DNA from: a virus
IMG/VR virus record: IMGVR_UViG_3300042731_011625
Location: 1-38,282 of that record
Direction: 5' to 3' (one strand)
Length of the DNA: 38,282 nt
Each line of letters starts with the position of its first letter. The stretch's first letter is position 1. The translations under genes were made by a program, and so were the position numbers. Of the stretch, positions 1 through 38,282 are shown in pieces. A model generated the notes under the pieces. It worked only from the letters and a program-made list of their open reading frames with translations. It did no database searches and was not told where the DNA came from.

Positions 1-528
1 ATGAGGCTCCGCGCCCCCATTCTCGCCCTCCTGCTGCCGATGGCGTTGACCCTTCCCGTTGTCATGAGCGCTCGGCGGCTTGCTCAGGCGCAGGCCCAGC
101 TTTGGTCGGAGCAAGCCCGGCTGGCAACCACGACAGACAGCGCCCGCCGCGTTCTCGACCTGCGGGCGAGCCGTCAGCGCGTCGCTGAGAACAAGCGACC
201 CCAGCAGGATGTTATTGCGCGAGTGAACTCGGCCCTGGCGGCGGCCGGGATCCCGGCGGAGCATTTCGGGGGGCTCCGGCCCGAGTCGGACTCCGCCCTG
301 CCAGTGTCGGCAGGCGACACGTCGGGGATGTACCGGCGGCAAGCCTTGGCAATCAGTCTCGGAAGGCTCACCATCCCCCAACTCGGCGAATTCCTGGCCC
401 AGTGGAACGCCGCGCAGCGGCTGTGGACGCCCACGCGGATCGAGCTGACGCATGTTCGAGATACGACCGGCCCAGGCTTGTATGACGCCAAGACCCTGAT
501 GACCGCCATCTACCTTGCCGGCCCATGA
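1..528 (+). CDS. GspM/PilO-like secretion or pilus assembly protein
   Basis: The 175-residue product starts with a single hydrophobic segment (about residues 5-22), then a short helical, Gln/Ala-rich stretch that could form a coiled coil. The C-terminal half (about 70-174) has the pattern of the ferredoxin-like domain of type II secretion GspM and pilus PilO proteins, with a line such as LTIPQLGEFLAQW followed by WTPTRIELT. In that family the protein is an inner-membrane platform component that links the cytoplasmic ring to the pseudopilus base. The family call rests on recognised pattern, not a search. The start codon is the first base of the window, so its ribosome binding site cannot be seen and a longer form is possible. 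The stop overlaps the next gene by ATGA, so the two are translationally coupled. Confidence 0.6.
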   Translation: MRLRAPILALLLPMALTLPVVMSARRLAQAQAQLWSEQARLATTTDSARRVLDLRASRQRVAENKRPQQDVIARVNSALAAAGIPAEHFGGLRPESDSALPVSAGDTSGMYRRQALAISLGRLTIPQLGEFLAQWNAAQRLWTPTRIELTHVRDTTGPGLYDAKTLMTAIYLAGP

Positions 529-1103
529 ACCTCGCCAAGCACATCCCAATCATCGTGCTTTCCTTTCTTCCGGTGTTCTCCGGCTGCGCGCTGCATGGAA
601 CCAGCCCGTACCAGACGCCGCGAGAAGCCAGCCGCAACTCGCTCAAGGCCCAGGAACTCACCCAGAAAGCGGCCGAGCTCATGAGCAGTGATCCGGAGAG
701 AGCAGAACGCCTGCTTCGGGACGCACTGGCCGCGGACCTGTATCACGGCCCCGCCCACAACAATCTGGGTGTGCTGTATCTGAAGCAGGGCGAGTTGTAC
801 GAGGCCGCCAGCGAGTTTGAGTGGGCTCGAAAGCTCATGCCCGGTCATCCGGACCCGCGCATGAATCTGGCCCTGACCCTTGAAAGCGCCGGGCGGATCG
901 GCGAGGCCGTGGCGACCTACGCGACGGCGCTTGAGGTCTATCCCAACCACCTCCCCACGCTGCAGGCACTGGCCCGACTCCAGCTCCGCCACGGCCGCGC
1001 CAATGAGCGAACGTCAGAGATGCTCCGGGAGATCGCCCTCCGCGGCGAGACCGACGAGTGGCGTGAGTGGGCCAGATATCAGTTGACGCGAGAGATGCCG
1101 TGA
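525..1103 (+). CDS. TPR-repeat lipoprotein
   Basis: The 192-residue product has a signal peptide with a lipobox (FSGC, Cys at about residue 21), so it is probably exported and lipid-anchored. Residues 40-155 form about three tetratricopeptide repeats, with the typical pattern seen in AHNNLGVLYLKQGELYEAA and the following MNLALTLESAGRIGEA. TPR proteins of this size often serve as assembly factors, like PilF/PilW pilotins. Its ATGA overlap with the upstream GspM/PilO-like gene supports a role in the same secretion or pilus system. The exact partner cannot be told from the sequence. The C-terminus is intact and no further gene of that system follows. Confidence 0.8.
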   Translation: MNLAKHIPIIVLSFLPVFSGCALHGTSPYQTPREASRNSLKAQELTQKAAELMSSDPERAERLLRDALAADLYHGPAHNNLGVLYLKQGELYEAASEFEWARKLMPGHPDPRMNLALTLESAGRIGEAVATYATALEVYPNHLPTLQALARLQLRHGRANERTSEMLREIALRGETDEWREWARYQLTREMP

Positions 1104-1121
1104 CCGACGGAGAGCCGGGCG

Positions 1122-1370
1122 ATGCTCGACGGTGTTGCCGACGCACCTTTGACCATCGATTTAGACCTGATCTCACTCGATTCTGCGTTAACCAAGTGGG
1201 GCCAGCCGCATGAGCAACGGGCTCGCGTCGTCGACCTTCGACGCCAGGCCAGGCTGACCATCGAAGGGGTAAGGCATGTGCTTTACACCTCGGTGAAATC
1301 ACTCAAGCCCGACCGGCGAATGGGCCGTGCCCAGCTCAGAAATGGGTCATCTGATCGGAGCCGACGATGA
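1122..1370 (+). pseudogene. ECF sigma factor remnant (C-terminal part only)
   Basis: The 82-residue frame resembles the end of the planctomycete ECF sigma-factor family: a line around QRARVVDLRRQARLTIEGV aligns by eye with the sigma region 4 pattern RxARVVELRFFGGLTVEE, followed by SVKSLKPDRRMGRAQL in place of the usual SxRTVxRDWRxARAWL. The N-terminal part with the core-binding region 2 is absent, and the helix-turn-helix core has lost several usual residues. The stop overlaps the following kinase-like gene by ATGA, which is how ECF sigma factors and Ser/Thr kinases are commonly coupled in planctomycetes. I read it as a decayed gene. It could instead be a short, still expressed regulator, which the sequence cannot exclude. 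Confidence 0.5.
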
Positions 1371-1621
1371 CTCCAGAAGAATACCGAGAGGTCCAGGACG
1401 CCTTCTTCGCCGTGTGCGACCTCCCCCCTGGGGAGCGTCGCGCCGCCCTTGAGGCCCAACGCCTCTCGAGTCCGAGGCTTCTGGAGGCCGTCAAGTCGCT
1501 CCTGGCCATCGACGGCCAGCGCCCCGGCGTCTTCGAGCAAGAGACCGTCATTGAAGGGATCCAATGGGCACTCACTGACGCGCTGTCGCAGCCTCCACCG
1601 TCAGAACGCCCGACCGAATAG
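1367..1621 (+). pseudogene. Ser/Thr protein kinase N-terminal fragment
   Basis: The 84-residue product matches the short N-terminal head that precedes the kinase domain in many planctomycete Ser/Thr kinases: an opening like MTPEEYREVQDAFFAVCDLP, then PGERRAAL, then a VKSLLAID line just before the kinase domain would begin. No glycine-rich loop, catalytic HRD or DFG motif follows in any frame before the next gene, so the kinase domain is missing. The ATGA overlap with the upstream sigma-factor remnant shows that the two were once a coupled regulatory pair. The frame itself is clean, so a short protein could still be made. A function is not claimed. Confidence 0.55.
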
Positions 1622-1678
1622 CTATGACAAGCCACGCCGCCTTCCTGGAGCGATACCTAAGAAGCCACCCCAAGCGCT

Positions 1679-2419
1679 CTATTGGTCCAGCGCCTGCTCC
1701 CAGGCCAACTCGACGACGGTGAGGTTCGTGTCGAGATTGGCATCCGCGGCAGCGACCAGCGGATTGCTCCTGAGCTGGGTCAGCGCCGCCTGGGCACTGG
1801 CATCGGGGTCATCGCCGAGCTGGGCGGAAACCCTCTCGTTGGCCAAGTAGTCCCGCAGCTGCACCCAATCGGCCTCGCTGCGATCGATAACGAGGAACTC
1901 CAGCGGCAGGTCCCAGTCAGCGTTGTCGCGGATGGCGGCGAGCGTGTCGCGCTGACTCTGACTCAGCGTGGCTGTACCGGCACTGAAGATGTCGTCGAGG
2001 GCACTTCGACGCTGCGTCTGGGCCAGCGCAAGCTGTCCCAGGGCGCCGGGGTAGGCATTGATCTGCTCTTGCGTCGCACGGCCACTTTGAATGACGCGCT
2101 TCAGCTGGTCGCGTTCCTGGCGTGCGGCGGCGTACGCCGTATCCGCCAGCTCGAGCGATCCTGGATTGTCCGTCATGTGATCCGCGACGTCGCTGATAAC
2201 GGTGTTGACGGCGCTCGGAGCAACCCCCGCGGCGGCCAGCGCTTCCGGGTCGAGCCCTGCCCGGACAAGCGCGGTGGCGAGTTGCGCCGGCGTCGGTTCC
2301 GGATAGAACAGCGCGGCCCTGGTGTCCCGGATGGACTGAATCCGCACGAACAGGACCACGATGGCGACGGTGAGGAGCAGGATCAGGGGATAGCGGGCTT
2401 TGCCGAGGTGCTTTTTCAT
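1679..2419 (-). CDS. membrane-anchored protein of unknown function
   Basis: I do not recognise this family. The start is set at 2419 because an AGGAG ribosome binding site lies about 7 bases upstream of that ATG; the frame stays open further upstream without a comparable site. The 246-residue product begins with a short basic stretch (MKKHLGKARY) and one transmembrane helix (about residues 10-26), so it is likely an inner-membrane protein with a periplasmic body. The body is helical and Ala/Asp/Gln-rich, with a conserved-looking proline-containing line near residues 38-60 and no Cys. It diverges from the RHS gene, with a large dyad in the shared upstream region. The opposite frame over the same stretch is a GC-driven shadow. 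Confidence 0.6.
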   Translation of the reverse strand: MKKHLGKARYPLILLLTVAIVVLFVRIQSIRDTRAALFYPEPTPAQLATALVRAGLDPEALAAAGVAPSAVNTVISDVADHMTDNPGSLELADTAYAAARQERDQLKRVIQSGRATQEQINAYPGALGQLALAQTQRRSALDDIFSAGTATLSQSQRDTLAAIRDNADWDLPLEFLVIDRSEADWVQLRDYLANERVSAQLGDDPDASAQAALTQLRSNPLVAAADANLDTNLTVVELAWEQALDQ

Positions 2420-2505
2420 GACGGCGCTCCTGAGGGGGGCAGTGACGTGCCCGGTCAAGGGCATCGCGGTTCGGTGTCTTCATTAGGAGCACTCCTGGCT
2501 GCTCT

Positions 2506-2546
2506 GTCCAACAGTTAACACTTGAGTCAAGCGCTAAATGTTGGAC
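2506..2546. promoter_or_regulatory. 41-bp hyphenated dyad in divergent promoter region
   Basis: GTCCAACA (2506-2513) is matched by TGTTGGAC (2539-2546), and CTTGAGTCAAG (2521-2531) is a palindrome with exactly the same centre (2526). With the matches between, 17 of 20 positions are symmetric. It sits between two divergent genes (starts at 2419 and 2641), where a dimeric regulator could control both. There is no T-run, so a simple intrinsic terminator is unlikely. An operator role is inference. Confidence 0.5.
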
Positions 2547-2640
2547 TTGGGGTGGCGCTGCGCGCAGATTGGGGCCGGAACCAGAACTGCGGCCGTCGCG
2601 CTGCTTTCAGCGCATCGGTCAACCCGATTGGAGGCTGGTC

Positions 2641-5600
2641 ATGACTCGGCTCAACCTGCGTGCGTCCCTGAATCACTTTGGTGTGGTCGCGGTCCTGCTG
2701 GCATTGCCGTCCGCGGCGCGCGCCGACCAGATCCTGGAGATCCACAACGACTCGCTGACGACGTATCTGCCGTCGGCCAAGTCGAGCATCCAGGACATCC
2801 GGCCACTGGTCGACCAAAGAGGCGTGAACATTGATGGCGCCGTCTACCAACCGGGGTCGATGCGGCTACACCGCGGCGGGGGAATGCCTTTTACTCCGTG
2901 CGATGAGGACTTCCCGGACGCAGCGTATAGCCTGCCTCCGTCCGGGGGGAGCGCTTCGAGACACAGGGGCCTTGCGAACATCGATCTATTCACCGGGGCG
3001 ATCGTGGTCAACGAGGTGGACCTCAGCTTCCCGGCCCAGGTGCCGTGGCGCGTCGGCCGCAGCTACAACAGCCGCCAGAAGGACAGTGGAGGGTCCTACT
3101 ACGCCAGTAGCGGCTACCAGGGCCGGAACTGGTTCCAGAGCTCCCAGCCGGAGCTGGTGTTCTACGACTCGCAGACCGACTCGGAGGACACCGTCTACCT
3201 GATCTACGGCGCGGACCGGTTCCTGGAGTTCAATCGGGCCGAGGACGGCCAGCAGCAGCCCAGCGACGACACCTTCAAGGCGATCAACGGGGCCGCGGGG
3301 GCGATCCTGATCACGACCGACGCCCAGGGCCCGGACCTGGCTACGTACTACGATCCGAAGGGCTACCGGGCAGTCTTCTTCTGGTTCGACGACGCCGACA
3401 TCGATGACGACATCGAGGGCTCGATCTGGAAGGTCGTGGATCCGGACGGCAACGCGGCGTACGTGGGCCACGAGACCAACGCCTCCACGGCCTTGAGTAG
3501 CGGCTACGACGCCACGACCGGGGCAATTACGACGGCGTACGACAGTGTCGGGAGGCGGTTCACGTACACCTACACCAGCGGGATGCTGACGGAGGTGAAG
3601 GCCGAGGACACGCCGGGCACGTGGAACGAGGTGGGCAAGGTCCAGTACAGCTACTACGTCGCCGCGGACTCCCACGGCGAGGACGACGACCTGGAGCTGG
3701 TGACGATCACGACCCCGCTGACCGACTCGGGGGTGTCACTGGTCCGCAAGAAGTACTACTGGTACTACGAGGGCACGTACCACGCCACGAACAACCCCGG
3801 CTACCACCATCAGCTGCAGTACGTCATCGACTTCGAGGGCTACCGGAAGTACGACTGGGACCAGGACAGCAGCCTCGATGACGATCCCCAAAGCGCGGCG
3901 GAGAACGATCTGAAGGGCTATGCGAGCGCCTACTTCGAGTACGACACGGACCGGCGGATCGTCAGCGCCTGGTTCAACGGGGCCTGCGGCTGTTCCGGGG
4001 CGGCCACAGGGACGCACACCTTCGAATACGAGTCCAACGGCAGCTACACGGATAACAGCGGCTACGACACGACCTGGAAGTCGCGGACGATCGTCAGGAA
4101 GCCAGACGTGACCTACAACGCCTCGGCCATTGAATCGTGGGTGACGCAGTACTTCGACGAGGTCGGCCAGCCGTTGCATCGGGTCCATACGAAGCTGGAT
4201 CCCGACAATACGAGCGAGAACCAGCAAGTCTGGGCCACCAAGGTCACGCGCAACTCTGACGGCCAGATCACGGACATCCACTCGCCGGCCAATGTGACGG
4301 CCTACACCCACAGCACGGCGTCGTTTACGACCTCGACCAGTGCGGGCCTGGTGACGAGCTTCACCCGGGTGAGCTCCGGGGACATGAAGGGCTTCCTGGA
4401 GGACACCAAGCACAAGAAGGGCACCAGCGGCAGCGCCTACCTGGACGGGACGGTGGAGTACACCTCAGCCACCAAGACCGTGGGCGACGTCACGATCACC
4501 CGGCCCCTGGTGAGCTCCCGGTGGGTTTACAGCCAGGAGACGACCACCGAGAAGGACAGCAGCGGCGACGAGACGACCATCAGTTACACGATGTGGACCG
4601 GCGACGCCGCCCTAATGCCCAAGCAGATCACCACGACCCATCCGGCCGTGAGCACCTCGAAGAACGGATCCGGTTCCGCCACCAGCTCGAAGCGCTACCT
4701 GCGCAAGGACGGCACGACGGCGTTTACCGAGGCGGCCGACGGCGTCTTCACCTACACCCAATACACCGACGGCCGGCTCGTCAAGCGGATCGACGACGCC
4801 CAAACCAATCATGGTTCAGACTTCGCCACCGGGGACGACCCCAACACGGATTTCGGGATCACCGAGACGAGTGACGGGGTGCGTCGGATTACAACTCATG
4901 CCTACGACGACCAAGGACGTTCGGACACGGTCACCCAGAGCGACGGCCGAGTGCTCAAGCGCTACTACTCCAAGCTCGCCGACAGCCGGCAGGTGACGCT
5001 GGGCTACAACGACTACGACTCGTCGCCTTTGAAGTTCTACGGCCCGGTCCAGTACGGGGTGGCCAACCACGCGGGCCGGACCGAGGTCCAGGCCACGGTG
5101 GCGCTGACCAACAATATGTCCCAGACGGCGCTGACCAGCCACGTGGACGAGACCGACAGCGACCCGATCACGGCCATGGACCTGGGGACGGTCGCGCAGA
5201 TGACGGTCAGCGTCTACGACGAGACCGGCGGCGTTCTCGAAGAGAGCCGTCCGTACTTCGACGTTCCCGCCTCCGGCGCGGGCACCGAGGGAACCCACTA
5301 CGACGCGACCTCCTTTGGGTACGACGACCAGGGCCGGCGCGTGCGGACCAAGGCGCCCCACGGCACCATCACCCGCACCGACTACGACAGCCTGGGCCGG
5401 ATGGTGCGGCAGTGGGTCGGGACCAATGACAAGGACTTCGAGGACGGCGAGAGTTCCGGCACAGACAACATGGTCAAGACCGTCGCCAATGAGTACGACT
5501 CGGGCAGCGACAAGGCCAACAGCTACCTGACCAAGCGGACGCTGTACGTCCGGGATTCCGACACGGGTAAGCGGGAGACCACCTTCAGCCACGACCTGCG

Positions 5601-8600
5601 GGGTCGGGTGTTGCTGCAGACCAACGAGCATGCGCCTCACCCCTTCAACAAGTACGACAACCTGGGGCGGCTCATTGCCTCGGGGCAATTCAGCTCGACA
5701 GCGAGCATCGTCGTGGGCACCGATGATCCGACCACGGAAACCACCAACCGTCTGGGCCTCAGCCAGAGCTTCTATGACGAGATGGGACGGGTCTGGAAGA
5801 GCCAGCGTCACCAGGTCGATGACGCGGACGGCTCGGACGACGACAACCTTCAGACGCTGACGTGGTATGACGAAGAAGGCCGGGCCATCAAGGTCGAAGG
5901 GGGCCAGCTGACCAAGACCTTCCACGACCGCCTGGGCCGCCAGACCCACCAGTTCATCCTCTCTGACGACAACGACACCGGCTACTCCGATGCCGACGAT
6001 GTCTCCGGAGATCACGTGCTTCAGGAGCGCCAGACGGTCTACGAATCCACCGACAGCGACGACGTCGTCATGACCGCCGTGATCGACCGCTATCACGACG
6101 ACTGGAGCATCGGCGGCACCGAGACCAAGGGGGCGCTGGACACCAACGCCGACAACGACGACCTGAAGTACACCGCCGCCAATCTCGAGGGCCGCATCCA
6201 GCTCACGGCCCAGTGGTACGACCGGTTCGGACGGGTGACAGACACAGTGGCCTACGGCACCTACGGCGGCAGTGACTTTGACCGCGACGGCCTGTCGGTG
6301 CCGACGCGGTCGGATACAGCCCTGCTCACCGAGTACGAGTACAACACCGATGGCACGCTGAAAGAGACCGTTGATCCGCGGAACCTCAAGACCCGCCACG
6401 GATACGATGACGCCGGCCGCCAGACCAAGGTGGTCAACAACTACACGGACTTTACCCCCAGCGCGGACACGGACCAGACCACCAAGTACGAGTACACCGA
6501 CGGTCTGCGCACCAAGCTGATCGCCGATCTGCCGGCGGGCCAGAACGACCAGGAGACGGTCTACACCTACGGCACCACCAAGGGCGCCTCGGCCGGTGAC
6601 TCCAAGATCGCCACGGGGCATCTGCTGCAGAAGGTCCAGTATCCCGACTCTTCAGGCGGGACCGACGTGGTGACCTTTGCCTACAACGCCCAGAGCCAGC
6701 AGATCTGGACCAAGGACCAGGCCGGCAACGTGATCGAGACCGATTACGACGACTCCGGGCGGCAGACCCACCGCCGGATCACGACGCTGGCCAGCGGCTT
6801 CGACGGGGCCGTGCGGCGGATCAGCACCACCTACGACAACCTCGGTCGGCGGCAACTGGTCACCCAGTACGACAACGCCACCGCTGGCTCGGGCAGCGTG
6901 GTGGACGAGGTCAAGTACACCTACGAGGACTGGGGGAACCTCGAGAAGTTCGAGCAGGACCACAACTCGGCAGTCGGCGCCAGCGGCTCCGTGGATGACT
7001 ACCAGGTCAGCTACACTTATGCCAAGGCCACCGGTGGCCGCAACACGATCCGTCGTACCGGCCTGACGCTGCCCGACGGCACCTCCGTCACGTACATCTA
7101 CCGGGACTCCAACCGGCTGGATGCCGACGCCAGCCGGGTGACCCAGGTTAGGGTGGGCAGCACGACCGTGGCTGACTACTCCTACAACGGGGTGAGGCAG
7201 GTGGTGGGCATCAACTACCCGGAGCCGGACGTGATGTCGGAGCAGTTCGGCTCGACCTCGGGCAGCTACCCGGACCTGGACCGGTTCAACCGGGTGACCT
7301 CCAGCCGCTGGACCAAGGATCTGGCCACGGACCAGGACTTCTACGACTTGGACATCAGCTACGACCGCAACTCCAATATCACGCTGGCCGAGGACAACGT
7401 CCACGCGGGCTTTGATGTGGACTACACCATTGACAGCCTCAACCGGCTGCGGCAGGCCGAAGAGGGCACCTGGAACGGCTCGTCCATCACCAGCCGGACC
7501 CGCCAGCAGATCTGGGAAGACACCTCCGGCAACCTCGGTCTGGACCTGGTGGGCAACTGGGATAACGTGCTGCTGGACCTGGACGGGGACGGGAACTTCA
7601 CCGGGACCGATGAATACAAGGACGACCGCACCCACAACGACGGCAACGAGCTGTCGGGGCGCGACACGGACAACAGCGGGTCTGACGACTTCACACTTAC
7701 CCACGACCAGGTCGGCAACCTCACCGACGACGGCGAGCACTACGAGTACGAGTATGACGCCTTCGGCCGCCTGCGCAAGGTCAAGGACACCGGTGATCAG
7801 AGCCTGGTGGCCGAGTACACCTATAACGCTCTGGGCTACCGGATCGGCTGGCACTACGACGTGGATGCCGACGGGACGGTCGAATCGAGCAGCGACGACC
7901 CGTGGTACTCCTTCGCCTACGACGAGCGGTGGCGGATCGCGGCCACGTTCCGGGCTGACGACAGCGATCCCAAGGAGCAGTTCGTCTACCACAACGCGGG
8001 CAATGACGGTCGAGGCGGAAGCTCCTACATCGACACGGTCATCCTGCGGGACAAGGACGCCAACACCGCCTGGGACACCGAGGCAGACGGCACGCTGGAG
8101 GAACGGGTCTACTCCTGCCACAACTGGCGCAGCGACGTGGTGGCGCTGGTGACCGACACGGGCCAGCAGGTCGAGCAGGTGCGGTACTCGGCCTACGGTG
8201 TGCCCTTCGGGCTGCGGGCGGGCGACGTGGACTCCGACGGGGACGTGGACAGCACGGACACAAATCAGATCCAGACCTGGATTGACGCGTCGGCCTATGA
8301 TGTGCGCGGGGATCTGGATCTCGACGGTGACGTGGACACGACGGACAAGTCCGCGGCCAGCGGCAACCTGGGCAAGTTCGGCTGGGGCGTGCTCTCAGAC
8401 GTCGGCAACCGCAAGGGCTACGCCGGCTATGAGCTGGATGACGCGCTGGCCGACTCGTACCGGCTCTGCCATGTGCGGCGCCGCGTGCTCAATGCTGATC
8501 TCGGACGATGGCTTAGACGTGACCCACTTAGTTTCGTCGACGGAATGAACCTGTACAGCTACGCAAAGCAGAATCCCCTTCGGTATTCTGATCCCACGGG

Positions 8601-9174
8601 CCTAGAACTCATAGCCACCCTCATCGACAGTGATGTAGGCAGTTGCGGTGATGCGCACTGTACGTGGCGCATACAGAAGGACCCCCTGATTCACGATTGT
8701 CAATCCACGTTGGTGTTTGTTGCTCTCGTGCTCTGGACTGACACCTGCCGTCTCTGTGATCATCCGTGGACATCAACTCAGAAGGAATTCTACGAGGCGT
8801 TCATCATCGATGTTGACGCCGACCCCACCCCTTTGATTGTGGACACGTATGGCTACGGCGAAAAGCCCAAATCAAAGGGAGGATGGATCGCCGATTCGGA
8901 AACGTGGTTGTTCTGCCTGGACGATATCGGGGCTGACGAGTTCCTATCGTTTGGCTGGAATGACACTATTCATGTGGAGACACCGTGTGGGGACTACGAT
9001 ATTGCTACCGCGCCTTTTACGCACGAGGTTGTCGAGGGTGAGCTACCGCCGCAATGGTGGCCCTCGAAGGCAATGGATGGGCCGGTAGACCGCAGGGCGA
9101 CATCAGCCCATTATTGCTGCGACTGTGCGAATAATGATCCGACTGTGGCAACGTGCACTCCGCCCGGGCCCTAG
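2641..9174 (+). CDS. RHS/YD-repeat protein with dockerin-like block and variable C-terminal tip
   Basis: The 2177-residue product starts with a signal peptide (cleavage near PSAARA, residue 28); the ATG at 2641 is chosen over the upstream in-frame start at 2569 because it directly precedes this signal. The bulk is made of YD repeats, seen as recurring lines such as YDDQGRRVRTK, YDSLGRMVRQW and YDDAGRQTK, which in the family build a hollow beta-cocoon around a C-terminal payload. Near residues 1861-1905 two calcium-loop lines (DVDSDGDVDSTD and DLDLDGDVDTTD) form a dockerin-like pair. The conserved RHS end motif (GRWLRRDPLSF ... NPLRYSDPTGLE) lies near 1955-1990. About 185 residues follow as a Cys-containing tip with no domain I recognise. 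Base use becomes less GC-rich from about 8500 onward, as expected if the tip was exchanged. A toxin role is inference. Confidence 0.9.
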   Translation: MTRLNLRASLNHFGVVAVLLALPSAARADQILEIHNDSLTTYLPSAKSSIQDIRPLVDQRGVNIDGAVYQPGSMRLHRGGGMPFTPCDEDFPDAAYSLPPSGGSASRHRGLANIDLFTGAIVVNEVDLSFPAQVPWRVGRSYNSRQKDSGGSYYASSGYQGRNWFQSSQPELVFYDSQTDSEDTVYLIYGADRFLEFNRAEDGQQQPSDDTFKAINGAAGAILITTDAQGPDLATYYDPKGYRAVFFWFDDADIDDDIEGSIWKVVDPDGNAAYVGHETNASTALSSGYDATTGAITTAYDSVGRRFTYTYTSGMLTEVKAEDTPGTWNEVGKVQYSYYVAADSHGEDDDLELVTITTPLTDSGVSLVRKKYYWYYEGTYHATNNPGYHHQLQYVIDFEGYRKYDWDQDSSLDDDPQSAAENDLKGYASAYFEYDTDRRIVSAWFNGACGCSGAATGTHTFEYESNGSYTDNSGYDTTWKSRTIVRKPDVTYNASAIESWVTQYFDEVGQPLHRVHTKLDPDNTSENQQVWATKVTRNSDGQITDIHSPANVTAYTHSTASFTTSTSAGLVTSFTRVSSGDMKGFLEDTKHKKGTSGSAYLDGTVEYTSATKTVGDVTITRPLVSSRWVYSQETTTEKDSSGDETTISYTMWTGDAALMPKQITTTHPAVSTSKNGSGSATSSKRYLRKDGTTAFTEAADGVFTYTQYTDGRLVKRIDDAQTNHGSDFATGDDPNTDFGITETSDGVRRITTHAYDDQGRSDTVTQSDGRVLKRYYSKLADSRQVTLGYNDYDSSPLKFYGPVQYGVANHAGRTEVQATVALTNNMSQTALTSHVDETDSDPITAMDLGTVAQMTVSVYDETGGVLEESRPYFDVPASGAGTEGTHYDATSFGYDDQGRRVRTKAPHGTITRTDYDSLGRMVRQWVGTNDKDFEDGESSGTDNMVKTVANEYDSGSDKANSYLTKRTLYVRDSDTGKRETTFSHDLRGRVLLQTNEHAPHPFNKYDNLGRLIASGQFSSTASIVVGTDDPTTETTNRLGLSQSFYDEMGRVWKSQRHQVDDADGSDDDNLQTLTWYDEEGRAIKVEGGQLTKTFHDRLGRQTHQFILSDDNDTGYSDADDVSGDHVLQERQTVYESTDSDDVVMTAVIDRYHDDWSIGGTETKGALDTNADNDDLKYTAANLEGRIQLTAQWYDRFGRVTDTVAYGTYGGSDFDRDGLSVPTRSDTALLTEYEYNTDGTLKETVDPRNLKTRHGYDDAGRQTKVVNNYTDFTPSADTDQTTKYEYTDGLRTKLIADLPAGQNDQETVYTYGTTKGASAGDSKIATGHLLQKVQYPDSSGGTDVVTFAYNAQSQQIWTKDQAGNVIETDYDDSGRQTHRRITTLASGFDGAVRRISTTYDNLGRRQLVTQYDNATAGSGSVVDEVKYTYEDWGNLEKFEQDHNSAVGASGSVDDYQVSYTYAKATGGRNTIRRTGLTLPDGTSVTYIYRDSNRLDADASRVTQVRVGSTTVADYSYNGVRQVVGINYPEPDVMSEQFGSTSGSYPDLDRFNRVTSSRWTKDLATDQDFYDLDISYDRNSNITLAEDNVHAGFDVDYTIDSLNRLRQAEEGTWNGSSITSRTRQQIWEDTSGNLGLDLVGNWDNVLLDLDGDGNFTGTDEYKDDRTHNDGNELSGRDTDNSGSDDFTLTHDQVGNLTDDGEHYEYEYDAFGRLRKVKDTGDQSLVAEYTYNALGYRIGWHYDVDADGTVESSSDDPWYSFAYDERWRIAATFRADDSDPKEQFVYHNAGNDGRGGSSYIDTVILRDKDANTAWDTEADGTLEERVYSCHNWRSDVVALVTDTGQQVEQVRYSAYGVPFGLRAGDVDSDGDVDSTDTNQIQTWIDASAYDVRGDLDLDGDVDTTDKSAASGNLGKFGWGVLSDVGNRKGYAGYELDDALADSYRLCHVRRRVLNADLGRWLRRDPLSFVDGMNLYSYAKQNPLRYSDPTGLELIATLIDSDVGSCGDAHCTWRIQKDPLIHDCQSTLVFVALVLWTDTCRLCDHPWTSTQKEFYEAFIIDVDADPTPLIVDTYGYGEKPKSKGGWIADSETWLFCLDDIGADEFLSFGWNDTIHVETPCGDYDIATAPFTHEVVEGELPPQWWPSKAMDGPVDRRATSAHYCCDCANNDPTVATCTPPGP

Positions 9175-9207
9175 GTTAATGGGGCCGTCAAGAAAGGGGG
9201 CCGAGAA

Positions 9208-9990
9208 ATGGAACATCCGTCTCATCAAAGAAGGCATTTGCCGCGTTCCCCACGGAACTGGACAACATCCGCGCGCATTAGCTTCAAATCGCTGGTACCT
9301 GTGATGATGATGCTAGTGCCATGGACCGCTGCCGGGAAGATCGATGCGCAGCCACTGACGGCCACCACGGGACAGCCTCTGGCAAGACAAGAGGACGGCT
9401 GCACGGGCTATGAGAGAGGACCAACGTGGAACGAATGTGCGGCGGTGGCCCGCGTTATTGAAGCATCGGCTGTGTGGCCCGAAGGTCGGCTACTGACAGT
9501 CGAAGAGTGGCAGTCGGTCATCCGAGTCGCGTTCGCCTTACAGAAAACGGATCCAAAACTGGTCGAGAGAGGGCTAATCGTCTACATGGCAGTTCACCAA
9601 ACGTGTAATCCGCAAGATGAGGAGCTTGTGTCAGCTTGGACAAAGCCAATGCTCATCCTGCGTGTCATGTTTGAGCTACCGATGGAGTCTTGGCGTGCGG
9701 ACTTCACTAATCAAGATGCTCTACCTTGCGGTGGCCTCCCGTATAAACTGATTGCCAAGGAGCCAGAGGCACGAGTTAACCTAGGCCTCCCTCTCTCCTG
9801 GTCGGCTGAGGGCCCCAGGCAAACTGCATTGCGGCCGCACATAGGCGGTGTCGCAGGACAGCCCTACCAACCGCAACGGGAATTCCGGTATATGTTGTCA
9901 AAATACCGCTACCGGCAGGGGCTGGGGGATTACGTCGATGTTGAGATCCGCGACTATACGTCTCTTCTTTCAATGCTTGAGCCTTCCTGA
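9208..9990 (+). CDS. predicted exported protein after RHS tip, unknown function
   Basis: I do not recognise this 260-residue protein. An AGGGGG-type ribosome binding site lies about 8 bases before the ATG. A long polar N-terminus (about 25 residues) precedes a hydrophobic segment (SLVPVMMMLVPWTAAG), which could be a signal peptide if translation actually starts later, or a membrane anchor. The mature part has few Cys (CTGY, NECAAV, TCNP, LPCGG) that could form disulfides. It follows the RHS stop by 33 bases and shares the lower-GC style of the RHS tip. This position is where an immunity partner of a polymorphic toxin normally lies, but there is no sequence evidence for that role. Confidence 0.55.
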   Translation: MEHPSHQRRHLPRSPRNWTTSARISFKSLVPVMMMLVPWTAAGKIDAQPLTATTGQPLARQEDGCTGYERGPTWNECAAVARVIEASAVWPEGRLLTVEEWQSVIRVAFALQKTDPKLVERGLIVYMAVHQTCNPQDEELVSAWTKPMLILRVMFELPMESWRADFTNQDALPCGGLPYKLIAKEPEARVNLGLPLSWSAEGPRQTALRPHIGGVAGQPYQPQREFRYMLSKYRYRQGLGDYVDVEIRDYTSLLSMLEPS

Positions 9991-10351
9991 TTTTGCCTGC
10001 CGATCCTCTCGTCGGCGTGGCGTTCCTCGTTGATCCTGGAGTCGACTGGAAAGGCCTATGTCAGGCCCATCAGAAAGGCAGACAATTGCCCAGGGGAAGC
10101 GCTGCCAAGGGACCTTGGCAAATCGCTAGACGGGGGGATGCCAGGAACTCGCTGGCAAATAGGCGCCTCGCCTTGCGTCAGAACTGGAAATAGATCCGGC
10201 TACGTGGGGGCTTTACAGGGTCGGCCTATGAGCGAAGAACTGGACCCCGGCCAAGCTGCTGTCGGCGTAGGCAGCGCGGATTGACCCAAGATCGCTAACC
10301 GATCGGTGATGGGCCGCCTCGCCAACGGCGGCTGGTGTCCCAACTGAGCTG
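9991..10351. other. intergenic stretch without recognisable gene
   Basis: The open frames here (for example 9993-10193 and 10030-10284) have no family pattern, no ribosome binding site and atypical composition. I see no RNA gene, repeat or terminator. Confidence 0.5.
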
Positions 10352-10393
10352 GTGGGGGCGACACTACTGTTTGGACGATGGGTGCGAAGACGC

Positions 10394-11230
10394 ATGAGGG
10401 CCTGTCATTTACAAACGTTTCTCATCCAATCCATCTTCTGGTTGGCCGCTGGCACCATGCTGAATGTCGCTATCTCTTGGTCGTTGGCTGTTTCGTTGGG
10501 CTCAGAACAATTCGAGCGCGAGCTGAGCGTCCTTTATAGCCGGCAAGAGACGTTGGAACCACTGGTCTTGTGGCAGCGTGCTGCCGCTGTCCGAGTCTAT
10601 TGCCTGACGGATTGTCGAAGCAGGGATCTTCGCCAGAAACTCAACGAGCAATCCTCGGGCTGTCAGCGTGATGAACTAGCCCGGCGACGGGTGAGAAAAG
10701 AATATTCGTTGTTACTGGCGATGGCCAGCGAAGCGATGTCAGTCGAACGGGCCTTGGGGGTCCCGTCCACGAAGGATCAAGCGACATTACCCCGGTGGTG
10801 GAGTCCCTCTGCACTATCCGCGCCTCGCCTTCCGGTATCGGCTGTGGCCATGGACGACGCACGAGGATGGCCGTTGCTAGCCTTACGCTGCCAACTGCTC
10901 GTAAGATATCCGGCAGGCAAGCAGCATCTGCACACGATCGGCGGCATCGAACTGCCTCGCTCTCCGAGGGGAGCTCATTGGTGGTTTGGCGTCAGAGCAC
11001 TTCCGTTGATTCCAATCTGGCCTAACTTCGCCGTCAACGCTTCTCTCTACGCAGCGGCCATATGGTTTGTGATCCATGTCCTTCGTGCTTTACGTCGCCT
11101 CGGGCGAGTAAAGCGCGGCCTATGCCCCTGTTGCGGCTATGATATTCTCCGCGATCTCTCCCAAGGCTGCCCCGAATGCGGCTGGCGGCGCAAGAAAGGT
11201 GAAAATACGGCTGAAGCGCCTGGACTATGA
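10394..11230 (+). CDS. two-TM protein with C-terminal zinc ribbon
   Basis: With the ATG at 10394 the product has 278 residues; an in-frame GTG at 10352 would add 14 residues, and neither has a clear ribosome binding site. A transmembrane helix near the N-terminus (FLIQSIFWLAAGTMLNVAI) and another near residue 230 (ASLYAAAIWFVIHVL) flank an external region of about 180 residues. The cytosolic end is a Cys4 ribbon, CPCCGYDILRDLSQGCPECG, a very common tail on planctomycete membrane proteins whose role is not established. The middle has no recognised domain. It is the last gene before the strand switch into the phage region and shares the base style of the preceding gene. Confidence 0.65.
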   Translation: MRACHLQTFLIQSIFWLAAGTMLNVAISWSLAVSLGSEQFERELSVLYSRQETLEPLVLWQRAAAVRVYCLTDCRSRDLRQKLNEQSSGCQRDELARRRVRKEYSLLLAMASEAMSVERALGVPSTKDQATLPRWWSPSALSAPRLPVSAVAMDDARGWPLLALRCQLLVRYPAGKQHLHTIGGIELPRSPRGAHWWFGVRALPLIPIWPNFAVNASLYAAAIWFVIHVLRALRRLGRVKRGLCPCCGYDILRDLSQGCPECGWRRKKGENTAEAPGL

Positions 11231-11377
11231 CAGGCGCGCGTCAAGGGATCTTCCTCCTCACGTTCGGCAGCTTCGCAAAGTCGACCTTGTCGAAGTCTGA
11301 GGCGTTCTGAGAAGTAGAATAAGTACTCGCCCCCCGAAAAGATGACACCTCAAGGTCCGATGATTGGTGATCGGCAT

Positions 11378-12430
11378 TCAAAGGTGACCCACCCCGCTCG
11401 CGCCGCCGCTGGGGCCGCTTTGCCCGCTGCTGCCGGGGGACGCCGAACCCGAGAAGCTTGAACCGCTCGACTTGCTGCTGCTGCTCGATGACGAACTGGA
11501 CGAGCCCTCGGAAAATGACCCTCCGGTTCTCGACGCATCATTGTGGGTCCAGGCTCCGTCGGCCAGAAAGGTGTTCGTGCCAGGCACATGGAGGCGCACA
11601 GTCCGCACGGGGGCGTCAGCGCGCTCAAGCGACACGATTGGCTCTTCGTCAAGCTCACCGGCGACGAAGGTGATCAGGTAGTCGCCGACCTGAAGCAGCT
11701 CGGCGGAGCAGAAGCCCCAGGCGTCGCCACGGCGGGCGAGGAACGGATGCTCGAAAGTCGCCTTGATCCGACCGTTGATCACGAAGAACCCGTCATGCTC
11801 GCCGAGGCGCACCTCGGCGACGCGCGCTTCCCGCAGCGTGGTTCCGGCCAAGCCCCAGGTGGACATCCAGTCGTACTGAGCCTTGAACGGCACATCCGTC
11901 CTGAGGCCGCAAATCGAGAGGGACCGGACCATGTCACCGGGCGAGAGCGACTCGATCGGCACGCGGCGGCCGTCGGCCAGGGTGACCAGCGTGCCGTAGA
12001 GCAGGCAGTTGCTAGAGCTTGAGCTGCTGCTGCCCGAGCCGTCACTGGATGAGCCGCTTGCGCTCGGAGTGCCTCCGCCACCCGACGTCCCGCCGCCCGA
12101 GGTTCCGCCGCTGCCGGTGGACGATTCACCCCCGCTACTCGACGAGCCTCCACCGCCGGAGGAACTGGCGCCGTCCCCACTGGACGAGGGCGTGCCCTCG
12201 GTGCTGCTCATTGACGAGGAATTCGGCGGCCCGCTGGACGAACCACCGCCGCCCGTACTCTGGGAGCTTGAATCAGTATCTGTAGAATCTGGCGTACCGG
12301 CGGTCTCCGTGCTGCTGTCAGTCGGACTCTGGCTGCTGCTGAGGCTGGACGGATCGCTCCCCGCCGGCTGCTGAGTCGTCGCCCAGACGGGGATGTAGAG
12401 GAAGTACTTGGGGCCGCTGTCGCTACTCAT
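11378..12430 (-). CDS. Ser/Gly-rich tail-end protein with Hint (intein-like) domain
   Basis: The ATG at 12430 overlaps the upstream stop by ATGA; the longer open frame upstream is coding for another gene. The 350-residue product has three parts. Residues 1-20 are a short ordered start. Residues 21-140 are very low complexity (Ser, Gly, Thr, Pro). Residues 142-297 form a Hint fold: Cys142 opens the domain (CLLYGTLVTLADGRRVPIE), Thr225 and His228 give the block B TxxH pattern (TFEHPF), and it ends LADGAWTHN with His296-Asn297. A second Ser/Gly-rich tail of 53 residues follows. The residue after Asn297 is Asp, not Cys, Ser or Thr, so canonical splicing is not expected; this resembles bacterial intein-like domains that cleave or splice unusually. 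The position after the tail genes suggests a fibre or virion-surface protein, which is inference. Confidence 0.8.
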   Translation of the reverse strand: MSSDSGPKYFLYIPVWATTQQPAGSDPSSLSSSQSPTDSSTETAGTPDSTDTDSSSQSTGGGGSSSGPPNSSSMSSTEGTPSSSGDGASSSGGGGSSSSGGESSTGSGGTSGGGTSGGGGTPSASGSSSDGSGSSSSSSSNCLLYGTLVTLADGRRVPIESLSPGDMVRSLSICGLRTDVPFKAQYDWMSTWGLAGTTLREARVAEVRLGEHDGFFVINGRIKATFEHPFLARRGDAWGFCSAELLQVGDYLITFVAGELDEEPIVSLERADAPVRTVRLHVPGTNTFLADGAWTHNDASRTGGSFSEGSSSSSSSSSSKSSGSSFSGSASPGSSGQSGPSGGASGVGHL

Positions 12431-13293
12431 GAATACCACCCCTTCGTGTCCACGTGCTTGGCGCACTCTGCCGACGCCCTTTCGACGGCCTGCTCGTAGG
12501 GCATGTGCGCAAAGGCAGTCAGGCCGCGTCCTGGCGTGCAGTTCCACACGCTGAACCGTGACCGCTTGAAGTAGCCCCGCATCGCCTCGAAGCGCCGGTT
12601 GAGTGACTCAAAGAGCACGTTGTTGTGGCGGATCGCTGCGGCGCTACGGTCCTCGTCGAAGGCGTACTTGCGGTCGTCAGACATCCGGAAGTCCGCGCCG
12701 AGCAGGTACACGGCCCGGAAGCCCAGGTAGTGCAGCAACCGTAGCGCCACCATCATCACGGACCGCTTACCCTTGATGCCCAGGGAGTCCTTGGTCGCGC
12801 TGCTGTTGCCCCAGCAGACGGCGTCCTCGTCGAGGAACCGCCGGTGGTCAAAATGCTCGCTGCGTCGGTAGAGCAGCACGGAGGGCATCTGCTTCACCCG
12901 GAAGGCGCTGGGCCTCATCGTGCCGTCGGACTTCTGGATGCGGAGCCGGGCGTTCCAATTGGCCATCGGCACGAACTTCAGGATGCCTGGATCCTTCCAG
13001 CCAGTGTCGATAAAGCGGCCCGGCGAATCGACGCACGTCCACAGCGTCGGCCGGTGGACGGACCAGGAGTTGTTGACGCCCATCGTCACGATGCCGCGCT
13101 TGTTGAGCAGGGTCAGGTCGTGCTCGGCGAGCGACGGGCCGGAGAGGACCAAGAAGGCCTGCCGGCCCCGGTAGAAGTCGCACAGCGAGACGCTGTCAAA
13201 ATCGGTCGTGTAGAGGCGAAGGCCGTTTCGCGCCAGCCGCCTCAGGTGCAGGCCAGCCTGGAGGGCCGCGATGTCACCGTCGTGGTCACGCAT
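12427..13293 (-). CDS. DUF115/MptE-like phage protein
   Basis: The 288-residue product opens its core with FLVLSGPSLAEHDLTLL followed by a beta-strand and VNNSW, the nucleotide-binding-like pattern of the DUF115 family (motility accessory factor and MptE-type pterin pyrophosphokinase relatives). Later lines include a strand-helix LGFRAVYLLGADF. DUF115 members act on nucleotide-linked small molecules or sugars; the substrate here cannot be read. The ATG at 13293 overlaps the methyltransferase stop by 8 bases and its own stop overlaps the Hint gene by ATGA, so the three are one translational unit at the end of the tail operon. A role in modifying virion or host surface glycans is possible but unproved. 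Confidence 0.6.
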   Translation of the reverse strand: MRDHDGDIAALQAGLHLRRLARNGLRLYTTDFDSVSLCDFYRGRQAFLVLSGPSLAEHDLTLLNKRGIVTMGVNNSWSVHRPTLWTCVDSPGRFIDTGWKDPGILKFVPMANWNARLRIQKSDGTMRPSAFRVKQMPSVLLYRRSEHFDHRRFLDEDAVCWGNSSATKDSLGIKGKRSVMMVALRLLHYLGFRAVYLLGADFRMSDDRKYAFDEDRSAAAIRHNNVLFESLNRRFEAMRGYFKRSRFSVWNCTPGRGLTAFAHMPYEQAVERASAECAKHVDTKGWYS

Positions 13294-13828
13294 GCCACGC
13301 CCCCACGATGTAGCGACCGGCCGACTCGACCGCACCGACCCTCGAGATGCGATCGACCCACCAGTCCAGAGGCCGGACGGTGGGATGGAGGTTCTGGCTC
13401 TTTACCGTGATCCGGCTCGGGCGCGTGCAGATCGAGAAGATGAAGCGCCCACCCGGTCGTCCGATGCGCCGCATCTCGGCCAGAGTCGGATCGACATCCT
13501 CCGGCAGCAGGTGCTCCAGGGCGTCGAACGAGGTCACGACATCCGCGATCCCGCCGGCCAAGGGCACACAGTGCATCGGCGCGGCGATGTCGGCCTCGTC
13601 GTTCGCCCAGTCGATCCCGAGGCCATCCACCCCGCGGCGGCGCAGTTCGCGGACACAGTCATTGCGGCCGCAGCCGAAGTCCACGATGAACCGCGGCTGC
13701 CAGGAGAGGACGAGCGCGTAGGCATGGCGGCCGTGGTTGGTCCCGCCGTAGCCCCTCGGCGCCAGCGTCAGATACTTGCGGCGCTCCGCCTCCCTGCGCT
13801 GCTCCATCGTTGCAGTCGCCTCAGCCAT
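13286..13828 (-). CDS. class I SAM-dependent methyltransferase
   Basis: This 180-residue protein has the class I methyltransferase core: FIVDFGCGRND is motif I, the acidic GLGIDWAND after the second strand should hold the ribose of SAM, and VTSFDALEHL is the motif IV region with the EHL triplet frequent in small-molecule and glycan methyltransferases. It is short for the family, with little room for a substrate domain. It has no DPPY motif, so a DNA-base methyltransferase is unlikely. It overlaps its neighbours by 8 bases at each end. The closeness to a DUF115-like gene suggests both act on the same surface or sugar target, which is inference. Confidence 0.8.
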   Translation of the reverse strand: MAEATATMEQRREAERRKYLTLAPRGYGGTNHGRHAYALVLSWQPRFIVDFGCGRNDCVRELRRRGVDGLGIDWANDEADIAAPMHCVPLAGGIADVVTSFDALEHLLPEDVDPTLAEMRRIGRPGGRFIFSICTRPSRITVKSQNLHPTVRPLDWWVDRISRVGAVESAGRYIVGAWHA

Positions 13829-14828
13829 ACCAGCCCTCCGGCACCTGCATGTCCGACAGGACGACGGGGTTCAAAGCCTCAAAGACGAATCGCGTCTCGC
13901 CTCGTAGCGTCCGCTCGGCCCGCAGCTCAACGACGACGCCCTCGGGGATCGGATGGAGCAGGGGGACAGCCGCCCGCCGCGGCGGGCAGTGCTCGAGTGG
14001 CCCGGGGGTGATGCACGCCCCAGCCCGGGCGAATCCCTCCGTGCCCCCGGCCTGCGGGTGCATCACCGGAAGGTGGGCCTCGTAACGGTTGAACGCCAGC
14101 CTGGCCGGATGGCCCGCCGAGGTGAGCCAGCCCTCCGCCGCGGCGCCGCTGGGCCGCACGTACTGGCCGAAGCTGAAGCTAAACGGGTCGGCGTCCAGGC
14201 GGACCTCTTCCCACTCGTAGAGCCAGCCGAACGTGCGGCCGTCGATCAGGTGCCCTGGACCCAGCCGCGCCGCGAAGCGGTCGCGATCGGCCGGGCCGAT
14301 CTCGACCACCGCCAGCTTCTGGCCCGTGCCCGGCTCCTTCCAGAGGATGCGGGCGGCGCCGGTGAAGCCGCTACGGAGCAACTGCTCGTTGGGGTACGTG
14401 TCGGCGTGGCCGTGCTCGTTGTCGGTGACGTTCACCATGGCCGCGGTCACACCGCGGACCACGGCCAAGCCGATCCGGCCCGACGCGATGGGCTCCCGGG
14501 CCACGACGAACCGCCCGACGTACTCATCGGTGGCCGTGATCGCCGCGCCAATGACGGCGGCCCGGCGCTTGAACTCGTCCTCGTTGCCCTCGGTGCCCGG
14601 CTCGACGATCGGACGAGCAATGCCGAGGATGCCGAATCGCGGCAGGTCCTCGCCCGAGTCGTTCCGCACGAGGACGAGGTGCTCCTGGGCTGCCGTAAGT
14701 GGAGGGGCGCGGAGCGCGTCGGGATCGATGCGCCGGGCCAGGTGCGCCGCGTCGATGAAGGCGTTGTACGCGGCCGCGGGGATGCGGAGCGGATCGCCGG
14801 TTCGGACTTTGCGGAAAGGATCGGCCAT
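13821..14828 (-). CDS. tail-cluster protein of unknown function
   Basis: The 335-residue product opens MADPFRKVRTGDPLRIPAAA, a start I associate with hypothetical proteins near the tail end of planctomycete phages. The body is beta-rich, with strands such as RIGLAVVRGVTAAMVNV and several aromatic residues, as in tail accessory or distal-tail proteins, but no named domain is recognisable. There is no signal peptide or membrane segment. It starts 3 bases after the upstream gene and overlaps the methyltransferase by 8 bases, so it is expressed with the late operon. A virion role is likely from position only. Confidence 0.6.
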   Translation of the reverse strand: MADPFRKVRTGDPLRIPAAAYNAFIDAAHLARRIDPDALRAPPLTAAQEHLVLVRNDSGEDLPRFGILGIARPIVEPGTEGNEDEFKRRAAVIGAAITATDEYVGRFVVAREPIASGRIGLAVVRGVTAAMVNVTDNEHGHADTYPNEQLLRSGFTGAARILWKEPGTGQKLAVVEIGPADRDRFAARLGPGHLIDGRTFGWLYEWEEVRLDADPFSFSFGQYVRPSGAAAEGWLTSAGHPARLAFNRYEAHLPVMHPQAGGTEGFARAGACITPGPLEHCPPRRAAVPLLHPIPEGVVVELRAERTLRGETRFVFEALNPVVLSDMQVPEGWYG

Positions 14829-14831
14829 GGG

Positions 14832-15638
14832 CTACGTCCCGATCCCCAAGGCAGCGAAGTTCCCTTTGGCGTACACCCGCTCGACGTAGGCGGCCACCGG
14901 CCGCTTCACGAGCGCCTTGGCGTTCGTGTCCTCGACGTCGCCGTAGCGGACCCACAGGTACTCCCAGCCCTTCTTGGCGATACCGGTAATGGGGCCAACG
15001 GCCAGATCAGTCACGTTGGGCGAGCCGGCGAAGCGGAAGGCGATCTCCCAGTCCTCGTCGCCGCGCTTGGAGCCTGAAGCCCCCAGGAACAGGGACTCGC
15101 CGGCCGCGAATCCCTTGAACGAGGCGTTGTTTACCTTGCCGGTAAGAGCGAAGAGCGTGCCCTTGTAGGCGGGCGTGACGACCGCATCAGCCAGGAAGTG
15201 GGTCTCGGAGAAGTGGTACACCGGCACCGCGATGTCCACGCCCTCGACGCCGTTGTCGGTGACGCCGATGGCGCCTTGGAAGTCCGGTGCGGTGATGCCG
15301 GGCGCACCGTAACTGGCGACCGTCGCGCGGCTGTGGGTGATGTGCTGGGTACCGCCGCCGGTGTCAAAGGAGAAGGACGACTCGCCGGTCTGCGGCGGCG
15401 GTTCGCCGTGGGTGAGACTGTAACGGACGATCCCTTCCCAGATTTCGTTGGCCAAGGGGTCGATCTCGATCGACTGCCGGGGAATCCCGTCGTACGCGTC
15501 CGGCGAGGTGTCGGCCAGCTCGCTCTTGGCCACGAGGTCGTCGTTTGTGCCGAAGACGATGTACCGCAGTTCGACGCTCGGGTTGTCGCCGGCGATCGAG
15601 GGACGGCTGTCGAACTTCTCCTCGACGATGACGGGCAT
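14832..15638 (-). CDS. tail-cluster protein of unknown function (after tape measure)
   Basis: The 268-residue protein directly follows the tape-measure gene, the position of distal-tail or tail-tip proteins in siphoviruses. It is beta-rich throughout, with lines such as SVELRYIVFGTNDD and KGWEYLWVRYGDVED, and has no Cys, signal or membrane segment. The sequence between (for example THSRATVASYGAPG) does not match a domain I can name. The neighbours on both sides are separated by 3 bases. A minor tail or tip protein is the best guess; an internal adaptor is also possible. Confidence 0.6.
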   Translation of the reverse strand: MPVIVEEKFDSRPSIAGDNPSVELRYIVFGTNDDLVAKSELADTSPDAYDGIPRQSIEIDPLANEIWEGIVRYSLTHGEPPPQTGESSFSFDTGGGTQHITHSRATVASYGAPGITAPDFQGAIGVTDNGVEGVDIAVPVYHFSETHFLADAVVTPAYKGTLFALTGKVNNASFKGFAAGESLFLGASGSKRGDEDWEIAFRFAGSPNVTDLAVGPITGIAKKGWEYLWVRYGDVEDTNAKALVKRPVAAYVERVYAKGNFAALGIGT

Positions 15639-15641
15639 GGT

Positions 15642-17993
15642 TCACGCGAACGCGAGTCCTCCGCTGAGCGCCGCATCCATGAGGCGCTTGGTGTTGCGGG
15701 CCGTCTGCTCGGTCGCCTTGGCGGTCCGCTCGGCGTCGTCGGAGGCCCCGGCCAGCCCCAGCACGGCGGCCGCGTTGAAGGTGCCGCGAACCTCGACCCC
15801 GCGGCTGAGGACATCGCCGAGGCCGGCCAGGCGGTCCTCAAACTCGGCCAGCAGGTCCTGGTGTGAGCGGGGGGCGCCCGGCTCGGCCGACTCGGCCTCC
15901 TGCCGCCCGCGCCTAGCCTCGGCGATCGCCTCATCGAGGCGGCGCTTGGCTTCCTCCAGCTGCCGCTGCGTCCGGGCGATCTGGGCGTCGGTGCCGCTGC
16001 CGAGGCGTTCCTGGGCCTCCTCGAACTGCCGGCCGATCTCGGCGAGCGTCGCCTCGTTGAGCTCGGTGGCCCTTCGGCGGTCGCGCTGCCGGCGGGCCTC
16101 GCGGGCCTCCAGGTCGTGCTCTGCGCCCTGCTCGAGCTCGACCAGGCGGGCTTCGAGCTGCTCATCCACCTGCCGCTTGGCAGCCTCGACGTTCAGGGAC
16201 GAATCGAAGAGGCCCTGAATCTCCAGCATCCGCTTGGCAACGAAGGACGTCGCCTTCTCCCAGATCTTCATGAAGCCGCTGGTGAACCGCGTCCAGGTCT
16301 TGGAGAGAAACGCCGTGGTCTCGATCCAGGCGACCTCCAGCGCATGCCAAGCCTGTTGGGCGGCGGCAAGCGCGCCGAACCACATCTTCTGGGCCGTCGT
16401 GACGAAGAAGTTGCGGGCGGTGAGCCACACCCCGTTGAGCGCTGCCACCCCCTGCTGCCAGACGAGCTTGAGCGACAGCCATAGGATCTGGGCCGCCAGC
16501 GCCACGTCGCCGGCGGCCAGGGCATCCGTGATGCCCTCTACCACCTTGCTGACCCGATCGCGCAGGCGGCTGAACTGCTCCGAGAGCCAGGCCAGCGCCT
16601 CGCCCGCCGCGCCGCTGGAGATGAGCACGGCGCCGCCGAGTGCGACCATGGCCGCGACCACCAGGCCGATCGGGGAAAGCAGCGCCCCGATGGCGGCGGT
16701 CACGGCAAGGAACGCCGCCTTGACGCCGGCCAGGATCGTGCCGAGGCCGCCGATCACGAACGCTGCGGCCTGCGCCGCCACACCCAGGACGACGAGAGCC
16801 GCGCCTACGGCCCCGAGGGCAGCGATCGAGGCGGCGGCGATGACCACGACGGATCGGTTCTCGCGGACCCACTGGGCGATCGCGGCGCTGGTGCGGGTGA
16901 TGAAGTGGGCCGCGACCCGTAGCGGGCCGGACAGCGATTCGCCGATGGCGATGCCGAGCCCCGCCAAGGCACTTCTGAGGATGATGACCTGGCCCTTGAG
17001 GGTGTTGAGCTGGACGTCGGCGATGCGGGCTGCCGTGCCGCCGGCGTCGCGGAGGGCCGCGGTGTAGTCTCGCAGCTTGTCTGCGCCCTGGGAAAGCAGC
17101 TCGGCGACCCCGGCCGCTTGGCGGGCCTGGAAGATCGTGCCGAGGACCTCCAGACGCTCGCCCGCCCCCATGCCGGCCATGGCGCGGTTCATGTCTTCGA
17201 TGATGTCCGCCAGTGGCCGCACGTCGCCCTGGGCATCCAGCACGCTGACGCCCAGCTCCTTGAGCTTGTCGGCGGCCTGCTTGCTGGGGCTCGTCAGGGC
17301 CAAGATGGCGCCCCGCAGGCTCGTGCCGGCCATCTCGGCCTGGATGCCTGCATTCGAGAGCAGCTGGATGGCCGCGACGATCTCCTCGAAGGCGATGCCG
17401 GCGCTCTTGGCGATCGGGCCGACGAACTTCATGGCGTCGCCGAGCTGCTGCAGGTCCGTATTGGCGGTGGTCATCGCCTTGGTGAGCACGTCCACCGCCT
17501 CGCCGAGGCGGTCGGCCTCGATGCCCATGCCAGCCATGATCTTGGCGGCGATGTCGGCGGCCTGGGCGATCTCCAGCTGGCCCGCCGCGGCGAGGTTCAG
17601 GGTGGGGCCGATGGCCTTGAGGATCTGCTCGACATCGAAGCCGGCTAGGGCGAAGAAACCCATCGCGTCGGCGGCTTGACTCGCCGAGAACACGGTCGAT
17701 TCGCCGAGGCGCTTGGCCTCATCGGAGAGGCGCTGGAAGTCCTTCCCCGTCGCGCCCGTGAGCGCCTGCACACGGGCCATGCTCTGCTCGAAGTTGGCGA
17801 ACACCGTGCTACTGAGGGCAAACGGCGCGGCGGCGACCGCGCTGGCGACCACGAGGCGCTGGCCCATGGACCGCACGCCCTCACCGAAGGCCTTCAGCCG
17901 CCGTTGCGCGGCCCGCAGACCCGCCGTGAGCTTGTCGCTCACGCCCAGTTCCACGAACGCCCGACCCGCCCGGATGCCGCTGGTCTTGGCCAT
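15642..17993 (-). CDS. tail tape measure protein
   Basis: The 783-residue product has the TP901-type tape-measure core: FANFEQSMARVQALTGATG, then LGESTVFSASQAADAMGFFA and DVLTKAMTTANTDLQQLGDA in the first 220 residues. A hydrophobic block (about residues 385-470) has several potential membrane-spanning helices, as is usual for proteins that leave the tail during DNA ejection. A charged coiled coil (about 605-700) follows. Tape measures set tail length at about 0.15 nm per residue in known siphoviruses, so a tail near 115-120 nm is expected by inference. A GGAG site lies about 9 bases before the ATG. It lies downstream of the tail chaperones, as usual, with two further small genes placed between them. 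Confidence 0.92.
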   Translation of the reverse strand: MAKTSGIRAGRAFVELGVSDKLTAGLRAAQRRLKAFGEGVRSMGQRLVVASAVAAAPFALSSTVFANFEQSMARVQALTGATGKDFQRLSDEAKRLGESTVFSASQAADAMGFFALAGFDVEQILKAIGPTLNLAAAGQLEIAQAADIAAKIMAGMGIEADRLGEAVDVLTKAMTTANTDLQQLGDAMKFVGPIAKSAGIAFEEIVAAIQLLSNAGIQAEMAGTSLRGAILALTSPSKQAADKLKELGVSVLDAQGDVRPLADIIEDMNRAMAGMGAGERLEVLGTIFQARQAAGVAELLSQGADKLRDYTAALRDAGGTAARIADVQLNTLKGQVIILRSALAGLGIAIGESLSGPLRVAAHFITRTSAAIAQWVRENRSVVVIAAASIAALGAVGAALVVLGVAAQAAAFVIGGLGTILAGVKAAFLAVTAAIGALLSPIGLVVAAMVALGGAVLISSGAAGEALAWLSEQFSRLRDRVSKVVEGITDALAAGDVALAAQILWLSLKLVWQQGVAALNGVWLTARNFFVTTAQKMWFGALAAAQQAWHALEVAWIETTAFLSKTWTRFTSGFMKIWEKATSFVAKRMLEIQGLFDSSLNVEAAKRQVDEQLEARLVELEQGAEHDLEAREARRQRDRRRATELNEATLAEIGRQFEEAQERLGSGTDAQIARTQRQLEEAKRRLDEAIAEARRGRQEAESAEPGAPRSHQDLLAEFEDRLAGLGDVLSRGVEVRGTFNAAAVLGLAGASDDAERTAKATEQTARNTKRLMDAALSGGLAFA

Positions 17994-17996
17994 CGG

Positions 17997-18425
17997 TCAG
18001 GCTCCGCGCACGCTGTTCCGCCACAGCTGGGGCAGCTTCGGCCGCTCCTTCACGAGCGCCGGGCCCATGTAGGCCCGCCGTGCGACCCGCACCTTTTCGG
18101 TGACGAGCCGACCGCGCTTGCGCCGCATGACGGTTGTCGTGCCTCCGAACTCCAGGACGTTGGGCGCGCGTTTGCGCCTGAAGCCGACGGGTCCGATGAC
18201 GACCGAGTCCGTCCGGTCGTCATAGCCGAAGAGAATCAGCCGGCGGAGGCTGCCCTCGTGCGAATGCGGCGGGTGGCCGGGCCGGCTGGTGCTCTTGCGC
18301 GGGCGGATGCTGCGACGGGCGGTCTGGCGGATGAAGGCGCCGCCGCGCGATAGGGCCTGCCGCCGGGCCCGGTCGACCGCGCGCACCACCTTGGGGCGGT
18401 CGAAGAACAGGCTCTTGATCCGCAT
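17997..18425 (-). CDS. neck/tail-completion-like phage protein
   Basis: The 142-residue product starts MRIKSLFFDR and is highly basic. The line ARRSIRPRKSTSRPGHPPHS followed by a short strand SVVIGPVGF is the pattern of HK97 gp10-like or virion-morphogenesis proteins, which complete the head-tail junction or the tail. In this class the Arg-rich loop is followed by a strand with VVGP. An in-frame GTG at 18434 would overlap the upstream stop (GTGA) and is an alternative start. The position after the chaperones, not before the tail tube, is unusual for gp10-type proteins. Assignment is by pattern and context. Confidence 0.55.
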   Translation of the reverse strand: MRIKSLFFDRPKVVRAVDRARRQALSRGGAFIRQTARRSIRPRKSTSRPGHPPHSHEGSLRRLILFGYDDRTDSVVIGPVGFRRKRAPNVLEFGGTTTVMRRKRGRLVTEKVRVARRAYMGPALVKERPKLPQLWRNSVRGA

Positions 18426-18430
18426 GTCGA

Positions 18431-18895
18431 TCACGCGGTCGCACCTGCGTTGCCGTTGGCGAACTCCCCACCCTCTTTGAGGCCCTTGTTGAACGACGCT
18501 TCCTTCTCCTTGCGGAGCCGGACCGCGCCGAGGAACAGGCCCACCAGCCCGGTCACCGCCGGGAGCGCCGGGCCGAGGACGGGCACGCCGGCCAGGGTCG
18601 GGCCGATCTGGTCCAGGGCGTTGAGCGTCAGCTGGCCCAGCAGGCCGCGCACCTCGTTTGCGCGCTCGATGCCCGCCTTCCACTGGGCCCCCGTGCGCTG
18701 GACGCCCTCGTACCACGCGCGGTACTCAGCCTCGGCCTCGTTGAGGCTGATCCGCGCCGGCAGCCCGGTTGCCTGCTGGATCGCGGTGGGGGTCCTCACC
18801 TTGACGATGTCGCCGAGGTCGAGGCCTGCACAGGCAGCGAGGGCGAGTGAGATCATCGCCAGGGCGAAGATGTAAGCGACGTGCCGGGTCGTCAT
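18431..18895 (-). CDS. phage lipoprotein with C-terminal membrane segment
   Basis: The 154-residue product has a signal peptide ending in a lipobox (SLALAAC, Cys at about residue 22). A charged helical middle (residues 50-90) is followed by a glycine/proline-rich hydrophobic segment (VLGPALPAVTGLVGLFLGAV) and a charged tail. The combination of lipid anchor and late hydrophobic segment could act at the envelope during lysis or block superinfection, but it does not match a spanin or holin that I know. A GGAGG site precedes the ATG, and the start overlaps the upstream chaperone frame by ATGA. A lipoprotein between tail chaperone and tape measure is unusual. Confidence 0.65.
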   Translation of the reverse strand: MTTRHVAYIFALAMISLALAACAGLDLGDIVKVRTPTAIQQATGLPARISLNEAEAEYRAWYEGVQRTGAQWKAGIERANEVRGLLGQLTLNALDQIGPTLAGVPVLGPALPAVTGLVGLFLGAVRLRKEKEASFNKGLKEGGEFANGNAGATA

Positions 18896-19134
18896 GGAGG
18901 AGCCTCCTTGCTCGTGGCGCCCGGCCCGACCACGTCGGGCAGGCGCTTGTCGATGAACACCGTCTTGAGAACGCCGACGCCCACCTTGGGCATCGCCTTG
19001 CTGGGGGCAGAGAACGGGTTGAAGTCGCTGGGCTTGAAGGCTCGGTGCTTCTTGGGGTCGCGCTGGGTGTTGGCGATCAGGGCCATCAGGCTGCTGGTTC
19101 GGTTCCAGTCGTGGCGCTGGCGGGCCAGGGCCAT
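18892..19134 (-). CDS. tail assembly chaperone, T part (frameshift product)
   Basis: This frame continues the chaperone gene that ends at 19155 in the -1 frame. Its conserved part begins LTLRELLTMALARQRHDWNR exactly where the shift would place it, and continues RTSSLMALIANTQRDPKK and AFKPSDFNPF, a line I associate with the second chaperone part in planctomycete siphoviruses. The first ATG in frame is at 19134, with only a weak site before it; it would remove the start of this conserved line. The -1 product would be about 248 residues (18892-19640). In lambda, G and GT proteins bind the tape measure and recruit tail-tube subunits. Confidence 0.6.
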   Translation of the reverse strand: MALARQRHDWNRTSSLMALIANTQRDPKKHRAFKPSDFNPFSAPSKAMPKVGVGVLKTVFIDKRLPDVVGPGATSKEAPP

Positions 19135-19154
19135 CGTGAGTAGCTCACGCAGGG

Positions 19155-19640
19155 TCAGGGGGGCCGGGTCGAGGCCGACGATTCCGGCGCACTGCCAGAT
19201 GAGTCGATGGCACTCTTTAGCGCCTGCTCGGCGATCCGGTCGAGTGCCCCGCCGTCGAGCCGGGCCTCGACCAGGTCGCGGGCCCGCTCCATCACCCGCC
19301 TCGTCGCCTCCAGCACCCGCCCGAGGTTCTGGCGGTCCCTCGGGCTGGGGCAGAAAGACACGAGTTCCTCTAAGAGCGCTGTCGTCGCGCTCTCGATCGC
19401 GTCGCCGGCCATCGCCCGGCCGAAGTCCTCGTCGCTGACGCTGCGCTCGTCGGCCTGCGGCTGGCAGAGGGCGTAGATCACGTCGCACAGCAGCACAGCG
19501 TCGCGGATGAGCTTCTCGATCAGCGTGCCCTCGACGATCTCCAGCAGATCCACGCCCACCAGACCACGGACGCGCTTGACCGCGGCGACGTTGACCTCGA
19601 TGGTCCAGCTGCGGTCGGCGTTGTCCTTGAACGTCTTCAT
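19155..19640 (-). CDS. tail assembly chaperone, G part
   Basis: The 161-residue product starts MKTFKDNADRSWTIEVNV with an ATGA overlap to the tail-tube gene. It is a beta start followed by a helical region (LIEKLIRDAVLLCDVIYALC and beyond). It lies between tail tube and tape measure, where lambda gpG and its analogues are found. The 3-prime end is the diagnostic part: the codons CGG CCC CCC are followed at once by the TGA stop, and the next coding material is in the -1 frame. It is similar in length to known G proteins (about 140). Confidence 0.7.
   Translation of the reverse strand: MKTFKDNADRSWTIEVNVAAVKRVRGLVGVDLLEIVEGTLIEKLIRDAVLLCDVIYALCQPQADERSVSDEDFGRAMAGDAIESATTALLEELVSFCPSPRDRQNLGRVLEATRRVMERARDLVEARLDGGALDRIAEQALKSAIDSSGSAPESSASTRPP
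19158..19163 (-). promoter_or_regulatory. probable -1 frameshift site (C6 before stop)
   Basis: On the minus strand six C residues immediately precede the TGA of the G frame. A ribosome with CCC in the P site can slip back by one base and pair perfectly with CCC again, with the slow stop codon in the A site. The A site then reads CTG and translation continues into the T part. It is not a classical X XXY YYZ heptamer. Confidence 0.6.
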
Positions 19641-20131
19641 CGCGTCGCTCTCTCCTGCGGGGCGTCTGGCACCGACACCACGGGCGCAGCCGGTGATCCG
19701 GTGATCCAGCTCGGCGGCGTGGCTGAGTACGTGACCTTCGCCGTGACCGAGACGGTGATCGCCTCCTCCAGCGCCTCGGACCGCGAAAAGGTCGTGATCA
19801 TGAAGTCCGCCTGCAGGCCCTGACCGCCGTCGGGCTGGGCGTCGTCCAGCACCTGCAGGCCGATGATGTCGTGGTTGAGGTAGGCGTCTTTGATGGCGCT
19901 GAAGCCGGCGTCGCCGGTGTCCCACACCATCTCGAACTCGACGCTTGCCTCCTTGAGCGTGGCCACCGTGGCCCGCCAGCCCTGATTGCGGCGCGTGGTC
20001 ACATCGGCCTCGCCCGTCTCGAGCGTGAGCGTGACGTCCTTGACGTTGGATAGCTCGATCCAGCCGCCGGCGCCGTCCTGGCCGGCGATCTTGTAGTTGA
20101 GCCGCGCCTCCATGCCCAGCCGAATGCTCAT
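19637..20131 (-). CDS. major tail (tube) protein
   Basis: The 164-residue product has the tail-tube pattern: an early ARLNYKIAG strand, then IELSNVKDVTLTLETGEADV, an exposed charged TTRRNQGWRA loop, and the ASVEFEMVWDTGD strand, which is typical of phi13/TP901-type and lambda gpV-like tube proteins. These form stacked hexameric rings around the tape measure. An AGGA-type site lies about 8 bases before the ATG. It lies upstream of the chaperones, as expected. The C-terminal 25 residues (Pro/Ala-rich) are probably flexible. No immunoglobulin-like addition is seen. Confidence 0.8.
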   Translation of the reverse strand: MSIRLGMEARLNYKIAGQDGAGGWIELSNVKDVTLTLETGEADVTTRRNQGWRATVATLKEASVEFEMVWDTGDAGFSAIKDAYLNHDIIGLQVLDDAQPDGGQGLQADFMITTFSRSEALEEAITVSVTAKVTYSATPPSWITGSPAAPVVSVPDAPQERATR

Positions 20132-20170
20132 GTCGATCGTCCTGCCGTTACGGGCTTGGCGGTGGGCCCG

Positions 20171-20608
20171 TCATCGCCGCACCCGGTAGGTGACGGTGAG
20201 GATGCTGGTGAACTGCCGGTGCTGGTCCAGGTGCTCCGGCGCGACCACCGGCTCGTGAGCGAGCGCGACCCACACCGCGGCGGGAAAGTCGGCGAGTCGC
20301 GCAAAGCGCAGGTGGTCGGCGATCTCTTGGGTGAGGTCGAGCAGCGCGTCGATTCCCGCCTCGTCACCCCCCGAGGCGAGCTTCTTCTGCACGCCCAGGT
20401 CGATCGCGAAGTCGTACTGACTCTGAGCTCGTGACGAGGCGGCGATCGTGACCGACCGCGGCACGACCGAGACGTGTAGGTCCTGGAGGTCCTCAAGCGT
20501 GAACGACGGCTGATACGAGCGCTGGGCCGCAAAGGGCATCGAGAACCCCCCGGCAGCGCCATTGAGGCTTGCGACCACGGCGTCGGCAATGGCGGTGATC
20601 GTGCTCAC
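20171..20608 (-). CDS. tail terminator-like protein
   Basis: The 145-residue product starts at a GTG (20608) that overlaps the upstream stop by GTGA; the longer upstream frame overlaps another gene and lacks family character. It begins STITAIADAVVASLNGA and has the alpha-beta pattern of siphovirus tail-terminator proteins (lambda gpU class): an early helix, a strand such as LHVSVVPRSVTIA, a YDFAIDLGVQKKL strand, a long helix, and an ending FTSILTVTYRVRR strand. The terminator caps the tube and joins the tail to the head. The place between connector and tail tube supports this. Identity is by pattern and order. Confidence 0.65.
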   Translation of the reverse strand: MSTITAIADAVVASLNGAAGGFSMPFAAQRSYQPSFTLEDLQDLHVSVVPRSVTIAASSRAQSQYDFAIDLGVQKKLASGGDEAGIDALLDLTQEIADHLRFARLADFPAAVWVALAHEPVVAPEHLDQHRQFTSILTVTYRVRR

Positions 20609-20865
20609 GGGCCCGGCCCCCCGCCCCCGCAAGAGCCGGAAGCCTTGCCCTCGAGGTATGAAACGCGGCGCTCGATCGACTGGTACTCCGAGCGCAGGGC
20701 CCGGGCCTCGACGATGAGCTCGTCGAGGCGCTTCTCGACGTGGTCGAGCTTGGTCGTCACCACACCCCACTGGACCGTGAGTGCCAGGACCGCAATCGCC
20801 ACCGTGAGGCCAATCGCGACCCACCGCGCCCAGCCGTTGCCGCTCCTGTTGGTGGTGCTGGTCAT
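20605..20865 (-). CDS. small membrane protein with coiled coil (holin or XhlA-like candidate)
   Basis: The 86-residue product has one transmembrane helix (WVAIGLTVAIAVLALTVQWG, about residues 15-34) and a following heptad helix (KLDHVEKRLDELIVEARALR and YQSIERRVSYLEG). The architecture is similar to XhlA-type haemolysin/holin accessory proteins, but orientation is reversed (membrane helix first) and there is no adjacent endolysin. It overlaps its upstream neighbour by ATGA and its downstream neighbour by GTGA. It could instead be a virion or envelope-anchoring protein. Function is not settled. Confidence 0.55.
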   Translation of the reverse strand: MTSTTNRSGNGWARWVAIGLTVAIAVLALTVQWGVVTTKLDHVEKRLDELIVEARALRSEYQSIERRVSYLEGKASGSCGGGGPGP

Positions 20866-21284
20866 GCCCCGGCTGCCTCTGCCGCGATGTGCTTCGTGTG
20901 GATGCGGAGCGTCTTGCGGTAGGGATCGCTGTAGCGGAAGGGCGGCTCGTTCCCGGGCGCCATCACCTCGTAGATTTGCGTGCCGTCCCCGTCGGAATCG
21001 CGAATCCGATCGCCCGCCTTGGGCAGCGTCGGTGCGCCGGCAAGCACCAGGTCGCTGCGAAGCAGGAGGAAGTCGCGCGACTCAATCTTGTGGATGATGC
21101 CGCCGGCGGCCTCGTCTACCTGCTCGAACACCGTCCGGCCCACCGTGGCCCTCAGCTCTACCGAGTCAGCGCCGCGCTCATAGACCACCGGCCGCGACAT
21201 GTGCGCATGCCGCTGGCCATTAAGCCACGCCGATCCCTTCTCCAGCACGTCCACCACGGAGTGCTCCTGCCGGTGGGGAGTCAT
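20862..21284 (-). CDS. head-tail joining protein
   Basis: The 140-residue product has a middle of VELRATVGRTVFEQVDEAAG, then ESRDFLLLRSDLVL, and a late YEVMAPGNEPPFRYSDPYRK strand, the pattern I connect with head closure/head-tail joining proteins of planctomycete siphoviruses (lambda gpFII- or phage head-tail joining-type). Such proteins close the portal vertex and receive the tail. ATGA overlaps occur on both sides, with the DUF2190 gene upstream and the TM/coiled-coil gene downstream. It is located between capsid genes and tail genes, as expected. Confidence 0.65.
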   Translation of the reverse strand: MTPHRQEHSVVDVLEKGSAWLNGQRHAHMSRPVVYERGADSVELRATVGRTVFEQVDEAAGGIIHKIESRDFLLLRSDLVLAGAPTLPKAGDRIRDSDGDGTQIYEVMAPGNEPPFRYSDPYRKTLRIHTKHIAAEAAGA

Positions 21285-21622
21285 TGACTGAGGCGCACAC
21301 GCACCGTGGCGTCGTTGTCGCCCGCCGCGGCCACGCTGCGGCCGATCTTCTTGTTGGCGCCACTGCCGCTGTCGGTTGTGCCCAGCCGCTGGGCCTCGTC
21401 CCAGAAGACGTCCAGCCCCGCGTCGATCGCCGTGTCGGTGCCGGTGGCCTTCGGGAAGTCGAAGACACCGGCGACGCTGAGCGACCCGAGCCGGTTGGCG
21501 GGCAGGGCGCGCTTGGCGACGCCGATGAGTTCGTTCTGCACAATGACACCGCCCGCCTTGAGGTCCGCGGTCGGCGTGTAATCGATCGCGTCGCCTTCCT
21601 GGATGTACGTTGCCGTGGCCAT
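21281..21622 (-). CDS. DUF2190-type capsid decoration protein
   Basis: The 113-residue product begins MATATYIQEGDAIDYTPTAD, then GGVIVQNELIGVAKRAL and LGSLSVAGVFDFPK, which is the DUF2190 pattern. Proteins of this family that have been studied bind the outer face of the capsid as cement or decoration. The AAGGAGC ribosome binding site lies at an ideal distance from the ATG. The gene directly follows the capsid gene, where decoration proteins normally are. High expression is expected from the site and the position. Confidence 0.8.
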   Translation of the reverse strand: MATATYIQEGDAIDYTPTADLKAGGVIVQNELIGVAKRALPANRLGSLSVAGVFDFPKATGTDTAIDAGLDVFWDEAQRLGTTDSGSGANKKIGRSVAAAGDNDATVRVRLSQ

Positions 21623-21639
21623 GAATCGCTCCTTGTGGC

Positions 21640-23664
21640 TTATTCGCCCTTCATCTTCACGCCGCCGCGCGGCTCCTGCTTGGCCACGCCGAAGTCGTGG
21701 TAGCCGCGCATCTGGATGCCGAGGGTGTTGAAGTCAGCGTCGGCGCTCTCGACAGTCGGCTGCTGCTGGCCGTTGAGAAACGCGACCTCGATCACCGGCA
21801 TGTCGGCCGGGTCTGCCAGCACATACCACGCCTTGCCCGAGTGGCCCGTGTACTTGGGGTTGCTCAGGTAGCTCGACCGCACGGGACGGAACTTGCCCGC
21901 GTGCGGGTTGGCGACGGGCGTCTTCTTCGTGGACGACGGGTCGCGCAGCTCGGTCGAGTTCATGATTTGCGCTGCCGGCACGTAGAGGGCGTTGGGCACG
22001 AGCAGGACGGCCGGCGCGACGGCCAGGGGATGGCCGTCCGGGTCGGTTTGGTCCAGGAACACCTGCTCCGCCTGGGTCAGGGCGTCGATCCCCAGTGCCG
22101 TCTCCGGGCCCTCGGCGTAGTTCCTGTTGGCGGGCGTGAAGAACGCCGCGTTGTTGAGGAACTCGCCCCAGAACACCTCGTTGAGCTTGAGCGCCCCGCC
22201 GCGGCCGAGCCGCCGCGGGACGGCCGTCAGCGCGTCGAGGTCGTCGTTGATAAGGTCGCGCCGGTCGATTCCGAACATGCGGCCGTAGGTCTTGGCCTGG
22301 TTGGTGTAGGCGGTCTCGCCGGCCGTGGTGTGTTTGAGCTCGCCGCCGGGCGGGACCTCCTCGTAGACGAAGCCGCCCGTCAGCGAGTAGCTGCTGACCT
22401 GCTTGAAGTCCCGCACCGACCGGATGGCGCCGATTTGCCGCCAGGTCGATTCGACGGCGTCAAAGCCGGCCCGCAGGAACTTGTTGGCCACGTTGCTGAG
22501 GATGCCCGGCAGGCTCAGGGTGCTGAAGGCGGAGCCCTGCACGTCGGCGAACGCAAACTGCAGCAGGCCCTTGAGGTCGCTGCGGCCGAAGCCACGGTAG
22601 CCGTTGGCCTGGGCGAAGATGAGTAGCGTCTCGCACAGGCCCAGGCCATTGCGGTACTGGTGGTTGGCCGTGTCCAGTGCCTGCTCGGAGAACTGCGCCT
22701 CGAGCACCGGTCGGTCCAGGCCGCCGGCCATGCACAGGGCGGCCTCGATCACCGCCCCCTCGATGCGGTCGTCCTGCCGACGCGGGGTGGCGACGCCCTC
22801 AAAGTTGCGGCCCAGTCGCATCACCTCCAACTGGTACTTGTCCGGCTTCCAGCCGGCCTCCAGGGCGGCGTGGGCCAGCTTGCCCAGCTCGTCGGCCAGC
22901 TCCGGCCGCTGGGCGAGGATTTCCGCCGTCATCTCCTGGATCCGCTGGCGGCGCTCGGTCTCGGCCCGGGCCCGGGCCGTCATCAGGTCGATCTCGGCGG
23001 TTGGATCGCTGGGGGTGAACGTGACCTTGCCTCGAGCCGGCGGCGTCGGCTCGGGCTTGGCCTCGTCGGTGGTCGGCGTCTCGTCGGTCGCCGCCGCGTT
23101 CTCGTCGGCCATTACCGTGTTCTCCTGATGCTGAGCGGCGATCTTGGCCCGCGACTGCTGGTCGGCGCCAAGATCGACGAAGCTGATCTCATTGAGCGTG
23201 GTCCGGTGGGCCACGTAGATCGGGCCGCTGAACCTGCGACCGTTCACGGTCACCGCGACGTCGCCCTTGATGAACTCGATCTCGTCGACGGACGCCCCAA
23301 TCGACGCCTGCCAGGGGAAGCCCTTCTTGCCGCTGACGACGACCTCCCTGGCTGCTCGCGTGTCGCGCGAGACGACGCCCTCGGCCACGAGCTTGCCATC
23401 TTCGATGGCGATCCGCTCGGTGTGGCCCACGCCCTCGTACGCCGAGTGCTGGAACCGCACCGGCCGGCGCTGGGCAGGGATCGTCATCCCCTCAAGGTTG
23501 ACGACGACCGGGTACCCAAAGCCCAGCGTCTGGATCGCCCCACCCGTGTAGGCGACGATCGAGAACCTCGGCAGCCCCGGGGCGGTCTCGCCGTCCCGGG
23601 CCGGGGCCGCGGCCTCGATCGTGACCTCACAGGCCAGGGCCAGGATGTCAGGCGTCTTGGTCAT
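21640..23664 (-). CDS. prohead protease-major capsid protein fusion
   Basis: The start at 23664 has a GGGAG site before the ATG and overlaps the portal gene by 17 bases; the upstream in-frame start falls deep inside the portal gene. The 674-residue product has two functions. Residues 1-190 are a prohead protease: the RFQHSAYEGVG line supplies the candidate catalytic His, and FPWQASIGASVDEIEFI the candidate Ser, as in HK97/herpesvirus-type proteases. A Pro/Glu-rich linker with a coiled segment (about 190-300) could serve as a scaffold. From about 350 on is a Mu gpT-like major capsid protein (AFSTLSLPGILSNVANKFL, then FVYEEVPPGGELKH). Self-cleavage would release the coat protein. No separate scaffold gene exists. 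Confidence 0.85.
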   Translation of the reverse strand: MTKTPDILALACEVTIEAAAPARDGETAPGLPRFSIVAYTGGAIQTLGFGYPVVVNLEGMTIPAQRRPVRFQHSAYEGVGHTERIAIEDGKLVAEGVVSRDTRAAREVVVSGKKGFPWQASIGASVDEIEFIKGDVAVTVNGRRFSGPIYVAHRTTLNEISFVDLGADQQSRAKIAAQHQENTVMADENAAATDETPTTDEAKPEPTPPARGKVTFTPSDPTAEIDLMTARARAETERRQRIQEMTAEILAQRPELADELGKLAHAALEAGWKPDKYQLEVMRLGRNFEGVATPRRQDDRIEGAVIEAALCMAGGLDRPVLEAQFSEQALDTANHQYRNGLGLCETLLIFAQANGYRGFGRSDLKGLLQFAFADVQGSAFSTLSLPGILSNVANKFLRAGFDAVESTWRQIGAIRSVRDFKQVSSYSLTGGFVYEEVPPGGELKHTTAGETAYTNQAKTYGRMFGIDRRDLINDDLDALTAVPRRLGRGGALKLNEVFWGEFLNNAAFFTPANRNYAEGPETALGIDALTQAEQVFLDQTDPDGHPLAVAPAVLLVPNALYVPAAQIMNSTELRDPSSTKKTPVANPHAGKFRPVRSSYLSNPKYTGHSGKAWYVLADPADMPVIEVAFLNGQQQPTVESADADFNTLGIQMRGYHDFGVAKQEPRGGVKMKGE

Positions 23665-25111
23665 CGTCTCCCACCTCGGCACTGACCGCGGCCTCCTGGC
23701 CCGCCGGTGCAATGCCCAGGTCGTCCATGAGCTGCCGTTCCTTGGCGATCTGGCGCAGCTCCGCCTCCCAGTCCAAACCTTGGCGGGCGTACTCACGGGC
23801 GAGCGACGTCGTACGGCTGGCCAGCCGTGTCGCCTGCGCGTTGGCCTCCTTGGCCGGATCGACGTGCTCGTTGCCGTCCCAGAACCACTGGTGGGTCCGC
23901 GGGGCGCCGCGCATCCGCATCAACTGTGGCAGCAGGCCCTCGACGAGCACGGCCTCCTCGAGCCAGGCGTCCAGAACGCGGTTCAGCACCACGCGCTCCA
24001 GGTGCGCCTGCTCGATGCGGATGCTCTTGAAGTAGGTCTGGTGGTCGAGCCTTCCGGAGGCGTAGTTGTAGCCCGAGGAGTTGCCCGCCGCGACGTTGTA
24101 CGGCATGTTCAGGCAGCGGGCGATCTCGTTGAGGATCTCGCGCTTGAACTCGCCGTAGGTGGTCGAGGGCTGCTCGGCGTGGACCTGCGACATCTTCCAG
24201 CCGCCGGGCATGGTCAGCAGCATCCGCTGCTCGAGCTCGATGACGTCCATCGGCTCCACGGCCTCCGCCTCGCCGTGGGCGGGGGCGTCGGTGTAGAGCA
24301 CGCCCGCGAAGTCGGCCGCGGTCTCGGCGGCGCTGATCACGGCCAGCGTGAAGCGACGCAGCTGGGCGAAGAGCGGTAGCGCCGGCGTGATGTCCGGGAT
24401 GCCTCGGCTCTGCCCGGGCCGGTCCACCCGGAAGTAGTGGACCATGAGCCGGGCCGGGATTCGGTCGTATTCGAGGTTGGACAGCCAGCGGAGGTCGCCC
24501 GGGTGTTGCTTGAGGACGTGGTACTCGAGTGGGTTGCCGAACTGGTCGAAGACGATCCCGTCGATGGCCCGGGGCTCGTTGAAGGGCAGGTCGGGGGTGG
24601 CAACCTGGTCGGCCTCGATGACGCGGAGGTCGAGCTGGACGGCCGACGGCTGCTTGGGGTTGCGGGCCAGCAGCAGGAACGCCTCGCCGGATTCGGCCCG
24701 GGCCATGCGCACGGTTCTGAGCTTGGCCGCCAGGCCGGCGGCCCGGGCCCAGTCGCCGAAGGCCAGTTCGATCCGGCGGTCCGCCTCGGCGTCGCCGGTC
24801 AGCATCTGCAGCCGCGGGCCCGTCCCCACGACATCGTTGGCCAGCGTCGAGACGATCCCGCGGGCGTAGCTGTTGTTGGCGACCTCGTACCGGGCCCGGT
24901 TGCGCAGCTCCCGCCGGACCTCAGGGCTGGCCGCGGCATCGGCGCTGAGGGCATCGGCGTTGGCCCAGTGGCGGCGGTTCCCGTCCGTGGTCACCGCCGC
25001 GTCGTACCGGGCTCGCAGCACGCGACGAAGCGGCCCCGCAACCGTCGCGTTCCGCTGCGTGTCGCGGCCGGGCGCGTCCTTGCGCCGAGATGGACGGAAG
25101 AGTCCGAGCAC
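23648..25111 (-). CDS. lambda-type portal protein
   Basis: The 487-residue product has the pattern of lambda gpB-type portals: an early AARYDAA-like line, RARYEVANNSYARGIVSTLA, DVVGTGPRLQ, the clear GEAFLLLARNP and later IPARLMVHYFRVDRPGQSRG and CLNMPYNVAAGNSSGYNYAS. Portals form the dodecameric ring through which DNA is packaged and ejected. The start is a GTG (25111) two bases after the upstream stop. The length is near that of lambda gpB (533). The C-terminus is intact. Confidence 0.92.
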   Translation of the reverse strand: MLGLFRPSRRKDAPGRDTQRNATVAGPLRRVLRARYDAAVTTDGNRRHWANADALSADAAASPEVRRELRNRARYEVANNSYARGIVSTLANDVVGTGPRLQMLTGDAEADRRIELAFGDWARAAGLAAKLRTVRMARAESGEAFLLLARNPKQPSAVQLDLRVIEADQVATPDLPFNEPRAIDGIVFDQFGNPLEYHVLKQHPGDLRWLSNLEYDRIPARLMVHYFRVDRPGQSRGIPDITPALPLFAQLRRFTLAVISAAETAADFAGVLYTDAPAHGEAEAVEPMDVIELEQRMLLTMPGGWKMSQVHAEQPSTTYGEFKREILNEIARCLNMPYNVAAGNSSGYNYASGRLDHQTYFKSIRIEQAHLERVVLNRVLDAWLEEAVLVEGLLPQLMRMRGAPRTHQWFWDGNEHVDPAKEANAQATRLASRTTSLAREYARQGLDWEAELRQIAKERQLMDDLGIAPAGQEAAVSAEVGDDDQDA

Positions 25112-25113
25112 GT

Positions 25114-25314
25114 CTATCCCGTCGTTCCGTGCGGGATGGCCCGGGTGATCTTGATCCCGAGCCGCTTCTTCTTGACGGCGTCCTTGGCGTTGAGGTACCG
25201 GTCAGCCTCGATCTGGTCCGGCAGCGGGTGCTGCTGGACGCTGCCGGCGTCGCCCTGGGCCCGGGCCGGCCCTTGGGCGTTGTCGCGGATCGCCTGTTCC
25301 AGTTCCTCTGCCAT
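25114..25314 (-). CDS. small phage protein in gpW position
   Basis: The 66-residue product lies directly before the portal gene, where lambda has gpW, a small head-completion protein. It has an acidic helical start (MAEELEQAIRDNAQGP), then a Gln/His-containing middle and a basic line ADRYLNAKDAVKKKRLGIKI. That last part recurs in my memory as a small gene before the portal in planctomycete phages, without a named function. It has no membrane segment. A head-completion role is inferred from order alone. The long non-coding stretch and opposite-strand genes follow upstream. Confidence 0.6.
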   Translation of the reverse strand: MAEELEQAIRDNAQGPARAQGDAGSVQQHPLPDQIEADRYLNAKDAVKKKRLGIKITRAIPHGTTG

Positions 25315-25577
25315 CGCGGGCGTCCCGTAGGCAGGCGGTCGGTCAGCGGTCGCGCCGCGCGGACTCGTGGCGCTCGCGGAAAACGCCTGCCTACTGGATA
25401 CCTACGCGACCGGCGATGCCACTGCGCAGCGGTGGTCGCGACGAAAGGCAAGATCGTTACGCATATAGAACCTGAGCGGTCTAGCCAACCGCCGCTGGCG
25501 CCCGCGCCCCCCCGAGGGCATACAATGGGCCACTGGACACCTGGGCTCGCACCGTCCCTTGCTGCAAGGATGACACG

Positions 25578-25880
25578 ATGGCAAGAAGAAGCTCGAAGGC
25601 TCAGTCACAGCACGACGCCGAAGTGAAACAGACCGCGAAGGACCTTCAAGACAAGGGTTACAAAGTCGCGGCCGACGTGAAGGGGTTTCCGAGGCCCAAG
25701 ACGATCGGTGGGGTTCGCCCCGACGTGGTCGCCGAGAAGGGAAATGAGCGGAAGATCATCGAAGTCGAGACGCCTGAGTCGGCTGACAGCGCGCGTGATC
25801 AAAGGCAGCAGAGAGCTTTTCGCGCAGCAGCCAACCGCTCGAAGAAGACGACTTTCACCCGGAAGGTAACCGGCAAGTAG
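25578..25880 (+). CDS. small PD-(D/E)XK-nuclease-like protein
   Basis: The 100-residue product has a basic start, a helix (AEVKQTAKDLQDKGYKVAAD), then GGVRPDVVAEKGNERKIIEV with EVETPES. The spacing Asp49...Glu62-x-Glu64 resembles the restriction-endonuclease-like fold, where the first Asp and the ExK pair bind metal; here the Lys position is Glu, so activity is uncertain. It is transcribed against the phage genes, with an AAGGA site before its ATG. The nearby larger nuclease-like gene on the same strand suggests the two form a cargo unit. Similar short proteins exist as unnamed families. Confidence 0.55.
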   Translation: MARRSSKAQSQHDAEVKQTAKDLQDKGYKVAADVKGFPRPKTIGGVRPDVVAEKGNERKIIEVETPESADSARDQRQQRAFRAAANRSKKTTFTRKVTGK

Positions 25881-26128
25881 CACGACAGCGCGTTTTCGCG
25901 TCGCTGCAGGTGCCCCACGCGAGTTAGGGCTCCCCACCTATCGCGCCAGGCGGCGTTCAAGAGCGGCTCATGCCATCTGTCGATTCCGCCCGGCGCCTGA
26001 CGCACTGCACAAACACGCCCGCCTGGCGCCCCCTGCGCGGGGGGATTCCCGATCCCAGGCTGATCGCGACTCATGAAAGTGACCCCACCGCGCAGGCACG
26101 GGATTGCGCAGGTGCCTTATGATCCTCC

Positions 26129-27802
26129 ATGACACCTCCTGCAGATGAAGGGTCATTGCGGGCGTTCGAGGCCCAACTCGATCAGCACTACAAGACGCTC
26201 GACTCATGGAGCATGCCCCGCGACGTCGCGATCTACGCAGTGCTCACCGTGCCCGATGCCATGCTGGTCCTGCTGGCACTTGGTCTTGTTCCTCCGCTCG
26301 CAACCGCTCGCCAGACCCAGTTGATAAAGAGCAGTCACGAGAGTGTGGTTCAGGCACTCAGATGGCTGTGTGACACGGAGGGACCAATCGAGGTAAGCAG
26401 CACGTCAGAAGACAGTACGATCAGGGCCGCCCATCATTTCACACAGTTCGCGGCAGACTACGTCGACATTGCCGACTTCCACATGATGTACGGCCGGGGG
26501 CAGGTGACAGTCGATATCGAGGTGAGCACGAAGACCGTGACCTTTGTGCCAGTGGACGCCCCTGGCCTCAGCCCGACGGTAACGTGGCACGAAGACACTC
26601 AGGTGGAACGTGCTCGCGCGCTCGCTCTTACCGGACGGACGAACCCGATGCAGGCGCGCGATGCTCGGAACGCTGCCGAATCGGTGGCATGCACGCTGAA
26701 GGGCGGTTGCGTTCACGTCGGGGGGATACCTGATGAAGTGGCCGAGGCCATGCGTCCGTTTGCCCGCGGCGTCCTCAATCTGGAGATCCTCCCACTCCCC
26801 AATGGGGCGGATCTGATTGGCTTTTCGATGCGCGAATACCGCTGCTTTTGTGAGGCAGTCCTTATATGGAGCTACGTAGCCTTCGGGCAGTATGTAAAGC
26901 AGGCAGGCCAGGGGACGCCACAGAATGAGTGCATGTCTACCCAAGTCGTCGAGACACAGGTGTTTCTCGACAGGGTGAGCACTCTAAGCGGCCTGGCGCA
27001 GAGGACCGCCGAAGAGATACTTGATCGCGTCAGATATCGTCCCTCGCCCAAGGCCGACATCCAATTGCAGCCCTTCTTGCTGGGCAGAGGGAAGCTTGCC
27101 TGGAGCCCGGCGCTCTTCATCCAGCTGCGCCACGAGCGAAACATGCTCAAGCTCATGGCGCGAGGTTCAACAGAACTCAAAGCGCGAGCGGACCTGCTCA
27201 TCGGCAGTCGGGAGCGCCAGCTCGTCGGCCTGATTGCGGAGGTGTTCAGGCGGCATGGATATCAGTTCAAGTATCTGACTCCGATTGCCGGCGGTGGAGA
27301 ATCCGGCGACGTTGACCTGCTTCTTTACCTTGCGAGGAGACCGCACCAAGTCCTCCTGGTCGAAGCGAAAGCACTCCTAACGCCAGACGAGATCAACGAG
27401 GTCGATGAGGCCACGAGGACGCTCATCGGGGCTCAGGACCAACTACGCAAAGCGGTCCGCATCCTGGCGGCAATGCCCGATGGGCAGAAGCGGCAACTGT
27501 TCAGATTCGTGAATTGGACCCAGGTGCGCCATCTGGTGTCAGTTGTAATCGCGAGCGATGTGGAACCACACATGCTGTTCGACCCCCGCGAGATACCTGC
27601 CATCTCGTACAACGCCTTGCGGTGGCGCGTGAGAAACCGCGACTTCCGAAGCCCGGAGAGGTTTGTGCGCGCATGCATCGAGAGACCGTGGCTGGATCGC
27701 GAAGTGACGGTAAGCGAGGATGTTGCGTATAAGGAGATTGGCGTGGGTGACGTCACATACCGTCTACCCACAAAGACCCTCAAGCATCATGCTGTCGGCT
27801 AG
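26129..27802 (+). CDS. large protein with C-terminal PD-(D/E)XK nuclease-like domain
   Basis: The 557-residue protein has an N-terminal part (about 1-350) that I do not recognise, helix-rich at first, with a Cys-containing centre. Residues 375-450 have the pattern of a restriction-endonuclease-like fold: helix LVGLIAEVFRRHGYQFKYL, then GESGDVDLLLYL (Asp394, Asp396), then QVLLVEAKALL with Glu412-Ala-Lys414 as the ExK triplet. A later line SPERFVRACIERPW recalls other NERD-like or Mrr-like proteins only weakly. The gene lies against the phage late operon, between terminase and portal, with no phage homologue expected there. It could be a defence or superinfection gene. No partner toxin, helicase or methyltransferase is adjacent. 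Confidence 0.6.
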   Translation: MTPPADEGSLRAFEAQLDQHYKTLDSWSMPRDVAIYAVLTVPDAMLVLLALGLVPPLATARQTQLIKSSHESVVQALRWLCDTEGPIEVSSTSEDSTIRAAHHFTQFAADYVDIADFHMMYGRGQVTVDIEVSTKTVTFVPVDAPGLSPTVTWHEDTQVERARALALTGRTNPMQARDARNAAESVACTLKGGCVHVGGIPDEVAEAMRPFARGVLNLEILPLPNGADLIGFSMREYRCFCEAVLIWSYVAFGQYVKQAGQGTPQNECMSTQVVETQVFLDRVSTLSGLAQRTAEEILDRVRYRPSPKADIQLQPFLLGRGKLAWSPALFIQLRHERNMLKLMARGSTELKARADLLIGSRERQLVGLIAEVFRRHGYQFKYLTPIAGGGESGDVDLLLYLARRPHQVLLVEAKALLTPDEINEVDEATRTLIGAQDQLRKAVRILAAMPDGQKRQLFRFVNWTQVRHLVSVVIASDVEPHMLFDPREIPAISYNALRWRVRNRDFRSPERFVRACIERPWLDREVTVSEDVAYKEIGVGDVTYRLPTKTLKHHAVG

Positions 27803-27994
27803 CGTGCGTTGACCGTCATCTGTCCAACAGGGAAAGGAAGTGGGCGATGCCAACTTCGCCGTTAGGGTTCAGATCGGCCGGTCAGCAGTCCTGGCCACCG
27901 CAGCCCCACGCCGCCGGGAGATGACCCTCTCTGCTTCCCGTTCCGCGCCCACAAGCGTATCGGGCCGATGTAGCCAAAAGCTACGGAGCAGTGA

Positions 27995-28180
27995 TCATCC
28001 TGTGGTCGTCTCATGAGTCGTGATGCGCCGGCCACAGTGGCGGCACTCCCGCCGGCGCCGGAGCTTTGTTCCGCATATGGGGCGCGTGTAGAGCACGCGC
28101 CAATGACGGCATCCACAGCGCGGGCAGACGATGCCCTTCCCATCCTGCGGGTCCTTGGGCGACGCGCTGCTGGGCTTCAC
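27995..28180 (-). CDS. NrdR-like small zinc ribbon protein
   Basis: The 61-residue product starts at a GTG that overlaps the terminase stop by GTGA. It consists almost entirely of a zinc ribbon: CPRCGCRHWRVLYTRP, then RRRRECRHCGRRITTHE. This is the same pattern as the N-terminal ribbon of NrdR (CPxCG...VxDTR...RRRREC..C..RFTTYE), but the ATP-cone domain of NrdR is absent. A DNA-binding role is plausible from the Arg-rich knuckle. It could regulate phage genes or help the terminase, being coupled to it. No experimental family function is claimed. Confidence 0.7.
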   Translation of the reverse strand: MKPSSASPKDPQDGKGIVCPRCGCRHWRVLYTRPICGTKLRRRRECRHCGRRITTHETTTG

Positions 28181-30453
28181 CGTTTGGCCTCCCGCAGGGC
28201 CGAGAGCCTGAGCCGTGGCCGCGCGGCGACGGGCTTCGGGTCCGTCCCGAAGAGCACCGCCCCCTCGATCGAGGCCGCAACCGCCGCACCGACCAGGCAG
28301 TCAAGCCAGTGGTTGTCCGACCCGGAGAGCCGTACCTTCCATTCGTCGACCGTCCGCCCGCGGCCCTCGGTTTTGATCCGGTACTCCGCCGTCAGGTGCT
28401 CGACGAGCAGGCGGTGCTGGTCGGGCCTCCGGCCGAAAAGAGACAGGCATCCAGGGTCTCCTATCGGCACGGCAAGCCGCGCCTGGATGAACGACTTCCA
28501 GTAGTTCGCATCGAAGACAACGTGCCGCACCGCCCGCCGCCCGGTGACGTTGGGGATGCGCCAGTTGTGGCCCACGCGGTCACCGCGCTTCCGCTTGTAC
28601 TCGCTGAACGGGATGCTGGAGGCACCGACGTAGCGGCCGTGGCTGGGTATGACCACGGCCGCGTGCGGCGACTGGCGGCAGAACTGGTAGACGACATCCG
28701 TCGATGACCCCCAGTTGGCGTCGATGAGGCATCGGTCGATCCTCACCACCGCGCCGTCGTCGCGCCTCCACTCGCGCGACAGGTACTGCCCCGCCAGCGC
28801 TTCGAGCCCCGCGTAGATCGCGCCCTCCAGCCCCGCGCGCGGCACAGCGGTCATGAGCGTGCGCCGAACCTCCCGCAGCGTGAAGTAGGCCTGCTTCTGA
28901 TCGGGGTAGGTGCCGTAGTCGATGACGTAGCCGGTGAAGTCGTCCTCCCACGCCGCCACGAGGAAGAAGAGTGCCTTCGCTTGCACGTCGATGAACATGG
29001 CCAGGTGAGTGCAACCGATGGGGACCTCGCCGCGCCGGTGGCCATTGGTCTTGGTGGCGATCGCGTCCGGGGTGAGCAGCTCATCGTCCGGCACCTCCTC
29101 CGGAAGCGGCTCGTTCTGGTATTCGGCCCAGAACGCAACCTCGTCCTGGAGCTTCAGGTTGATCGCGTGCTGGACGGCCGACAGCTCGTCGTGGTTGAAC
29201 CGGGCGGGCCAGGCGATCACAGCGCCTTGGTCCATCGCCTCGCGATGGCGCCGGTAGTATTCGGTCGCGGCCGCGATCCCTTGGTCACTTCTCAGCCCCT
29301 CCGCTCGCAGCTCGGCGTACCGAGCCCACAGTGCCTCGTCGGTCGGGAAGGCGTAGACCATCTTGGTCCGCTCGCCCTGCCACTGCGGGTGCTTCTCGCG
29401 GTCGAGGATGCGGTCGGCCATGTCCTCAGGGCGGACGACGGTCAGAGTCATGAGGCCGGCGATCTTGCGCCCGGGCCCGGCGAGACCGAGGATGGCGCCG
29501 GCCAGGATCCGCTCCCGTGCGGCACACTGGGACGGGCTGCGCGCCGACTCGTCGGTCTGCGGGTCGTCGATGAGCACCAGCGACGGCCGCACCGACTGCC
29601 CGTCCGGCCGCTTGTATTTCATGCCGCGGATGCGCCCCGTGATGCCCGCCACGCGAATGATGGCGCCGCTGGCCTTGGAGTCGCCGATCGTGGGCAGGAC
29701 GATCTCCCGGGCCGTCCAGCCGATGTGTGTTGGCTTGCCCTGGTAGAGCTGGCCGCCCGCGCGCTGGTGGATACCTTCGAGGCAGTGGATCGGGTAGACC
29801 ACCTCCGGGAAGTCCTGCAACAGCCGCTCGTTGTTTTCCAACTCGGCCTTGATGGACTCCAACATGCTGGCCGCATGCTCTTCGTCGGCCCCGATCAGGG
29901 CGACAAACTCCCGGTGGCCATAGAGCATGGCCCAGAGGCACGCGGTCTCGCATATTGAACTCTTCCCTGCGGCCCGCGGCATGGCCATCGCAAACAGACC
30001 TCCCTTGAGCACGGCTTGCTCGATCTTGGCGATGACCTTGAGGTGGTCGTCGGACCAGGGCAGGTGAAAAGTGAGGGGAAGGTAGGCCTCGCAGAACCGT
30101 CGGAAGTCGCGCTGGCAATCGGCCTTGCGCCCTGGTTCGACGACCTCGGGTAGATCCCCGATGTTGCGGCCTGACATCGACAGCGCAAGGTTCCGCGCCC
30201 GGGCCCGCTCGCGCAGGGCGTCATAGCTGGTGAGCTGGTCCTCAGCGGGCTCGGGCTTCGGGGCGTGGCGGATTGACACGAGCCAGGCGACGTACCGGAA
30301 GAGATCGACGGTCTTGGCGTCGCCGATTCGGTAGCCAGCCCGCGTCCGATGCCGGTACAGCTGCCGCTCGGTAATCACCTCGCCGAGCGGCGTGGAGTTG
30401 AGCAGCCGGCACAGTTCTGCTGGCTTCAGCTTGCGGGGGTCAACCGCCACCAT
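28177..30453 (-). CDS. terminase large subunit with N-terminal HTH-like extension
   Basis: The 758-residue product starts at 30453, inside the end of the TerS-like gene (14-base overlap). Residues 1-60 form a helical DNA-binding-like module (LCRLLNSTPLGEVITERQL ... LFRYVAWLV). The ATPase follows: a Walker A variant MPRAAGKSS near residue 166, then Walker B LVLIDDPQTDES near 310. The C-terminal RNase H-like nuclease is marked by AMFIDVQAKALF, CLIDANWGSS and a final SDNHWLDCLVGAAVAA. It packages DNA into the prohead. It is longer than many TerL proteins (about 450-650) because of the extra N-terminal module. Confidence 0.9.
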   Translation of the reverse strand: MVAVDPRKLKPAELCRLLNSTPLGEVITERQLYRHRTRAGYRIGDAKTVDLFRYVAWLVSIRHAPKPEPAEDQLTSYDALRERARARNLALSMSGRNIGDLPEVVEPGRKADCQRDFRRFCEAYLPLTFHLPWSDDHLKVIAKIEQAVLKGGLFAMAMPRAAGKSSICETACLWAMLYGHREFVALIGADEEHAASMLESIKAELENNERLLQDFPEVVYPIHCLEGIHQRAGGQLYQGKPTHIGWTAREIVLPTIGDSKASGAIIRVAGITGRIRGMKYKRPDGQSVRPSLVLIDDPQTDESARSPSQCAARERILAGAILGLAGPGRKIAGLMTLTVVRPEDMADRILDREKHPQWQGERTKMVYAFPTDEALWARYAELRAEGLRSDQGIAAATEYYRRHREAMDQGAVIAWPARFNHDELSAVQHAINLKLQDEVAFWAEYQNEPLPEEVPDDELLTPDAIATKTNGHRRGEVPIGCTHLAMFIDVQAKALFFLVAAWEDDFTGYVIDYGTYPDQKQAYFTLREVRRTLMTAVPRAGLEGAIYAGLEALAGQYLSREWRRDDGAVVRIDRCLIDANWGSSTDVVYQFCRQSPHAAVVIPSHGRYVGASSIPFSEYKRKRGDRVGHNWRIPNVTGRRAVRHVVFDANYWKSFIQARLAVPIGDPGCLSLFGRRPDQHRLLVEHLTAEYRIKTEGRGRTVDEWKVRLSGSDNHWLDCLVGAAVAASIEGAVLFGTDPKPVAARPRLRLSALREAKR

Positions 30454-30715
30454 GGCCCATCTCCTTGACCAGCCACGCGGCGTAGTGCACGAGGTTGAGA
30501 GTGCCATCGGCGTTGGTGGGAGCGCCGGCGTCGAGGTCGGCCCGGAGCATCGCCTCGGTCACGGCCGTGCCACTCAGCCGCGACAGCACGCGCGCGGCGT
30601 CGGCCAGGGGGAGCGCGGCCGGGCGCAGGCGGGCTTCACCCTCCGCAGGGCTGTCGACCTGGGGCGACCTGGGCGATGTGGGGTAGGGCACTTGTGGGCA
30701 ACTCCAGAATTTCAT
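30440..30715 (-). CDS. terminase small subunit-like protein
   Basis: The 91-residue product begins MKFWSCPQVPYP and has a Pro/Ser-rich linker and then a compact helical domain: DAARVLSRLSGTAVTEAMLR followed by LNLVHYAAWLVKE. This domain is similar by eye to the N-terminal module of the adjoining TerL. The position directly upstream of TerL and the size suit a small terminase subunit that recognises the packaging site. The ribosome binding site is weak and the start could be elsewhere. It is divergent from the plus-strand operon that begins 90 bases away, so the gap should hold promoters for both. Confidence 0.55.
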   Translation of the reverse strand: MKFWSCPQVPYPTSPRSPQVDSPAEGEARLRPAALPLADAARVLSRLSGTAVTEAMLRADLDAGAPTNADGTLNLVHYAAWLVKEMGHGGG

Positions 30716-30805
30716 GCAGCCCGGCGGAATCGCCTTGATGTCTGCGAAAACCCATGGCTCACATGTGCTCCCCGGCCGCGGCCGCGGGCAGAAAGGAGCA
30801 CACGC

Positions 30806-31063
30806 ATGTTCATCAAGCAGGTCGTGGTTGAGGGCGTCGCCGGCGACGTCGAGATCACCCACGTCGAGCAGGCCGCCCGCGTCACTGTGGGCGGTCGCGT
30901 TATCTGTGAGCTGCGCCCAACGGATAACGACGACACCCGGTGGGCCGCGGCGGTTGTCGCTGCAGCCAAGATCTGCGGCACCGACCGGCGCGGGCGGCCC
31001 AACGCCACCAACAGCATGATCCACGACGTGCTCCGCGAGCTGAAGCGCGTCGCTGGCTGCTGA
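30806..31063 (+). CDS. small phage protein of unknown function (start of plus-strand operon)
   Basis: The 85-residue product starts at 30806 after a strong AAAGGAG site 7 bases away; the longer frame upstream has no such site and overlaps another gene. The first half is a beta meander ([19 protein letters not shown], then [12 protein letters not shown]); the second half is helical ([11 protein letters not shown] ... [15 protein letters not shown]). I do not recognise the family. It is the first of four small genes that run against the late operon and end at an intrinsic terminator, which fits an early or regulatory operon. Confidence 0.65.
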
Positions 31064-31137
31064 CCCCAGACCCAAACACGCGAGCCGAGCGCGGGCTCGG
31101 CCGCATTCCCCAACCCCGTTCCGAAAGGAGCATTCAG

Positions 31138-31560
31138 ATGGCCAAGAAGAAGACCAAGACGAAGAAGACCCGTACGAAGAGGGCCACGGCGAAGTCGAAG
31201 CGGACGCGGAAGCCGCGCACCAGCGCCGGCGCCGCCCGCACCCAGGCTGCGGCCAAGGTCAAGGCGGCACCGGCGGCCAAGAAGCAGGCCAAGGCGCCGC
31301 GCAAGCCGAAGGGCGGCGGCAAGATGAGCGGCCTCGACGCGGCCGCCAAGGTCCTCGCCGAGGAAGGCGCGCCGATGCGGTGCAAGGACATGGCCGAGAC
31401 GGCGATCGCCAAGGGCTACTGGAAACCTGGAGGCAAGACGCCCCAGGCGACCCTCTATGCCGCGATCAGCCGTGAGATCGCCAGCAAGGGGAAGGACGCC
31501 CGCTTCGAGAAGGTCGACCGCGGCTGCTTCCGGCTCCGCCCCCGGAAGAAGGGAGCGTGA
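31138..31560 (+). CDS. histone H1-like tail fused to HARE-HTH domain
   Basis: The 140-residue product has an N-terminal 65-residue tail of Lys, Ala, Arg, Pro and Thr, like bacterial histone H1-like proteins (for example [18 protein letters not shown]), with no hydrophobic core. From about residue 64, [40 protein letters not shown] and the final [12 protein letters not shown] give a HARE-HTH winged-helix domain, found in chromatin and restriction proteins. The start at 31138 has a GAAAGGAG site. Together this suggests a DNA-coating or nucleoid-type regulator. Its target and effect are unknown. Confidence 0.85.
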
Positions 31561-31563
31561 CCG

Positions 31564-31926
31564 ATGAGCGGCGCGACCGACCGCAGCGAACACTTCGCCG
31601 TCGCCGGTGACCACCTCGTCCGCTCGGTGGTCCCGGCCCGCGGCATCCCGTACGAGCACCGCTGCCCCCGCGCGGCATACGAGACGATCGCCCACGCCGC
31701 GGAGCTGTTCAGCACCGAGAGCGGCAACCGCGGCTTCACTCTCGAGGAACTCGCCGAGGCGGCGGGCACGCCGAGCACGCAGGCCGCGGTGGCGCTCGCA
31801 TTCATGAAGGAGCGGGGCTGCGTGGTGACGCGGTACCGCCGCAACTTCGCGGCGGGCGGCTGCCTCTTCGAAGACGCGATGACCGAGTATTGGGCGCTCG
31901 CCGAGATGGGCAAAGAGGAGGCCTGA
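31564..31926 (+). CDS. winged-helix-like small phage protein
   Basis: The 120-residue product has a middle with helices typical of a winged-helix: AAYETIAHAAELFST, then GFTLEELAEAAGTPSTQAAV and ALAFMKERGCVVTRYRRNFA. The second helix would lie in the DNA groove. The final part is acidic (FEDAMTEYWALAEMGKEEA). A GGGAG site precedes the ATG and the gene follows the HARE-HTH gene by 3 bases. I infer a DNA-binding regulator, without a family name. Confidence 0.6.
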   Translation: MSGATDRSEHFAVAGDHLVRSVVPARGIPYEHRCPRAAYETIAHAAELFSTESGNRGFTLEELAEAAGTPSTQAAVALAFMKERGCVVTRYRRNFAAGGCLFEDAMTEYWALAEMGKEEA

Positions 31927-31929
31927 GCC

Positions 31930-32154
31930 ATGAACGCCCGTAAACTCCAGGACCTGCTGCGCGACCTGCTGGAAGAACTGCTCATCGCACGCGATGACGC
32001 CGACGACCCCCTCGCCGACCTGGCCGACCGCACGGACGAGATTCGGCAAATCTGCTCTTTTGACGACGCCGGCGTCCTGACCACCGACAAGGGGCTGGTC
32101 ATCGAGTGTGACGACGGCAGCGAATACCAGGTGACGATCGTCCGAAGCCGCTGA
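31930..32154 (+). CDS. small acidic phage protein of unknown function
   Basis: The 74-residue product has an acidic helical start (LQDLLRDLLEELLIARDDAD) and a beta end (GLVIECDDGSEYQVTIVRSR). An AGGAGG site lies about 9 bases before the ATG, the strongest in this operon. It is the last of the four plus-strand genes, and an intrinsic terminator begins about 22 bases after it. The strong acidity contrasts with the basic histone-like gene two positions upstream; whether they interact is unknown. I do not recognise the family. Confidence 0.65.
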   Translation: MNARKLQDLLRDLLEELLIARDDADDPLADLADRTDEIRQICSFDDAGVLTTDKGLVIECDDGSEYQVTIVRSR

Positions 32155-32176
32155 GCCAATCCAACCACGCACACAC

Positions 32177-32199
32177 GACGCCCCGTTGGGGGCGTCTTT
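32177..32199 (+). terminator. intrinsic terminator of the plus-strand operon
   Basis: GACGCCCC (32177-32184) and GGGGCGTC (32189-32196) form a perfect 8-bp stem with the GTTG loop, followed by TTTC. It lies 22 bases after the stop of the last plus-strand gene of that operon. Confidence 0.8.
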
Positions 32200-32313
32200 C
32201 TCCGGTCTGCCGGTCCACCCTGCAGGCTGCACTACGGCGAGTGCGTCCACCGCGTCCACCAGGCGATAGACTCCGAGCGAACCGACCTGCTCTGAGCGGG
32301 AGCGATTACAATC

Positions 32314-33084
32314 GTGCTCATGAGGCTCTCGCAGCAGCTCGTGGAGCATGCGTTCCGTATGCACGCGTCGGTCTACAACGAGCAGAGACTGTGGCGCATC
32401 CCGTACCACCTCGAGTGCTGGGGGCGGGCCAAGTCGGCGTTCGACGACCATTCGTTCCCAGACTTCGAGTGGCTTTACGGCCAGTTGAAGCGCCGGTGGC
32501 AGGCGTTTCGCAACGCACGTTCTACGCCCTGGTCGGCGCGCAGGACGTTTGATCACCTGGCCGGCCTCGGCCAGCGTTGGCGGCGCTCGGCGCTTCGGGA
32601 TATGACTGACGCCGACGTTCCTGGATGCTGGCGGATTCTGAAGTCGATGACCGGTCTGAAACCTCTCACGTACGGCCCGTCGGTCGTCGCCATCTCGAAG
32701 TTCCTGCACTTCTGGAATCCGCGCCTCTTTGTGATCGTCGATGACGCAGTCGTGTGGAGATGGGTGTTCGGGCACCGTTGGCTCCGACGGCTGATGTCCG
32801 GAACACGACGGCGTATCGCGACGCTGATCGACGGCACTTCGGAGACCATGTCGGACGGGGCCTGTGACCTGCTGTCCTACCTGGCGATCGTGCGATGGTC
32901 CGCAGAAGTGGTTGAGAGCAACGCGGCGATTATGGAGTGCTTCGCTAGGCACGTGGCGCGCCACGCCGAAGGCACACCGATTGACGTGCCGCTGGACAGC
33001 TATGACGCGGCGGCGATGGAATGGCTGCTCCTCGGTCTCGTTGAGATCCCGCCTGCAGGCGTTGGCGAAGCGGGCGCCGATTGA
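32314..33084 (+). CDS. orphan plus-strand protein of unknown function (possible cargo gene)
   Basis: The start is given as the GTG at 32314, 11 bases after a GGGAG site; an ATG at 32320 is an alternative. The 256-residue product is rich in Trp, Arg and His. The line YGPSVVAISKFLHFWNPRLF and the following VIVDDAVVWRW recall the S-K-hLHFxxPxLFPIxD pattern of uncharacterised single-domain proteins of mobile elements. No signal, membrane segment or metal motif is evident. It is convergent with the DNA methyltransferase, with four bases between the stops. Its isolated position on the opposite strand suggests an acquired cargo gene. Function is unknown. Confidence 0.55.
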   Translation: MLMRLSQQLVEHAFRMHASVYNEQRLWRIPYHLECWGRAKSAFDDHSFPDFEWLYGQLKRRWQAFRNARSTPWSARRTFDHLAGLGQRWRRSALRDMTDADVPGCWRILKSMTGLKPLTYGPSVVAISKFLHFWNPRLFVIVDDAVVWRWVFGHRWLRRLMSGTRRRIATLIDGTSETMSDGACDLLSYLAIVRWSAEVVESNAAIMECFARHVARHAEGTPIDVPLDSYDAAAMEWLLLGLVEIPPAGVGEAGAD

Positions 33085-33088
33085 GGGA

Positions 33089-34414
33089 TCATTCACCGAC
33101 CTTCTCCCTTGCCGTGTCGACTCGCTCCGCCCTGCGGCCGGTGAACTTCTCCCATCTCTCGCGGATCACGTCGCAATACGCTGGGTCGAGCTCCATGAGG
33201 AACGCCCGCCGGCCGTGCTGCTCGCCAGCGATCAGCGTCGAACCCGAGCCGCCAAAGAGGTCGAGCACGTTCTCGCCCGGCTGTGACGAGTACTGCAGTG
33301 CCCGGGCCGCCAGTTCGACGGGCTTCTCCGTGAGATGCACCATTGCGTTGGGGTTGACCTTCTTGACCGGCCAGAGGTCCGGCACGTTGTTTGGCCCGAA
33401 AAATTGGTGCGCGGCGCCCTCCCGCCAGCCGTAGAAGCACCACTCGTGGTCGCCCATGAAGTCCTTGCGCGTGAGGACCGGATGCTGCTTGTGCCAGATG
33501 ATCGCTTGGCTGAAGTACAGACCGCAGGCCTTGAGCACAGGCGGGTAGTTGCCCACGTTGGCGTAGCCGCCCCAGATGTAGAAGGCCCGGCCGGGCGCGA
33601 GCACGCGGGCGATGTTTCCGAACCACGCGTGCAGCAGGCGCATGAACTCGTCGTCCGAGACGAAGTCGTTGACCAGCGGCCGATCCTTGGCCCGCATCTT
33701 CCGGCCAGTCGGCTTGGCGACCTCCGGCCGGCGGGCCAGGTCGAAGCCCTGGTGGTGCTTTAGACCGGGCTCGCCGAAGGACGACAGCCCCGCCGCGATG
33801 GCGTTGTTGCTCCGCGGCTCGACCCGCACGTTGTAGGGCGGGTCGGTGTTGACCAAGTGGACTGCGGCGCCCTCGAGGAGCCGATCGACGTCGGCGGCAT
33901 TGCCAGCATCGCCGCAGAGCAGGCGGTGGTTGCCCAGCAGCCACAGATCGCCCGGCTCGGTGACAGGCTCGTCCGGCGGCTCGGGCACGTCGTCAGGATC
34001 GGTGTGGCCGGGCGTGCCCGCCGGCGCCAGCAACGTGCTGAGCTCGGCCTCGTCGAAGCCGAGCAGGCCCAGGTCATAATCCATCGATTGCAGCTCGCCG
34101 AGCTCGAGCGGCAGCAGCTCGGGGTCCCACTCGGCCAGCTCTGCGCTCTTGTTGTCGGCGATGCGGTAGGCCTTGATCTGGGCCGGCAACAGGTCCCGGG
34201 CGACGTGGACCGGTACCTTCAGCAGGCCCAGCCTCTGGGCGGCCTTGTAGCGGGTGTGGCCGCAGATGATCACACCGTCGGCGTCCACGACGATCGGCTG
34301 GCGGAAGCCGAACTCCCGGATCGAGTTGGCCACGGCCTCGACGGCCGCGTCGTTGAGCCGGGGGTTCTTCTCGTAGGGCGCGATGTCAGAGATTGGGCGA
34401 CTCTCGGTCTTCAT
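33089..34414 (-). CDS. ParB-like nuclease/DNA methyltransferase fusion
   Basis: The 441-residue product starts with a ParB/Srx-type domain: ISDIAPYEKNPRLN, then GFRQPIVVDADGVIICGHTR (GHTR box) in the first 90 residues. The remainder is an amino-methyltransferase of the beta arrangement, with NTDPPYNV (DPPY 191-194) before VLDLFGGSGSTL near residue 395. It should make N6-methyladenine or N4-methylcytosine. A strong AAGGAGG site precedes the ATG. No restriction enzyme lies beside it, so it is an orphan methylase, as often in phages, where it may block host restriction or mark packaging or replication sites. Confidence 0.9.
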   Translation of the reverse strand: MKTESRPISDIAPYEKNPRLNDAAVEAVANSIREFGFRQPIVVDADGVIICGHTRYKAAQRLGLLKVPVHVARDLLPAQIKAYRIADNKSAELAEWDPELLPLELGELQSMDYDLGLLGFDEAELSTLLAPAGTPGHTDPDDVPEPPDEPVTEPGDLWLLGNHRLLCGDAGNAADVDRLLEGAAVHLVNTDPPYNVRVEPRSNNAIAAGLSSFGEPGLKHHQGFDLARRPEVAKPTGRKMRAKDRPLVNDFVSDDEFMRLLHAWFGNIARVLAPGRAFYIWGGYANVGNYPPVLKACGLYFSQAIIWHKQHPVLTRKDFMGDHEWCFYGWREGAAHQFFGPNNVPDLWPVKKVNPNAMVHLTEKPVELAARALQYSSQPGENVLDLFGGSGSTLIAGEQHGRRAFLMELDPAYCDVIRERWEKFTGRRAERVDTAREKVGE

Positions 34415-34442
34415 GTGGTGGCCTCCTTGCCCGGCGCGTGTC

Positions 34443-34796
34443 TCAGCGCCGCGATTTCATCCGTGAGATGGCCTGGGACAGCCCGTCAACCGGGTAGCGC
34501 ACCAGGCGTCCGAGCCGGACCGCCGGGATGGGCCGGCGCGGTGCCGTAAGCGCCCACAGCGTCCGGCCCGAGACGGACAGCAGCTCGGCCGCCTCCCCGG
34601 GTGTGACGAGCAAGCGGTCAGGGAGGCCCGGTGGCGCCGGCGTCGGCGGGGGCGGCTGCTCCCGCCGAACGGTCGCGTGCTCCCCGGGCCGCCCGGCACG
34701 CCGTCGGGCTGCGCCGTCCTCGATCGCGTGAAGGAAGCGGACCAGGGCATCGGCCAAGCGGCCCGCGGCCGCCATCTCGTGCTCAGTCGGACGCAT
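34443..34796 (-). CDS. AlpA/excisionase-type HTH protein
   Basis: The 117-residue product starts at 34796 with a GAGGAG site. After a helical start (AGRLADALVRFLHAIEDGA) and a Pro-rich linker, the C-terminal part is a MerR/AlpA-type helix-turn-helix: LLVTPGEAAELLSVSGRTLW, then AVRLGRLVRYPVDGL. AlpA and excisionase proteins bind DNA at att sites or promoters. No integrase is seen in the window, so a pure regulatory role is also possible. Operator-like repeats lie 57-172 bases before the start codon. Confidence 0.8.
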   Translation of the reverse strand: MRPTEHEMAAAGRLADALVRFLHAIEDGAARRRAGRPGEHATVRREQPPPPTPAPPGLPDRLLVTPGEAAELLSVSGRTLWALTAPRRPIPAVRLGRLVRYPVDGLSQAISRMKSRR

Positions 34797-35333
34797 ATTC
34801 GGCTCCTCGGTAGGGATTTCTAGCGACCCCGTAGGCCTCCGTGGCCACAGTTCGCCCACGTTGGGCGACGTTGGCCCGTGGGGCGGCGGGATTGGGGTGG
34901 TAGGCAGGGCCAGGGCGGGCGGCCGGGCCCAACACGGGCCAACGTCGCGGCCCAGTGGCCAAGGTCGCGAGGGGCGCGACCGGCGAGCACCCCGTCGTGG
35001 GCCGGTGGCCGGCTGGGCCGGCAGGCGGGGCGAACCGTAGCGGCCGCATACGGCCCGTGTGTCCATTCCTCGCCCGCAGCCGTGTCTGGCCACTCCTGGC
35101 GGCCTGCCTGCGCAGGGGCCGCGTGGCGGCCGTCGGCGCAAAGTCGGACAACTGAAACAAACTCTGTCCCTACGCGTGGGTGTTCCCGCCGGCCTCGACT
35201 GTCATTCTGGCGAGGGAGGACCCATCGCGAACGCGCGCGAACTTCAAGCGCGCGCACGCGCGCCGTGACACGCAGCATCGTCGCGCGCCCTGGCATTTCG
35301 TCCTCGCGCGAGCACGCACGCTGGGTTTGTCCC
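34797..35333. other. GC-rich non-coding region before the AlpA-type gene
   Basis: This 537-bp stretch holds inverted and direct repeats (separate entry) and an alternating CG tract with a hairpin (GCGCGCG 35233-35239, CGCGCGC 35249-35255, loop AACTTCAAG). A long frame in the minus direction (34820 to 35530) is open across it and starts by ATGA overlap with the upstream replication gene, but its composition (Arg/Pro-rich) is that of a GC shadow. Confidence 0.5.
34853..34968. promoter_or_regulatory. operator-like repeat cluster upstream of AlpA-type gene
   Basis: A palindrome CGCCCA-CGT-TGGGCG covers 34853-34867. GCGACGTTGGCCCGTG (34865-34880) is the perfect inverse of CACGGGCCAACGTCGC (34933-34948). 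A third, near-identical copy GGCCAAGGTCGC is at 34957-34968. Hence GGCCAAcGTCGC occurs three times, once inverted. They lie 57-172 bases before the AlpA-type gene start, a place suited for autoregulation. The binding protein is not known. Confidence 0.55.
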
Positions 35334-35525
35334 GTTTCGTTTTGTGCGCCCCCCTTTAAGGGGCGCACAAAACGAAACGAAACCCTGCGTGCCGGACTCG
35401 TTTTGTGGCCGCCAAGCGAGTCACAAAACGAAACGCCGGATTCGTTTTGTGCGCCACCAAACACGCACAAAACGAAACCGCAGGCAATTCGTTTTGTGGT
35501 GTCCAAACGATTCACAAAACGAAAC
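35334..35525. repeat. array of four hairpins with conserved arms CGTTTTGTG/CACAAAACG
   Basis: Four inverted-repeat units stand in tandem. Unit 1: stem 35334-35352 with 35360-35378 (19 bp, 7-nt loop). Unit 2: 35398-35407 with 35422-35431 (10 bp, 14-nt loop). Unit 3: 35441-35453 with 35464-35476 (13 bp, 10-nt loop). Unit 4: 35488-35498 with 35513-35523 (11 bp, 14-nt loop). GTTTCGTTTTGTG (minus strand) is identical in all four. Units 2-4 have 14 bases between the GTG and CAC ends, and a TTGG core in the loop (minus strand). The arms are AT-rich in a GC-rich region. The array begins two bases after the stop of the PrimPol gene. No long T-run follows any unit. The repeats fall in different reading frames, so conservation is at the DNA/RNA level. 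Confidence 0.85.
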
Positions 35526-35526
35526 C

Positions 35527-37635
35527 TCATGGCTGCTCCTCGTCGGCTTGGGCGCCGGCCCGGGGCAGCTGATAGGTGAACGGGTGGTTCCGCTTGCCGT
35601 CGCCCTGCCGGCTCACCAGGCCGTCCGCATCGGCCATGCGGAGCAGGTTGTCCGCCGCCCACTTGGAGAGGCCGGCCCGCACGGCCTGGCCGATGATGGC
35701 CGACCGCGTGGCCGGCTCGTCGGTCACAAAGGCCGCGACGAACGACTCGGGCGACCAGTCGGACTTCTCGCCGCCATGCTTCCGACCGCTCTCGGACCGC
35801 AGCTGAGCCGCATCCAGGCTCTCATCCACGTTCCACACCGGGAACGCCCACCGCAGGCAGATCGGCTCGATGGGCGGCCAGGAGCGCACCGCCGCATCGA
35901 GCACGACCACACCGGCCTCCTCGTGCGGGCGCAGGATGAGGTGCGTATCCGTGGCCCGGCTCTGGGCGCCAGCCCCGGCCCCGACGTCGGTAATGGCCTT
36001 GGCCGACTGGCTGCCCTTGGTCGCGTGGTGGATCAGCACGAAGCAGCAGCCGAGGCGATCGGCGAAGGCGTCGATCCGGTTGTAGATGTTGGCCATGGTG
36101 CCGTTGTCGTTCTCGTCACCGCCGACGGGCATGAAGCGGTAGAAGGCGTCGAGCACGATGAGCTTGAAGCGCCCGGGCTCGACGCCCTCGAAGTAGGGGC
36201 CAAGCGAGAAGATGTCGCGCAGGCGGCCGCGCAGGTTGTCGACCAAGATGCGGTCGTTGATCTCGTGTCTGTTGACGCCGCGGGCGTCGGCGACGATGGG
36301 GATGCGGTGCGCGCTCGTCTCGCGGTGCAGCTCGTTATCGATGATGAGCACATCGCCGGCCTCGGTCGCGTAGCGGTCCAGCCAGGGGCGACCGGTGGCG
36401 ACCGCCATCGCCAGGTCGAGGGTGAGCCAGCTCTTTCCCGTCTTTGGAGGAGCGATGACATTCATCGTCTCGCCCTCGCGCAGCAGGCCGCGGACCACCG
36501 CCGGCCGCAGTCGCGGGTAGGCCTCGACGAGTTCCTTGACGGTGAGCGGCGCTGGCGAGAGCGGGCTGTCGGGCGCCGGCGGCGGGCCGGTGATGAAGGC
36601 AGACAGGTCGACGCCGTGCGTCTGGCCCGGCGCTTCGCCGTAGCCCTGGGCGGCCAGGGCCGCGGCCGCGGCGTTGAAGTCGCCGTTGTGCTCCAGCAGC
36701 GCGAGGACAGCGAAGGGTGAGTAGCCGTGGCGAGGCTCGAAGGGCGGGGCGTTACTGGAAAAGACGTAGAACACGCCGGCCCTGAGCGTCGCGCTCGTGC
36801 CCGCGGCCTTGCCGGGCCGGCGCCAGTACTCGTTCTCGCCCGCCCTGGCGAGCGTCCAGCCGTGGCGCTCGAGTATGCGGCGGGGGTCGCCGCGGTCGTT
36901 GAAGTCGTCGCCGGGGCGCAGGGCGGAGGGGGGTGCGCCCGGGGTGGTGTGTTGGGGGCCGTCAATGACCGGCCGCGGCACCTCGTCGAGGGCCCAGGCG
37001 CAGCCCAGTAGGATGTCGCGTTCGTCGGTGGTCAGCACGGGCGGCGCGCGGAGGTCGCCCTGGAGGAGTTCGTAGCCGTCCGAGGGCGCGCACAGGAACA
37101 CGCCGCCTTCGCCGCGGGTCTCGATGAGGGTCACGTCGACATGCCCCTGGCCGTCGGCGTCGGACCGGGGCTTGTACGTCTTGCCGTTGACCTTGATCGG
37201 CTCGGGTGCGTTGGTCTCGATGCGGCGTCGGGCGAGCGCGGTGTTGCCTGACACCTTCTGCTCGCAACGGTAGATGGCGTGCCGGCCGCCGGAGGGCGTG
37301 GACTCGAAGACGAGCCGGTCAGCCAGGCCGGGAGCAGCGGTCCCGACGGCGTCGCGCCACGCCTCGAACGCCTCGCCGCCGAGGTCGAAGTCGATCATCT
37401 CGAGGTGGCCGGAGACGGCGCCGCAGACGATGCACATCGCGCTGCCGTCGGTCGCGAACCACTTTTCGATCTCCTCGGGCGTGGGCAGGCGGCCTTGGTA
37501 TGGCTTCCACGTTCGTAAGGCGACGCGCTTCTCATCGCCGCGGCGGAGTGCCGGCAGGACGCACAGCCTGGCGGCGAGATAGGCCTTGGCTCGGGCCAGC
37601 GACTCGTTGTCGATTGGCGCTGCGTCCGCACCCAT
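35527..37635 (-). CDS. PrimPol/RecA-like ATPase replication protein
   Basis: The 702-residue product has an N-terminal primase-polymerase domain: MIDFDLGGEAF gives the catalytic Asp82-x-Asp84, and STPSGGRHAIYR (Ser115-Gly-Gly-Arg-His119) the nucleotide-binding line. A middle of about 200 residues includes a short zinc-free linker region. From about residue 370, LLREGETMNVIAPPKTGKSW forms a Walker A, followed by LIVLDAFYRFMPV and CCFVLIHHATKGS, which is the RepA/DnaB-like hexameric ATPase. A winged-helix-like end (RSAIIGQAVRAGLSKWAAD) may bind DNA. It should prime and unwind phage DNA. The start overlaps the helicase stop by one base (TGATG). Confidence 0.88.
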   Translation of the reverse strand: MGADAAPIDNESLARAKAYLAARLCVLPALRRGDEKRVALRTWKPYQGRLPTPEEIEKWFATDGSAMCIVCGAVSGHLEMIDFDLGGEAFEAWRDAVGTAAPGLADRLVFESTPSGGRHAIYRCEQKVSGNTALARRRIETNAPEPIKVNGKTYKPRSDADGQGHVDVTLIETRGEGGVFLCAPSDGYELLQGDLRAPPVLTTDERDILLGCAWALDEVPRPVIDGPQHTTPGAPPSALRPGDDFNDRGDPRRILERHGWTLARAGENEYWRRPGKAAGTSATLRAGVFYVFSSNAPPFEPRHGYSPFAVLALLEHNGDFNAAAAALAAQGYGEAPGQTHGVDLSAFITGPPPAPDSPLSPAPLTVKELVEAYPRLRPAVVRGLLREGETMNVIAPPKTGKSWLTLDLAMAVATGRPWLDRYATEAGDVLIIDNELHRETSAHRIPIVADARGVNRHEINDRILVDNLRGRLRDIFSLGPYFEGVEPGRFKLIVLDAFYRFMPVGGDENDNGTMANIYNRIDAFADRLGCCFVLIHHATKGSQSAKAITDVGAGAGAQSRATDTHLILRPHEEAGVVVLDAAVRSWPPIEPICLRWAFPVWNVDESLDAAQLRSESGRKHGGEKSDWSPESFVAAFVTDEPATRSAIIGQAVRAGLSKWAADNLLRMADADGLVSRQGDGKRNHPFTYQLPRAGAQADEEQP

Positions 37636-38282
37636 CAGAACGGAATCTCCTCATCCGACAGGCCGTACGGCGCTGCGACCGGCTCGGGCAGGTTGTCCGG
37701 GTCCTCCAGCCGCGGCGGGATGTCGCCGAGTTCGTACCCGACCATCCGCGGGTACTTCTCGCCGGACTTCTTCTCGATGGTGATGGTGAGCGTGGGCGCG
37801 AGCGCGCCGGCGCCCGCCAGGTCGACCGCTTCCTCGACCGTGGCCGGGACGGGCTCGTTCGAACGCTGCCGCCACCAGTGCTCGGCCTTCGCCCGGGCGT
37901 ACCCCCGGTGCTCGAAGCACAGCCACTCCCGGTACCAGGAGTTCAGGCCGCACTGGTAGTCGACCCGCATCGTCGGCGGGGCCTTGCCGGTCGGGTCGTC
38001 CCGCTTCCAGTGGACGTGGTAGGAGACCTCGCTGACCTCCTCCTCCCACCGCGATGTCTGCCCGGAGAGGATGTCGTCACTCGTTGCCGTCGCGTGGTGG
38101 GCCTGGGGTTGCCGCGGCGGGAACTGGTGGCCGCACTCGGGGCACGTCGCATAGCCGGTAGCGATCAGCGCATGACAGTCCGGGCACTCCTTGGCGGGCG
38201 CTTCGCCGCTGCCGGTCGGGCGGTCGCGCACGCGGATCTGATCAACCGGCCCGTGCCGCAGCACGTTGCCGCCGAAGTCAAG
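37635..38282 (-). CDS. DEAD/DEAH helicase, C-terminal part (runs off window)
   Basis: The open frame runs to the right edge without a start, so at least 215 C-terminal residues are present. It begins LDFGGNVLRHGPVDQIRVRD, the line I know from the end of the second RecA-like domain in phage superfamily 2 helicases. A zinc ribbon follows, CPDCHALIATGYATCPECG, with C-x2-C and C-x2-C pairs ten residues apart. A beta-rich end (VSYHVHWKRDD and later LTITIEKKSGEKYPRM) completes it. In phages such helicases act in replication start or recombination. The N-terminal ATPase domain lies outside. It is cotranscribed with the PrimPol gene. Confidence 0.8.
   Translation of the reverse strand, partial: LDFGGNVLRHGPVDQIRVRDRPTGSGEAPAKECPDCHALIATGYATCPECGHQFPPRQPQAHHATATSDDILSGQTSRWEEEVSEVSYHVHWKRDDPTGKAPPTMRVDYQCGLNSWYREWLCFEHRGYARAKAEHWWRQRSNEPVPATVEEAVDLAGAGALAPTLTITIEKKSGEKYPRMVGYELGDIPPRLEDPDNLPEPVAAPYGLSDEEIPF

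Follow-up and report, generated by a model that had tools for sequence, protein, structure and literature searches.

We find that a phage of a family of planctomycete (pro)phages ends its tail module with an appendage protein that carries an apparently active, type-A-BIL-like Hint domain between two Ser/Gly-rich arms. According to our leading but tentative reading, the domain's thioester is resolved by cleavage, most likely with transfer to Lys320 in the C-terminal arm. The parts of this reading differ in strength. Self-processing by the Hint domain is likely, and a conserved lysine motif behind it is probably its functional partner; lysine transfer as the outcome lies between doubtful and tentative. 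An earlier note on this DNA had proposed the active Hint domain from the letters of one genome. The lysine motif, a near-invariant Asn before the domain, natural Hint-less alleles, and the match to a BIL with a lysine-acceptor precedent go beyond it.

The window, the whole 38,282-base virus record analyzed here, contains in its right part the structural module of a tailed phage, encoded on the minus strand (Table 1). The Hint gene reads from an ATG at 12430 to a stop at 11378, and its ATG overlaps the TGA of the preceding gene (ATGA). After the tape measure gene, the module encodes a 268-aa protein, a 335-aa tail protein (tail335), a methyltransferase, an MptE/CST-I-like protein and, last, the Hint protein. 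The fused protease-capsid gene is a single 718-aa frame that combines the head maturation protease with the major capsid protein. The left 11 kb of the window would appear to be host flank; a 2,201-aa YD-repeat protein encoded on the plus strand (2569-9174), with a dockerin-like repeat pair near its end, adjoins the phage module and is probably a host protein.

Table 1. Features of the Hint gene, its product and the surrounding phage module in the window
Feature	Position	Strand	Remark
Portal	23648-25111	minus strand module	
Protease-capsid protein, fused	21640-23796	minus strand module	
Tail tape measure protein	15642..17993	minus	tail module marker
Tail protein, 335 aa (tail335)	13821..14828	minus	type II: N-half carries arm-Hint-arm cassette
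Class I methyltransferase	13286..13828	minus	type I form only
MptE/CST-I-like protein (glycosyltransferase-like)	12427..13335	minus	separate-head (type I) form only
Whole Hint gene	11378..12430	minus	350 aa plus stop
Conserved head, residues 1-25 (KYFLYIPVWATTQQP)	12356..12430	minus	common to all type I proteins, Hint-bearing or Hint-less
N-terminal Ser/Gly arm, residues 26-140	12011..12355	minus	length and sequence vary freely
Asn141 (-1 residue)	12008..12010	minus	Asn in 75/77 relatives, Ser in 2/77
Hint domain, residues 142-297	11540..12007	minus	
Cys142 (Cys1)	12005..12007	minus	predicted N-terminal thioester nucleophile; invariant
Thr225-x-x-His228 (block B)	11747..11758	minus	T and H invariant
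His296-Asn297 (block G)	11540..11545	minus	predicted Asn cyclization site; invariant
Asp298 (+1 residue)	11537..11539	minus	variable in relatives
C-terminal Ser/Gly arm, residues 298-350	11381..11539	minus	70% S+G, one Lys
Motif KSSGSSF, residues 320-326	11453..11473	minus	Lys320 = proposed acceptor

The composition of the protein bears out the two Ser/Gly-rich arms described in the earlier note: Ser and Gly make up 59% of residues 1-140 and 70% of residues 298-350, as compared to 14% of the domain between them. The residue positions given there, Cys142, Thr225/His228 (TFEH), His296-Asn297 and Asp298, are exact. The window protein matches no Pfam model at its gathering cut-off, and neither the protein nor its domain finds anything above a curated cut-off in Pfam, PHROGs or NCBIfam; the Hint domain alone scores 15.3 bits against Pfam Hint_2 (cut-off 28.4), and its best PHROG is a jumbo-phage virion protein (phrog_38766). 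An AF2 model of residues 142-297, built from 36 relatives, has a pLDDT of 93.8, and a Foldseek search with this model returns BIL and intein structures first (E about 1e-8). Using VIA-align, the model superimposes on BIL2 of Tetrahymena (6y75) with Z 20.4 and 1.3 A over 132 residues, placing model residues 1..158 on chain residues 0..144. In this register, Cys1 falls on Cys1, N157 falls on N143, and the +1 residue is aligned as well. The Clostridium thermocellum BIL (2lwy) follows with Z 18.5, and it comes first when the family profile is compared with PDB sequences (E 1.4e-7; the next is an intein, 1.5e-4). The modeling and both structural comparisons agree with the earlier assignment of a Hint/intein-like domain.

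The earlier note pointed to other planctomycete phages as the place to look for the same arrangement, and a scan of viral contigs and GTDB genomes found it at 38 loci, with more in further genomes. The genome matches are nearly all from Planctomycetota, mostly Phycisphaerales; three copies lie in one bin named Nevskiales, possibly through an error of binning. Of 298 genomes of the class, about 18 carry close relatives, and a phylum-wide draw under a strict cut-off gave 7 of 392. None of the isolated phages in INPHARED has the 335-aa tail protein, and consequently there is no ready model phage. We left out one frameshifted copy (L047/L165) as a broken or mis-sequenced gene. Genome G183 holds a decayed remnant, a chromosomal Hint fragment (L087/L193) next to an integrase-like sequence.

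Free variation of the catalytic residues in homologues, which the earlier note named as the outcome that would count against it, is not what we found. All 77/77 non-identical proteins keep Cys1, Thr, His, His and Asn, the Hint domain has a dN/dS of 0.04-0.33 and is thus under purifying selection, and judged from these sequences the arrangement exceeds chance, being kept across loci with invariant residues. The same five residues support the earlier statement that the domain looks active. A Hint domain that is inactive and kept only as a structural module of the tail is highly improbable given this invariance, and decayed copies look different, as the G183 fragment without Cys1 and His-Asn illustrates. 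The -1 residue is Asn in 75 of the 77 proteins, indicating that the N-terminal junction is itself constrained; as a speculation, this Asn might cyclize on its own thioester. The +1 residue varies (D 69, T 4, Q 2, Y 1, S 1 among the 77 non-identical proteins; Ala in L007, L018 and L026), in keeping with the earlier observation that Asp298 is not a splicing nucleophile.

We now turn to the chemistry that these residues would allow. Cys142, aided by Thr225 and His228, would take over the bond to Asn141 as a thioester. Asn297, with the help of His296, would cyclize and cut the C-terminal junction. Because Asp298 at the +1 position is not a nucleophile, canonical splicing would be unavailable, and the thioester would instead be resolved either by hydrolysis, releasing the N-terminal arm, or by an amine. 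The favored amine is Lys320, within the KxSGSS[FML] motif of the protein's own or a neighboring C-terminal arm docked on the Hint domain. The product would be Ser/Gly arms joined by an isopeptide bond with the Hint domain removed, amounting to an ATP-free welding or cross-linking of tail arms after synthesis or assembly. We infer these chemical steps, as well as any docking beyond the contact predicted below. We also count against this explanation that five of the 77 relatives have Thr or Ser at +1.

The cassette occurs in two architectures. In type I, that of the window, the tape measure, p268, tail335, methyltransferase and MptE-like genes are followed by a separate protein with a short head (YFLYIPVWATT), a Ser-rich and then Gly-rich arm, the Hint domain and the C-terminal arm. 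In type II, the methyltransferase and MptE-like genes are absent, and it is tail335 whose N-half runs into the arm-Hint-arm cassette. This fusion supports a tail location of the cassette and, together with synteny, sustains the earlier placement of the Hint protein in a tail-end (tail-tip) module. Whether or not a Hint is present, the separate-head form comes with the MptE/CST-I-like and methyltransferase genes, which the fused form lacks; the products of these two genes may modify the Ser-rich arms. At four loci (L019, L042, L043 and L045), two adjacent genes encode the tail domain in halves, each of which ends in its own arm-Hint-arm cassette; around positions 6300-8600 of these loci, a GGAGG precedes the start of the second gene, right at the stop of the first.

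Five complete alleles (L101, L109, L119, L135 and L152) lack the Hint domain, although they share the head and the neighboring genes and have similar arms. A different segment, SDSFxxxLTLGSxGTIxxTTxTIGTSSDSFTGT, stands in place of the Hint domain and motif. The conserved peptide ALGxxAxxFIEGGMEGVPPAxWQ ends the C-terminal arms of these alleles and of many Hint-bearing proteins (L020-L025, L027, L037). These alleles bear on splicing through a non-nucleophilic +1 residue, as proposed for type A BILs (PMC4031507), where the freed alpha-amine of Asp298 would attack the thioester to give one continuous arm. Alleles with the same head and a similar C-terminal tail are what such splicing would resemble, but their different segment means that they are not a clean spliced form, and the lysine motif would be left unexplained; we consider this outcome quite unlikely.

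The C-terminal arm holds the conserved lysine motif. Its seven residues, K-x-S-G-S-S-F/M/L (also written K-x-S-G-S-S-(S/A)-F/M/L), are found in 76/77 C-terminal arms, 17-54 residues after His-Asn, as compared to 2.5% of shuffled arms. The sole arm without the full motif is a short one behind a Hint domain, where only EKSSGAG is kept. In alignment A3, the K, S, S and S of the motif are invariant, and the arm's columns outside it vary. The Gly and Ser codons of the motif vary synonymously, indicating a constraint on the protein, and we reject a DNA-level signal on this ground; two of its Ser positions stay within one codon box, a sign of common descent. Where two cassettes lie in tandem, the motif occurs once per cassette. 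Phages without the methyltransferase and MptE-like genes (type II) keep the motif, and we therefore reject a role tied to these genes.

Where the Hint domain is absent, the motif is absent as well. It is missing in all five complete Hint-less alleles (Fisher p 2.8e-7 for co-occurrence, which overstates the evidence given the small number of alleles and their relatedness). In a tree of the neighboring tail gene, which includes three truncated loci of unknown state and leaves out L101, the Hint-less state needs two changes; the association is thus not just one split, in what is a small sample. In an AF2 model of the Hint domain plus arm, the linker (162-179) and the end (189-191) fall below pLDDT 50, and the motif block (181-190) has a mean pLDDT of 71 with a strand bridge at S184. 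The motif is accordingly predicted to dock on the Hint domain, bearing in mind that a conserved stretch can raise pLDDT without true binding. The arms in general use Lys more than Arg, and the conserved Lys may serve binding rather than chemistry.

A binding role is part of one competing explanation, in which the domain performs plain type-A-BIL cleavage at its N- and C-terminal junctions, chiefly through thioester hydrolysis and Asn cyclization. The C-terminal arm and the Hint domain would then be trimmed off the tail protein during maturation, and the motif would be no more than a clamp, for docking or regulation, keeping the junctions in position or slowing the processing down. Plain cleavage is the reported default behavior of type A BILs (PMC4031507), and it is consistent with conserved catalytic residues beside a variable +1 and with a docking that a model predicts. 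By itself, however, it does not explain the invariant Lys or the fixed -1 Asn, and we regard it as a serious but rather unlikely account. We give a similarly low weight to the full proposal that the Hint domain and its linear lysine tag weld tail arms by isopeptide bonds, without ATP or another enzyme. If true, one movable arm-Hint-arm-tag cassette would encode a cross-linker of virion appendages that removes itself.

The acceptor could also lie outside the virion. Hedgehog transfers its N-domain to cholesterol, and by analogy a host-surface amine or hydroxyl might capture the thioester or freed acyl end and anchor the phage, making the protein a covalent adhesin. The long flexible arms at the tail tip suit such a role, and virion structural proteins of unrelated jumbo phages likewise terminate in Hint domains. 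However, the protein has an internal candidate acceptor motif linked to its Hint domain, no host target is known, and His-Asn is invariant here, whereas the Hog domain is not known to have a C-terminal His-Asn. We consider a covalent adhesin improbable.

Phage tail proteins that end in a Hint domain were already known; what appears to be new is the arm-Hint-arm-tag cassette, together with its co-inheritance. The papers on phage Hint domains that we consulted describe inteins in terminase or nucleotide-metabolism genes, and we found none on the planctomycete-phage family. What BIL domains are for is still largely an open question; in this family, a viral tail module has one of them fixed, consistently with the same lysine tag. 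Natural Hint-less versions are available for comparison, and the purpose of a BIL domain thus becomes directly testable. If the lysine is the acceptor, the cassette would be a compact, genetically encoded, ATP-free ligation module with a seven-residue acceptor tag, and a new phage route to build or alter covalent tail structures.

Comparison with known systems narrows the class of the domain. Polymorphic-toxin PT-HINT domains share the fold and active residues, with weak Pfam hits; we rejected a toxin, as no toxin domain follows the Hint and the C-terminal arm is 53 residues of mostly Ser and Gly. Class 1 mini-inteins (e.g. Ssp DnaB) share the fold, Cys1, TxxH and His-Asn; this class was rejected because it requires Cys, Ser or Thr at +1, where the window protein has Asp298, and there is no conserved extein insertion site, the flanks being of low complexity with no clean empty allele. 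A Hedgehog (Hog) domain was set aside on account of the invariant His-Asn. On planctomycete chromosomes (L088, L090, L094 and L091), two or three back-to-back Hints in one protein are joined by only K-G or K-G-G-G, and the junction HN|KG|C... makes the +1 residue a lysine; in the complete ones, a membrane-anchored, putatively Tim44-like part follows the Hints.

Among known phage Hints, C-terminal ones occur in Erwinia and Dickeya jumbo phages (Alexandravirus, Snuvirus), where they belong to virion proteins, and in those of phage NCTB ('contains intein domain'). They share the position at the C-end of a tail or virion protein, behind low-complexity or collagen-like repeats; phrog_38766 matches 32/36 members of our family, and in a tree the jumbo-phage Hints and this family group together, separated from three cellular Hints (98/97). 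Unlike it, they have C-terminal tails of about 3-10 residues, without the KxSGSS motif and without the -1 Asn, and their identity to it is only about 27-32%. A scan of the viral contigs with the NCTB Hint gave no match. Jumbo-phage virion proteins at L048, L049 and L182-L185 combine collagen-like repeats, a C-terminal Hint and a short Lys-containing tail (HN|TDIVAKAEKK), and the tail-fibre cluster of NCTB encodes three Hint proteins, including a degenerate one.

As far as its sequence tells, the Hint of the window fits the type A BIL domains (e.g. C. thermocellum, 2lwy). Shared characteristics include the Hint fold in register, Cys1, TxxH, the C-terminal His-Asn, a variable non-nucleophilic +1, the lack of an endonuclease and fast-evolving flanks. 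Type A BILs form an N-terminal thioester and cut their C-end by Asn cyclization, mostly yielding cleavage and some ligation (PMC4031507). Particular to the phage Hint are its setting in a tail protein between Ser/Gly arms and the near-invariant -1 Asn, and we found no report of an associated C-arm Lys motif for type A BILs. The best structural match, BIL2 of the Tetrahymena BUBL1 locus (6y75, 6tmm), is reported to end with its N-flank in an isopeptide bond to a lysine, and the authors speculate that the C-flanking ubl5 supplies a nucleophilic lysine positioned at the N-junction (PMC8616854). The flanks of BIL2 are ubiquitin-like domains with the acceptor in a folded domain, whereas the phage offers a short linear motif in a disordered arm. 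By this analogy, the planctomycete-phage family may conserve a BIL2-like layout, with a possible acceptor lysine behind the Hint domain on a flexible leash.

Follow-up and report, generated by a model that had tools for sequence, protein, structure and literature searches.

What is the function of the array of short inverted repeats that lies directly behind the replication gene of this planctomycete phage? The window, that is, the whole stretch of DNA analysed, corresponds to the IMG/VR viral record IMGVR_UViG_3300042731_011625 from end to end (38,282 bases). A first-pass annotation had described eight copies of one word, four in each orientation and forming four inverted pairs, and all of them have been recovered: CACAAAACG occurs eight times as an exact match, four times per strand, within 35338-35521 and nowhere else in the contig, the copies being arranged in three small units and one large unit. 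Shuffled sequence contained 0.20 copies on average and 2 at most. The array, whose arms had been annotated as AT-rich in a GC-rich genome, has 52% GC versus 66% in the contig, and begins 1-2 nt past the stop codon of the replication gene, both in the window and in most members of the CACAAAACG class. A further argument, that the arms shift the reading frame, does not apply, since the helicase gene ends at 35527 and the array is intergenic. The features considered are the following:

35146-35223, minus strand: conserved block 3' of the array (GGGTCCTCCC..GGCGGGAACA..GGACAGAGTTTGTTT..TGTCC); the same block is present in many relatives
35316-35392, no strand: large stem-loop from the computed fold, with outer arms GCACGC/GCGTGC, iteron arms and tip GCGCCCC..GGGGCGC
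35338-35346, minus strand: iteron word, large hairpin arm 1, exact CACAAAACG match
35366-35374, plus strand: iteron word, large hairpin arm 2, exact CACAAAACG match
35399-35407, minus strand: iteron word, small unit 3, exact CACAAAACG match
35409-35420, minus strand: degenerate iteron copy between the arms of unit 3, from the 12-bp register
35422-35430, plus strand: iteron word, small unit 3, exact CACAAAACG match
35443-35451, minus strand: iteron word, small unit 2, exact CACAAAACG match
35453-35464, minus strand: degenerate iteron copy between the arms of unit 2, the weakest of the three, with a better fit at +11
35466-35474, plus strand: iteron word, small unit 2, exact CACAAAACG match
35490-35498, minus strand: iteron word, small unit 1, exact CACAAAACG match
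35501-35512, minus strand: degenerate iteron copy between the arms of unit 1
35513-35521, plus strand: exact CACAAAACG match
35527-37635, minus strand: replication protein gene (702 aa), with N-terminal PrimPol, RepA-type hexameric helicase (AAA_25) and C-terminal winged helix, from Pfam, PDB profile and Foldseek searches
35530-35808, minus strand: winged-helix domain at the C-terminus (residues 610-702), which is proposed to read the iteron word, from co-variation, AlphaFold2 and Foldseek

The four stems that had been reported with lengths of 10-19 bp are present, but the first hairpin is larger than described: its perfect arms are 20 bp long (35333-35352/35360-35379), and it is contained in the longer stem-loop at about 35316-35392, which begins outside 35334-35525. 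The three small units keep exactly 14 nt between their 9-mers and share a CCAA core (TTGG on the other strand), and both details of the annotation were exact; the TTGG, however, belongs to a degenerate third word placed 12 bp from the first. In eight loops of the class, 59 of 96 positions agreed with the word when it was placed in the +12 register, whereas shuffling of the loops gave 26.6 +/- 3.9; the eight come from related phages and so are not fully independent. Throughout the CACAAAACG class, sites lie about 4, 16, 29, 51, 63 and 76 nt past the stop codon, those at position 16 and some others being degenerate copies. The apparent loop of the three small hairpins is thus a decayed third copy of the word on a pitch of about 12 bp, which accounts for both the TTGG core and the constant 14-nt spacing, and the array is therefore an iteron array.

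The gene in front of the array encodes PrimPol, helicase and predicted winged helix in a single protein of 702 residues. Its helicase was recognised by Pfam as AAA_25 (1.4e-29), and a PDB profile search, with a profile built from 26 homologues, matched RSF1010 RepA (1g8y) at residues 402-554 (E 8e-14) and the prim/pol domain of pRN1 ORF904 at residues 25-132 (E 1e-4). Foldseek comparison of the full protein model agreed with these matches, returning 1rni (pRN1-type prim/pol, E 8.5e-8) and 1nlf/1olo. The last 108 residues were modelled by AlphaFold2 as H-H-H-E-E, with a core pLDDT of 88-96, and are predicted to form a winged helix; the Foldseek matches of this piece were weak (E of at least 0.02) and nearly all were winged-helix regulators. 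With the closest annotated phages and plasmids the protein has in common part of the helicase alone, at less than 37% identity. In L029, L057, L060, L063, L079, L110 and other relatives, helicase and tail are joined to an N-terminal part that cannot be aligned with the PrimPol of the window, so that the N-terminus has been swapped too.

With the helicase as query, 80 viral loci and 80 loci in GTDB genomes were collected, the latter nearly all from Planctomycetota and mostly from Phycisphaerae. A repeat or hairpin array was found right behind the stop codon in almost all of the collected loci, with words that differ among them (CACAAAACG, CACCACGAA, CACCACACAG, GCGCTCGAG, AACTGCGCGCA, CTCGAAGCGC, GGGTTGAGCGC, GCGGAACA, TGGAAACA, GATGAAAC and others), while some more distant helicase relatives had no obvious array. 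A set of 89 non-redundant loci was picked from those in which one or more 7-mers are repeated behind the gene, a choice that favours arrays somewhat; of this set, 93% had a perfect stem of at least 8 bp no more than 260 nt from the stop (8% in shuffles, 24% in in-gene control stretches), and 26% had one of at least 14 bp (compared with 0%). The best perfect stem had a mean length of 11.4 bp, whereas shuffles averaged 7.0 and the in-gene controls 6.8.

The search for the paired arm motif in genomes and viromes that had been recommended has been carried out, and the motif recurs beside the replication gene. Among 392 genomes drawn from the phylum of the Phycisphaerales MAG (G001) that is the source of L109, paired CACAAAACG was found at 5 places in 2 genomes, all beside a replication gene (the contigs of L109, L112 and L115), and the sole IMG/VR contigs with two CACAAAACG pairs also have them adjoining this gene. 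Most other matches of the DNA pattern in viral contigs (for example L009-L017, L019-L026 and L028) were isolated single pairs without the array layout and were discarded; L006 holds the large hairpin in truncated form. Used alone as query, the winged-helix tail of the window found no relatives. An alignment of the class tails found 11 loci, all on contigs already collected and carrying only this word or the nearest one.

At the position that CCCCTAAAGGGG takes in the CACAAAACG class, a C-rich element such as CCCCCCATACCCCCC or CCCCCTAATACCCCC is present in the arrays of L030-L038, L057, L058, L060, L063-L066, L079 and L083, in many cases with a GC-rich hairpin after it, and matches of this type occur in 53 of the 89 loci. 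In L071, L073, L088 and L104 the replication protein carries an extra HTH (..AERCGVSRQYVNRIR..) behind the winged helix. In three of these four loci (L073, L088 and L104) the array consists of short words, with direct repeats among them at a distance of 11-12 or 24 nt; the words of these three arrays are CGGAACA, GATGAAAC and TGGAAACA. Since these relatives use direct repeats, and since the loops elsewhere hold degenerate copies, protein binding to the words in double-stranded form accounts for the family as a whole better than hairpins by themselves.

Which protein would read the word was addressed by partial rank correlation between word similarity and protein identity given core identity, over 3,916 pairs from the 89 loci. 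Residues 620-702 gave partial correlations of 0.25-0.35 (p = 0.005, the floor of 200 permutations), whereas windows over residues 345-634 gave -0.03 to 0.11 and PrimPol segments a non-significant 0.02-0.08. The word therefore co-varies solely with the last 90 or so residues, and not with the PrimPol, the helicase core or the methylase encoded downstream. The nearest neighbour by residues 640-702 has the same word in 49 of 73 loci, compared with 19-30 of 73 for five core segments; that the figure reaches only 49 was counted against the origin model, as were the coarse word classes and the low complexity of some GC-rich words. Word-class changes numbered 21 on the helicase-core tree and 14 on the tail tree, the expected direction, although with coarse classes and quick trees.

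The protein of the window is itself a mosaic, with a core like that of phages using other words and a tail like that of CACAAAACG phages. Its residues 400-610 are mostly 75-90% identical to L030-L037, L111-L129 and others, and its residues 340-610 are 61-90% identical to L030, L034, L035, L037, L111, L114, L117, L129 and similar loci, whose words are GC-rich and unlike CACAAAACG; the last 90 or so residues are only 23-40% identical to proteins of the L030-L037 and L111-L129 type. Compared with the CACAAAACG class, the core is 45-80% identical (higher for L109) and the tail about 47-82%. L029 and L123 differ in the N-terminal part and have the same word and tail as the CACAAAACG class. L109 carries the same hybrid form as the window, so the tail swap is probably older than the split between the two.

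Because tail and array adjoin, joint transfer could explain part of the correlation, and a recombination tract would take in both. Array and winged-helix codons might then have been exchanged merely as neighbours, without any recognition, and this physical linkage is the strongest residual doubt about the origin model. Nevertheless, the residual correlation has already fallen to -0.03 at residues 570-609, about 100 codons away, and all copies in one array change together while loops and spacers do not. Moreover, between the window and its word-mates the four-fold sites of the tail are near saturation (148 of 339 alike, 133 expected by chance) and the word is unchanged, so that the association is old and has been maintained. 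The sharp upstream loss of correlation, the near-saturated four-fold sites and the internal uniformity of each array suggest that linkage is not the full explanation, and transfer without recognition is considered quite unlikely.

A methylase gene with a ParB_N domain (33089-34414, minus strand, in the window) lies 3' of the array in 63 of the 89 loci, which suggests a conserved replication-linked modification gene. The same frequency could be taken to mean that the array is a parS-like partition site or a DNA-modification (methylation) site for this enzyme; its sequence, however, does not follow the word (whole-protein partial rho 0.009, p 0.45) and no part of it co-varies significantly, which makes such a role very improbable.

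The large unit was aligned as one long stem across 14 arrays, with 24 pairs counted. Paired cells amounted to 94.6%, compared with 83.5% in shuffled and 33-49% in slid controls; two-sided changes, 24 in all, affected 13 of the 24 pairs, and in the outer helix, which lies outside the iteron, 6 of 10 pairs. G-T and A-C mismatches were equally rare (3 each of 333 cells), which speaks against selection on an RNA strand. Given the compensatory changes and this equal rarity, DNA palindromy seems, from the alignment, to be kept for its own sake, in a manner that would fit a cruciform or a single-strand hairpin, and single-strand priming sites are a possible role for the large hairpin. The two-sided pattern could also have arisen, without any function, from gene-conversion-like repair between the arms.

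The large stem-loop (about 77 nt) has a computed fold of -57.3 kcal/mol, and such very stable folds, like the position at the end of the replication transcript, would fit a structured RNA, as the annotation had suggested, or a terminator. An RNA would favour G-U pairs, which does not agree with the mismatch counts; the word is tied to a predicted DNA-binding domain, and some relatives use direct repeats. No terminator-like site (GC-rich hairpin followed by a T run) was found in 34300-35700, and no Rfam family matched the window, so this reading is disfavoured and has very little likelihood. In the relatives the only Rfam matches were two group II introns (L063:1329-1549 and L034:8854-8928).

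Between the array and the next gene, the conserved block at 35146-35223 (minus strand) reads GGTACTTCCCGG..N~20..GCCCGCGGGAACAGC..ACAGACTTTCTTTC..GGCTGTCC and has an inverted GGACAG/CTGTCC inside. It is also present in L029, L030, L034, L063, L113 and others, about 140-380 nt past the replication gene, and is kept across phages with differing iteron words. Farther away, 30940-31560 (plus strand) encodes a small protein that combines a HARE-HTH domain (Pfam 8.9e-15) with an extended N-terminal part rich in Lys, Arg and Ala.

The next gene (ORF 34443-35141) encodes an AlpA-like HTH_17 protein according to Pfam, and the annotation had considered a binding array for an AlpA-type regulator. The words would then be an operator through which this protein, or the replication protein itself, controls transcription; palindromic sites are typical of operators, and the co-variation of word and tail would also fit autoregulation by the winged helix. 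Yet no relative of the HTH_17 gene was detected downstream in the other 88 loci (1 of 89 is the window itself), and the sites lie behind the replication gene rather than before it, with no sigma-70-like promoter seen near the array in a scan. The word is absent from the rest of the contig, and eight strong sites with a 77-nt stem would be unusual for a single operator. The AlpA-type version is thus disfavoured, and an operator array in general is regarded as unlikely.

The remaining proposal of the annotation, a replication origin with iterons, is supported at sequence level by the position of the array, its conservation, the 12-bp pitch and the co-variation with the winged-helix tail. The array is very probably a phage replication origin bound by the winged helix of the adjoining PrimPol-helicase, at which the large palindrome would open and PrimPol would prime. 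Sequence, conserved position and layout, word/winged-helix co-variation, domain swap and compensatory hairpin changes were computed here, and from them we infer that the protein binds the array, that the array acts as an origin, that the hairpin is extruded and where priming takes place. The GC skew has no clear turning point at the array. In the proposed mechanism, the C-terminal winged helix would bind to iterons of the word TTCGTTTTGTG, both inverted and direct, that follow a grid of about 12 bp, and would recruit the RepA-type helicase, a hexamer, to the array with its lower GC. The palindrome of the large unit (35316-35392) may then open as a cruciform or single-stranded hairpin on which the helicase would load and the PrimPol would lay the first primer. 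Winged helix and array would move together as a specificity cassette exchanged between phages.

A broader and tentative proposal, plausible rather than probable, is that planctomycete phages have a common replication module in which winged-helix tail and iteron/cruciform array form an exchangeable specificity cassette. It would exist in at least 10 word types, among them the set in which short direct iterons go with an additional HTH at the C-terminus, and swaps would let phages with the same helicase escape cross-recognition; the cruciform arms would double as iterons, coupling binding and hairpin extrusion for PrimPol priming. The element is real and widespread, and its function is strongly suggested. 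No description of this planctomycete family was found among the open-licence papers searched. For pRN1-type PrimPol replicons the binding sequence has been referred to as 'not yet identified sequence motifs' (PMC4234260). The dozens of natural pairs of winged helix and presumed word, clean domain swaps included, mean that origin recognition by PrimPol-helicases can be tested directly and can perhaps be predicted, and the arrays offer a means of finding origins across a large, uncultured group of planctomycete phages.

The annotation knew of no described element with this arrangement, which was too strong, because SaPI Rep/ori and the pRN1 stem-loop origin share the placement. According to PMC7581432, which cites Ubeda et al. 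2007, SaPI Rep and SCCmec Cch2 each use a C-terminal domain to recognise repeats lying immediately 3' of the gene that encodes them. As in those systems, an initiator helicase is followed by short repeats in a putative origin directly 3' of the gene, here as multiple iterons (eight exact words plus degenerate copies at a pitch of about 12 bp). Unlike in SaPI Rep and Cch2, most sites here form inverted pairs accompanied by a degenerate third copy, a long conserved stem-loop is present in addition, and the helicase, fused to a PrimPol in proteins of the window's type, is of the RepA/RecA type (AAA_25, similar to RSF1010 RepA) and not of the SaPI Rep family type (DUF927 or D5_N/Primase_Cterm). 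The origin of pRN1, described alongside phage BIP-1, is a 100-nt stem-loop 3' of the ORF904 gene whose structure is kept while its sequence changes (PMC4234260). Here, too, the gene of a PrimPol-helicase-winged-helix protein is followed by a large stem-loop kept in structure while varying in sequence, but pRN1 has an SF3 helicase, in place of which a RepA/RecA-type enzyme is present, and no iterons were found there, whereas here the presumed bound word can be identified and co-varies with the winged helix. At RSF1010 oriV, as summed up in PMC4234260, RepA, RepB' and RepC are three separate proteins, and iterons are accompanied by hairpins (ssi) used by the primase. The RepA-type hexameric helicase, iterons and hairpins are shared, although here one polypeptide would do all and the same sequences make up both hairpins and iterons. 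P4 alpha, as outlined in that source, combines primase, helicase and winged-helix origin binding in one polypeptide, an arrangement that is repeated here with a predicted winged helix; its primase is of the Toprim type and its origin layout differs. The module has not been assigned to the SaPI or the pRN1 family because it has the helicase of neither, even though it would work like them; it combines SaPI-type and pRN1-type traits, with a RepA-type helicase replacing the SF3 or SaPI helicases.
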